Positions 1 through 41,543 of a stretch of 41,543 nucleotides of DNA are shown one piece after another (within the stretch, counting starts at the first letter, position 1; each line of letters starts with the position of its first letter). The notes beneath the pieces are model-generated. The model was not told where the DNA came from, made no database searches, and saw only the letters and a program-made list of their open reading frames with translations. The stretch spans positions 1 through 41,543 of the IMG/VR virus record IMGVR_UViG_3300003885_000012, one strand, 5' to 3'. The position numbers were made by a program, and so were the translations under genes. The stretch is from a virus.

Positions 1-91
1 CGTAAAGTTAGTACGAAACAGCGTTGATCATGGAATTATCAACGTATTTAGTGCTGCTGCTGCAGATTAAGGGAGGTATCAAATGGCGGAA
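1..91. repeat. Terminal direct repeat, left copy
   Basis: Bases 1-91 are identical to 41453-41543. They hold the end of the major capsid gene, its stop codon, the GGGAGG ribosome-binding site and the first codons of the next gene. Because a gene boundary in normal operon order spans the repeat, it is most simply the overlap left by assembling a circular or circularly permuted molecule. It is probably not a biological terminal repeat, which would rarely be this short or sit inside the capsid gene. Confidence 0.95.
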
Positions 92-418
92 GCTACTGGA
101 ACAATTACTAACTGGAACAGCGACACCCAAAGTAAAAAACTTGTGGAAGTAATAGGGACTTACTTGCCTGTGCAGATAGTTAAATACGTACCAAGTGCAG
201 CGGATGATACTGCAGGAACTGTGGGTATTACTTTTCCGGGTTTGAGCACAATCGTTGGCTGGTTTGTTGATGTTTACGAAAGTGGTGTAAAAGATGCCAA
301 CAATGACATCACAATAACCGTTTCCGGCAATATAATGACAGTTGCAGACGGTTCTAATTGGGTGTTGGCAACAACTAGTGAAATTTACATAATGGCGTTT
401 GGTAAACCAAATGCATAG
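83..418 (+). CDS. Small head protein downstream of the capsid gene
   Basis: A 111-residue protein whose gene starts 12 bases after the capsid stop codon (seen by closing the circle), behind a GGGAGG box. It is rich in Thr, Val, Ile and Gly with no charged helices, as expected of a beta-rich virion protein. In phages with this capsid type this position often holds a decoration or head-stabilising protein, so that role is inferred from position only. I recognise no family motif. Confidence 0.7.
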   Translation: MAEATGTITNWNSDTQSKKLVEVIGTYLPVQIVKYVPSAADDTAGTVGITFPGLSTIVGWFVDVYESGVKDANNDITITVSGNIMTVADGSNWVLATTSEIYIMAFGKPNA

Positions 419-430
419 AGGAGATAAACA

Positions 431-1189
431 ATGAGTTCAGGATATAAAGAGTATTATGTGCAGCTTATCAATTCCAGAACAAAACAAGCAATTGATGACG
501 ACAGTGGAGTTTATAATGTGTTAACAGCGGACAGTCCTGTTGAATTGACTATATATAGCAATGACCAGGGATCGTCTCAATCTAACCCCGGCACTATGAC
601 TGATGGTGTAATTCAGTTCTGGACAGCGAACACAGTAACGAGTGTAGATTTAAGTATATATACCGCCAATGGAGAAGCGGTGTTTGTTCAGGCATTAACA
701 CCTTCTCAGCATCGTGTTGAAGTTGATGTGGACAAACTAGAGCAAACCCTTGTTCTTCCATTCGCAGCATCAGAAGCTGAAACAAGTACTGGATTTACCC
801 TTGCAGCTAGTACTTTAATAGAGGACATTGATCTGCTTGTTAGCACTGTAGATGATACTGAAACCATGGATGTTGGCACAGATGGCACAACTACAAATGA
901 TCCTAACGGGTTAATAGCAGCGGCATCGGTAGCAACTGCCGGACTTGTAGATTTAGGGGCAATCGTTACATCGGGATCAAATGAGGATTATTTTTCTTCT
1001 TGTACTTTGGGAGCGTTGCTTGCCGATTTTCTTGCGGGTACTGATGTAGCTACAGACGTGGGTACATTCAGAAGGATAAAAACCTTTATTGGTTCTGCGG
1101 AAACGGATGCTAATATTACTTACACAGGCTCTTCAGGTACAGACACAGCAGCAGGTTACATAATTCTTACACTTAAGAAACTTTTGTAG
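431..1189 (+). CDS. Putative virion structural protein
   Basis: A 252-residue protein behind a GAGGAG box 12 bases after the previous stop. The N-terminal ~100 residues are beta-rich (segments such as VELTIYS and VDLSIYTANGE). The rest is Ala/Thr/Asp-rich with no membrane segment. Its place between the capsid protein and the adaptor suggests a head or head-surface protein. No family is recognised. Confidence 0.65.
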   Translation: MSSGYKEYYVQLINSRTKQAIDDDSGVYNVLTADSPVELTIYSNDQGSSQSNPGTMTDGVIQFWTANTVTSVDLSIYTANGEAVFVQALTPSQHRVEVDVDKLEQTLVLPFAASEAETSTGFTLAASTLIEDIDLLVSTVDDTETMDVGTDGTTTNDPNGLIAAASVATAGLVDLGAIVTSGSNEDYFSSCTLGALLADFLAGTDVATDVGTFRRIKTFIGSAETDANITYTGSSGTDTAAGYIILTLKKLL

Positions 1190-1201
1190 AAGGGAGTAAT
1201 T

Positions 1202-1220
1202 AGGGGGGAGAAATCCCCCT
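1202..1220 (+). terminator. Hairpin after the head genes, possible weak terminator
   Basis: AGGGGG at 1202-1207 pairs perfectly with CCCCCT at 1215-1220 around a seven-base loop. The stem can extend into the flanking TAAT/ATTA with one bulge. It follows the stop at 1189 by 12 bases. The downstream tract is TAATTT, not a long U-run, so it may lower or process late mRNA rather than end it. Confidence 0.45.
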
Positions 1221-1237
1221 TAATTTACAAATAAAAT

Positions 1238-1417
1238 ATGGTTCATTGGTTAGAAAAAAAATCTGGAAAATCTAAAATACGTCCGAAAAAAATAAGAAAA
1301 CCTAAACCTAAACCGCCGGCAAGATTTATCGGTGCAACCGTATTAGATGAAATGTGGGATTATATAGGAATAACAAATGAAAATAGCAGCATTGATACCA
1401 GCAAGGGCGGGAAGTAA
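1238..1417 (+). CDS. Small basic protein, 59 residues
   Basis: ATG at 1238 opens a 59-codon frame. Its first ~25 residues are very rich in Lys, Arg and Pro (repeated KPKPKPP type), followed by a segment ARFIGATVLDEMWDYIG. The last 41 bases overlap the next gene in another frame. No clear Shine-Dalgarno box precedes it. It could be a genuine small virion or nucleic-acid-binding protein or a chance frame. The compositional bias and the fill of the gap favour a gene, weakly. Confidence 0.4.
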   Translation: MVHWLEKKSGKSKIRPKKIRKPKPKPPARFIGATVLDEMWDYIGITNENSSIDTSKGGK

Positions 1418-2069
1418 GGGAGTCCCGGGGAAGAATTTTAAAGATTTTTGCGGGAAGCCTCTATGGGAATGGACATGGAAGGCTGCTATCGATAGCAAAA
1501 TTTTTGATGAAATAATTGTAAGCACAGATCAAAATGCATATAGATTTCCTGACATAGTATTTGAAGATACCTTCATTGACGTACATCGCCCTGCCAAACT
1601 TTCAGATGATAATGCATCTCTTGATGATGTGCTTTGTTATTATAAAAACATCTATGCCAGAATAGATACTTGGTGCTTACTTGTACCTACATCACCATTA
1701 AGAACAGCGGAAGATATTAAGAATGCCTTTGAAATATTTAATGATAATAATTATGATTCTCTCGTATCTGTTAATAAAGCAGATTATGCAGGGGATCATA
1801 TGTATTGGAAAAAGAATAATAATGGAGTATTAGATTCTTTCCCTTTGTATGATTATAGAAATAGAATGAATCGTCAGGATGTAAACGACAAATATAGAGA
1901 AAATGGATCTATTTATATTACCAAAAAGCATATTCTTAAGAATACTAGATGCAGAATTGGGGGTAATATCGGTCTTTATCTCATGCCAAAAGAACGATCA
2001 TTTGAAATAGACGATAAGATAGATTGGCGTATATGCGAAATGCTTAGAGAGGGCCCTTTGAATGAGTAA
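1377..2069 (+). CDS. CMP-sialate-type cytidylyltransferase (NeuA/PseF family)
   Basis: A 230-residue protein with the hallmarks of CMP-N-acylneuraminate synthetases: the nucleotide-binding start IPARAGSKGVPGKN (residues 7-20), LVPTSPLR (102-109), ENGSIY (175-180) and the metal-site segment SFEIDDKIDW (208-217). Length matches the bacterial family. Such enzymes join CTP and a nonulosonic acid (Neu5Ac, pseudaminic or legionaminic acid) to give the CMP-sugar; the exact sugar cannot be read here. The gene lies inside the virion operon and overlaps the adaptor gene by eight bases. No glycosyltransferase or sugar synthase is recognisable in the genome, so it probably draws on host sugar metabolism. 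Confidence 0.88.
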   Translation: MKIAALIPARAGSKGVPGKNFKDFCGKPLWEWTWKAAIDSKIFDEIIVSTDQNAYRFPDIVFEDTFIDVHRPAKLSDDNASLDDVLCYYKNIYARIDTWCLLVPTSPLRTAEDIKNAFEIFNDNNYDSLVSVNKADYAGDHMYWKKNNNGVLDSFPLYDYRNRMNRQDVNDKYRENGSIYITKKHILKNTRCRIGGNIGLYLMPKERSFEIDDKIDWRICEMLREGPLNE

Positions 2070-2709
2070 CGTGTTATGGAGCACTACTGAAGCAGAGATA
2101 CAAAAACTTCTGAAAGAAAGTGAATTTGATTCTACCGGTGATATGTATAGCTATCTTCTTACCTGGGGTAATAGGGTTATAAGAGATATTAATATGGAAA
2201 TAGATATCAGGGCACATTTTACAACTGCCGATTTAACTCTTACTACCTCTAGTGTTTCCGTATCGCTTCCTTCTGATTTTTTTAAGATGTCTGACCGGTT
2301 TACAATAGCCCGTGTTGGTGAAAATGAAATAAAAATCATAGGACTTGAAACGCTTTATTCATATGATCCTGATCATGATGAAACATCTACAGCAAGCAAA
2401 CCGGATTACGTGTCCATAGAAGGAATGCTACTTTATCAATATCCAATGGTAAATGCTACATTAGTATTGGATAATTACATAAAAACACCAACTGACATAG
2501 CAGACGGCACAGGCAATCCGGACATGCCTGATGATGCTGTTTTGCAAGATTTGATTATTGCAGGGGTATGCAGAAAAGCATATAGATGGTTGCAGGATTT
2601 TGACGCTTTAAAACTCTATACCGGAGAATACAATTATTATCTTGAGTTGTATCGTAAACACATCGATAAAACCAACTCAGCAGTCGTACAAAGTGCTTAT
2701 TATTATTAG
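2062..2709 (+). CDS. Head-tail adaptor protein (P22 gp4 / SU10-like)
   Basis: A 215-residue protein with an N-terminal helix (EAEIQKLLKESEF), a beta section around residues 55-80 (LTTSSVSVSLPSDFFKM) and a C-terminal helical pair ending in Tyr-rich residues. This order is typical of podophage adaptors that bind the portal ring and start the tail. Start ATG at 2062 overlaps the cytidylyltransferase stop. The function rests on fold-like pattern and position before the nozzle and fibre genes. Confidence 0.65.
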   Translation: MSNVLWSTTEAEIQKLLKESEFDSTGDMYSYLLTWGNRVIRDINMEIDIRAHFTTADLTLTTSSVSVSLPSDFFKMSDRFTIARVGENEIKIIGLETLYSYDPDHDETSTASKPDYVSIEGMLLYQYPMVNATLVLDNYIKTPTDIADGTGNPDMPDDAVLQDLIIAGVCRKAYRWLQDFDALKLYTGEYNYYLELYRKHIDKTNSAVVQSAYYY

Positions 2710-2721
2710 GAGGAAAGAACT

Positions 2722-3129
2722 ATGACAACAGAACCGAACTGGATAAGAACTCCAGGATATACAGCTACTTATGTATTTACATGGGATCAACACAGTGGTA
2801 AGAATGCTGCTCCGAATACCTGTACTTTAGATGGGGTGACTATGACTGTGGCAGATACAGTGATATTTGCCGGTAGGGCTAAAACTGTTGTAGCAATAAT
2901 TGATTCTACGCCAGCAGACAATGAAGAAAATGGCGATATAAATTTTATTGCTGGCACAAAACCAGATGGAAAATTCGAAGATGGAGTTACCGGTAAATGG
3001 GATGAATTTACATACACAGATGGAAAGGTTGAACATATGTATCCAAGTCCTGCACCATATTTGAAGATACGTAACGATAATACAAGTGGTAACGTTGCGC
3101 CGCAGGTAACGGTTTTGGTAACATTTTAG
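2722..3129 (+). CDS. Putative virion protein, beta-rich
   Basis: A 135-residue protein behind a strong AGGAGG box. It is acidic, rich in Thr, Asp, Val and aromatic residues, and lacks Cys-pair motifs and membrane segments. Position between the adaptor and the lectin-like protein suggests a tail or head accessory part. No family recognised. Confidence 0.6.
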   Translation: MTTEPNWIRTPGYTATYVFTWDQHSGKNAAPNTCTLDGVTMTVADTVIFAGRAKTVVAIIDSTPADNEENGDINFIAGTKPDGKFEDGVTGKWDEFTYTDGKVEHMYPSPAPYLKIRNDNTSGNVAPQVTVLVTF

Positions 3130-3137
3130 GGAGTTTT

Positions 3138-3863
3138 ATGAGTAACATAATCAGAATACCGCCATTGCAAAGGCCAATAGCAAAGCCGATACCTTACCCC
3201 TTTCCACGGCATATTAGATTAGATAAGTCTTGTGTTCTGGCTCTGCTTCCTGGTGGTCAGAAATCTGCTTCATGGCAGGATGAGTCAGGGAAAGATAATG
3301 ATGGTGTAGTGACAGGAGCTTCGTTGACCAGCAAGGGCAGACATGGGCCTTCACATCATTTAGACGAGATAGACGATCATATCGTAGTATCTGATTTTAG
3401 CTATGGTCCTTATTTCACGATCTGTATCTGGATGAAGCTGGATGATAATGCTGGCAGTTTGTATCAGTATTTTTTTAGCCATGGTATTTTTAATACCTTG
3501 AATAGTATAAATCTTTATGTAAATGAAGATGGTCTTACAAATCCAAATAGGTTACAGATAAAAATTAGGAATTCAGTTGATGCTACCTCTAATTTAATTT
3601 TTGATAACTTCGCAGACACAGACTGGCATTTAGTTTGTGTAACTGTAGACGCTTCATCTTCAAGACTGTATGTTGACGGAGACGAGAAAGCCAGTGATGT
3701 AACATCTGATAACAGCTTTAACCCTGCAACCGATATCTATATCGGAGCAAGGGAGGATTTGGATGTGAACAGACATTTTGGAGGGTTAATTGATGGGGTA
3801 TTGATATTCAAACGAGCTTTATCAGCAACTGAAATATTGAACATCTATAACCAGGGAATATAA
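3138..3863 (+). CDS. LamG / concanavalin-A-like lectin domain protein
   Basis: A 241-residue protein. Residues ~75-240 show the jelly-roll pattern of Laminin_G_3 domains: DHIVVSD, FTICIWMKLDD, WHLVCVTVDASSSRLYVDGD, DIYIGARED and the closing GGLIDGVLIFKRALSATEI. Such domains bind glycans or act as virion surface modules. The N-terminal ~70 residues, Pro-rich, probably anchor it to the particle. Its stop codon overlaps the next ATG (TAATG), so the two genes are translationally coupled. Confidence 0.8.
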   Translation: MSNIIRIPPLQRPIAKPIPYPFPRHIRLDKSCVLALLPGGQKSASWQDESGKDNDGVVTGASLTSKGRHGPSHHLDEIDDHIVVSDFSYGPYFTICIWMKLDDNAGSLYQYFFSHGIFNTLNSINLYVNEDGLTNPNRLQIKIRNSVDATSNLIFDNFADTDWHLVCVTVDASSSRLYVDGDEKASDVTSDNSFNPATDIYIGAREDLDVNRHFGGLIDGVLIFKRALSATEILNIYNQGI

Positions 3864-4102
3864 TGGCATATTTAAGATTTAATATTGACCTAGCATTTAA
3901 GCAGCCTCTGGAAGCGTCTTTACAAGCAGATATAAAAAGTTTCAAAACTGCATTGCTCAAAATTAAACCATTTGCAGTAAAGATAAATGCTGCTGCGATG
4001 AACGAAGAAAATACTCAAATGAGCAAACAGCATATTTGCAAACATGATGAAGGCAAGCCTTGTGAGGAAAAAGTTGATATTTCAAGCATTGCCAAATCAT
4101 AG
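3863..4102 (+). CDS. Small protein of unknown function
   Basis: A 79-residue protein whose ATG overlaps the stop of the LamG gene by one base. It is Ala/Lys-rich and mainly helical, with two Cys residues near the C-terminus in HICKHDEGKPCEEK. No known motif. Coupled translation suggests a role tied to the lectin-like protein, but that is only context. Confidence 0.55.
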   Translation: MAYLRFNIDLAFKQPLEASLQADIKSFKTALLKIKPFAVKINAAAMNEENTQMSKQHICKHDEGKPCEEKVDISSIAKS

Positions 4103-4111
4103 GAGAAGATT

Positions 4112-6136
4112 ATGTTTAAACGATTTGTAATTTTATTTTTATCTTTTATATTTTTGGGATTTACTTGGATGCCTCTTCCATTAACTACAGAGAAACAAAG
4201 AGATGTTTTAGGAGTAGGCGGAGAAGGAATGCAAATGATTTGGGGATTGGAATATGCTCAAACTAACCCAAATATTTTATATCTTGTATCAGATACATCC
4301 CAAACATGGAAAAGCACTGATGGTGGACAAAGTTGGAAAATTAAACATGTAGGCTTTAGGAGTAATGGTGGAATATCTCTCAAAATAAGTCCTTCTGATG
4401 AAAATGTAGTCTTTGTTGCTGGCAGTGTACATCGTACTAAAAACACATCTCCATCAGAAGGAATATACAGAACTTTAAATGGAGGGGATACTTGGGAACT
4501 AGTTTATCAAACTGCTTTTTATAGAATATCAAGTTTTAAAGGAGGGATAAACTTTGATTTTTATGATGAAAATACTATTTATGCAGGAACTCATGAAGAT
4601 GGATTATTAAAATCTACAGATAAAGGAGATACCTGGGTAGATTTAAATATTTTAGAAAATGAAAAGATACTGGATTTAAAAATACATCCTACAAATAAAA
4701 ATATTTTATATGTTTCTACGGAAATTGGGTTATATAAATTTACTAATGAAATTTCTCTTGAACCTATAGGAAATTTACCTGATTTTCCAAGAACTATTGT
4801 AATAAATGAAAATTATCCTAATATTATATATGCTTCTGTTGGTAAATTTGGAGTATTCAAATCAATAGATGGCGGAAATACTTTTGAATCTTCAAATGTT
4901 GGGTTAGAATGGCCTTTAAATAACAATAAAAAAACTACTTATCTTGCAATTAGTAAAACTAATCCAGACTATCTATATGTTTATTTTTATTATATGGGCG
5001 GGAAAAGTATATTTTATACTCATAATGGAGGTAATAATTGGTATCCTGCAACAGATATGGATAAAGGAAATTTAATGAAAGATATAACTTTATCTTCCGG
5101 AGGTCATTTTCATTCCGGGCCGATAGCAATTCATCCAACAAATTCTAATATAGCCATTATTTCTGCAACTAAAGCAAACTTAGTTAAGACAGAAGATGGA
5201 GGACAAACTTGGGAATATAGTGGAAAAGGTAGAATGGGGGCAAGGGCAGGAATAGGGAATACCTCATTTGGTTGGGATAATGAAGATCATTGTAGGTTTG
5301 CAATTTTCACCATAGATCATGGAATTATGCTGTCTTTAGATTTTGGGTGGACATTTAAAAATATAAGCCCTAAAATCAATCCAAGATCAACTCCTGTAGG
5401 AATAATTGATCAAGAAATAATAGTTACAGCTTTAGGTTCTTGGGGTACTCAAAAGATTTACATTACAAGAGATGAAGGTAATAGTTGGGAATCTATAGAT
5501 GGAACAGAAGATAGCTATAAATTTATCTCTTTTCATAAACAAGATCATAATATAATTTATGCAGGAAAATGGAAATCATTAGATAAAGGATTGACTTGGT
5601 TTGAATTATCGGAAAAAGTTATAGGTATATTTGAAGGAAATGGAGATATTGTTTATGCTAAAAAAGGAATTTCACAATATCAATCTACAATATTAAAATC
5701 TATTGATGGTGGAATTTCTTGGACTCAACCTTATGGTAATATTCCAAGAAATGTATCGGGTGCAAATGAAATAGCTATCGATCCTAACGATGAAAATAGA
5801 ATTTATGTAACTAATTATTGGAGAAATTTATTTATTTGGGATGGTTCGATTTGGAAAGAAATTGAATTAGAAATGGATAGTTATGGAAGTAAAGGGACAA
5901 AAAATGTAATAGTTGATCCAAATGATAGTAATATTGTTTATGTTGGTAAATTTGCTGGTTGGAAAGGACAAAGCAATGGGATTTTAAAATCCATGGATAA
6001 AGGATTAACTTGGGAAAACATAACTTATAATTTAGGCCCTGAATTTACTCCTTGGTCATTGTCTATATGTGGTGGAGGACATTTAATAGTGGGGTCGTCT
6101 CATGGAACTTGGTTTTTATTAAACATAGGAGACTAA
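4112..6136 (+). CDS. Secreted Asp-box (BNR / sortilin-like) beta-propeller protein
   Basis: A 674-residue protein that opens with a signal peptide (Lys-Arg then a hydrophobic stretch, residues ~5-18). About eleven Asp-box turns of the form S-x-D-G-G-x-T-W follow (STDGGQSW, STDKGDTW, TEDGGQTW, SIDGGISW, SMDKGLTW and others), spaced as in multi-bladed propellers of the sialidase, GH74 and Vps10 types. No sialidase arginine triad could be assigned, so catalysis is not claimed. A cleavable signal on a gene inside the virion operon is unusual. Codons are visibly more A+T-rich than those of its neighbours, which suggests recent acquisition. Confidence 0.8.
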   Translation: MFKRFVILFLSFIFLGFTWMPLPLTTEKQRDVLGVGGEGMQMIWGLEYAQTNPNILYLVSDTSQTWKSTDGGQSWKIKHVGFRSNGGISLKISPSDENVVFVAGSVHRTKNTSPSEGIYRTLNGGDTWELVYQTAFYRISSFKGGINFDFYDENTIYAGTHEDGLLKSTDKGDTWVDLNILENEKILDLKIHPTNKNILYVSTEIGLYKFTNEISLEPIGNLPDFPRTIVINENYPNIIYASVGKFGVFKSIDGGNTFESSNVGLEWPLNNNKKTTYLAISKTNPDYLYVYFYYMGGKSIFYTHNGGNNWYPATDMDKGNLMKDITLSSGGHFHSGPIAIHPTNSNIAIISATKANLVKTEDGGQTWEYSGKGRMGARAGIGNTSFGWDNEDHCRFAIFTIDHGIMLSLDFGWTFKNISPKINPRSTPVGIIDQEIIVTALGSWGTQKIYITRDEGNSWESIDGTEDSYKFISFHKQDHNIIYAGKWKSLDKGLTWFELSEKVIGIFEGNGDIVYAKKGISQYQSTILKSIDGGISWTQPYGNIPRNVSGANEIAIDPNDENRIYVTNYWRNLFIWDGSIWKEIELEMDSYGSKGTKNVIVDPNDSNIVYVGKFAGWKGQSNGILKSMDKGLTWENITYNLGPEFTPWSLSICGGGHLIVGSSHGTWFLLNIGD

Positions 6137-6139
6137 ACA

Positions 6140-6271
6140 ATGTTCATGATGCCGTTTCCGGCAGTTGCAGAGATGCATCCGGAGAGATACAGGTCAAAAA
6201 GGAAAAAGAAGAAGTACCTGTTTATTGTAGGGATAGCTCTCATTTTAATTTTAACTGCTTCTTTAATATAG
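6140..6271 (+). CDS. Small single-membrane-span protein
   Basis: A 43-residue frame starting three bases after the propeller stop and ending ten bases before the next gene. An amphipathic start is followed by a strongly basic stretch (RSKRKKKK) and one transmembrane helix to the C-terminus (YLFIVGIALILILTASLI). This is a positive-inside, one-span layout. It could be a holin-like or host-membrane protein. It fills the gap neatly, but its Shine-Dalgarno box (GGAG at 6127) lies inside the upstream gene. Confidence 0.55.
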   Translation: MFMMPFPAVAEMHPERYRSKRKKKKYLFIVGIALILILTASLI

Positions 6272-6280
6272 GCAAGTAAT

Positions 6281-7864
6281 ATGCCATTCAGAGGTTTAAT
6301 TGGGGAAATTCCAATAGGATGGGACGGCCTGACAGGGAATAAGAATCTGTCACAGGTAAGACCTGCACAGCTTCTTGAAGCTCTTAACCTTTCATTCGAA
6401 AGTGGGACCAATAGGAAGGAAGGCGGATCATCTAAATATAATTCTACTGCTATATCAGGTACGCCTAAGATATTAGCAGGACATGACTGGTATCCTTCCA
6501 GCGGAGTGCAAAGGGCGATTGTTTATACCAATGCAGGCGATCTCTTAAGAGACACAGGAGACGGCAGTTTCGGCACTACTTTAAAGTCGGGCCTTACTAC
6601 CTCTGCTGTACCTGTATTTGTAGAGGGCGGTAAAGAGGTAGCCGCTAACAACAAGAAACTTTTCATTTTCAATGGAAACGATGCAGTGCAGGTCCTGAGC
6701 GGAGACGGGACAACTACATCTGACTTAACTACTCCTCCATTAGACTGGTCAGGAGCTAATCAGCCATTATTCGGAGTAGCGCATGAAAGAAGAATATGGG
6801 GCGGTGGCAATCTCAATGACCCGCATAGGATATACGCTACTAATCCTGATGATCATGAAGATTATACCGGCACTGGTAGGTGGAGTTCAAGTATATTTGC
6901 CGGCGAAGGCGACAGGTTAATAGGGGGAATATCATTCAAGGGACTGCTAATATTATTCAAGAGTCCTCGTGGAGTATATGTAGTTGACACATCTTCATTT
7001 TATACTTCAAATTGGAGAGCTATCAGACTTAATATAGGTGTTGGTATGAAGAGTCCACTTGCAGTAGTGCAGGTGGATGACGATATCATATTTTTAGACA
7101 ATGTCGGTAATTTTCAGGCTTTGTCTGCGGTGACAGAGTTTGGAGATGTGAGAAGTAAAAATCTCGGTCAGATTGCAGAGATGGCGGATTTTATCAGAAC
7201 AAATATCAATTTAAGCAGACTTGATCAGGTTCGGGGGATTTATTATCCTGAGAAACGTGAAGCTCATTTTGCTATGGCTTCAACAGGAAGTACAGCAAAT
7301 GACCGAAGGATTGTTATAGACATGAATAGGCTCGACCTGCCCCGATTCAGATTTAGTGATAAAGACGTCTGTGAGAGCCTGTGGTTGAGACAAGACACTA
7401 ATGGTATACCAAGACCTACATCAGGTGATGAAGCTGGTTTTGTATGGAAGCTGGATCAGGAGGCCAGGAGTAAGGACGGCGCAGGATATATGGCGAAATT
7501 TCAAACCCCGCATACTGATTTGGGTTATGTTGACCCAAGAAGTCCTGCACTTGCTACCAGAATCAAACATGGCAAATTTTTAGTCTTAGTTGTCGAACCC
7601 AAAGGCAACTGGAATTTGTCTGTTGAAATAATATGGGATGGTACAGTTAAAGAGACTGTGTTATTCAATATGGGACAGACAGGAGTAGGTTTAGGCAGTT
7701 TTGTATTAGGGACTGACGTGTTATCCGGAGATCAGGTATTAAACAAAAAGAAGCGGATAGGCGGATCCGGAATAAGGTTTAGCATGAGAGGAAGTAATTC
7801 AGGAGACAGTCAGGATTTTTCTGTTGCAAGGGCATTTCTTTATTTTGTACTGGGGAGGACTTAA
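6281..7864 (+). CDS. Tail nozzle / DNA-stabilisation beta-propeller protein
   Basis: A 527-residue protein with repeated beta segments such as LAGHDWYPSSGVQRAIVYTNAGDL, KKLFIFNGNDAVQVL, GVAHERRIWGGG and GLLILFKSPRGVYVVD. This resembles P22 gp10-type and SU10-type tail hub or nozzle proteins, which form the tube beneath the adaptor. Position and length agree. Its stop overlaps the next start (TTAATG). Homology is judged from pattern only. Confidence 0.62.
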   Translation: MPFRGLIGEIPIGWDGLTGNKNLSQVRPAQLLEALNLSFESGTNRKEGGSSKYNSTAISGTPKILAGHDWYPSSGVQRAIVYTNAGDLLRDTGDGSFGTTLKSGLTTSAVPVFVEGGKEVAANNKKLFIFNGNDAVQVLSGDGTTTSDLTTPPLDWSGANQPLFGVAHERRIWGGGNLNDPHRIYATNPDDHEDYTGTGRWSSSIFAGEGDRLIGGISFKGLLILFKSPRGVYVVDTSSFYTSNWRAIRLNIGVGMKSPLAVVQVDDDIIFLDNVGNFQALSAVTEFGDVRSKNLGQIAEMADFIRTNINLSRLDQVRGIYYPEKREAHFAMASTGSTANDRRIVIDMNRLDLPRFRFSDKDVCESLWLRQDTNGIPRPTSGDEAGFVWKLDQEARSKDGAGYMAKFQTPHTDLGYVDPRSPALATRIKHGKFLVLVVEPKGNWNLSVEIIWDGTVKETVLFNMGQTGVGLGSFVLGTDVLSGDQVLNKKKRIGGSGIRFSMRGSNSGDSQDFSVARAFLYFVLGRT

Positions 7865-8280
7865 TGAGTTTTAATGAAAGGCTTTCAAAAGCCAGAAGAA
7901 CAGTGGCAAAGCCTGAGTATATTCATAAATGTGTAGAAGGCAATGCAGATGAAGGTGTTTACTGTAAGCTATGCGGTAGAAAACTGATAGGTCTTGTTGA
8001 GAGTGAGAAGATGGGTACTGACCATAAAGGGCGGTATCGGAGAATGATTATGATGGCTTTGCCCGGATTTGTCGAAGTTGATATAGAGATGATAGATAAG
8101 GAAGGAAAGTTATTTAAGCATATAACTCCTCTTTGTAAGCCTTGCTCGAACAATTTGTCAGAAGATGATCTTGATAATATTTGGTGTCTTGACGTCTGCC
8201 AATGGGAGAAGTCAGGGAAGGTAGACGATTATTGCAAGACAAGCCGGCCTGTTAAGGTTGTTAAAGTGAGGGAGGTATAA
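7864..8280 (+). CDS. Zinc-ribbon-like protein in the tail operon
   Basis: A 138-residue protein with two Cys pairs, CKLC (residues ~37-40) and CKPC (~92-95), and further Cys residues (CVEG, CLDVCQW). This is a likely four-Cys metal site. It is translationally coupled to the nozzle gene. Zinc sites in tail proteins often rigidify fibre attachment, but no family is recognised. Confidence 0.6.
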   Translation: MSFNERLSKARRTVAKPEYIHKCVEGNADEGVYCKLCGRKLIGLVESEKMGTDHKGRYRRMIMMALPGFVEVDIEMIDKEGKLFKHITPLCKPCSNNLSEDDLDNIWCLDVCQWEKSGKVDDYCKTSRPVKVVKVREV

Positions 8281-8281
8281 T

Positions 8282-9376
8282 ATGGGTGCAGGGAGTTACA
8301 GTCACACTACGAGAGCAGAGGGACTAACTTTAACTGCCAATATTTACAACTCGGACCACGTAAATCATATTACGAATCATAATTTCGTTACCTTAGATGA
8401 TTATTCATCTACCGTGGCAGAGATGGAATCAATTGCTGATCCTTATCCAGGGGGAGTTGCAAGTCAGGCAACCTCGGGAGCGGGTGAGCTTGAAAGATTG
8501 AGGTATGTTTTATGGCAACAGCATCACACAACAAAATGGGAAATTTATCCTGATTTTGTTGCTAAGACATCTGTGTATACTGCCACTTTGGATGATGAAA
8601 TTATTAGTGGTGATGCTTCTGGAGGAAATTTTACAATTACTTTACCTACTGCGGTGGGTAATATGGATAAAGATTTTACCATTGTTAATATCGCTGCAAC
8701 TGGAACTGTAACTATAGATGGTAATGCTGCTGAGACTATTAATGGAGCTACAACAATTGCTTTAGATAACCAATGGGAGTTCATTACCTTTGTAAGCGAT
8801 AACGCTAATTGGGTTATCATAGCTACTAATGTTGATATGGTTACTTTAACAGGTACGCAAACTTTAACGAATAAGACTTTGACTACACCCACTATTGGAG
8901 ACTTACAAAATGCTACCCATGATCATCAAAATGCTGCTGGTGGAGGATTATTAAGTTCTGATTCTTCTTTCAGTGCTTATAGATCAGCAGATCAAGATAT
9001 AGCAAATTCAACATATTCAAAAATCCAATTTAATACAGAAGAATTCGATACAAATAATGATTATGATAATGTTACTAATTATAGATTTACTCCTACTATT
9101 GCCGGGAAATATTTTTTGAGCACCAGTTTTATAGTATATTCTAATTTAGTAGATCAAAAAGATATTTCTATATATATATATAAAAACGGAGTTATATACA
9201 AGAAAAGAAAACATATTTTAAATAGTGCTTCTAGCCAATCACTAAATATTTCTTGTTTAGTTGATGCAGATGGGTCAAGTGATTACTTTGAAATATTTAT
9301 TATACATACTATAGGCAGTACCATAAAAATTTATGGTGAAACAACTAATTATTTTGTAGGCTTCAGAATAAGATAG
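8282..9376 (+). CDS. Tail fibre protein with C1q-like C-terminal domain
   Basis: A 364-residue protein. The N-terminal half carries fibre-type segments (FTITLPTAVGNMDKDFTIVNI and the TLTGTQTLTNKTLTTPTIG motif common in tail fibres). Residues ~230-364 match the C1q/TNF-like pattern: FSAYRSADQDI, YSKIQFNTEEFDTNNDY, YRFTPTIAGKYFLSTSFIVYS, and a final YFVGFRIR strand. Such trimeric tips bind receptors. The 3' half is more A+T-rich than the 5' half, as expected if the tip domain was exchanged. Confidence 0.75.
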   Translation: MGAGSYSHTTRAEGLTLTANIYNSDHVNHITNHNFVTLDDYSSTVAEMESIADPYPGGVASQATSGAGELERLRYVLWQQHHTTKWEIYPDFVAKTSVYTATLDDEIISGDASGGNFTITLPTAVGNMDKDFTIVNIAATGTVTIDGNAAETINGATTIALDNQWEFITFVSDNANWVIIATNVDMVTLTGTQTLTNKTLTTPTIGDLQNATHDHQNAAGGGLLSSDSSFSAYRSADQDIANSTYSKIQFNTEEFDTNNDYDNVTNYRFTPTIAGKYFLSTSFIVYSNLVDQKDISIYIYKNGVIYKKRKHILNSASSQSLNISCLVDADGSSDYFEIFIIHTIGSTIKIYGETTNYFVGFRIR

Positions 9377-9382
9377 GATAAC

Positions 9383-9790
9383 ATGCAACCTAAAGGTGAC
9401 ATAGATTTTAGTAAGATTTATCCTGCACCGGCATTAGCAGATCATACCCATAATGGCGGAGGGTCAAGTAATTTATTCACTGGAACTTACACAGGAGATG
9501 GGACTACTTCTAAAGCCATAACAGGTGTAGGATTCCAGCCGATATACGTTAAAATTTGGGAGAGACTATCAGCAGATGGTAATTCAGGTTTTATTTTTGA
9601 AACAACTGATACTATTATAGACGATTATATAGATGGTCAGAGTTGGGTGCATTCAAGTTCTACCGGCCATTTTACGAATACTGAGAAGATACTTTCTCTG
9701 GATTCTGATGGATTCACAGTAAGCGATAAAAGTCTTGATGCTGATCCTAATAAGGATACTATTGTATATAATTTCTTATGCATAGGATAG
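9383..9790 (+). CDS. Fibre/receptor-module protein, paralogue A
   Basis: A 135-residue protein. It shares with the following gene the pattern D-x-x-KIYPAxxLxDHTHNGGG, TGxYTGxGxxxxAITGxGFQPxYVKIWER, FETTDTIxDD and a C-terminal SLDSDGFTV...DPNKDxIVYNxLC(I/M)G. Related segments occur in phage structural proteins of unknown role. The DHTHNGGG segment often marks a fibre base. The two genes lie four bases apart and appear to be a tandem duplication. Confidence 0.65.
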   Translation: MQPKGDIDFSKIYPAPALADHTHNGGGSSNLFTGTYTGDGTTSKAITGVGFQPIYVKIWERLSADGNSGFIFETTDTIIDDYIDGQSWVHSSSTGHFTNTEKILSLDSDGFTVSDKSLDADPNKDTIVYNFLCIG

Positions 9791-9794
9791 AGAG

Positions 9795-10226
9795 ATGGAT
9801 AATTACAGACCGCAGAATTTAAACCAGGGTGACCTTGATCTTGTTAAGATTTATCCTGCTATATCACTTGAAGATCATACTCATAATGGCGGTGGCGGAG
9901 AGCTTAAAATCTTTACAGGGGCATATACAGGTAATGGAGCTTCTGCTTATGCTATAACAGGTATTGGGTTTCAGCCGAAATATGTAAAGATATGGGAGAG
10001 AAAAACAGCTCACTTTGAAAAGGACGAGATATTTGAAACAACAGATACTATTGTAGATGATAATGCAGAAGGTCAGTGCTGGAAACATGTAGGTTCTGGT
10101 TCTCATAGTACAAGGACTAATGGGATAATTTCATTAGATTCTGATGGATTTACTGTAGATGACTATGGTGTAGACTCAGACCCTAACAAAGATGGAATTG
10201 TGTATAACTATTTATGCATGGGTTAA
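9795..10226 (+). CDS. Fibre/receptor-module protein, paralogue B
   Basis: A 143-residue paralogue of the preceding protein, matching through its whole length and diverging most around residues 75-105 (between the KIWER and SLDSDGF segments). A conserved frame with a variable middle suggests selection on an exposed loop. No reverse transcriptase or template repeat was seen nearby, so this is not a diversity-generating retroelement on present evidence. Confidence 0.65.
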   Translation: MDNYRPQNLNQGDLDLVKIYPAISLEDHTHNGGGGELKIFTGAYTGNGASAYAITGIGFQPKYVKIWERKTAHFEKDEIFETTDTIVDDNAEGQCWKHVGSGSHSTRTNGIISLDSDGFTVDDYGVDSDPNKDGIVYNYLCMG

Positions 10227-10229
10227 CTT

Positions 10230-10694
10230 ATGAAAGTTAGAATATTCAAAAAAGACGAGTCGATTCTAAAACTTTCTACACTTATAGGGTCATGGATGAC
10301 TGAGTGTAAAATGAAAGAATTTGGAGTACATCTTAACCTTGTGGAATTCTTTGAAGATTTTAAATCTCTTATTGCTTTAGATAACAAAGATTTGATGGTA
10401 TTAGAAGTTGATAACAAGATAGTTGGGCTTATGGGCTTAATCTTTTTTAAAAGTCCAACAGGGCTTCAATATTTCACACAAGATCGGCATTGGTATATAA
10501 TGCCTGAATACAGAGGAAATGGTCTTAAAATGATCGCTATGGCTGAAGAATGGGCGAAGGATAAGAAATGTTCTCATCTGTTGTTAAGTGTCAACATGAT
10601 GGCAAGTAATATGCATGACAGAACATGCAAAGTTTATGAAAAAAAAGGCATGCAAAAATTTGAGATAACCTATATAAAAAAGGTGGGTGATTAA
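10230..10694 (+). CDS. GNAT-family N-acetyltransferase
   Basis: A 154-residue protein with the GNAT order: NKIVGLMGLIFF (strand pair, ~residues 65-77), HWYIMPEYRGNGLKMIAMAEEWAKDKKCSHLLLSVN (motif A region with an R-G-N-G acetyl-CoA turn, ~86-122) and VYEKKGMQKFEITYIKKV at the C-terminus (motif B). It starts four bases after the fibre gene stop. Phage copies among virion genes are common, but the acceptor is usually unknown. Confidence 0.82.
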   Translation: MKVRIFKKDESILKLSTLIGSWMTECKMKEFGVHLNLVEFFEDFKSLIALDNKDLMVLEVDNKIVGLMGLIFFKSPTGLQYFTQDRHWYIMPEYRGNGLKMIAMAEEWAKDKKCSHLLLSVNMMASNMHDRTCKVYEKKGMQKFEITYIKKVGD

Positions 10695-10696
10695 TT

Positions 10697-12205
10697 ATGG
10701 GATGTTTTGGTGGTGGTGGTACAACAGTTGAAGCTCCTAAAATGAGTCAGGAAGAAAAAGATTTGCTTGGAGCAGGTAGGGAGTCTTTAGATTTTGGCAC
10801 AGAAGAAGCCAGACGTATAGCAGGCAGATACGATGCTACAAGACCTGTTTTATACGATTTACTCGGCTTTGATTTTGAAGAAGTACCGTTATCAGATACA
10901 GACTCTGCGAGAAAAGCCGAAATAGAAGCAGAGTTAAGAGCTGTTGTTCCTGGTATCTCTCAGGAGCAGTTAAGTCAAGCTATGAGTGGCGGGATTGGCA
11001 GTTTTATGGAGAATATAGCCAATATTTCCTCACCAGAACAAACTCAAAGATTATCGGAATTAAAAGATGAATTATCAGAACTCAGCCGAAAAGAATATAA
11101 GCTCTCACCACAATCACAAGAGGAGTGGAACAAACTTAAAGGTCTTGCAAGCGGTGAAGTAGAGCTTGCAGAACTCGGGCAAGATACAATGAAGCGGATT
11201 ATGAATGCGGGGCCCGGAGTCCTTGAGACCGCATTAAATGAAGCTATCTTGTCAGGCGAGGCTCCCAAGGGAAGTTTAGAAGAGATGTACGGCCGGCTCG
11301 CACGTGAAAGTGGCGGACAATTCGAAGAAATAATGAAAGGCGGAGCAATCAGGCCTTACTATGAACGTATGCAGGAGCAGACAGAATTTGAAGCACTGAA
11401 AGAGAGATACGGTAAGATGGGGATGGATATCTCTGGTGGAACATTGAGTGAAGCAACTCCCACATCTACTGCCGGCGTCCTTGGCCTGCAACCCCTTCAA
11501 ACAAAATCTGCTATACAAAAAGACTTATCCCAAAGACGTGCGGAAGAGTTAGGCTTAGGGCGATTACTCAGTTTGGGAGATGCATCAAGAGCTTTCAAAG
11601 GGCAGAGAATGGGTGAGCTTTTTAGCGGTGCAGGCTTTGAAGCTCAGAGAGAAGGAGAAAAGTTTGCAAGGGGATCATCATTCAGAGGATTGCCTCAACG
11701 AAGGTTAGGATTGCTCGGTACTGTAGGAGAATACGGTGCAGGAGTACCCGGCCAGTTTGCTAACTTAGCCCAGACATACGGAGGATTAACACAGCCGTAT
11801 CAATATTATAGCGGGTTAAAATATGATGCAAATGTACAAACCGCAGCAAACAAAGCACAGGCAAGAAGCGACTGGTTTGGATTGTTAGGTACTGCTGGCG
11901 GTATGGCAGGGGGGGCTGCGTTAATGAGTTCCAAAACATTCAAAAAGAATATCAGCAAATTATCTAAGAAAGAAGAAAAGTCTATCCTTGACATGGTAGA
12001 AAAAACAGGAGTATATACTTTCAGATACAAAAAAGAATCTCCGGAAAGTAAACTTCATCTTGGATTGATAGTAGAAAAATCTCCTGATACTATTGTCACC
12101 AAAGATAAAAAACACCTTGATGTAGGGAATTACTTAGGCTTGCTGATGGCTTCAAATAAAGCTCTGGCAAGTAAGGTAAATAAGTTAGAGAGGAGGATAA
12201 CATAA
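10697..12205 (+). CDS. Ejection-type virion protein with C-terminal S74-like chaperone domain
   Basis: A 502-residue protein. The start MGCFGGGG and the following long helical, Glu/Leu/Gly-rich section resemble podophage internal (ejection) proteins. Residues ~410-502 look like a Peptidase_S74 intramolecular chaperone: SSKTFKKNI at 411-419 (Ser411 and Lys416 in the positions of the self-cleavage dyad), VYTFRYK, LGLIVEKSP and a final helix NYLGLLMASNKALASKVNKLERR. The acidic residue usually after the Ser is Ser here. S74 domains normally finish tailspikes or fibres, so this pairing is notable. Confidence 0.68.
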   Translation: MGCFGGGGTTVEAPKMSQEEKDLLGAGRESLDFGTEEARRIAGRYDATRPVLYDLLGFDFEEVPLSDTDSARKAEIEAELRAVVPGISQEQLSQAMSGGIGSFMENIANISSPEQTQRLSELKDELSELSRKEYKLSPQSQEEWNKLKGLASGEVELAELGQDTMKRIMNAGPGVLETALNEAILSGEAPKGSLEEMYGRLARESGGQFEEIMKGGAIRPYYERMQEQTEFEALKERYGKMGMDISGGTLSEATPTSTAGVLGLQPLQTKSAIQKDLSQRRAEELGLGRLLSLGDASRAFKGQRMGELFSGAGFEAQREGEKFARGSSFRGLPQRRLGLLGTVGEYGAGVPGQFANLAQTYGGLTQPYQYYSGLKYDANVQTAANKAQARSDWFGLLGTAGGMAGGAALMSSKTFKKNISKLSKKEEKSILDMVEKTGVYTFRYKKESPESKLHLGLIVEKSPDTIVTKDKKHLDVGNYLGLLMASNKALASKVNKLERRIT

Positions 12206-13369
12206 ATGCCTCAACCATTTCCAAGTGCAATAGGCGGACTTACAAGAGGGTTACAGACTGGTGTCGGGATAGCTTCGCAATTTCAACAGATGGGATTGCT
12301 TAGAGACCAGAGAGAGCAGGAAGCAAAGAAGTTTGAGTTAGAGAAAAAACAATTACTCCAAAAAGAAAAGCAGCGGCAATTAAACAACGATATTACTCTT
12401 ATGCAAACTTCCATGAAACTTATGTCCGATGAAAACCTTCCCGATGCTACCAAAATTGAAGCATGGGGAGCGTACAGGCAAAGATGGAACAAGTATAGTC
12501 CCGATTCTCCTTTGCCTGAAATGACCGAGTGGCCGGCCTACGGAACAAAGTATGCCAAAAAAGCACACAAGATAATGACTAACAAAGATTTTGACCTAAA
12601 GACTAAGCAGACACAGCTAAACAGACTGCAATCAGAAGCCCTTGCTGAAGGAAAAGAGTTTGATATCAAGGCCTATAATGTTCAAATAGAGAAAGAGAAG
12701 GGACAAAAACAGAAACAACCTTATGTCCCTGGCAAACTCGTTGATATCTACACCGAAGAAGGCAAGACAGAGCAAAGGCCGTTCCTTGGTAAAGATGAAG
12801 CAGGAATGCCGTTGTTTGGTGAGGCTGTTGGTGCTAAACAGACTTTTGCACCAAGCAAAGGAATTGATATGCAAAACAAACAACAGCAACAATATTTTAA
12901 AACATATAGCTCTTTGGCTGATGACGCCAGAGCTGTTGCAACAAAGTCTGTCGGAGCAAGTCCTATGATAACAATAAATTCTGAAACAGGTGAAACAATA
13001 AATAACTTTAGTTCTATGACAGAAGATATAGCTAAAAAGTGGAGAAAAGCATTTAAAGAAGAATTAAAAACCAAAGTCAGCAAAGCTATAAAAATAGATA
13101 TTTTACCTAAAGAATACCTTGATTTTATAGGTGAAGCACCTCAAGAGGGTTCGCAATTCAAACAAACTTTTGCACCACGTAGACAGAGAGAAGGGGTATC
13201 TCCACCTACTGTATCAGACTTTTCAGATGAAACACTTAAGACATCAGATGAGATAACTGCACGTTTCAGAAAAGATTCTGCTATGCAAAATTTTACAATT
13301 GGCAACGAAACACCGCAAGGCCGTGAAGTATATGATGCACAAAAAAATCTTGTAGGATACTATAAATGA
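12206..13369 (+). CDS. Internal virion / ejection protein, coiled-coil
   Basis: A 387-residue protein starting directly after the preceding stop, with AGGAGG ten bases upstream. After a short amphipathic start (GGLTRGLQTGVGIASQFQQMGLL) comes a long charged coiled coil rich in Gln, Glu and Lys (residues ~30-65). This is the layout of DNA-ejection proteins that lie between the fibres and the large internal protein in podophages. Confidence 0.6.
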   Translation: MPQPFPSAIGGLTRGLQTGVGIASQFQQMGLLRDQREQEAKKFELEKKQLLQKEKQRQLNNDITLMQTSMKLMSDENLPDATKIEAWGAYRQRWNKYSPDSPLPEMTEWPAYGTKYAKKAHKIMTNKDFDLKTKQTQLNRLQSEALAEGKEFDIKAYNVQIEKEKGQKQKQPYVPGKLVDIYTEEGKTEQRPFLGKDEAGMPLFGEAVGAKQTFAPSKGIDMQNKQQQQYFKTYSSLADDARAVATKSVGASPMITINSETGETINNFSSMTEDIAKKWRKAFKEELKTKVSKAIKIDILPKEYLDFIGEAPQEGSQFKQTFAPRRQREGVSPPTVSDFSDETLKTSDEITARFRKDSAMQNFTIGNETPQGREVYDAQKNLVGYYK

Positions 13370-13370
13370 T

Positions 13371-16300
13371 ATGGGATTTATACCTTTAAATGACGGACCT
13401 TTACAAGAAAATCAACCACCGCAAAAAGGATTCATTCCCTTACAGCAAGAAAAGGAAATAGGATTCACTCCTTTGGCTAAAGCCGACACAGATCAAAAGC
13501 CTAGTGCCTTAGTCTCTCCTGAAACCGTAATCTCAACCTCTCCATTGTTTGGCCGACCTGCTAAATATATAGCCGAAACTACTCGTGATATTGTAAAGGC
13601 AGGCATAACAGGAACTCAAACTATAGCAAACATAGCAACTGGTATGATTGCATGGCCTATATCTAAAACTGCTGGAATAATCAAAACAATCGCCGGCGGA
13701 GGAGATGAGCAGGCTGAGAAGGAAGGAAGGGAGTTTGAGGAAAGAGTCGCACAAAAATGGACAGTTGCACCTAATGATCCAAGAGCAAAGGAAGCTGTTG
13801 AAGTTATAGGCAATATCCTTAACTTTGTCCTTACTCCTATTGTAGAAACTGCTAAAGAAGCAGGGAAAATAACAAAAGAGACACTACAAGATCATCCTTT
13901 ATTACCTGAAAAAATGCAAAAACTTGCCCCTCTACTGTCTTATGTAACAGAGTTTGGGACTGAGCTTGCTTTATTTAAGGGTGCTCATAAAGTAGCAGGA
14001 AAGATAAAAAAGGTTTTAACCCCTAAAGAAAAGGCAAAGATTCTTGTTGATAAAATAGAGAAGGGAGAGTCTGTTTTAGATGCTAAAGAAACGATTCAGG
14101 AAAAACAATTAAAGAAACCTTTTGACTTAGAAAAGGAGATAGCGGTTAAGGAGCTTAAACCTGCCGAACCATTACAAGCAAAGAAACCTAAAGAAGTTGC
14201 AGGTTTTCCTATCAAAGAAACTCAAAAGCCTTTAAAGGAAAGGGTGGCGTTACTCAAAAAAGCTGGTTTTAAAGAAGCGGCTCAAAATCTAAAAAAGGCT
14301 GAGATCAAAACAAAAACAATAGGATTCACTCCTTTGAAAAAGAAAACGGCTTTCAATCCTGAAAAACATTCTCTTGCTGATTTCGTTAGACAAGAAGGTG
14401 GTATATCAACCGCAAAAGAACTTCAATTTAAGGGAGAAGCCAGACAATTTAGCATCAAAGAAGGGTTTAACTTGGTAAACAATAAGACAGGTAAAACATT
14501 TGATGAATTACATACGTCTGCGGTTGAGGAAGGATTCATAGATAGGAATTCCACCGCTTCTGATTTCATAGATTTATTAGCGAATGATGTCAAATCAAAC
14601 AAGTTGTCAGGCAGGGCATGGAGCGTCAGAAAGCAGAGCTTTGAAGAAGATATACAATTTTATCCTTTAGACGAAAAAGGTAGCATTGATATTACAGCGA
14701 TCAAAAAAATACCTGAAAAAATGAGAGAAACTTTTGAGGTCCCCGAACCTACAAGCAAGGAATATAAAACCATCAACAGAGAAGTTGAAAATTGGAGAAT
14801 AAAAAGAAATTACGGAGCTAAAAAAGCACAAATATTATATGAAAGAGCAAGAAAGGTAGTTCCAGATGAAAGTCAAAGAAAAATGATTCCTGATGCTATT
14901 GAAAATCCAAATCTTAAGGCCTCTCTTACTCCTGAGCAAAAAAGTGTACTTAATGGTATCCAGAGATTATACAAAGACTATGAAACAATACTAAAAAAAG
15001 AAGGGATTTTAGATACTTTTCTTGAAAATTATGTTAATCATATTATTCTTGAAACTCCCAAAAAGGGTAGACTTTCCCGAACAGGAGAGGGGGGAAAGTT
15101 AGGAGCAAAGCCTTCCTTTACCCGGCAAAGGGTAAGAACAGAGGAAGGAAAAACTTATACCATTAAAGAGTTAGAAGCAAAAGGATACAAGGTAGAAAAA
15201 GATATCGCTAAACTTGGTGCTTATTATCAAGTTGTAGCAGAGCAAGCCATATCAAACAAAAGAATTGTAGATACACTTAAAAAAACAACTACCAAAGAAG
15301 GCAAAAAAATATTACGTCCTTTTAGAGATATCCCTTTAGAAGAAAAAGGTGATTATTATGTAATAGATGAAATGCAGCTAAAAAGATGGTCTGGAACTAA
15401 AACAGAAAAAGGAATAAAACTATTTCAAATTCCTACCGGATTACACAAAAATGCATGGTCATTGATTGATAACATTTTAGGAGAAAGAAGACCTCCCTCA
15501 CAACTCTATCTTAAATTTGCAAAAATCAGAAGTGATGTCAAGAGACTGATAATGTTTAATCCCCTTATACATGGATTTAATGTTGAAAGTAATGTAATCA
15601 TGGCATTAGGCAAAGACTATCCAAGACGTTTCTATATGTTTAAAGACAAAACTCCGCAACAGATAGAAGCTATGAAATTTGATATGATTCGTGATGGAGT
15701 AGAATTAGAAGGATTGTTTGACGTAAAAGGAAGATTAGCAAAAGATATTTATCAGTTAAAAATTCCAGAACAAACCGAGTTAAAACAAATGATTACCAAT
15801 CCTATAAAAACTTTAAGAGACGTTGGAGATAAAATTTTATGGGATAAATGGGTAGGTTCAGGACAAATGGCCGTGTATGGAGTCTTAAAAGAAAGAGGTT
15901 TAAAGAAGGGGTTGCCAGAAGCAAAGGCGGGACATGCCGCTGCAATGATGACAAATGATTTACTAGGGACTCTTCCTTCTACTTGGTTTACAAAAAATCA
16001 AAGACGTTTTCTTTTTAATACTATGTTCGCAAGGAATTGGACAGTATCAAATTTGAGAACTCTTACAGGGATGATGGGTAAAAAAGCTAAGTCTAAATAT
16101 CTTCCCAAACCATTACGTTTTGAAAATGTAACAGACGCAGAGTTAAAAGTAATGTCAGGAGAATACAGAAAAGTAGTGGTAAAAGGTGTAATAGGAGCTC
16201 TTACAACAGCCAATATAGTGCAATCAATGTTTTTAAAAATGAACGGACAGAAGTTTCATCCTACATGGCAAAATGAAGAGGACCATAGATTTGACATCGA

Positions 16301-17021
16301 TACAGGAATGATAGATCCCAAAAAAGGCAAAATATATCTTAAAAATTGGTTGTTTAGACAAATAGATGATTATATTAAACTTTTTGAAGGTCATCCCATA
16401 CAATTTGCAAAGGCAAAAGCAGAACCTATTATGAGAACCATAGCTGAAATAATTCTTAATGTAGATTATTTTGGGAAGCCTATAATAAAACGTGGAATGA
16501 CCAGAACAAGAGCTCTGCTTGAAATAAGCAAATACATAGTAAAAGGTATTACTCCATTAGATAATTTTATAGGCAGGGAGAATGAGGTTAGAACCTGGGC
16601 TGAGGCATTGTTACCATTAACCGGAACATGGATAAGACACGGTATGCCTACAGGTAAACAAGACCCTCGGTTTGCCAACATTCTTAAAGGATATTATGAA
16701 TATAAAGCCAAAAAATCAATATTAAAAAATGATATCAAAAATAAAGTTAGTAAATTAATTCAGCAAGGCAAGGATCAGGAAGCATTAAAGTTAATAGATC
16801 AGGTTAATTTAACTAAAGAACAGTTTATTAATATTCTAAAATCTTTGAAAATTCCTTTTTGGTCTAGAGTAGGTGGAAAAACAAAATTTAAATCAGATTT
16901 TATTGAGTATCTTTTTACTCTACCTGAAAATAAAAAGCAAGATTTTATTGACGCCATAGAAGAAGAAAAATTAGATAAAGCATTGGGATTTGAAACTAAA
17001 ACTAAACCAGTAAGAGAATAA
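13371..17021 (+). CDS. Large internal virion protein (1216 residues) with GF(I/T)PL motifs
   Basis: The largest gene. The N-terminus carries the pentapeptide GFIPL at residues 2 and 20 and GFTPL at 31 and 318, separated by Pro/Gln-rich or Lys-rich linkers. Residues ~65-115 are hydrophobic and Ala/Gly-rich (ITGTQTIANIATGMIAWPISKTAGIIKTI) and could insert into membrane. The rest is basic and helical with some aromatic-rich segments. Size and place fit the large ejection proteins delivered with the DNA. No lytic transglycosylase or polymerase motif was found. Confidence 0.65.
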   Translation: MGFIPLNDGPLQENQPPQKGFIPLQQEKEIGFTPLAKADTDQKPSALVSPETVISTSPLFGRPAKYIAETTRDIVKAGITGTQTIANIATGMIAWPISKTAGIIKTIAGGGDEQAEKEGREFEERVAQKWTVAPNDPRAKEAVEVIGNILNFVLTPIVETAKEAGKITKETLQDHPLLPEKMQKLAPLLSYVTEFGTELALFKGAHKVAGKIKKVLTPKEKAKILVDKIEKGESVLDAKETIQEKQLKKPFDLEKEIAVKELKPAEPLQAKKPKEVAGFPIKETQKPLKERVALLKKAGFKEAAQNLKKAEIKTKTIGFTPLKKKTAFNPEKHSLADFVRQEGGISTAKELQFKGEARQFSIKEGFNLVNNKTGKTFDELHTSAVEEGFIDRNSTASDFIDLLANDVKSNKLSGRAWSVRKQSFEEDIQFYPLDEKGSIDITAIKKIPEKMRETFEVPEPTSKEYKTINREVENWRIKRNYGAKKAQILYERARKVVPDESQRKMIPDAIENPNLKASLTPEQKSVLNGIQRLYKDYETILKKEGILDTFLENYVNHIILETPKKGRLSRTGEGGKLGAKPSFTRQRVRTEEGKTYTIKELEAKGYKVEKDIAKLGAYYQVVAEQAISNKRIVDTLKKTTTKEGKKILRPFRDIPLEEKGDYYVIDEMQLKRWSGTKTEKGIKLFQIPTGLHKNAWSLIDNILGERRPPSQLYLKFAKIRSDVKRLIMFNPLIHGFNVESNVIMALGKDYPRRFYMFKDKTPQQIEAMKFDMIRDGVELEGLFDVKGRLAKDIYQLKIPEQTELKQMITNPIKTLRDVGDKILWDKWVGSGQMAVYGVLKERGLKKGLPEAKAGHAAAMMTNDLLGTLPSTWFTKNQRRFLFNTMFARNWTVSNLRTLTGMMGKKAKSKYLPKPLRFENVTDAELKVMSGEYRKVVVKGVIGALTTANIVQSMFLKMNGQKFHPTWQNEEDHRFDIDTGMIDPKKGKIYLKNWLFRQIDDYIKLFEGHPIQFAKAKAEPIMRTIAEIILNVDYFGKPIIKRGMTRTRALLEISKYIVKGITPLDNFIGRENEVRTWAEALLPLTGTWIRHGMPTGKQDPRFANILKGYYEYKAKKSILKNDIKNKVSKLIQQGKDQEALKLIDQVNLTKEQFINILKSLKIPFWSRVGGKTKFKSDFIEYLFTLPENKKQDFIDAIEEEKLDKALGFETKTKPVRE

Positions 17022-17023
17022 CC

Positions 17024-17191
17024 ATGGAAGAACTTAAGATAGGTTTAGCAGTCTTGGGCACGATAACCACACCCGCCCTAACCGTTACGATCTGGATGTA
17101 CCGTAACGGTATCAGGGATATCAAGCGGGACGTGGGAAAGTTATGGAAGAAGATGGATGAACATATTAGCTGGCACCTAGACAAGGGTTAG
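17024..17191 (+). CDS. Small membrane protein, candidate holin
   Basis: A 55-residue frame two bases after the large internal protein. One hydrophobic segment (residues ~5-25, IGLAVLGTITTPALTVTIWMY) is followed by a charged helix (RNGIRDIKRDVGKLWKKMDEHISWHLDKG). This N-out or N-in single-span layout with a basic amphipathic tail is seen in XhlA-like and other small phage lysis proteins. It overlaps the convergent gene by four bases. It contains a nine-base inverted repeat (17081-17089 with 17102-17110). Confidence 0.55.
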   Translation: MEELKIGLAVLGTITTPALTVTIWMYRNGIRDIKRDVGKLWKKMDEHISWHLDKG

Positions 17192-17391
17192 ATTGTATCC
17201 TTAAGCCATTCATCTATTTCTTTTTGCAATATTTGTTTAGATGAGCTATAGCCATAGCTTTTTGCCTGTTTAGCTAACACTTCATTTATGGCTAGGGTGT
17301 TTCTTGCATTATAGACAGACTCTATCTGTCCTCGGCTATAGCTTTCTAATAACCCCGCCGTATAGCTTCCAAATAAACTTTGGCCTATCAT
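17188..17391 (-). CDS. Small protein of unknown function at the end of the leftward operon
   Basis: A 67-residue, mostly helical protein (ARNTLAINEVLAKQAKSYGYSSSKQILQKEIDEWL). Its start overlaps the stop of the coiled-coil gene in an ATGA arrangement, so translation is coupled. It converges on the late operon with a four-base overlap and no room for a terminator. Internal Gly/Ser-rich start resembles virion-associated peptides, but this is not firm. Confidence 0.55.
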   Translation of the reverse strand: MIGQSLFGSYTAGLLESYSRGQIESVYNARNTLAINEVLAKQAKSYGYSSSKQILQKEIDEWLKDTI

Positions 17392-17765
17392 TTACTTACG
17401 TCTCCCTTTAAGCGAACATTAATATCGGGCAACCTCTTTAGTATCTCACCATACATATCTTTAATGTCATTCTTTTGCTGGTTGAGAAAACCTTCAAGCT
17501 TATTTCTGTAATCATCCTTAACTTTAGCTATAACTTCATTCTTTTCTTTTTCCAATACCATTTCTTTTTTCTGAAGTTCTATAGCCTGTTTTTCCTTGCT
17601 GAGTTTCACAAGGTGTTTGATATCTTCATCCTCAATCTTCCTTTTGAGTTTAAGGTCTTCAACTTCCTCCCTGAGTTTCTTTCTTTCTTTCTCAAGGTCC
17701 AAGATTTTATTTCTTAATTCAAGTCTCTCTTGAAACATCAAATCTTTTTTTCTTTTAAAAAACAT
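17388..17765 (-). CDS. Coiled-coil protein, 125 residues
   Basis: Start at 17765 is chosen because AAGGAG lies seven bases upstream; a longer frame from 17810 lacks such a box. The product is almost wholly a charged coiled coil (NKILDLEKERKKLREEVEDLKLKRK and following heptads), ending in RLPDINVRLKGDVSK. It could be an oligomeric scaffold or DNA-associated protein. No family recognised. ATGA overlap with the next gene. Confidence 0.65.
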   Translation of the reverse strand: MFFKRKKDLMFQERLELRNKILDLEKERKKLREEVEDLKLKRKIEDEDIKHLVKLSKEKQAIELQKKEMVLEKEKNEVIAKVKDDYRNKLEGFLNQQKNDIKDMYGEILKRLPDINVRLKGDVSK

Positions 17766-17778
17766 TTTCTTCTCCTTT

Positions 17779-17850
17779 TTAATTAAAATATATCTCCCAT
17801 AATCCCTCATCTTCGGCCTGTTCGTCTACAAGACTTTTAATTTTCCTCAT
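17779..17850 (-). CDS. Possible 23-residue microprotein
   Basis: An AGGAG box ten bases before an ATG at 17850 opens a short acidic frame (MRKIKSLVDEQAEDEGLWEIYFN) that ends 13 bases before the coiled-coil gene. It fits the gap between the two neighbouring genes and has a coding-like composition, but 23 codons is within chance expectation. Confidence 0.3.
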   Translation of the reverse strand: MRKIKSLVDEQAEDEGLWEIYFN

Positions 17851-17872
17851 ACTTTCGCATCTCCTTTCTCTT

Positions 17873-18064
17873 TTAGGCAAACTCTCCCCATTCATGATTA
17901 GGGTCAGGAACAAAAGTTATTGTTATTTGTTTTTCGTAAGTGATATTTTGGCCATGGTTGTATTCAAGTTCTACCTCTGTATATACTCTCACAAGCCAAC
18001 CTCCAAATACCTTGGCTCTTTTACACTCCTCTCCTATATCCTCAAATTTAATTAAATCAGGCAT
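17873..18064 (-). CDS. Small conserved-type protein, paralogue 1 (MPDLIKFE)
   Basis: A 63-residue protein with MPDLIKFEDIG, AKVFGGWLVRVYTEV and ITFVPDPNHEW. The gene at 19110-19334 encodes the same blocks with a different middle and an extra tail. The FVPDPNHEW ending and GGW core recall small acidic proteins often seen beside phage recombination genes, but the role is unknown. GGAGG is 12 bases upstream of the ATG, and that upstream sequence is duplicated too. Confidence 0.65.
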   Translation of the reverse strand: MPDLIKFEDIGEECKRAKVFGGWLVRVYTEVELEYNHGQNITYEKQITITFVPDPNHEWGEFA

Positions 18065-18285
18065 ACTTTCTCACCACCTCCTCTTCTCCTCCAAAGGCTT
18101 GTTGCTTTTTTCCATCTAATCTTTCCTCTTTCAGAATTTGTTTCAGCATTTGAGCCAATTACTGTTCGTTTACAATTAGGACACCTTTTTTGATCTTCAC
18201 AAATAGCTGTACCACAACAATCTGTAAACATTGTGCTGTTAGTTCCTGTTGGTGATAAAAACATAATCCCAGCTTCGTATGTCAT
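18052..18285 (-). CDS. Small zinc-finger-like protein
   Basis: A 77-residue protein with a Cys cluster CCGTAICEDQKRCPNCKR (residues ~23-40), giving a likely C-x4-C/C-x2-C metal site, followed by a basic C-terminus (WKKATSLWRRRGGGEK). It could bind nucleic acid. AAGGAG precedes the ATG, and its start overlaps the resolvase stop (ATGA). Confidence 0.6.
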   Translation of the reverse strand: MTYEAGIMFLSPTGTNSTMFTDCCGTAICEDQKRCPNCKRTVIGSNAETNSERGKIRWKKATSLWRRRGGGEKVCLI

Positions 18286-18800
18286 GATACTCCTTTATAC
18301 GTGTAAGGTTTTTTGTTAGGATTCTTAATTCCCTCAAATTTATATTGACTAAGCCCATGCAGTGCTAAAAGTATACTATCACTCTTTCCGTGGTCCTTCT
18401 TACGAGGAAGAGCAAAATAAGGGTATAGCTGATTCACCCTCATAATGCTCGCCTCTTTCTCTTTGGGCATATCTTTCATCATTTCCTTTTTCCACGTTCT
18501 TGGATGCACGAGAGTATAAGGTATGCCTAAACCTACGCATATGCCCCTTAGAATGCCATAGGAGGCCATGTAACGTCCTGTGCTTGATATCCCCTGTCCC
18601 GGCATAGACTGAGCTTTTTCTATGTATACATGATCTGGTTCATAGCTTTTTAAAATCTGATAAATCATTATTTCATCTAATTCGTTTCTCTTGCCTACCT
18701 TTAAGATAGGCATATCTACGCAGTAGATTATTCTTTTGTCCTCATCGATTACTGTAATTGCCCCGCTAAATCCAGGGTCTATTCCTATGAAATATCTCAT
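18282..18800 (-). CDS. RuvC-like Holliday junction resolvase
   Basis: A 172-residue protein with an RNase-H-fold metal site: Asp8 in GIDPGFSGAI, Glu61 in YIEKAQSMPGQG, and Asp136/Asp141 in KKDHGKSDSILLALHG. This matches phage RuvC-type resolvases that cut four-way junctions to free replicated DNA for packaging. Length is close to bacterial RuvC. It lies downstream of the recombination ATPase in the same leftward operon. Confidence 0.87.
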   Translation of the reverse strand: MRYFIGIDPGFSGAITVIDEDKRIIYCVDMPILKVGKRNELDEIMIYQILKSYEPDHVYIEKAQSMPGQGISSTGRYMASYGILRGICVGLGIPYTLVHPRTWKKEMMKDMPKEKEASIMRVNQLYPYFALPRKKDHGKSDSILLALHGLSQYKFEGIKNPNKKPYTYKGVS

Positions 18801-18820
18801 TTTCCTTTATCCCCTTTCAT

Positions 18821-19147
18821 TTACACATGACTCCACTCTATTCCAATTGCATCCAAAAGCGCTTCTGTCCCGCTATACCAACCAAGATAATTATCAAGCT
18901 GGTTCATGCTTTCATAAAAATCGTCAACCTCTTCTTGTGTGAAATCTTTAGCCAATGCAGAAGAAAGGAAAATGTAAGTCTTATCGTTATCTAACATTAA
19001 ACAAAAAACATCTTTGTGTGTTAGCAAGTACTTGTACTTATCCGTGTCGCCCTTTTCTTTATTAAGCCCTTTAATTATTTCCTTGATGAATAAAAGATTG
19101 CGACTTTTGTCATTGTGCAACATATAGGCTAATTCCTCCATGTTCAT
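18821..19147 (-). CDS. Unknown acidic protein, 108 residues
   Basis: An acidic helical protein. Its start, MEELAYMLHNDKSRNLLFIKEIIKGL, resembles the whole 34-residue product at 31555-31659 (AKEIAYMLYNDKKLLLDVIAYIKRI). It overlaps the end of the preceding gene by 38 bases. A start at the second Met (19141) is possible. No function recognised. Confidence 0.55.
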   Translation of the reverse strand: MNMEELAYMLHNDKSRNLLFIKEIIKGLNKEKGDTDKYKYLLTHKDVFCLMLDNDKTYIFLSSALAKDFTQEEVDDFYESMNQLDNYLGWYSGTEALLDAIGIEWSHV

Positions 19148-19334
19148 TCTCTATCCATTCATGATTAGGGTCAGGAACGAAAGTCATTGCTATCCTCCAA
19201 TCCAAACCACACTCTATTTCTGCGAAATTTTCCTTGTGTATGACTTCCGAATACGCTTTTATAATCCAACCTCCAAATACTTTAGCTCTTTCAATATTTC
19301 GGCCTATTGTCTCAAATTTAATTAAGTCAGGCAT
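19110..19334 (-). CDS. Small conserved-type protein, paralogue 2 (MPDLIKFE)
   Basis: A 74-residue paralogue of the protein at 17873-18064. It shares MPDLIKFE, AKVFGGW(I/L), and FVPDPNHEW, then extends eleven residues further (IENEHGGISLYVAQ region). The ~20 bases ahead of the ATG, including GAGGAGG, are the same as those ahead of the other copy, so the duplication included the translation start. Confidence 0.65.
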   Translation of the reverse strand: MPDLIKFETIGRNIERAKVFGGWIIKAYSEVIHKENFAEIECGLDWRIAMTFVPDPNHEWIENEHGGISLYVAQ

Positions 19335-19608
19335 ATTTTCTCACCACCTCCTCTTCTAAAAGAATTGTTTCAGGAGTTTGGCCTTCTGGCGTTTCTTGGT
19401 TTACTATATAATAGCTAGCACGATTTTTCCATCCCTCTAAAAAAACCTTTTCTGCTACTTTTCCCATTATGAAGTTTAGGTTTTTCATTCCCCTTATACT
19501 TGTTGAATCTTTCCTCAAATAAAGATCGTGGCTATTCTGCTTACATAGACAATCTTTTATAGTGCAATTTTCACATAGGTTTTTCATTATTTCTTCTTTC
19601 ACATTCAT
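19327..19608 (-). CDS. Small Cys-rich protein
   Basis: A 93-residue protein with a Cys cluster near the start (CENCTIKDCLC, residues ~12-22), consistent with a metal site, and a C-terminal acidic segment (ILLEEEVV). GAGG lies six bases before the ATG. It overlaps both neighbours, as is usual in this operon. Family not recognised. Confidence 0.55.
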   Translation of the reverse strand: MNVKEEIMKNLCENCTIKDCLCKQNSHDLYLRKDSTSIRGMKNLNFIMGKVAEKVFLEGWKNRASYYIVNQETPEGQTPETILLEEEVVRKYA

Positions 19609-20005
19609 CTCGAGCCTCTTCTAAAGAGGGAAAAAGGTTTTCTTCCTTCAAAATATGTCCTGAACCTATTCCAGTTTCATAGGCCATGTAGATAACTTTT
19701 AATATGTTTTTTCCCTCTATGTACTCACCCATATTAGCAAACCTGCCGGTCGGAGTTATGTTTGATATTTCTACTCTTATCAAGCCGATAGTTAGACAAT
19801 TATCTACTTCCCAAATGAGGTTATTTTTCCAAATTGTTTTCCCTTTCCTTCCATCGCAATCCGAGCAAAGTATACACCTATTTTTTTCAGGGATATCAAT
19901 TCTGCCTTTTGCATCGCATAAAACACATTCTTCCCAGTAAGATTCTTTTTTCTTTTCTATATTCCAAACTTTTTGGTTCATGTTTAATTTACTATTAAGA
20001 TTCAT
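19571..20005 (-). CDS. Zinc-binding protein with DnaJ-like Cys repeats
   Basis: A 144-residue protein with CVLCDAKGRI and CILCSDCDGRKGK (residues ~27-53), the C-x2-C-x-x-x-G form of DnaJ-type zinc repeats. GGAGG seven bases before the ATG at 20005 supports that start over an internal Met. It could act as a nucleic-acid or protein-binding adaptor in the recombination operon. No family recognised with certainty. Confidence 0.6.
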   Translation of the reverse strand: MNLNSKLNMNQKVWNIEKKKESYWEECVLCDAKGRIDIPEKNRCILCSDCDGRKGKTIWKNNLIWEVDNCLTIGLIRVEISNITPTGRFANMGEYIEGKNILKVIYMAYETGIGSGHILKEENLFPSLEEARDECERRNNEKPM

Positions 20006-20049
20006 TTTGATGCCTCCACTTGTAGATATATTTTTTATGTGTCATGACA

Positions 20050-21642
20050 CTAGTCTTCCTTTCCAAAAGCCTCGTCTAATTTGTTTGAGGCTGATCTTGC
20101 CATTTCGGTTTCTGCAGATGCCTTTTTTGATTTCATTATCTGCGTTATCACTTTTTTCATATCCTCTTTTTCTTTCGTCAGGAGACTTCTTTCATCCTCT
20201 GATAACGCTTTTATATCGGCCTGATATTTTTTCCAGAAGTTTTGTAGATGTGGCAAATTATCGATCTGCTCCATTTTGGACTTAAGCTCTTTGAAACCTA
20301 AAAGAGTAGGGTATAAAATGGGTTCAGATTTTGTCTCACTCTGCATTTTAGGTTCTGTAGGCAACCTTTTTAACTCATCAAAAATTATTATGAAACCTGC
20401 CCTGTTTTTAATTTCGTTTGCATGTTTGAGACTCATTGCCCCCAAGGAGTCGTAATAGGCCTTTTCCCCTACCCTTGCCTTTTGTGTTGCAAAGGCTTTT
20501 AAAGTATCTTCTCTTCTTAAGGGTAGCTCATGCTTGTCTTGGACATCATCCTCTGGGGGAGTAGGATTAATTATAAGAGGTTTGCTATCGGTTGGGATAG
20601 ACTCAGGGTCATAGGTTGTTAACAATTCTTTCATATGCAAATACCCATTTTTGATCTCTATATGTTGCATAGATTGGATTTTTGTCCAGCTCCTCGTTTT
20701 AAAGACTTCTTCTATCAAATCAGCTTTGGCTGTCTTATCTTCTTTCCCCGTAGAGGGGTAATATTTCAATAGCAATCCCTGTATCTCTTCACACCAAATA
20801 TCTCTTTGGCGTTTCTCGTAGCTCCAATTATCCTCTCCTTCTTCGGTAAACATGTCCGTAGAATCTCGATCTGTTTTTATGGTAGCGTGTTCTCCGTTGA
20901 TATTCAGAGTATCAAAATGTGCTTTCAGTTTGTCAAAATCCGGTCTGTCTATCTCATCTCCATTTATAAGATCTGACCGATCTTTCTCAATTAATGCTCT
21001 GTTTATTATCCTTCCGTTTTCCCTGTGTTTTACCATCTCGATTAGCAGGGATGGTTCATAACCCATCTCTTTCTCTGTGGCCATTCTATTGCCGATAGTG
21101 ACGAGTTCCATTTTCCCCTTTTCTTCATCTTTTTGATATTGATAAATAGCACCCATACGGCCACAAACTATGCAGTGTAATTTTGATGAGAGAAAACGGT
21201 CGGTGAACGTATGCCATGCCGACTTAATCGGCCTCCAATGATGAAACTCTAACTGATAAATGGGTTTCTTCCGGTTCTGTGCCCGGGTTTGATTTATTTT
21301 TTTGATATACGAGTCCTGGGTATCCCTCCATACATGAGTAATGGAGTCTATAATTGCAATGTCACATTCGGATTCAAACTCATCCATAACTGACATCAAA
21401 TCTTTTAATGCCCTGGACTCATCATATACCACAAATTCTATCCCGGCCTTTTCGAAAAGGGGGATTATATAAGACGCTGCCGGCTCGGTGTCAAACATAC
21501 CTACAGGTTTCTTTAAATTAGCAAATTTATATAATCCTATGGCAACCAGGGCTGCCGTGAATGTCTTGCCACTGCCGGTCTCTCCATAAATCCCTACTTT
21601 TGCGTAGGCCATTTTGTTGGTTGCTTTTTTAAGCATTTTCAT
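20050..21642 (-). CDS. Sak4-like RecA-fold ATPase (recombination)
   Basis: Start at 21642 is preferred because AAGGAG lies eight bases upstream and the ATG overlaps the stop of the preceding gene; an in-frame ATG at 21660 has no box. The product is 530 residues. Walker A is GETGSGKT (20-27) and Walker B is IAIID (95-99), followed by SITHVW, as in AAA_24/Sak4-type phage ATPases that work with single-strand annealing or RecA-type recombination. The C-terminal ~250 residues are extra to the usual Sak4 length and are acidic and helical. Confidence 0.78.
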   Translation of the reverse strand: MKMLKKATNKMAYAKVGIYGETGSGKTFTAALVAIGLYKFANLKKPVGMFDTEPAASYIIPLFEKAGIEFVVYDESRALKDLMSVMDEFESECDIAIIDSITHVWRDTQDSYIKKINQTRAQNRKKPIYQLEFHHWRPIKSAWHTFTDRFLSSKLHCIVCGRMGAIYQYQKDEEKGKMELVTIGNRMATEKEMGYEPSLLIEMVKHRENGRIINRALIEKDRSDLINGDEIDRPDFDKLKAHFDTLNINGEHATIKTDRDSTDMFTEEGEDNWSYEKRQRDIWCEEIQGLLLKYYPSTGKEDKTAKADLIEEVFKTRSWTKIQSMQHIEIKNGYLHMKELLTTYDPESIPTDSKPLIINPTPPEDDVQDKHELPLRREDTLKAFATQKARVGEKAYYDSLGAMSLKHANEIKNRAGFIIIFDELKRLPTEPKMQSETKSEPILYPTLLGFKELKSKMEQIDNLPHLQNFWKKYQADIKALSEDERSLLTKEKEDMKKVITQIMKSKKASAETEMARSASNKLDEAFGKED

Positions 21643-22871
21643 TATAAAAGCTCCTTCCATATGTAATCTTGGATTTCTTCAATAAGTTTTTTCACATGCA
21701 AAACAACCCTGGCGGTCTCTTCTGATTGCATTATCGGGATATCGTTCATTACTTTTTGCAAATACTCATCTGCAAAAGCCTGTAGCTTATCTTTGTCTGG
21801 CCTTAACGCCTCTTCTTGCTTAGCTTCCTCTATAGCTTTGAGTTCAGCTTCGTCGGCTTTATTATTCTCTTCATCTACTTCCTTCTTTGCCGTTTCTTTC
21901 GTCTCTGCTGTTAACTGTATTCTTAATTTATCTTTTTTTATTTTATTTTCGGCAATCTTAATTTTTCTTTCTTTCTCTGCCAAGACCTCATTTTCTTTTT
22001 TCTTCTTTTCTAAATCTTGCAAGACATCAAAAAGGCTTTCATTAGTATCAAAAATTGCCTGTGCGGCTTCCTCCTCAAATTCTTGGAAATCGAACTCTAT
22101 GTTTTGAATTTTTAAATGCATATCTTTGATTGTTTGAGGGTCTGCCCCGACAACAGATAGCGGAGCATACTTAATGTAAGATATCACATTCTTAATCTTG
22201 TCAATTCGCTTTTGCTCTGCCTTCTGTTCGGCCTGCTCCTTTTCTCTAAGCTCTTTCTCTTCTTCAAGTTTAGCCTTATCCTCTGCCAATTGCTTGTTTT
22301 TGGCATCCAGCTCTTCTCTCTCCTGTACAGCCAAAAACAGAGCTTCATTTGTATCTTTTCTTACACGATTCTCTTCTTCCCAAAACTCCTGAGAGTCAAA
22401 CTTTATATTCTGTATTTCGAAATATTTTTTCTTAATTGTTTGAAGGTCCTTCCCGACCACAGATAGCGGAGCTTCTTTGATGTAAACTAACATCACCCTT
22501 ATCTTCTCAATCCGTTCCTTTTCAACCTTGGCCGCTTCGGCCTTAACCCTGGCCTTCTCGTCATCGACTTCTGCCTTGATAGCTTTGCAAGGATTCTCTA
22601 CCTCAAGCAAAAGGCTTATAAGCGTTTTTGCTTTGTTATCAGCAAAATCTTTTAGCTCTTTTACTTTTCTGCCCCACTCCAAACGTCTCTTTTCTACTGC
22701 GGTGCGCAGTGGCCGTATTTCTTTAATCCCCTCACATGCGACTTTATAATCTGTGACGTCCCGATATTTTTCTTTTAACGATGAAATCACCAATTCTGAA
22801 ACATCCGGATAGGTTATCATGCCGGTATTCATTTCTATCCCTGATACAACAATTTCTTTATTCTCAGCCAT
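21642..22871 (-). CDS. Coiled-coil protein with internal duplication (DUF1351-like)
   Basis: A 409-residue, strongly helical Glu/Lys/Ala-rich protein. A ~80-residue unit occurs twice: I-E/D-K-I-x-x-x-x-x-YIKxAPLSVVGxDxQTIK, then I-x-F-D-x-Q-E-F and D-T-N-E-(A/S)-L-F. The first copy is near residues 119-200 and the second near 222-300. Proteins of this coiled-coil type often sit just before recombination ATPases, single-strand binding or annealing proteins. It leads the leftward recombination operon and is expressed from a strong promoter with a structured leader. Confidence 0.68.
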   Translation of the reverse strand: MAENKEIVVSGIEMNTGMITYPDVSELVISSLKEKYRDVTDYKVACEGIKEIRPLRTAVEKRRLEWGRKVKELKDFADNKAKTLISLLLEVENPCKAIKAEVDDEKARVKAEAAKVEKERIEKIRVMLVYIKEAPLSVVGKDLQTIKKKYFEIQNIKFDSQEFWEEENRVRKDTNEALFLAVQEREELDAKNKQLAEDKAKLEEEKELREKEQAEQKAEQKRIDKIKNVISYIKYAPLSVVGADPQTIKDMHLKIQNIEFDFQEFEEEAAQAIFDTNESLFDVLQDLEKKKKENEVLAEKERKIKIAENKIKKDKLRIQLTAETKETAKKEVDEENNKADEAELKAIEEAKQEEALRPDKDKLQAFADEYLQKVMNDIPIMQSEETARVVLHVKKLIEEIQDYIWKELL

Positions 22872-22887
22872 ATTTTCTCCTTTTTAA

Positions 22888-23004
22888 AGCAGACACCCTA
22901 CGCTTGGACTTTGAGGATTTTCTTGATGAGAGAAGGTTGTCCGGAGAATAGGATGTCTGCTTATTTTGTTTAGTTTGTGTTTGTTGTTATCTTCTCTCAT
23001 CGTA
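22888..23004 (-). ncRNA. Structured 5' leader with predicted pseudoknot
   Basis: Between the promoter and the coiled-coil gene the leftward RNA holds two interleaved perfect or near-perfect pairings. GATGAGAGAAG (23001-22991), which would start about three bases into the transcript, is complementary over 11 bases to CTTCTCTCATC (22935-22925). AGCAGACATCCTA (22961-22949) pairs with TAGGGTGTCTGCT (22900-22888) over 13 bases with one G-U. The second arm of the first pair lies in the loop of the second, so both together form an H-type pseudoknot. The 3' arm ends about nine bases before the AGGAG box, so folding could control translation. Confidence 0.72.
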
Positions 23005-23010
23005 ATTATC

Positions 23011-23039
23011 AATATACATCATATTAAATAACTTGTCAA
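23011..23039 (-). promoter_or_regulatory. Strong sigma-70-type promoter for the leftward recombination operon
   Basis: Reading leftward, TTGACA (23039-23034), a 17-base spacer and TATATT (23016-23011) match the consensus in 11 of 12 positions. Transcription should start near 23004. It lies just after the stop of the hexapeptide-repeat gene and drives the structured leader and the genes from 22871 down to 17188. Confidence 0.82.
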
Positions 23040-23047
23040 GAACTTTT

Positions 23048-23677
23048 TTATAATTTTTCGTTTACAAGTTGGCCATCTATCCAACTTTTTATCACCAATC
23101 TCTCTATCTTTGTCCAATATTTACAAGCCAGAACCTTTTTAGTTTCAGGGATTTTACTTAATTTCTCCCTAATTTCGTCACTGCATCCATCTTCTATCGC
23201 TTTGGACACATCACAAAAACCAAAGAGCATCATTTTTTCTATCCAATAAGATCGTTCAATTTGACAATCAGGTGATATTCTTAATAATTTGCAAGTTATT
23301 TTTTTGAAATAAATATGATAAGAAAAACTGATATCCCCGGCTGAGCTGATATCCCCGCCTGAGTTGATATCCCCGTCTGATCTGATATCCCCGCCTGAGT
23401 TGATATCCCCGTCTGAGCTAATATACCCGCCTGAGTTGATATCCCCGTCTGAGCTAATATACCCGTCTGAGTTGATATGCCCGTCTGAGCTGATATCCCC
23501 ATCTGAGTTGATATGCCCGTCTGAGCTGATATGCCCGTCTGAGTTGATATCCCCGTCTGAGCTGATATCCCCGGCTTGTATTTTCCCTGTTACTATGCAA
23601 TCATTTTCGAATATTACTTTTCTATCGAAAATGATATTTCCCTCTATCCTCGTTTCTGTAATAATCTTTTCTTTCAT
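23048..23677 (-). CDS. Hexapeptide-repeat (beta-helix-like) protein
   Basis: A 209-residue protein. Residues 1-36 form a short beta-rich start, residues 37-114 are thirteen tandem hexapeptides of the form (D/H/Y)-I-(S/N/R)-S-(D/G/A)-G, and residues ~120-209 form a helical C-terminal domain with several Cys. Regular I-x-S-x-G hexapeptides suggest a parallel beta-helix or bactofilin-like stack in which each unit adds a rung. AAAGGAG precedes the ATG; the gene follows the ribbon-helix-helix gene by one base. Function unknown. Confidence 0.75.
   Translation of the reverse strand: MKEKIITETRIEGNIIFDRKVIFENDCIVTGKIQAGDISSDGDINSDGHISSDGHINSDGDISSDGHINSDGYISSDGDINSGGYISSDGDINSGGDIRSDGDINSGGDISSAGDISFSYHIYFKKITCKLLRISPDCQIERSYWIEKMMLFGFCDVSKAIEDGCSDEIREKLSKIPETKKVLACKYWTKIERLVIKSWIDGQLVNEKL
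23336..23569 (-). repeat. Tandem 18-bp repeats coding for hexapeptides
   Basis: Thirteen in-frame 18-bp units with nearly identical DNA (core GATATCCCCGTCTGAG on the plus strand and close variants). Units alternate between I-S-S-D-G and I-N-S-(D/G)-G, giving a higher-order 36-bp period. Near-identity at silent sites points to recent expansion, and unit gain or loss would keep the frame. Confidence 0.92.
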
Positions 23678-23678
23678 T

Positions 23679-23852
23679 TTACAAACTCTCCTTTTTGTAA
23701 GATAGTTTAATTGTAAGATAGTTTAAGTACATGTCCACGGCCTTTCTCACAATTTTGGCCATATAAACATCTTGCTTTTTGGCCTCCGCTATCAGCTTTT
23801 TGTGCTGATCTCTTTTTAAATAAATATTGGTTCTTTTCATGGTTTCTGGCAT
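23679..23852 (-). CDS. Ribbon-helix-helix DNA-binding protein
   Basis: A 57-residue frame with an AGAGG box. Residues ~6-42 show a CopG/Arc-type pattern: a short basic strand (KRTNIYL), helix A (KRDQHKKLIAEAKKQD), a turn and helix B (MAKIVRKAVDMYLNYL). It lies between the PP-loop gene and the hexapeptide-repeat gene, in the same direction and one base from the latter. It is a likely repressor; which operator it binds is not visible. Confidence 0.75.
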   Translation of the reverse strand: MPETMKRTNIYLKRDQHKKLIAEAKKQDVYMAKIVRKAVDMYLNYLTIKLSYKKESL

Positions 23853-23875
23853 ATTATTTTTCCTCTGTTAGTTAA

Positions 23876-24586
23876 TTATTGTCCACATTGGCATGGTTTA
23901 CGCCAGCCAAAAAAGTCTGTTTGCTTTTCTTTTACAAGACTATCCAATGGTGCATCTCTGAGATAAAAAGGTTTCTTTCCTTTTTCTTTCCTCCTTTCCA
24001 AAAATTCATCCTCTATCCGTTTGGTCTTACACCACAAGTTAGGGTAATCGTCCCTTAAATGTATAAATTCACTTGGTTTTTGATAAGGGCAATAAAAACA
24101 TCCTGATTTTCTCGGCAAGGGCAACCCTTTGTCTAAGATGATTTTTTCACATCCCTTTCTGTCTATCTTTCTTTCTATTAAAGGATTTTCATTATAAACG
24201 TCAAAGTCCTCTGATGGCTTTGCTCTATGCCTTTCCCCGTAGTCAAATCCTATATATACTATACAGGGTCTCTTGAAATACCTGTACATCGGCTTAATTT
24301 TAAATTTAGCAGTACACCATCTCGGAGACCTTGATGGCATTATCCGGTATTTATGACAATAATCTGTAAGACTTATGCCCAACTTTTCATCATCTACAGT
24401 TTTTAAAATGGTAATCGGGAAATGTCTTTGTAACATCTCAACGTACTCATACGTCTCGGGATAGTCTCCACCATGATCTACAAATACAGACTCAAATTCT
24501 GCATTTTGATGATGGAGTAAAATCATCATAGCGATAGAATTAATTCCGCCTCCATAAGACAGATATTTGTAAATTTTATCTTCCAA
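23876..24586 (-). CDS. PP-loop enzyme of the PAPS-reductase family
   Basis: Start TTG at 24586 is chosen because GAGGGGGTGA lies six bases upstream. An in-frame ATG at 24634 lies between the -10 and -35 of the promoter and would not be transcribed. The 236-residue product has a PP-loop (SYGGGINS), the R-x-x-R-WCTAKFKIKP segment typical of PAPS-reductase-like proteins, and Cys pairs CFYC and CQC. In the cell such proteins activate substrates by adenylation or handle sulfate. Phage copies are often tied to nucleic-acid modification, but the substrate is unknown here. Confidence 0.8.
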   Translation of the reverse strand: MEDKIYKYLSYGGGINSIAMMILLHHQNAEFESVFVDHGGDYPETYEYVEMLQRHFPITILKTVDDEKLGISLTDYCHKYRIMPSRSPRWCTAKFKIKPMYRYFKRPCIVYIGFDYGERHRAKPSEDFDVYNENPLIERKIDRKGCEKIILDKGLPLPRKSGCFYCPYQKPSEFIHLRDDYPNLWCKTKRIEDEFLERRKEKGKKPFYLRDAPLDSLVKEKQTDFFGWRKPCQCGQ

Positions 24587-24625
24587 TTTTTCACCCCCTC
24601 TCAGGCTAATCTCATCATGTAACAC

Positions 24626-24654
24626 AATATACACCTACACATAATATATGTCAA
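24626..24654 (-). promoter_or_regulatory. Leftward promoter for the PP-loop operon
   Basis: Leftward TTGACA (24654-24649), 17-base spacer and TATATT (24631-24626), the same near-consensus boxes as the promoter at 23011-23039. The predicted start is near 24619, giving a leader of about 33 bases to the TTG start. Confidence 0.82.
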
Positions 24655-24675
24655 GGAAAATATATTTATAAATAC

Positions 24676-24704
24676 TTGACAAGCAATCCTGTGTGTTGTA
24701 TGTT
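24676..24704 (+). promoter_or_regulatory. Rightward promoter for the replication operon
   Basis: TTGACA (24676-24681), 17-base spacer and TATGTT (24699-24704). It is back-to-back with the leftward promoter, whose -35 lies 22 bases away, forming a divergent control point. The expected start near 24711 gives a long leader of about 168 bases before the methyltransferase-like gene. Confidence 0.72.
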
Positions 24705-24719
24705 GGTTAGTAGTAAGAA

Positions 24720-24843
24720 ATTATTGCACTGGAAAACAATAATGAATAATCAAACTCCAACAAATTTAAAAGCCAGAGAAGCCGTTAGGAATTTCTATAT
24801 CGTAAGGTATGGAAGCGCTTTCATTCATTGTTTGCGCCCAGTG
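24720..24843 (+). ncRNA. Structured leader upstream of the replication operon
   Basis: A first hairpin pairs ATTATTG (24720-24726) with CAATAAT (24737-24743). Its loop begins CACTGG (24727-24732), which is complementary to CCAGTG (24838-24843) inside the loop of the downstream terminator-like stem. A small stem GCGC/GCGC (24815-24818 with 24834-24837) sits beside it. An ATG at 24742 opens a 45-codon frame running through the whole structure and stopping two bases before the next gene. The leader could therefore be sensed by RNA folding, by translation, or by both. It matches no RNA family I recognise. Confidence 0.6.
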
Positions 24844-24867
24844 TTCCTAGCGGCTTTTGTGTTTTTT
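24779..24867 (+). terminator. Terminator-like attenuator before the methyltransferase-like gene
   Basis: AAGCCGTTAGGAA (24779-24791) pairs with TTCCTAGCGGCTT (24844-24856) over 13 bases with one G-U, around a 52-base loop. The arm runs directly into TTTTGTGTTTTTT (24855-24867). A stem followed by a U-rich tract 11 bases ahead of a start codon suggests conditional termination. The large loop means that the stem could also be mainly structural. Confidence 0.6.
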
Positions 24868-24878
24868 AGGGGATAATA

Positions 24879-25520
24879 ATGAAAAACAAAGATAAAATAA
24901 TTCTTCATTTGTGCTCAGGAGAAAAAGGTTCTGATACTTTACCTTATCGTGAGGCAGGATATGATGTAAGATTAATAGGGAAAAATATAGGAGTAGAAAA
25001 TTATCATCCTCCTGAAAATGTATATGGCATTATTGCAAATCCACCTTGTACTAATTTTTCTTTTGCAAAATCTAACTCCAGATATCCCCGGGATATGAGA
25101 GAAGCAATGAGATTAGTAAAAGAATGTCTCAGAATAATTTGGGAATGTCAATATGATTTACCGACTCCGTTAGCCAAGCGAACCAATCTTAAATTCTGGA
25201 TGCTCGAGAATCCTTTTGGGTTGTTAAGGCGTTATCTCGGTCATGCTGTCATGGTATATCACCCGTATGAATATGGGGACCCATACCAAAAGAAAACTTG
25301 CATATGGGGATTTTTTAATATTCCTAAAAAAAATCCATGTTCTGAATTTAAAAAAGATTATATACATACAATATCCCCCAATGGAAAGCCATTGAAAAGA
25401 TTCGATCAATTACTGAACAAAGAATTTAATTACCAAGACAGTAAATCTATGTCCAGACAGGAGAGAAGGTCTATATGCTCTCCTGGATTTGCAAAGGCAT
25501 TTTTTAAGGCAAATAAATAA
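24879..25520 (+). CDS. C5-cytosine-methyltransferase-like protein
   Basis: A 213-residue protein. LHLCSGEKG (residues ~8-16) resembles the AdoMet-binding motif I, NPPCTNFSF (~54-62) holds the PPC catalytic Cys of C5-cytosine methyltransferases, and MLENPFG (~107-113) fits the ENP/ENV motif. The usual target-recognition domain is absent, and the protein is half the length of standard enzymes, as in several short phage members. It could modify phage DNA or act on a nucleotide. Its stop overlaps the next ATG (AATAATGATAG region). Confidence 0.75.
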   Translation: MKNKDKIILHLCSGEKGSDTLPYREAGYDVRLIGKNIGVENYHPPENVYGIIANPPCTNFSFAKSNSRYPRDMREAMRLVKECLRIIWECQYDLPTPLAKRTNLKFWMLENPFGLLRRYLGHAVMVYHPYEYGDPYQKKTCIWGFFNIPKKNPCSEFKKDYIHTISPNGKPLKRFDQLLNKEFNYQDSKSMSRQERRSICSPGFAKAFFKANK

Positions 25521-26320
25521 TGATAGAAGAAGATCAAGTAAAAACAAAAAGCGGAGCTATTTTATTATCTCGATCTTTAATGGAAAGTTGTGTTTTTCAG
25601 GATGAAAATTTATTAAAAGTTTGGATTTGGTGTCTATTGAAAGCCAGCCACAAAGATAACTTTTTCCCTATGAGAACAGGGAGAGGAAGTACAATCGTAA
25701 ACGTCAAAAGAGGACAGTTTGTTTTTGGACGGAAACAAGCAGCCAAAGAATTAAGGATGAAACCCAGTTCTGTGCAAGATAGGATGAAAAAATTACAAAA
25801 CCTTCAAAATCTCGACATCCAAAGCAACACCCATTACTCTATCGTAACTATTTGTAATTATGACTATTACCAGAACTTAGAAAACTACAAAGGACAGGCA
25901 ACCCGTCAACCAACCGTCAACCAACCGTCAACCAACCGTCAACCAACCGTCACATACAATAATGTTAATAATGTTAAGAATGAAGAGAATAAAGAAAAAA
26001 CCTTTCATCCCAACTCTGATGAGTTGCGACTAAGCGAGTTGCTTTGGACTTTAATTTTAAAAAGGAATCCTAACCATAAAAAGCCAAATCTCCAAAACTG
26101 GGCTAAACATATTTCTTTGATGATTCGGGTCGATAAAAGAATTACCGGGGAAATAGAAAAAATTATCCGCTGGTGTCAAGATGATTTGTTTTGGCAGAAT
26201 AATATTTTGAGTACAGACAAACTTAGAAAACAGTATGATCAGCTCAAACTCAAAATGGAAGCACCGGATAAAGATGAAATAAACTTTGATTTTCTAAAGG
26301 AGGAAAACAATGACAAATAA
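25520..26320 (+). CDS. Replication initiator, lambda-O-like winged-helix protein
   Basis: A 266-residue protein. The N-terminal ~125 residues fit phage replisome organisers: VFQDENLLKVWIWCLLKASHKDN, VNVKRGQFVFGRKQAAKELRMKPSSVQDRMKKLQN and YSIVTICNYDYYQ (winged-helix DNA-binding type). Residues ~128-145 are a Gln/Pro/Thr/Asn linker coded by 11-bp iterons. The C-terminal ~100 residues are helical and likely bind the helicase loader. As in lambda O, the origin seems to lie inside the gene. It overlaps the next gene by 11 bases. Confidence 0.82.
   Translation: MIEEDQVKTKSGAILLSRSLMESCVFQDENLLKVWIWCLLKASHKDNFFPMRTGRGSTIVNVKRGQFVFGRKQAAKELRMKPSSVQDRMKKLQNLQNLDIQSNTHYSIVTICNYDYYQNLENYKGQATRQPTVNQPSTNRQPTVTYNNVNNVKNEENKEKTFHPNSDELRLSELLWTLILKRNPNHKKPNLQNWAKHISLMIRVDKRITGEIEKIIRWCQDDLFWQNNILSTDKLRKQYDQLKLKMEAPDKDEINFDFLKEENNDK
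25903..25952 (+). repeat. 11-bp iterons, probable replication origin
   Basis: Four perfect, contiguous copies of CCGTCAACCAA (25903-25946) followed by a partial fifth (CCGTCA). The 11-bp period matches about one DNA turn, so bound initiator molecules would lie on one face. Since 11 is not a multiple of three, the repeat is read in successive frames as QPTV, NQPST and NRQPTV, which are all tolerated in a flexible linker. Position inside the initiator gene is the lambda-type arrangement. Confidence 0.82.
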
Positions 26321-26879
26321 TGAATTCAACGATGGGATTATAGCTTTAGCAGATAATTTTCAAGCAAGAAGACCGCATGATAGACAAATCAGACGGATAT
26401 ATAGCAAGCTATCTTACCTGCCGGATGGTAAATTTGGCAAAATGGTAGATTACGTAATCGATAATTACGATATGTTTAAATTTTCCATTAAGGAATTTAA
26501 AAATGCCCTTAAAGCAACTCCATGGATACCTCAAGCTGAGGCCCAAAGTAATGTTGCCTGTAATCTATGCAATAGTACAGGATTTATAGGCTATACCTTT
26601 AAAAAAGCTGGTAGGAATCTTGCTTACTCTGCCCGGTGCGACTGTGATTATGGGCAGCAGTTATCAGATCAAATCCCATTGTACAGTGACTTATTCCCTG
26701 GTGAAGTTATATACGGCAAACCAAAAAGTAAAGAGCAAGTGGCTACAGAGGACATCAGAGCTTTGCTGGTGCTTATGGATTATCCTGATTTGCTCAAACC
26801 GATCCAGGGCAAGCCCTATGCAGAGTGGAGAGAGTACATAAGACAGCCTGAGATTGTTAACATTTTGATGAGGGGGTGA
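26310..26879 (+). CDS. Putative helicase-loader partner with a zinc site
   Basis: A 189-residue protein. The N-terminal helical part (NEFNDGIIALADNFQARRPHDRQIRRIYSKLSYL, then FSIKEFKNAL) is like N-terminal domains of phage P-type replication proteins. It is followed by CNLC (~78-81) and CDCDYG (~107-112), a probable zinc site. It has no Walker box, so it would recruit rather than act as an ATPase. It directly follows the initiator, as P follows O in lambda. Confidence 0.6.
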   Translation: MTNNEFNDGIIALADNFQARRPHDRQIRRIYSKLSYLPDGKFGKMVDYVIDNYDMFKFSIKEFKNALKATPWIPQAEAQSNVACNLCNSTGFIGYTFKKAGRNLAYSARCDCDYGQQLSDQIPLYSDLFPGEVIYGKPKSKEQVATEDIRALLVLMDYPDLLKPIQGKPYAEWREYIRQPEIVNILMRG

Positions 26880-26884
26880 TAAAT

Positions 26885-27064
26885 ATGAATGCAGACATAG
26901 CTGATCATAGGGATGATCCGATAATTTATTGCAATCCTGGGGAACATCGCATAAGCATAAAGGCTTGCTGGGCCCGCCAGCAGGCAAAGAGGGACAAAAC
27001 AAAGAGTCTTGCAAAACTTTACTGTAGAAAAAGCTGTGAAAGGTTTGAGTTGGAAGCAGAATAA
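26885..27064 (+). CDS. Small Cys-rich protein
   Basis: Start 26885 is preferred over 26876 because GAGGGGGTGA lies six bases upstream. The 59-residue product has four Cys (YCNPGEH, ACWAR, YCRKSCERF) and a basic middle, suggesting a small metal-binding protein. Its gene follows the loader partner directly. Function unknown. Confidence 0.6.
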   Translation: MNADIADHRDDPIIYCNPGEHRISIKACWARQQAKRDKTKSLAKLYCRKSCERFELEAE

Positions 27065-27179
27065 CCCGATTTAAGGCTATCGAAACATTAAACTAAGGGC
27101 AAACTACCAGAAAAGAAAAAAGTCTTAAAATGGGATAGGTTTTGGCCTATAGAAAACGAAAGCAGGGGGATATCAAAAC

Positions 27180-27398
27180 ATGAAAACTGATGTTTGGGTT
27201 AAAAGATTAAATAATCTTACCAGAGAAATGCAGGAAATCGAGGATATAATACTACATTCGTCTGCATGGAAAGAGTTGATGACACAGGATAAATTTATAA
27301 AATTAGAAAGGGAGATAAATGAGCGAATTAAACTATCTCATTTGGGGGCAATGCGGATATGGACACTTAAAAAAAGGATATCAAAACATGAAAACTGA
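27180..27398 (+). CDS. Small helical protein, tandem copy 1
   Basis: A 72-residue helical protein (MKTDVWVKRLNNLTREMQEIEDI) preceded by an AGGGGG box. Its first ~48 residues match the next gene, including identical bases ahead of the ATG. Copy 2 stops after KLAREN, whereas copy 1 has lost that stop and reads 24 residues further into copy 2's leader. The 115 bases before it (27065-27179) hold no gene that I can support. Confidence 0.5.
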   Translation: MKTDVWVKRLNNLTREMQEIEDIILHSSAWKELMTQDKFIKLEREINERIKLSHLGAMRIWTLKKRISKHEN

Positions 27399-27531
27399 TG
27401 TTTGGGTTAAAAGATTAAATGTTCTTGCCATGAAAATGCAGGAAATTGAGGAGATGGTACATCCGTCTGTTTGGAAAGAGTTGACACAGGAACTAAGAGA
27501 TAAATTTATAAAATTAGCAAGGGAAAATTAA
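27388..27531 (+). CDS. Small helical protein, tandem copy 2
   Basis: A 47-residue protein, MKTDVWVKRLNVLAMKMQEIEEM onward, ending at a stop one base before the next ATG. The duplicated sequence starts about 14 bases before each ATG, and the copies are 208 bp apart. An upstream ATG at 27319, behind GGGAG, would add 23 residues in frame and may be used. Function unknown. Confidence 0.5.
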   Translation: MKTDVWVKRLNVLAMKMQEIEEMVHPSVWKELTQELRDKFIKLAREN

Positions 27532-28362
27532 ATGAAAATTGATTGGCCTAAAAAACCATATAAGTGGATTGAAGGCAAAACTTGTTTTATATCAATCCCT
27601 TTTACCTGGAATTTGCCTGATGTAAAGGCAATGATGCTTCAACATGATTTTCAAATAAAAAAATATGTTGTTGGTGGTCCTGCTGTTGATCTTTTGCCAA
27701 AATATTTTGATAATTTTGACAATGTATCTGTCAGTAAAAATTGCATAGGGATACTCCAAAAAATCAATCCTTTGGCAACTCGTACTACTCTTGGATGTCC
27801 AAGGAATTGTCAGTTTTGTGGGATAGGGCAAAACAAGATTGAGGGAGGAAAATTTACTGAGCTTAACGACTGGCCTGATCTACCGGTATTGATAGATAAT
27901 AATTTGCTGGCATCGAGCAACAAACATTTTGATAAAGTTATCGATCGTTTGAAAAAATGGGGCTGGTGTGATTTTAACCAGGGATTAGATATTGATTTCC
28001 TGGATGATTATCATGCCAGAAGGATCGCAGAAATTAAAAATCCCATAATAAGATTATCATTAGACAGCACAGACAAGGGCAAATGGCAAATAGCATATAA
28101 CAAATTAAGATCGGCAGGAATAGCGAAATCAAAAATACGGTCTTATGTATTAATCGGATATAATGATGATCCAACAATCGCATGGGATCAGTGTAATTGG
28201 GTTGAGGGACATGGAATTAAGCCTTTGCCTATGTGGTTTCATCCTCTTAATTCATTAATATACAACGAGATTACCATTAATCAGCAAACAATGGGATGGA
28301 CAAAAAAAGAACAAAGGCAAATTATGGGTTTTTTTTATCAACATAGGGGAAAAAGAAAATGA
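27532..28362 (+). CDS. Radical SAM protein, first of two
   Basis: A 276-residue protein with the cluster motif CPRNCQFC (C-x3-C-x2-C, ~residues 88-95) directly after a T-T-L-G. The N-terminal ~80 residues (FISIPFTWNLPD, VVGGPAVDLLP) look like the domain that precedes the radical core in B12-binding-type family members. DSTDKGKW and YVLIGYNDDP are later barrel segments. It would use S-adenosylmethionine and a 4Fe-4S cluster for radical chemistry on an unknown substrate. It overlaps the second radical SAM gene by four bases. Confidence 0.8.
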   Translation: MKIDWPKKPYKWIEGKTCFISIPFTWNLPDVKAMMLQHDFQIKKYVVGGPAVDLLPKYFDNFDNVSVSKNCIGILQKINPLATRTTLGCPRNCQFCGIGQNKIEGGKFTELNDWPDLPVLIDNNLLASSNKHFDKVIDRLKKWGWCDFNQGLDIDFLDDYHARRIAEIKNPIIRLSLDSTDKGKWQIAYNKLRSAGIAKSKIRSYVLIGYNDDPTIAWDQCNWVEGHGIKPLPMWFHPLNSLIYNEITINQQTMGWTKKEQRQIMGFFYQHRGKRK

Positions 28363-29057
28363 ATAAACAAGGCAAAGATGGTATCGATTATTGCGACTAT
28401 ACGTGGTCGCCGATCACAGGCTGTAAGAATATATGTAGTTACTGCTACGCCAGGGCAATAGCTACCAGATTCAAAGGGTCTAAGGCTTTTCCTGATGGCT
28501 TTGAGCCCACCTTTCACCCTGACAGACTGGCCGAACCCGGGAAACTCAATAAGCCGGCAAAAATATTTGTCTGTAATATGGGCGATCTGTTTGGATGTGA
28601 CAATCCTGTATGGATAGCAAAGGTCTTGCATACAATACAAGATAATCCTCAGCATACATTTTTGTTAATAACAAAGTATCCGCTTAGGATGTATCTTTAC
28701 AACAGTTTAATTGGGCAGTTAAAAAATGTGTGGTTAGGCGTTACAGTAGACAAACCTAAAGAGTTGTATTATTTGGAAAATCTTGTGGCATGTGAGGCCA
28801 AAGTAAAATTCATATCGTTTGAACCCTTGCTTGCACCAATGAATGATGTAGATTTAACCGGTATCGATTGGATTATCATCGGCGGTCAGTCGGGCAGAAA
28901 TAAGTTTGTGCCTCCGGAAGAGTGGGTTTGGGACTTACAAACCAAGGCGGACAAGTTGAGGATACCGGTATTTCTCAAAGATAACTTAGAACTTTATACC
29001 GGTATCCCCAGGCGTAAGGTGGTGGTTAAAAAGTTTCCTGTTATTCCTCTTCTATAA
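28359..29057 (+). CDS. Radical SAM protein of the phage Gp37/Gp68 (DUF5131) type
   Basis: A 232-residue protein with YTWSPITGCKNICSYCYARAIA (cluster Cys at C-x3-C-x2-C, ~residues 22-29), KIFVCNMGDLFG, WLGVTVDKP, FISFEPLLAPM and IIIGGQSGRNKFVP. This order is that of DUF5131/Gp37-Gp68 proteins, common in phages and sometimes linked with three-Cys-motif partner proteins; none is visible here. Its 3' end overlaps the convergent ribbon-helix-helix gene by 17 bases. Confidence 0.85.
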   Translation: MNKQGKDGIDYCDYTWSPITGCKNICSYCYARAIATRFKGSKAFPDGFEPTFHPDRLAEPGKLNKPAKIFVCNMGDLFGCDNPVWIAKVLHTIQDNPQHTFLLITKYPLRMYLYNSLIGQLKNVWLGVTVDKPKELYYLENLVACEAKVKFISFEPLLAPMNDVDLTGIDWIIIGGQSGRNKFVPPEEWVWDLQTKADKLRIPVFLKDNLELYTGIPRRKVVVKKFPVIPLL

Positions 29058-29190
29058 ACCCTTTCCATGCTTCCAGGGTTTCGTGGATGAGTTTCTGCAT
29101 GGTGGTTTGGCGTTTTAATGCCTCCATCTTTAGCCACTTGTGCAGTTCAAAATCGAGAAACAATGTAAATTGCTTTTTTGTTTCATTCAT
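29041..29190 (-). CDS. Ribbon-helix-helix protein, 49 residues
   Basis: Start 29190 is chosen because AAGGAGG lies about ten bases upstream; an in-frame ATG at 29223 would overlap the preceding gene without a box. KKQFTLFLDFELHKWLKMEALKRQTTMQKLIHETLEAWKGF shows the strand, helix, turn, helix order of Arc/CopG proteins. As the last gene of the leftward small-gene operon it is a candidate autoregulator. Confidence 0.7.
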   Translation of the reverse strand: MNETKKQFTLFLDFELHKWLKMEALKRQTTMQKLIHETLEAWKGFIEEE

Positions 29191-29206
29191 TTTAATTTTA
29201 TCCTCC

Positions 29207-29395
29207 TTACATGTGCAAATCATCGCTGATTTGCTCTAATCCCTTATCGTAGCCCTCGGTATACTTGCTTTCCATGCAATATTTACATGGTGAAACCTTG
29301 ATGAGGACAGTTTCAACGCTTCTGTTAAGATGAGTCGCTTCAATCTCTGACTTTTTCCCGCACTTGCTGCATTTATATATTGTTTTCATTTTCAT
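29207..29395 (-). CDS. Zinc-ribbon protein, 62 residues
   Basis: Two Cys pairs, CSKCGK (~9-14) and CKYC (~37-40), spaced as in a classical zinc ribbon, with an acidic tail. The gene overlaps the end of the preceding one by 23 bases. Such small ribbons often bind nucleic acid or host polymerase, but no partner is visible. Confidence 0.6.
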   Translation of the reverse strand: MKMKTIYKCSKCGKKSEIEATHLNRSVETVLIKVSPCKYCMESKYTEGYDKGLEQISDDLHM

Positions 29396-29579
29396 CCATC
29401 TCCTTTTTTAAAATTAAGTACATCTCTTTGATCTCTGTTTCGTTCTTAGCAGGTAAAAATTTCCATCTTATCAGACTAAATAATTCTATACATGCACTTT
29501 TTACCAAGCAAACATTACAATCATCTTCTTGGCAAACCTGACTACAATTCAGTATCTCTGTTATCAATTCTATTTTCAT
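29373..29579 (-). CDS. Four-Cys small protein, paralogue A
   Basis: A 68-residue protein. It shares with the gene at 30242-30451 the pattern MKI-x-L, C...C-x-x-C...AC-x-ELF-L, then K-(F/W)LPAK-x-E-x-EI. The Cys residues suggest a metal or redox site. The two paralogues are separated by two unrelated genes. Function unknown. Confidence 0.55.
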   Translation of the reverse strand: MKIELITEILNCSQVCQEDDCNVCLVKSACIELFSLIRWKFLPAKNETEIKEMYLILKKEMDENENNI

Positions 29580-29599
29580 CTTGTTGTTCTCTTTCCTCC

Positions 29600-30019
29600 T
29601 TAAAATTTAAGTCCTACGCCAAGGTAGGCATTACGTGATACCACGCCTACTTCAATTGTGGATACTATCCCCAAGAATATCTTTCTATTTTTAGGGGACA
29701 GATTGTCTGCAATCCACCACTGTAAAGCCGATACCCCGATAAAATAGAGCGGGATAAAGCCCTCTCCTATGAGGTCAACGCCTCCGTTAATGATAGGATT
29801 GACCTCCGTGCGGTTTGGATCGCCAAAGATGTCCTTAGTTTGCAAGGTATCAACCGCACTGGCTGATACCGTTATTGCAAATAAGGTTTTGTCTGTCTTG
29901 TCCCAATCCGCCCCGAAAGCCAGGCTCCCTAAGGCTAAGAATACCCATACCCAAAATGCTATGAGGGCAAGGTATAAACCTAACACATCCCAATTGATTA
30001 GCTTAAGTAACTTTTTCAT
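29600..30019 (-). CDS. Membrane protein with three to four spans
   Basis: A 139-residue protein behind AGGGAG. Hydrophobic segments lie at residues ~10-36 (ending in SLAFGA, which could be a signal cleavage site), ~45-58, ~83-103 (LIGEGFIPLYFIGVSALQWW) and ~112-128. It resembles small inner-membrane proteins of unknown function. It also contains one GFIPL pentapeptide, as found in the large internal protein, probably by chance. Confidence 0.6.
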   Translation of the reverse strand: MKKLLKLINWDVLGLYLALIAFWVWVFLALGSLAFGADWDKTDKTLFAITVSASAVDTLQTKDIFGDPNRTEVNPIINGGVDLIGEGFIPLYFIGVSALQWWIADNLSPKNRKIFLGIVSTIEVGVVSRNAYLGVGLKF

Positions 30020-30245
30020 TGATTTTTTCTCCCTTCAAAAATAGAGTCCCATCTTTTATCTCAAAATCATCGAACAGGCCTATATAATGTAGGCTTCCTT
30101 TTAAATAGGTATAAACTGTAGATCGATAACCTATTGTTTTGAAATATTTTTTATTTGGGAGGTACTTTATTTTTATTTTTTTGCCATACTTTTTTCTTAA
30201 AACACGATTTATAAGTATTTTACTTACTCCATTTTTGTTTTTCAT
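30003..30245 (-). CDS. Small basic protein, 80 residues
   Basis: A Lys- and Tyr-rich protein (MKNKNGVSKILINRVLRKKYGKKIKIKYLP) with a C-terminal beta-type segment (DGTLFLKGEKINEKV). It overlaps both neighbours. The basic N-terminal half could bind nucleic acid. No family recognised. Confidence 0.5.
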   Translation of the reverse strand: MKNKNGVSKILINRVLRKKYGKKIKIKYLPNKKYFKTIGYRSTVYTYLKGSLHYIGLFDDFEIKDGTLFLKGEKINEKVT

Positions 30246-30451
30246 TTCTCCTCATCTTGTATGCATTCGATGGTTGTAGTCAAATTTTCAATCTCTTTTT
30301 CACTTTTTGCCGGCAACCACTTATGCTTAGTAAGTAAAAATAGCTCATCGCAAGCGTCCTGTGCCGGGCAGATATAACATTTTGTCTCTTGCCTTGCATA
30401 CATCTGCCGATACTGACAGTCTATCAACATTTTAGCTAATTTTATTTTCAT
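30242..30451 (-). CDS. Four-Cys small protein, paralogue B
   Basis: A 69-residue paralogue of the protein at 29373-29579, with CYICPAQDACDELFLLTKHKWLPAKSEKEIE as the shared core. It overlaps the previous and following genes by four bases each, so the run 30720-30003 is translated as a coupled set. Confidence 0.55.
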   Translation of the reverse strand: MKIKLAKMLIDCQYRQMYARQETKCYICPAQDACDELFLLTKHKWLPAKSEKEIENLTTTIECIQDEEK

Positions 30452-30720
30452 GGTTTTAACCCCCTGGGAACTTTAAAAACCTTGCGGTTATCCCCCATAG
30501 CATTAAAAACTATTGTCTTGCCCTCTATTTTAGGGACCAAGTTTTTAAGAGCTTCGTAGGGAGTTTTCCCATCTCCAAAGGTGGATAATAGTGTTGTAGC
30601 TCTTGGGCTTTCTTTGATTTCTCCCCTTTCAAAACTTGCCGACCATCTCATATTTTGATTGGGATAGTAGGTAAGCCGGATTTGCTCGTCAATCATGTCT
30701 GCAAATTCAGTGATTTTCAT
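30448..30720 (-). CDS. Unknown protein, 90 residues
   Basis: An alpha/beta-type protein with the segment SPRATTLLSTFGDGKTPYEALKNLVPKIEGKTIVF, which recalls small HicB-like or YcfA-partner folds (a short sheet then a helix with Y-E-A-L). No toxin partner is next to it, so the link is weak. Coupled to its neighbours by four-base overlaps. Confidence 0.5.
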   Translation of the reverse strand: MKITEFADMIDEQIRLTYYPNQNMRWSASFERGEIKESPRATTLLSTFGDGKTPYEALKNLVPKIEGKTIVFNAMGDNRKVFKVPRGLKP

Positions 30721-30965
30721 CTTCTTTTCCTTTCATTCCCTTGGCCACTATTCCAGTCCCAGCGATTCTCCATAGGATTATACTCAGGCCTTGCGTTATC
30801 AGGCTGATAGCTCCAGTTTCCCTCCATGGAGTTATACTTGAGAGTTTGCCTGTCCTGGTTTGTGGTTTCCCATCTGTTTTCCATGGGATTATACCTTTGC
30901 TCGGCGCAGGCAATAGCGGGAGAGGCTACTATTAAACTTATTGCCAGTAACATTATCTTTATCAT
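30717..30965 (-). CDS. Exported protein with YNPMENRW repeats
   Basis: An 82-residue protein behind GGAGGG. A clear signal peptide (IKIMLLAISLIVASPAIACA) is followed by three copies of a tryptophan motif: YNPMENRWE, YNSMEGNWS and YNPMENRWD, spaced ~20 residues, and a basic tail (GNERKRR). Similar Y-N-P-x-x-x-x-W repeats occur in short bacterial exported proteins of unknown function. It may act in the periplasm or on the host surface. Confidence 0.65.
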   Translation of the reverse strand: MIKIMLLAISLIVASPAIACAEQRYNPMENRWETTNQDRQTLKYNSMEGNWSYQPDNARPEYNPMENRWDWNSGQGNERKRR

Positions 30966-30971
30966 TTTATC

Positions 30972-31106
30972 TTAATCCCTCCATTTCCAAGTTTCGCTAA
31001 TTATTTTTTGATACTCTTTATCGGCTTTATCTGCCGATATCATTTTTAACCTGTATCTTAATAAAATCAACTCTCTATGTTTCTGTAAACACAAGTCTTT
31101 TGTCAT
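30972..31106 (-). CDS. Small basic protein, 44 residues
   Basis: ATG at 31106 overlaps the previous stop (ATGA) with GGAG ten bases upstream. The product, MTKDLCLQKHRELILLRYRLKMI onward, is helical and basic and ends in WKWRD. The coupled start and good box support a real gene despite its size. Confidence 0.5.
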   Translation of the reverse strand: MTKDLCLQKHRELILLRYRLKMISADKADKEYQKIISETWKWRD

Positions 31107-31192
31107 TTCACCTTTCTCCTCTTTATAGCCTGTCTAAGCCTCTGCACACACTTTAAGGCGTGCTCTAACTGTTTGATTTTGTTTCTATTCAT
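31103..31192 (-). CDS. Small basic protein, 29 residues
   Basis: AAAGGAG lies seven bases before ATG at 31192, which overlaps the end of the preceding gene. The product (MNRNKIKQLEHALKCVQRL and a basic tail) is a single amphipathic helix. It is coupled to the 44-residue gene by an ATGA overlap. Confidence 0.45.
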   Translation of the reverse strand: MNRNKIKQLEHALKCVQRLRQAIKRRKVK

Positions 31193-31385
31193 AATTATTC
31201 TCCTTTAACCACTTAAGCCTCTTCTCCCTACACTTTTCAATGGTAGGGGCGACACAGGTAAATAGCCTTCCCCCGGGAGTCCTGTAATCGTACATGACAT
31301 AGGACTTCCCCCTGGTTCTCTCAAACCTTTCAAATCTTTCCTCTCCTGGTAAACACCTTGAGCATCCTTTAACATCTGTTTTCAT
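31185..31385 (-). CDS. Unknown small protein, 66 residues
   Basis: A basic protein with three Cys (GCSRCLPG and the FTCVAPTIEKCREKRLKWL segment). The N-terminal CSRC pair plus later Cys could form a metal site. An AAGGAG box lies somewhat far (12 bases) from the ATG. Function unknown. Confidence 0.55.
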   Translation of the reverse strand: MKTDVKGCSRCLPGEERFERFERTRGKSYVMYDYRTPGGRLFTCVAPTIEKCREKRLKWLKENNYE

Positions 31386-31392
31386 AATTTTA

Positions 31393-31533
31393 TTATTCTC
31401 CTTCCTCCGGGCAACTCACTAACCGGTAGTCGCCTTTATTATCCCGCATCATATCCGGCTTAATGCAATAAGTATGCCCTCCATCGTATTTATCGATAAA
31501 CCATTCACAAAACAAGCATTCTTTATTTCTCAT
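31393..31533 (-). CDS. Small four-Cys protein, 46 residues
   Basis: GAGGGGGTGAG lies eight bases before ATG at 31533. The product has CLFC (~6-9), a lone Cys in YCIKPD and a Cys in VSCPEEGE, that is four Cys in the order of a small zinc ribbon. The gene is shorter than common gene-finder limits but has one of the best start sites in the operon. Confidence 0.6.
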   Translation of the reverse strand: MRNKECLFCEWFIDKYDGGHTYCIKPDMMRDNKGDYRLVSCPEEGE

Positions 31534-31554
31534 TATTTCTCACCCCCTCTCATA

Positions 31555-31659
31555 TTAATTCCCCTCCTCTGCATCCTCAATCCTCTTGATGTAGGCTATT
31601 ACATCAAGCAATAACTTTTTGTCATTGTACAGCATATAGGCGATTTCTTTTGCTTTCAT
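31555..31659 (-). CDS. Small helical protein, 34 residues
   Basis: AAGGAG is six bases before ATG at 31659. The product, MKAKEIAYMLYNDKKLLLDVIAYIKRI onward, resembles the N-terminal section of the 108-residue protein at 18821-19147 (EELAYMLHNDK). This suggests a shared helix-forming module. Confidence 0.5.
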   Translation of the reverse strand: MKAKEIAYMLYNDKKLLLDVIAYIKRIEDAEEGN

Positions 31660-31677
31660 TTTCTTCTCCTTAGCTCT

Positions 31678-31821
31678 CTAATCCCTTAACTGGCTTGCAA
31701 AGGCGTCTATCTCTGTATCCGTAGGATATCCCTCGCACTTCAGATCGCCCTCCATGCCAGCGTCCAGATAATATCTCCCTCCCTCTATTACTATATCAAT
31801 ACCATAATACTTTGTTTCCAA
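31678..31821 (-). CDS. Small acidic protein with TTG start, 47 residues
   Basis: TTG at 31821 has GAGGGGGTGA seven bases upstream, the same box and spacing type as the TTG start of the PP-loop gene; no ATG lies nearer than residue 23. The product is Met-ETKYYGIDIVIEGGRYYLDAG onward, acidic and beta-like at first. It is the first gene of the leftward small-gene operon. Confidence 0.55.
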   Translation of the reverse strand: METKYYGIDIVIEGGRYYLDAGMEGDLKCEGYPTDTEIDAFASQLRD

Positions 31822-31850
31822 TTTCTCTCACCCCCTCTCGGTTAATTACT

Positions 31851-31856
31851 ATTATA
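31851..31856 (-). promoter_or_regulatory. Possible -10 box of the leftward small-gene operon
   Basis: Leftward TATAAT lies about 30 bases ahead of the TTG start at 31821. At 17-18 bases upstream there is no good -35 match. The TTACC-N8-GGTAA dyad covers the -35 area, so an activator may be needed. Confidence 0.45.
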
Positions 31857-31986
31857 TAGCTGCACATGGTATGCCATATATTTACCTTATTTATGGTAAC
31901 ACTCCTAACTCATTGATATCACTAACAAATATAATTTAAAATAATATTATCCTGCCAAAACCAGTAATTCCCAGTACTTTAAAATT

Positions 31987-32113
31987 GAGCAACTTAATGC
32001 TCACTTTCTCCTGCTAAAATCACCAAATACCCAAATTACTCAACAATATCAACGTCTTAGACCATAGCAAGTTCTTGCTCACCTTTTTTACCCGTTTGAG
32101 CAACTAATTGCTC
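31987..32113. repeat. Three GAGCAA-N4-TTGCTC dyads
   Basis: GAGCAA-CTTA-ATGCTC (31987-32002, one mismatch), AGCAA-GTTC-TTGCT (32066-32079) and GAGCAA-CTAA-TTGCTC (32098-32113, perfect). Each is followed by CAC or CACCTT, so the copies also share a direct repeat. The fixed four-base spacer suggests sites for a dimeric DNA-binding protein. Confidence 0.75.
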
Positions 32114-32361
32114 ACCTTGTCTATCAATCTACTCTGTGACAATTATTGTCAGTAAATCCCCAAAAACCACAACATATGGTATACCAGTATTTGTCACCAC
32201 AAGACAAATATCGTCACTCACTCACATCACCACCACATCTTGTATACCACCACACCAGCTACCACCACATCATCCACAAACTCACCACAGCCCCTATGTT
32301 GTACGATCTCACACAATCACATACTCTACGATCGCCCCATAACATCATCTATTACTCCCTC

Positions 32362-32390
32362 TTGCATATCACCACAATATATAGTATATT
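32362..32390 (+). promoter_or_regulatory. Rightward promoter of the terS-like gene
   Basis: TTGCAT (32362-32367), 17-base spacer and TATATT (32385-32390). The start of transcription, six to seven bases past the -10 box, falls on the ATG at 32397. The mRNA would therefore be leaderless, in line with the absence of a Shine-Dalgarno box. Confidence 0.65.
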
Positions 32391-32396
32391 ATTGTC

Positions 32397-32987
32397 ATGT
32401 CAGTCACAAAAAAAGCCAAAATGCCCCTCAAAAATACCTTGCGTCAACATATTGACGGCAAACTCTCTAAACCAGCCAATGTTACCATTGCTATGTCGGA
32501 GTACGGTAAGGTAGATATATCTCTCGCCCTCAAACTCAAATTCGTCAATGGTTTGACAGATTCCGAAATTGCAAACCAGTTCGGCGTGACCAAACAGGCT
32601 ATAAATCAACAACTCGCACCATTTCGGAGACTTTTAGCAGGAGAAGGACTTCTAAATGCTTACCGTCAAAACTTTGACAAAATACTTGAGAATGTAAGTA
32701 TGGAGTTACTTTTCGACCTTCTTGATCCAGCCAAAAGAAAGTCCGCCAGCCTCAACAATGTAGCCTATGCTTTTACTCAGATAAATCAAGCACTTAGACT
32801 ACATCGTGGAGAATCTACTTTAACTGTGTCATATGCCGCAATCAGAGATGATGAGATAGCTGCTGTTAGATCTCAGCGTATCAGACAAGGCAAGAGAGAG
32901 GCACTCGAGGATAAGATTAATGCAATTAAGCGTCAAATAATTGACGTTACTCCCTCCAAACCACCGCAAAGGGATGACAACGTGTGA
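32397..32987 (+). CDS. HTH protein, probable small terminase subunit
   Basis: A 196-residue protein with a helix-turn-helix at ~50-75 (LALKLKFVNGLTDSEIANQFGVTKQAINQQL), a helical centre (SLNNVAYAFTQINQALRLHRGEST, ~120-143) and a basic C-terminus. This order matches phage small terminase subunits, which bind pac DNA and recruit the large subunit. The large terminase gene lies 2.5 kb downstream. Four GTCAA-N4-TTGAC dyads lie inside the gene. It could instead be a transcription regulator, or do both. No ribosome-binding site is seen. Confidence 0.65.
   Translation: MSVTKKAKMPLKNTLRQHIDGKLSKPANVTIAMSEYGKVDISLALKLKFVNGLTDSEIANQFGVTKQAINQQLAPFRRLLAGEGLLNAYRQNFDKILENVSMELLFDLLDPAKRKSASLNNVAYAFTQINQALRLHRGESTLTVSYAAIRDDEIAAVRSQRIRQGKREALEDKINAIKRQIIDVTPSKPPQRDDNV
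32442..32945. repeat. Four GTCAA-N4-TTGAC dyads within the terS-like gene
   Basis: Perfect dyads with spacers CATA (32443-32456), TGGT (32544-32557), AACT (32665-32678) and ATAA (32932-32945). The first and last extend to CGTCAA/TTGACG. A fifth perfect copy (spacer TATT, 34752-34765) lies in the promoter at 34745-34773. I found no other perfect copy in the genome by eye. A fixed geometry with variable spacer letters points to protein-binding sites rather than codon constraint. Confidence 0.85.
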
Positions 32988-33202
32988 TATCTCTTACAAC
33001 CACAAGATGTAGTGGTGTCATCGCCTTTCATACCACAACTTTAGTTCCTATAACAGCCATTATGTTAACTATTAACGATTCTTATGGCTATGCCTACTAT
33101 GATAAGGGTGGGGTACTGGCCGGGGTATGGGGGGGAATACCAGAGCCAATGTATATATTATATCCCCCTCTAAATACGAGAATAACAAAAGGCTTGCCGT
33201 AG
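32984..33202 (+). CDS. Doubtful small protein after the terS-like gene
   Basis: A GTG at 32984 overlaps the terS-like stop (GTGTGA) and opens a 72-codon frame with a hydrophobic first half (CSGVIAFHTTTLVPITAIMLTI) and a Gly/Pro-rich second half. A weak AGGGATG box precedes it. The overlap favours coupled translation, but composition is not convincing. Confidence 0.3.
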   Translation: MISLTTTRCSGVIAFHTTTLVPITAIMLTINDSYGYAYYDKGGVLAGVWGGIPEPMYILYPPLNTRITKGLP

Positions 33203-33267
33203 AAAGATAATCCTTGACAATATAAATGTTTGGTATAACTTGCATTTTCAGGAAAGGTGGTGATGAT

Positions 33268-33471
33268 ATGGACATAGACTTGCAACATTTTAGGAAGTTT
33301 AAGGTAAAATCCAATTTTGTAGTGGGAGAAGATGGTAAGTTGGAGAAAGAGAAAAAGTATTTGGCCAGGCATCCGGAGAGACCGTTGAGGTATGCTGTGG
33401 TGGCGAGGCGGGTATGGGAAGAGAAGGGAGTGAAGGTGTTGAAGTTTTCAGTGGAGGTTGTGAGATATTAA
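33268..33471 (+). CDS. Small basic protein, 67 residues
   Basis: Start 33268 is chosen because AGGTGG lies about nine bases upstream; a start at 33226 would overlap the likely promoter (TGGTATAAC, an extended -10 at 33231-33239). The product is basic and beta-like at the end (GVKVLKFSVEVVRY). Function unknown. Confidence 0.55.
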   Translation: MDIDLQHFRKFKVKSNFVVGEDGKLEKEKKYLARHPERPLRYAVVARRVWEEKGVKVLKFSVEVVRY

Positions 33472-33745
33472 GAGATTCGGTATTTCCGAATGTGTAGTAT
33501 GTAAGCTAGAGATAAAGAGAGTCAAACCAAGCTCGGCGACTTAAACGCTTCGCTAAAATTAATGTATTAATTTTTAGCATATTTTGAAAGTTTTGTCAAG
33601 TGCTAATTCTTGGAAGAGGGAAGATTATTTATCTTATTTTGTGTGTGTGTATTGAAATTCTTAGAGTATTTTAGGTTTATGTGGTTTCTTAGAGCTTTTA
33701 TTAAGGCAAGTCGTTTGATGTGGTTTTTATCCATTTTAAATTATG
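33472..33745. other. Non-coding stretch with two hairpins
   Basis: ATTCGG-N5-CCGAAT lies seven bases after the preceding gene and could end its transcript, although a U-run is lacking. An A+T-rich hairpin pairs GCTAAAATTAAT with ATTAATTTTTAGC around 33553-33579. A leftward 43-codon frame is listed separately. I see nothing else. Confidence 0.5.
33603..33734 (-). CDS. Possible 43-residue protein
   Basis: A leftward ATG at 33734, directly after the tRNA-like gene, opens a 43-codon basic helical frame (MDKNHIKRLALIKALRNHI onward). It has no Shine-Dalgarno box and could only be translated from the tRNA transcript, so this is uncertain. Confidence 0.28.
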   Translation of the reverse strand: MDKNHIKRLALIKALRNHINLKYSKNFNTHTQNKINNLPSSKN

Positions 33746-33821
33746 TGGGTTAGGAGGGAATTGAACCCTCAACAGCCGGAGTATTAAATCCGGTGCTCTA
33801 CCAATTTGAGCTGACTAACCC
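33746..33821 (-). tRNA. tRNA-like gene with an eight-base anticodon loop
   Basis: Reading leftward: acceptor stem GGGTTAG/CTAACCC (7 bp), D-stem GCTC/GAGC with GG in the loop, anticodon stem CCGGA/TCCGG, T-stem GAGGG/CCCTC with loop TTCAATT, discriminator A and no encoded CCA. The anticodon loop is TTTAATAC, eight bases instead of seven, and the acceptor-D linker is TCA instead of two bases. With U33 and A37 kept, the reading element could be the four bases UAAU, or the triplet UAA or AAU. The amino acid cannot be assigned. It may be a functional variant, a decayed tRNA, or contain a sequence error. Confidence 0.68.
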
Positions 33822-33833
33822 ATTTTGGTAACC

Positions 33834-34085
33834 TCACTCCCTTATTTTTTTTCCTTCCGTGTATTCAATATAGCAATCACAATTAAAGTCTTCATTATCT
33901 GGATTTTTTTTATGAAAATCGCAAATATGTTCTATTTCTTCTACTCCTTCCCATCTATCTCTCGAATCTTTTCCGCAATTATAACAATGCCAATGACTGC
34001 ATGGAATAAGAATGTAAGCTCCTCCACAGGAACAACTTTCCGCAATTGGGATACTTGGTCTGTATCTATGTGGGGCATATACCAT
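33834..34085 (-). CDS. Zinc-binding protein between tRNA-like sequences
   Basis: An 83-residue protein with many Cys and His: ESCSCGGAYILIPCSHWHCYNCGKD (~17-41) and HICDFHKKN...CDCYIEY near the C-terminus, enough for two metal sites. It is flanked on the 3' side by the complete tRNA-like gene and on the 5' side by a fragment of the same tRNA start. No clear box precedes the ATG. Function unknown. Confidence 0.55.
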   Translation of the reverse strand: MVYAPHRYRPSIPIAESCSCGGAYILIPCSHWHCYNCGKDSRDRWEGVEEIEHICDFHKKNPDNEDFNCDCYIEYTEGKKIRE

Positions 34086-34110
34086 AATTTTTTCTGCTCT
34101 TTTTGTTTAT

Positions 34111-34125
34111 ATTGAGCTACTAACC
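34111..34125 (-). repeat. Fragment of a tRNA 5' end
   Basis: Leftward GGGTTAGTAGCTCAA repeats the start of the tRNA-like gene (GGGTTAGTCAGCTCAA) without the extra C, so the canonical two-base acceptor-D linker is present. GAGC follows after 14 bases, giving a possible D-stem, but no anticodon or T arm follows. It looks like a remnant of a second tRNA or a mark of insertion. Confidence 0.6.
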
Positions 34126-34134
34126 CACATATTG

Positions 34135-34300
34135 GGGGGCCTCCTATCCTGCGAAGGGGATTTAAGCAGGAAGGGACTACTAAGTCCTTTGTCGGAGGAT
34201 TAGTGTATTAAAGGGAGCCGGGGGCAGACGTTAGCCTGCTTTTACATTTTTCCTATTAAAGGTAGTATATGCATCTTTTATCTACCCCGGCATATCTAAT
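34135..34300 (-). ncRNA. Structured RNA region of unknown family
   Basis: No gene is seen between 34126 and 34382. In the leftward sense GCCGGGG (34291-34285) pairs with CCCCGGC (34223-34217), enclosing GCAGGC-UAAC-GUCUGC (34239-34224), whose middle pair is G-U only on this strand. A second domain is a three-way junction: outer CCTCC/GGAGG (34198-34194 with 34144-34140) holding GGACT/AGTCC (34187-34183 with 34178-34174) and CCTGC/GCAGG (34170-34166 with 34152-34148). An extended -10 box lies just upstream. It matches no RNA family I know. Confidence 0.55.
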
Positions 34301-34303
34301 AAA

Positions 34304-34312
34304 ATTATACCA
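34304..34312 (-). promoter_or_regulatory. Extended -10 promoter ahead of the structured RNA and tRNA
   Basis: Leftward TGGTATAAT at 34312-34304 is an extended -10 element (TG-N-TATAAT). No good -35 lies upstream, as is usual for this class. Transcription would begin near 34297, at the first stem of the structured region. Confidence 0.5.
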
Positions 34313-34382
34313 CCCTGTCTATCCTTATGTTGATCAAGGAAGAGTCCCCATGGTTAGTCTCTTGTCAACAGGGCTGGTAATT

Positions 34383-34685
34383 CTAATCAGGATCATATTC
34401 AACGTGTATATGTGTTCTTTCGAGTACTACATCATAGTTTGAACCTAAAGACTCTTTAAGTTCTTTTAATACTAATTCTTTTTGCATTTGAGAGGGAAAG
34501 TAGTAAGTACGAAAGTCTACAGCCAGTCCAAATAAATGGAGACTGCCTGCTGAATGGATACCATCAATACCTGATGTTACTACGAGTTCCTGCCCGTTTA
34601 GTTTCCAGATTTTCTCTGCCGCTATAAGCACGGGTCTAATTTTTAAATTTAGTCCTGCGAGGACAGTTCCTGGTTTGATTTTCAT
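34383..34685 (-). CDS. M15-family peptidase, probable endolysin
   Basis: A 100-residue protein with the zinc-site motifs of D,D-carboxypeptidase/L-alanyl-D-glutamate peptidases: TSGIDGIHSAGSLHLFGLAVDFR (His50 and Asp57 as zinc ligands by count) and a C-terminal HIHVEYD (third His). It is shorter than many VanY-like lysins, so it is close to the minimal catalytic domain with no wall-binding part. No Shine-Dalgarno box is present; the promoter places the transcript start at the ATG. Confidence 0.85.
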   Translation of the reverse strand: MKIKPGTVLAGLNLKIRPVLIAAEKIWKLNGQELVVTSGIDGIHSAGSLHLFGLAVDFRTYYFPSQMQKELVLKELKESLGSNYDVVLERTHIHVEYDPD

Positions 34686-34691
34686 AATACT

Positions 34692-34720
34692 AATGTATGA
34701 TATTTGCGGGTTAAAGTCAA
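34692..34720 (-). promoter_or_regulatory. Leftward promoter of the lysin gene
   Basis: TTGACT (34720-34715), 17-base spacer and TACATT (34697-34692). The expected transcript start, 34685-34686, falls on the lysin ATG, so the mRNA would be leaderless. Confidence 0.6.
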
Positions 34721-34744
34721 GGATTATTTTATTTTATTTTTTCC

Positions 34745-34773
34745 TTGACATGTCAATATTTTGACAGTATATT
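34745..34773 (+). promoter_or_regulatory. Rightward promoter with an embedded GTCAA-N4-TTGAC operator
   Basis: TTGACA (34745-34750), 17-base spacer and TATATT (34768-34773). The spacer holds the dyad GTCAA-TATT-TTGAC (34752-34765), and the -35 is also part of the palindrome TTGACATGTCAA (34745-34756). A protein bound to the dyad would block RNA polymerase directly. The predicted start coincides with ATG 34780. Confidence 0.8.
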
Positions 34774-34779
34774 ATAATC

Positions 34780-35076
34780 ATGGAAGATCAAAGGACATGT
34801 AAAGATTGCTTTAACTGCAAAACTAAGATTACATTTAAGATTAACAGGGGAAACAAATATACTGGAAGTAGAATTGGCCTTCCCAAGAATCCTAAGATGG
34901 AGTATCTGCTAAACAAGATAATTGTTTTTGGAAGTGTAAGGTGTACTAAAGGAATGTGGCAGATGACAAAGAAGAAAGAAGAGAAAGTTTACAAGAGTTT
35001 TAAGGGCTTCATGGATGGCAATATAAAGTTGACAGATGCCGAAAGGTGTCCTGAGTTTGATGGGGAAAGATATTAG
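34780..35076 (+). CDS. Small Cys-rich protein, likely leaderless
   Basis: A 98-residue protein with CKDCFNCKTK at residues 7-16, RCTKGMW (~54-60) and a C-terminal RCPEFDG. This C...C, RC-x-x-G-x-W and CP-x-FDG pattern is seen in small phage and bacterial proteins of unknown role. It is the first gene of the packaging operon and lies under the operator-bearing promoter. No ribosome-binding site can exist if transcription starts at the predicted base. Confidence 0.65.
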   Translation: MEDQRTCKDCFNCKTKITFKINRGNKYTGSRIGLPKNPKMEYLLNKIIVFGSVRCTKGMWQMTKKKEEKVYKSFKGFMDGNIKLTDAERCPEFDGERY

Positions 35077-35093
35077 AACTGGAGGATGTAACT

Positions 35094-35180
35094 ATGAACG
35101 ATGATTTGGAGTTAGCAATAGAGGAAGAAGAGGAAAAAGAACGACCAGTTGAATTTAACATGAATTTTAAGAAGGAGTAG
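35094..35180 (+). CDS. Very acidic 28-residue protein
   Basis: GGAGG lies eight bases before ATG at 35094. The product MNDDLELAIEEEEEKERPVE onward is extremely acidic. The gene fits exactly between its neighbours (17 and two bases away), so it is probably real. Confidence 0.55.
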   Translation: MNDDLELAIEEEEEKERPVEFNMNFKKE

Positions 35181-35182
35181 GT

Positions 35183-35482
35183 ATGTCGAAAGTTTTAGTA
35201 ACATTAGTATTATTTGCTTATGCGCTTCTATTTATGTTTGGCTGTGGTCCCAAGAATCTTGTCTTAGACCCTATAGAGATACAGGATGATGTCCTAACTA
35301 TAGGAGGCTGTGCTATCTCTACAGGAGGCTGTGTTGTAGCTAATTGCGGAGAATACATTGCTGCTTGTGCTGCTGAGAAATGCGATCCCATAGCATTGAG
35401 TATCTGCCTGATCGGGCAATGCGGAGAAGAGACCAGGGACTGCATAGAGCAGATAACAAAGATAATAGGGAACACAAACTAA
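35183..35482 (+). CDS. Cys-rich lipoprotein
   Basis: A 99-residue protein behind GGAG. A signal segment (KVLVTLVLFAYALLFMFGC) ends in a lipobox-like FMFGC, with Cys21 as the probable lipidated residue. The mature part has about nine further Cys. Position near the lysin invites comparison with Rz1-type outer-membrane spanins, but Rz1 proteins are Pro-rich rather than Cys-rich, so I do not assign that role. Confidence 0.6.
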   Translation: MSKVLVTLVLFAYALLFMFGCGPKNLVLDPIEIQDDVLTIGGCAISTGGCVVANCGEYIAACAAEKCDPIALSICLIGQCGEETRDCIEQITKIIGNTN

Positions 35483-35494
35483 TAAAGTATTGCG

Positions 35495-36991
35495 ATGGAT
35501 AATGCTAAAAAACTAAAAGAATTAGAAGAATTAGAAACTGAATTAAAACGGCTGGACAGAGAAGATAAAGAAGATATCAGGAAAGAGTTAAAAGCTAAAA
35601 AGGAGGGACAAAAGTATATACAGGATCACAAAATAGAGTTTTTTGGTATTGTTGATCCTAAAAGAGGATTAAAGGGACCTAACCCTAAACAAAAATTGCT
35701 TTTAGATGCATGGATGAATCCAATGTATAACGTATTTACGTTCACGGGAGCAAATAAAAGTGGCAAAACTTGTATAGAAATTGTGATTTTGGAGTCTATG
35801 ATGTTTGGTTATTTTCCTTGGGATAAAGGAAAAACCCCAATAAGTAAACCTCCTGTTAAGATACGTTGGGTAGGACAGGATTGGGAGAACCATATCAAAA
35901 CTGTTATGGTTAGTGCTATTGAAGAATGGTGGCCGAAAAACAGGAAGGTCGAAACCCATAAAAACAATACAGGAGTAAAGTCATACTGGAAAGATTTAGA
36001 AACCGGTTCCACCATGGAACTGATGTCGAATAAACAAGAAGTAGATGTTTTTGAAGGTTGGGATGGACAAGTTGTAGCTTACGATGAACCTCCGAGACGT
36101 GAGATAAGAATAGCTTGTGCCAGAGGATTAGCTGTTAGTGGAGGAAGGGAATTATTTGGTGCAACACTTTTAAAAGAACCATGGATACACAGGGAAGTAA
36201 TAAACGCTGTAAATACAGATGGAACTCCTAAAAAGTCTATTTTTAATGTTCATGGAACTATATATGATAACCTTGATTACGGTTTAAGCAAAAAAGGCAT
36301 TGAAAGTTTTGCTGACAAGTTAACTGAAGAAGAAAAACAAGTTCGAATTTTCGGAAAACCGTCATATCTAAGCGGATTAATTTATGGCGAATTTGACCGT
36401 CAAATCCATCTCAAACAAAGATTTGATATTCCTCTCGATTGTATAGTCGATATTGCCATAGATACACATCCTTCCAAAGAGCAGGCAGTTTTATTCATGA
36501 CTACAGATCCCCGTAATTATAAATATCTTATAGATGAAATATGGTCTCATGGTGACGGAACTTGGTTAGGTGAAGAAATCATGAGAATAATTAATCGTAA
36601 TTCATACAGAGTTAACACTATTCTTATAGATCACAGTGCTAAAGGCGATTCTAATAACATGTTTACGACATACGAAAAGATAGATAATGTTTTGCATAGA
36701 TATGGTCACTCATTGAGTACATACAAAAAGGATGAAGATGGTGGTATCAAGTCTGTCAGAACATTGCTTAAGGGTCCTAATAATGAACCTGCGTTGTTTA
36801 TTTTCAGTGATTTAGCAAGAACGATTTTTGAAATAGAGGGATATATGATAGACCCCAAAACAGGCAAAACGCAAGATAAAGATAATGATATGATGGATAA
36901 TCTGTATGCTTTGGCTAATGAAGATACTCAATGGTTTGAGGATAGGCTTAAGCGAAGCACAGCTAAACCTGTAAATTGGAAGGTGGCATAA
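35495..36991 (+). CDS. terL: Terminase large subunit
   Basis: A 498-residue protein with an N-terminal coiled coil (~1-35), Walker A GANKSGKT (85-92), Walker B VVAYDEPP (~190-197) and a C-terminal RNase-H-type nuclease with VDIAIDTHP, ILIDHSAKGDS and DNDMMDNLYAL as the acidic sites. It powers DNA entry through the portal and cuts the concatemer. Length and motif order match headful and cos enzymes alike. Its stop overlaps the next ATG (TAATG). Confidence 0.92.
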   Translation: MDNAKKLKELEELETELKRLDREDKEDIRKELKAKKEGQKYIQDHKIEFFGIVDPKRGLKGPNPKQKLLLDAWMNPMYNVFTFTGANKSGKTCIEIVILESMMFGYFPWDKGKTPISKPPVKIRWVGQDWENHIKTVMVSAIEEWWPKNRKVETHKNNTGVKSYWKDLETGSTMELMSNKQEVDVFEGWDGQVVAYDEPPRREIRIACARGLAVSGGRELFGATLLKEPWIHREVINAVNTDGTPKKSIFNVHGTIYDNLDYGLSKKGIESFADKLTEEEKQVRIFGKPSYLSGLIYGEFDRQIHLKQRFDIPLDCIVDIAIDTHPSKEQAVLFMTTDPRNYKYLIDEIWSHGDGTWLGEEIMRIINRNSYRVNTILIDHSAKGDSNNMFTTYEKIDNVLHRYGHSLSTYKKDEDGGIKSVRTLLKGPNNEPALFIFSDLARTIFEIEGYMIDPKTGKTQDKDNDMMDNLYALANEDTQWFEDRLKRSTAKPVNWKVA

Positions 36992-37212
36992 TGAGACTCA
37001 GATATTTTTATAGACCTGTATGGGGATATATTAAGGAAGATAAGATGTATTATCAAAGAGATATACAGAAAGTCTTGCATTATTCTGAATCGTCAAAAAC
37101 AGTTAAGGATGATGAAGCAGAATGGTATCCCATTGAAACTGAGGACTTTCCTAATATTGAAAAACAAAAAGAACTTTTTGAGAAATACAAACCAAAAGGA
37201 TTGATTACTTAA
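36991..37212 (+). CDS. Small protein between terminase and portal
   Basis: Start 36991 is chosen because it overlaps the terminase stop. An in-frame ATG at 36976 lies inside the terminase gene. The 73-residue product is Tyr- and charge-rich (YFYRPVWGYIKEDKMYYQRD) and ends in KYKPKGLIT. Function unknown. Confidence 0.55.
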   Translation: MRLRYFYRPVWGYIKEDKMYYQRDIQKVLHYSESSKTVKDDEAEWYPIETEDFPNIEKQKELFEKYKPKGLIT

Positions 37213-37344
37213 ATGACAAAAATTGAATTACAAGATATTCGCCGGCATTTAAAGGGAGCTTTAAATAAAGTGGAAATGGCTCTTTTGAAAATAAACCTTG
37301 ATGATGCATTAAAAAACAAAAAACTTGACAAAGATATAAAATAG
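37213..37344 (+). CDS. Small helical protein, 43 residues
   Basis: The ATG starts directly after the preceding stop (TAAATG with one base). The product MTKIELQDIRRHLKGALNKVEMALLK onward is a single amphipathic helix with a Lys-rich tail. It is coupled to the previous gene and likely real. Confidence 0.5.
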   Translation: MTKIELQDIRRHLKGALNKVEMALLKINLDDALKNKKLDKDIK

Positions 37345-37414
37345 CATTATTTTACAAATAGATAGTTTTTTATAAAGATATCCACATAGACTGCCTTTCA
37401 AAAAGTCCGCCTAT

Positions 37415-37436
37415 GCCGCTTTCTTTAGGGAGCGGT
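37415..37436 (+). promoter_or_regulatory. Hairpin covering the portal ribosome-binding site
   Basis: GCCGCT (37415-37420) pairs with AGCGGT (37431-37436), five Watson-Crick pairs plus one G-U, around a ten-base loop. The Shine-Dalgarno AGGGAG (37427-37432) lies in the loop and 3' arm. The TTTCTTT tract after it resembles a terminator tail. It could both trim readthrough and limit portal translation. Confidence 0.5.
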
Positions 37437-37440
37437 TTCT

Positions 37441-39336
37441 TTGGCTACAAAAGAACAAGAAATATTAACTGAGCTCGATAAAAAGTTTACCAGTGCTATC
37501 GAACACGAGACCTGGGTAAGTTTTGCTAAAAATGCTAAAACTGACTTCGAGTTTCGTGAAGGTAAACAATGGACAGAGAAAGAAAAAACCCAACTTAAAA
37601 ACAGAGGTCAGCCCGCTACCGTAGAAAATGAAATCAAACCTATCATAGACCGTCTTATAGGCCAGCAGGCAAAGCAAAAAACAAGAATAATATTCAAGGG
37701 ACGTAATCTCGGTTCAGATGAAACTCATGCTAATATTCTTGCAGATTTGGCTTTGCATATCCAGCAACAAAGTGGATATGAATTCGAAGACAGAGATCGT
37801 TTTGATGACGGAGCAGTTAGCGGTTTTGGTGTAACTGAAGTAATAGGAAGTCTTGATGATAGTCTCCAGCCGCAAGTAAAAATCAAAGCCGAAAATTGTC
37901 TGAATATTTTCCCTGATCCTAATTCCAGACGTTATAATTGGAATGAAGATGCAGAGTTTATTTGTCGTGCAAAATGGATATCTTACAAAAAAGCTCAACA
38001 ACTGTGGCCTAAAAAAAAGAAAGAGTTAGCTTCTATAATTAATATTAATCCTGTTCAAACCAATAATACTCAGGAATTAGAAAGAAACAATTATGTTGAT
38101 TCCCGTACTGAAAGAGTTAGACCGGTAGAGGTTTGGTATAAGGAATATCAAAGAAAAAGAGTAGCTATTGGCCAGGACATTCCAGGTGGTATTCAGGAAA
38201 TAACAGGTTTTTCAAAAAAACAAGAAAAAGAATTTTTGTCTAAATTTACCAATGTACAATTTTTAGACAAAATAGAAACAAAGATGAAAGTTGGAATATT
38301 TTGCTCGACACTTCTTCTTGAACACTCTGACAGTCCTTACGATCATAATCTGTTTCCATTTGTACCTTACTTTGTTAACAGAAAGAAGAATGGAGAGCCT
38401 TATGGCGTTGTAAGGATGCTTAAAGACCCAAACTCAGAGATCAATAAAAGAAGGTCCAAAGCGTTGCACTTACTAAATACCAATCAATCTGTGTATGAAG
38501 AAGGAGCGGTTAGGGACCCCGATGAACACAATAAACAGATGAAACTTCCTGATGGACAAATTTCGTACAGAAAAGGCTATAAATTTGAGATTATAAAAAA
38601 TATAGAAGTTGCTCAGTCTCAAATGGGATTACAAGCTGAAAGCAAACAGGCTATGGCTCGTATATCAGGAGTTAGCGATGAATCTATGGCAAGAAATTCA
38701 GAAGTTCGCAGTGGAATAGGTATTCAAAGAAAACAGATGATGACAGACCTTATCATTCTTCCTGTATTTGAAAACCTTAGACGATCAAGAAAAATGGAAG
38801 GCAATTTAATCCATGAGCTTATAAAACAATACTACACAGAAGAGAAAGCTTTTTATGTGCTTGATGATATGAATAAAGCAAGGGAAATAACTTTAACTTT
38901 CAATCAAATCCAGAATATTAAAAAAGGTGATTACGATTGTGTTGTAGAGGAAATGCCGGACACGGCAACTGTGCAGGATGAACAGTTTTCAATAATAACC
39001 CAATTATTACAAGGAATGAATTTGCCTCCTAATTATGCAATGGCCTTATTGCCATGGATAATACAACTGTCGCAGTTAAGGAATAAAAAAGAGATAATGG
39101 AGCAGGTTCAGAAATTATCACAACCACCTGCGGAGTCTCCTAAAATGAGTCTCAATTTTGTGTGGAGTGAACTTACTCCGCTTGAAAAATCATGGATTCT
39201 GCAAAATACCGGGAACCAGGAAATAGCCCAGGCAATTTTGCAGGAAAATAAAGCCCCTGCCCATGTTATGAAAGAACAGGCAGGATTGGCAAAAGAACAA
39301 ATGAAACAAGGCATGATGAATATGGAGTTATCTTAA
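37441..39336 (+). CDS. Portal protein, P22-like
   Basis: A 631-residue protein with the P22-type portal start: FAKNAKTDFEFREGKQWTEKEKTQLKNRGQPATVENEIKPIIDRLIGQQ, then SGFGVTEV and NIFPDPNSRRYNWNEDAEFIC. A long helical C-terminus follows. It forms the ring through which DNA passes and to which the adaptor binds. The only plausible start is TTG at 37441, eight bases after AGGGAG. Confidence 0.85.
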   Translation: MATKEQEILTELDKKFTSAIEHETWVSFAKNAKTDFEFREGKQWTEKEKTQLKNRGQPATVENEIKPIIDRLIGQQAKQKTRIIFKGRNLGSDETHANILADLALHIQQQSGYEFEDRDRFDDGAVSGFGVTEVIGSLDDSLQPQVKIKAENCLNIFPDPNSRRYNWNEDAEFICRAKWISYKKAQQLWPKKKKELASIININPVQTNNTQELERNNYVDSRTERVRPVEVWYKEYQRKRVAIGQDIPGGIQEITGFSKKQEKEFLSKFTNVQFLDKIETKMKVGIFCSTLLLEHSDSPYDHNLFPFVPYFVNRKKNGEPYGVVRMLKDPNSEINKRRSKALHLLNTNQSVYEEGAVRDPDEHNKQMKLPDGQISYRKGYKFEIIKNIEVAQSQMGLQAESKQAMARISGVSDESMARNSEVRSGIGIQRKQMMTDLIILPVFENLRRSRKMEGNLIHELIKQYYTEEKAFYVLDDMNKAREITLTFNQIQNIKKGDYDCVVEEMPDTATVQDEQFSIITQLLQGMNLPPNYAMALLPWIIQLSQLRNKKEIMEQVQKLSQPPAESPKMSLNFVWSELTPLEKSWILQNTGNQEIAQAILQENKAPAHVMKEQAGLAKEQMKQGMMNMELS

Positions 39337-39546
39337 ATGACTAAAGAAATAATATTAGATCATAAAGATATAGAGGACCCTCAAACTATTACTCAGGTAA
39401 CAAAAAATGCTTTTGAGAGCAAGGGTTTAGATTTGCACAGACATGAGGTTGAGAATATAGATGATGATTTCAAAAATAAAAAAAGAAGGTTAAGGATTAA
39501 AAATACTAAATATTTTGCTATTGGTAATGTACCATGGCATAAATAG
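39337..39546 (+). CDS. Small protein between portal and scaffold
   Basis: A 69-residue protein whose ATG follows the portal stop directly. An acidic start (IILDHKDIEDPQTI) is followed by a basic end (NKKRRLRIKNTKYFAIGNVPW). Function unknown; position suggests a head-assembly part. Confidence 0.5.
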   Translation: MTKEIILDHKDIEDPQTITQVTKNAFESKGLDLHRHEVENIDDDFKNKKRRLRIKNTKYFAIGNVPWHK

Positions 39547-39578
39547 CCATCACCGGAAACGGTAGGCAGGAAGGATTT

Positions 39579-40439
39579 ATGGAAACAAAAGAGTTAACAA
39601 CAGTACCGAGTCTTGAAAATATCTTTAACGATGAAGTTTCTGATAATGGAGCTTCTGCAAAACCATCTGTCTTAGAGGAAGGACAAAAAACTCCGTCTCT
39701 TTCTGATGACAAGGAAAGCAAAGAAGATATAAAGACTGCGGAGGATACTAAAGATGAAGTTTCAGAAAAATCAGAAGAAACAGAATCCGAGGAATCCAAA
39801 AAAAAACCAATTGAAAAGACTACAAAAGAAGAGTCCTCTTTTAACTGGGATTCTGATAAGAACCCATATAGAAGCGAGAATACCAAGATTAAAAGTCAAT
39901 TAAAGAATACTCGTGATTATGCTACAAGGGTTAATCAAGAAAACGAGAATCTGAAACATGAATATGGAATAGAAAATGGAGAGTCAGAAAATAGCGAAGA
40001 AAAGAAGAAAGAAAATCAGATCGCATTTGATAACCGTGAGAAAGCATCTTTGAAAGTTGCTATTAATCAATATGGAGAAGATTATCTTAAGAAAAATATT
40101 TATGGTGAAGATTCTAAGTTTAAGCAAATCATGACTGAAAATCCTGCGATTCAAGCAAGGGTTCACAATTCAGATGTACCGGTTCTTGAAGCTATACAAG
40201 TTCTTAAAGAATTTGAATTTTTCGAAAAGTACGGTAAAGATTTGGATAAGATTCCGGATAAAATTCGTACTGAAATAGAATCCGATTTACGAAAAAAGAT
40301 TACTATAGAACTTCAGGATAAACTAAAACTAAAAGGTAAGGAAATAACAACACTAAGCGGTGTAGAAGGTTATACAGCAGAAAAAGAAGAATCCTCACAG
40401 AAGTTTAATAAACCGCTTAGTATGTTATTCGATCAATAG
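39579..40439 (+). CDS. Scaffolding protein
   Basis: A 286-residue, highly charged helical protein. The first ~90 residues are Ser/Glu/Lys-rich and disordered-like (EKSEETESEESKKKPIEK), the middle is coiled coil (NQENENLKHEYG) and the end is a short basic-acidic tail. Composition and place just before the capsid gene are typical of podophage scaffolds that direct shell assembly and then leave. Confidence 0.72.
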   Translation: METKELTTVPSLENIFNDEVSDNGASAKPSVLEEGQKTPSLSDDKESKEDIKTAEDTKDEVSEKSEETESEESKKKPIEKTTKEESSFNWDSDKNPYRSENTKIKSQLKNTRDYATRVNQENENLKHEYGIENGESENSEEKKKENQIAFDNREKASLKVAINQYGEDYLKKNIYGEDSKFKQIMTENPAIQARVHNSDVPVLEAIQVLKEFEFFEKYGKDLDKIPDKIRTEIESDLRKKITIELQDKLKLKGKEITTLSGVEGYTAEKEESSQKFNKPLSMLFDQ

Positions 40440-40448
40440 GAGATTAAA

Positions 40449-41522
40449 ATGGCTTATACAGAAGTTTTAACATCGGGCAATTCCGCTGTAACCAGTGCAG
40501 AACAGTGGGATAGTTTGTGTTATGAAGAATATATTGGCAAATTGATGATGAAATGGCTTATCGGCACAGATGAAAACGCTGTGCTTGTAGCACAGGAGGA
40601 TCTTACAAAAGATCACGGAGATGCCATAACATTTAATTATGTTACTACGCAATCTGGCGGTACAGTTAGAGGTAATGCTAAAGGAGTAGGAAACGAAGGG
40701 AAAATTACTCCTTATGCTCAAAGACTTGTTGTAGATAATACCCGTACCTTGCATAAAGTCTGGGATTTGCCCATGACACAGCAAAGAACAACCTACGATA
40801 TTATTGTAAAGGCAAAAAACGCCTTAACTACTAAACACGCAGAGACTCTTGATGATGATATCATAGAGGCTTTAACGGATACTGGCGTAGGTCGGGTTAG
40901 GGGTAGATTTCTTTATGGTGCACTCGATTCGAATTGGAACGCTGTTCATGCAACTGCTTTGCAGAATATTGACAATGCAGCGGATCAATTGACAGGGAAT
41001 ATGATAAGTGTTGCCAAAAGAAAAGCAACCATAAAAGGTACTGGTGTGACTGAAAAGATCAGGCCAACAATGGTTAAGAATGGTATGAAATATGAAAAAT
41101 GGTTTATATTTCTTGCCCATGAGTACGCAATAAGGGATTTGGTAAACAATGATGCAGCGTTTAGAAACGCTCAGTTGCTACTTCCCCCCGGCAGAAACAG
41201 TGATAGCATGTTTTTTACCGGATCAGACTTTAAAGGTTCTTGGGATGGTGTGTTGATTTATGTAAATGATAGACTTCCGCTTACAAGTTCAACCATACAG
41301 ACTGCTCATAATCTTTTAATGGGTGCACAGGCGGGTGCTGTTTCATTTGCTCAGAGGTCTAAGTTCGGAGAAGAGTTTGAGGATTTAAAGCATAATGCAA
41401 TTTACGAATTGCATGATATTCGGTTCAAGAATGGTACAGGCTCAGACAATAACGTAAAGTTAGTACGAAACAGCGTTGATCATGGAATTATCAACGTATT
41501 TAGTGCTGCTGCTGCAGATTAA
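40449..41522 (+). CDS. Major capsid protein, N4-gp56 family
   Basis: A 357-residue protein with GDAITFNYVTTQSGGTVRGNAKGVGNEGKI (E-loop area), a long central helix (TKHAETLDDDIIEALTDTG) and KWFIFLAHEYAIRDLVNNDAAFRNAQ. These are features of the N4 gp56-type HK97-fold capsid proteins that go with P22-like portals. AGGAG is eight bases before the ATG. Its last 70 bases and the start of the next gene are repeated at the beginning of the window. Confidence 0.85.
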   Translation: MAYTEVLTSGNSAVTSAEQWDSLCYEEYIGKLMMKWLIGTDENAVLVAQEDLTKDHGDAITFNYVTTQSGGTVRGNAKGVGNEGKITPYAQRLVVDNTRTLHKVWDLPMTQQRTTYDIIVKAKNALTTKHAETLDDDIIEALTDTGVGRVRGRFLYGALDSNWNAVHATALQNIDNAADQLTGNMISVAKRKATIKGTGVTEKIRPTMVKNGMKYEKWFIFLAHEYAIRDLVNNDAAFRNAQLLLPPGRNSDSMFFTGSDFKGSWDGVLIYVNDRLPLTSSTIQTAHNLLMGAQAGAVSFAQRSKFGEEFEDLKHNAIYELHDIRFKNGTGSDNNVKLVRNSVDHGIINVFSAAAAD

Positions 41523-41543
41523 GGGAGGTATCAAATGGCGGAA
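41453..41543. repeat. Terminal direct repeat, right copy
   Basis: Exact copy of bases 1-91. Joining the two gives a unique genome of 41,452 bp in which the capsid gene is followed after 13 bases by the gene at 83. Circular permutation would fit headful packaging, but the sequence alone cannot separate that from a circularised cos-type genome. Confidence 0.95.

What the first reader, a model, noticed from the sequence alone, without database searches (positions are those of the whole stretch)
32442..34765. Family of GTCAA-N4-TTGAC dyads in the terS-like gene and a nearby promoter
Seen: five perfect copies, each with a different four-base spacer. Four are inside the terS-like coding sequence and one sits between the -35 and -10 of the promoter at 34745. 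A given ten-base pattern is expected well under once in 41 kb, and I found no perfect copy elsewhere. Inferred: sites for a dimeric DNA-binding protein, either pac sites bound by the small terminase, or operators through which the HTH protein governs its own gene and the packaging operon.
Basis: partly seen in the sequence, partly recalled or inferred. Interest (0 to 1): 0.86.

Follow-up and report, generated by a model that had tools for sequence, protein, structure and literature searches.

The report
Repeated regulator-binding sites beside phage packaging genes
A virus of bacteria carries five copies of one short mirror-image DNA sequence, four inside the gene for a DNA-binding protein and one inside the promoter of its packaging genes, and the sequence evidence suggests they are landing sites through which that protein controls itself and the packaging genes.

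Summary
Confirmed: five perfect GTCAA-N4-TTGAC dyads (32443, 32544, 32665, 32932, 34752), expected 0.06, none elsewhere even at one mismatch. Of all 5+gap+5 palindrome classes with four or more copies in this circular 41.5-kb phage, only this one clusters. The four inside the HTH gene are conserved as DNA: none of 30,000 synonymous recodings gave four. The fifth fills the 17-bp spacer of one of the genome's best sigma-70-type promoters, heading the operon with terL. The dyad is not unique to this phage: tight tandem pairs occur in at least 120 viral contigs (scan saturated; control palindrome 27). In 10 of 19 terL lineages the main array lies within 4 kb upstream of terL (2.2 expected, P 8e-6); a stricter count gave P 0.12. 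Binder: MarR regulators beside the same dyad in actinobacteria carry the recognition helix [ST]-[KR]-[QA]-A; the phage HTH protein, not a MarR, carries T-K-Q-A. I infer that it binds its own dyads and controls promoter 34745 (confidence 0.5). A pac role remains open (0.25). 'TerS-like' is unproven: no TerS family matched and the gene lies 2.5 kb from terL.

The parts
32443..32456 (.). dyad 1, GTCAACATATTGAC, inside the HTH gene
32544..32557 (.). dyad 2, GTCAATGGTTTGAC, inside the HTH gene, in another codon phase than the other three
32665..32678 (.). dyad 3, GTCAAAACTTTGAC, inside the HTH gene
32932..32945 (.). dyad 4, GTCAAATAATTGAC, inside the HTH gene
34752..34765 (.). dyad 5, GTCAATATTTTGAC, inside the 17-bp spacer of promoter 34745
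32397..32987 (+). HTH protein P0001 (196 aa), inferred binder of the dyads; recognition helix V-T-K-Q-A-I-N-Q-Q-L
   Evidence: sub-threshold HTH matches; helix comparison
34745..34773 (+). sigma-70-type promoter TTGACA-17-TATATT
   Evidence: 11 of 12 matches; among the four best with a 17-bp spacer in the genome
34780..35076 (+). first gene of the operon behind promoter 34745 (98 aa, unknown function)
35495..36991 (+). large terminase (terL)
   Evidence: 26.7% identity to annotated large terminases; matches the TerL profile built here

Best explanation
The five dyads are operators of a dimeric helix-turn-helix protein, most likely the one encoded by 32397-32987, which carries four of them inside its own gene. 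At 34752 the bound dimer would occupy the spacer between -35 and -10 of promoter 34745 and so switch the operon that starts at 34780 and holds terL, portal and capsid genes. The four sites in its own gene would give autoregulation, by blocking elongation or by looping to the 34752 site 1.8-2.3 kb away. Shown: the sites, their non-randomness, the DNA-level constraint, and the promoter position. Inferred: the identity of the binder, repression rather than activation, and looping.
For: Five copies against 0.06 expected. No synonymous recoding of 30,000 gives four in the gene. Dyad 5 sits in a promoter spacer. Near-array variation in other viruses shows a symmetric, helically phased binding site. 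In actinobacteria MarR regulators start next to the same dyad and 34 of the 35 readable dyad-adjacent MarR-like proteins carry [ST]-[KR]-[QA]-[AS] in the recognition helix against 0 of 5 distant ones. P0001 carries T-K-Q-A at that place, and its weak HTH matches among 35,624 ORFs are dominated by those dyad-adjacent MarRs. The combination is found in 0 of 238 HTH-shaped segments away from dyads.
Against: No binding was measured. P0001 has no known relatives, only a sub-threshold HTH, and a poor model. The dyad-adjacent MarRs are largely one or two related subfamilies and the profile was seeded with some of them, so they are few independent cases; many of the 238 background segments are not true HTHs; from memory, helices like S-R-Q-A also occur in XRE regulators. 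No comparable HTH was found beside the arrays of other phages. The window sites are not helically phased with one another. Twelve relatives have no dyad at all.
Confidence: 0.5

Rival explanations
1. The dyads are a packaging signal (pac or cosB-like): the HTH protein is the small terminase, its oligomer binds sites in and near its own gene, and the large terminase cuts there to start packaging.
For: Four sites lie in an HTH gene upstream of terL, as P22 pac lies in its terS gene (review PMC9611059). The portal is P22-like. In other phages arrays lie upstream of terL (10 of 19 lineages within 4 kb), several directly upstream of TerS-like genes, mostly in gaps of median 453 bp. No other TerS candidate was recognised near terL.
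Against: No TerS profile matches P0001 and it is not next to terL. TerS proteins beside arrays belong to different families with different HTHs, which should not share one code. In the L019/G016 lineage the array is 7-8 kb from terL at the head of the operon. Dyad 5 lies in a promoter spacer. Most pac-type TerS bind DNA weakly and without sequence specificity in vitro.
Confidence: 0.25
2. The dyads are bound by another factor, a host regulator (for instance MarR-type) or another phage protein; the gene that holds four of them is incidental or a regulatory target. This includes a replication-origin or partition role.
For: The dyad is used in bacterial chromosomes beside MarR and LacI regulators. 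No shared phage binder was found near arrays in other viruses. A D5-like DNA-binding protein accompanies arrays in one lineage.
Against: P0001 has a matching recognition helix. The phage's O/DnaD-like replication gene is 6 kb away at 25520-26320. Clustering in one HTH gene and the adjacent operon promoter points to a local system.
Confidence: 0.18
3. Chance or a by-product of the protein sequence (repeated R-Q-x-x-D).
For: Three of the four gene copies read R-Q-x-x-D in the same frame.
Against: The second copy is in a different codon phase; recoding and codon shuffling never give four; the fifth copy is non-coding; 0.06 expected.
Confidence: 0.02

Closest known systems
Phage repressor operators, including the dispersed stoperators of cluster A mycobacteriophages (PMC6550527, PMC9283540, found)
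   Same: Several copies of one site, one overlapping a promoter and others downstream of it, beside the gene of a DNA-binding protein.
   Different: Here the site is a symmetric dyad confined to 2.3 kb, with four copies inside the regulator's own gene; stoperators are asymmetric and spread over the genome.
P22 pac site inside the small-terminase gene (PMC9611059)
   Same: Recognition site inside an HTH gene upstream of terL in a phage with a P22-like portal.
   Different: P22 pac is one 22-bp asymmetric sequence; here there are five identical dyads, one of them in a promoter, and P0001 matches no TerS family.
MarR-family autoregulators of actinobacteria
   Same: The same GTCAA-N4-TTGAC dyad next to the regulator gene, and the recognition-helix signature [ST]-[KR]-[QA]-A.
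   Different: P0001 is not a MarR by Pfam, and its sites lie inside the gene rather than upstream.
434-type phage repressor and its operators (from memory)
   Same: 14-bp dyad and a glutamine-bearing recognition helix resembling V-T-K-Q-A-I-N-Q.
   Different: Half-site GTCAA rather than ACAA; no profile match of P0001 to XRE repressors was seen. This comparison was not tested.

Membership tests
Small terminase (TerS) with pac in its gene | profile match to a TerS family | tested here: not met
   Pfam, PHROGs and NCBIfam give only weak, sub-threshold HTH matches
Small terminase (TerS) with pac in its gene | gene directly upstream of terL | tested here: not met
   2.5 kb and several ORFs, some on the other strand, lie between
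Small terminase (TerS) with pac in its gene | packaging starts at the site | not testable with these tools
   needs read depth or genome ends
Phage operator set | site overlaps a promoter | tested here: met
   dyad 5 lies in the spacer of promoter 34745
Phage operator set | DNA-binding protein gene alongside | tested here: met
   32397-32987 encodes an HTH of sub-threshold score with a fitting recognition helix
Phage operator set | binding and regulation demonstrated | not testable with these tools
   needs gel shift or reporter
MarR family | Pfam MarR or MarR_2 match | tested here: not met
   P0001 has no MarR match
IHF site | asymmetric WATCAANNNNTTR consensus (from memory) | tested here: not met
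   G0 and C2 are nearly fixed on both arms and A4 is tolerant
Stoperator system | sites dispersed over the whole genome | tested here: not met
   all five lie within 2.3 kb

The most novel reading that the evidence does not exclude
Tandem YGTCAR-N4-YTGACR arrays upstream of terL are a widespread, undescribed control element of uncultured phages, acting in late expression or packaging and read by different HTH proteins that converged on one code; this phage is the case in which the reader protein and its sites share one gene.
Probability: 0.2. Interest if true: 0.8.

Novelty: new variant of a known kind. Interest (0 to 1): 0.52.

Why it matters
If right, it names a regulator and its sites for the packaging operon of a phage with almost no known relatives, and gives a simple recognition code (helix [ST]-[KR]-[QA]-A for GTCAA half-sites) that can be tested in vitro. 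More broadly, the same tandem dyad tends to mark the region upstream of terL in many uncultured viruses, and no paper was found for it, so it is a concrete handle on late control or packaging start in viruses known only from sequence.

Tried and rejected
Relatives of P0001 in viral contigs, phages and PDB: none. A shared binder protein in array-bearing viruses by clustering and profiles, by a PHROG scan of 141 neighbouring ORFs and by a recognition-helix pattern: none. A D5-like DNA-binding protein accompanies arrays in one lineage only. IHF sites: essential bases do not fit; Fis was set aside on spacing, from memory. RNA hairpin: base identity is fixed and neighbouring sites peak at 16-17, 21, 23, 30-33 and 41-43 bp, which fits double-stranded binding. 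Back-to-back -35 elements: the first T of TTGAC is the most tolerant base, unlike a -35. Structure of P0001: mean pLDDT 46, too poor to search with. A dereplicated test on flank-limited loci gave only P 0.12 for the terL association; the test on held records gave 8e-6 but rests on one record per TerL lineage chosen by me, with TerL found by two or three profiles. Divergent against convergent placement of arrays does not differ from random, so array position alone does not prove promoters. Twelve relatives have no dyad.

Full report
Observation. The five GTCAA-N4-TTGAC dyads are real and perfect, at 32443, 32544, 32665, 32932 and 34752, against 0.06 expected from shuffles. No one-mismatch copy exists anywhere in the window; a degenerate search adds one doubtful match at 10590. 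The window is the whole virus record and has a 91-bp terminal repeat, so the map is circular and complete. Among 5+gap+5 palindrome classes (gaps 0-9) with at least four copies, this is the only one with three or more within 3 kb.

DNA-level constraint. Four dyads lie inside the ORF 32397-32987 (P0001). Three read R-Q-x-x-D in one frame; the second copy is in another codon phase. Recoding the protein with the phage's codon usage gave at most two dyads in 30,000 trials (mean 0.05), with the gene's own usage at most three, and shuffling synonymous codons within the gene at most three. The sites are therefore kept as DNA and are not a by-product of the protein.

Promoter. Dyad 5 lies inside the 17-bp spacer between TTGACA 34745-34750 and TATATT 34768-34773, the best promoter match of the region (11 of 12) and one of the four best with a 17-bp spacer in the genome. 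It precedes ATG 34780 and the co-directional run 34780, 35183, terL 35495, portal 37441, capsid 40449. A closely similar -10/ATG stretch precedes P0001 (family D5). Both start codons lie so close to the -10 that leaderless messages are likely (inference).

Surroundings. terL is supported by 26.7% identity to annotated large terminases of spring-water phages, and the portal is P22-like. P0001 shows only sub-threshold HTH matches, has no relatives, no PDB match and a poor model. Calling it TerS is not supported by any profile, nor by position, since it is 2.5 kb from terL.

The dyad elsewhere. A wide-spaced pair of dyads hits 37 viral contigs against 5 for a control palindrome. A tight pair saturates the scan at 120 against 27 for the control, and the control palindrome itself looks like a prophage operator (mostly 35-bp pairs in isolate records). 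Many viral contigs hold arrays of 3 to 11 dyads. Near arrays, one-mismatch copies are strongly enriched at position 4 (A to G or T) and position 1 (T to C), while G0 and A3 are nearly fixed and C2 mostly so. Neighbour distances peak at 16-17, 21, 23, 30-33 and 41-43 bp; distances up to about 43 bp are favoured by the search pattern, but the peaks within that range are not. This is the behaviour of a dimeric, sequence-specific site, YGTCAR-N4-YTGACR.

Link to terL. On records of 19 TerL lineages, the window excluded, the main array lies 0-4 kb upstream of terL in 10 (expected 2.2, P 7.6e-6) and on the upstream side in 17 (expected 9). A flank-limited count with single-linkage dereplication gave 8 of 16 against 5.3 expected (P 0.12), so the association is likely but not beyond doubt. 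Arrays avoid genes (11% inside long ORFs against 52% at random) and sit in gaps of median 453 bp. In the L019/G016 lineage the array heads the operon that reaches terL 7-8 kb later. In another lineage it lies beside a D5-like DNA-binding protein. No shared protein family near arrays was found, and no dyad occurs in 12 cultured or environmental relatives.

Who binds. Tandem dyads in bacterial chromosomes lie next to MarR regulators in actinobacteria and LacI regulators in Paenibacillus, and elsewhere near ordinary genes, sometimes at several places in one genome. Searching P0001's HTH against all 35,624 ORFs held gave only weak matches, but they are dominated by those dyad-adjacent MarRs. The shared element is the recognition helix: P0001 V-T-K-Q-A-I-N-Q-Q-L; MarRs V-[ST]-R-Q-A-[MT]-[HN]-Q or V-[ST]-K-A-A-V-S-K. 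Of the 35 dyad-adjacent MarR-like proteins with a readable helix, 34 carry [ST]-[KR]-[QA]-[AS]; the five MarR-like proteins far from a dyad do not. In a generic HTH-shaped pattern the combination occurs in 12 of 48 segments near dyads, P0001 included, and in 0 of 238 elsewhere (many of the 238 are not true HTHs). This makes P0001 the best candidate binder. It is an inference from sequence comparison, the MarRs are few independent cases, and helices of this type are, from memory, not rare in XRE proteins.

Mechanism and verdict. Best reading: P0001 dimers bind the five dyads, controlling promoter 34745 of the packaging and structural operon through dyad 5 and their own gene through dyads 1-4 (roadblock or looping), confidence 0.5. 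A pac role (0.25) remains possible because of the position upstream of terL and the P22 precedent. Binding by a host or other factor is third (0.18). The finding is real and its function is probably of an ordinary kind (operator or packaging site); the virus-wide family of tandem arrays upstream of terL is the more novel part, and no paper was found for it.

Noticed in passing
window 33745-33821 (-): A tRNA gene (Rfam tRNA 55.4 bits) with an enlarged anticodon loop; ARAGORN gives a four-base anticodon taat. It may be a frameshift-suppressing tRNA or a decayed one.
   Followed up: partly
window 31986-32115: A second dyad family upstream of P0001: TGAGCAACTTAATGCTCA, AGCAAGTTCTTGCT and TGAGCAACTAATTGCTCA, of the same CAA-N4-TTG build.
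   Followed up: partly
window 32195-32376: CACCACA occurs six times in 180 bp of the gap upstream of P0001.
   Followed up: no
L060/L120 (one Prevotella MAG), L100, L059 and L063 genomes: Bacterial chromosomes with several tandem GTCAA-N4-TTGAC pairs per genome near unrelated genes; function unknown.
   Followed up: partly
G005:C1:58234-58461 (record of locus L022): Eleven dyads in about 230 bp, 4.3 kb upstream of terL.
   Followed up: partly
L186, L229, L244 and L322: Viral loci with up to three paralogues of a D5-like DNA-binding protein in contigs that carry dyad arrays.
   Followed up: partly
loci L341-L367: The control palindrome GACAA-N4-TTGTC also occurs as tandem pairs, mostly 35 bp in all and mostly in isolate viral records, probably operators of a known type of prophage repressor.
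   Followed up: no
window 23048-23677 (-) and 23876-24634 (-): A bactofilin-like protein (below cut-off) beside a PAPS-reductase-like protein in a phage genome.
   Followed up: no
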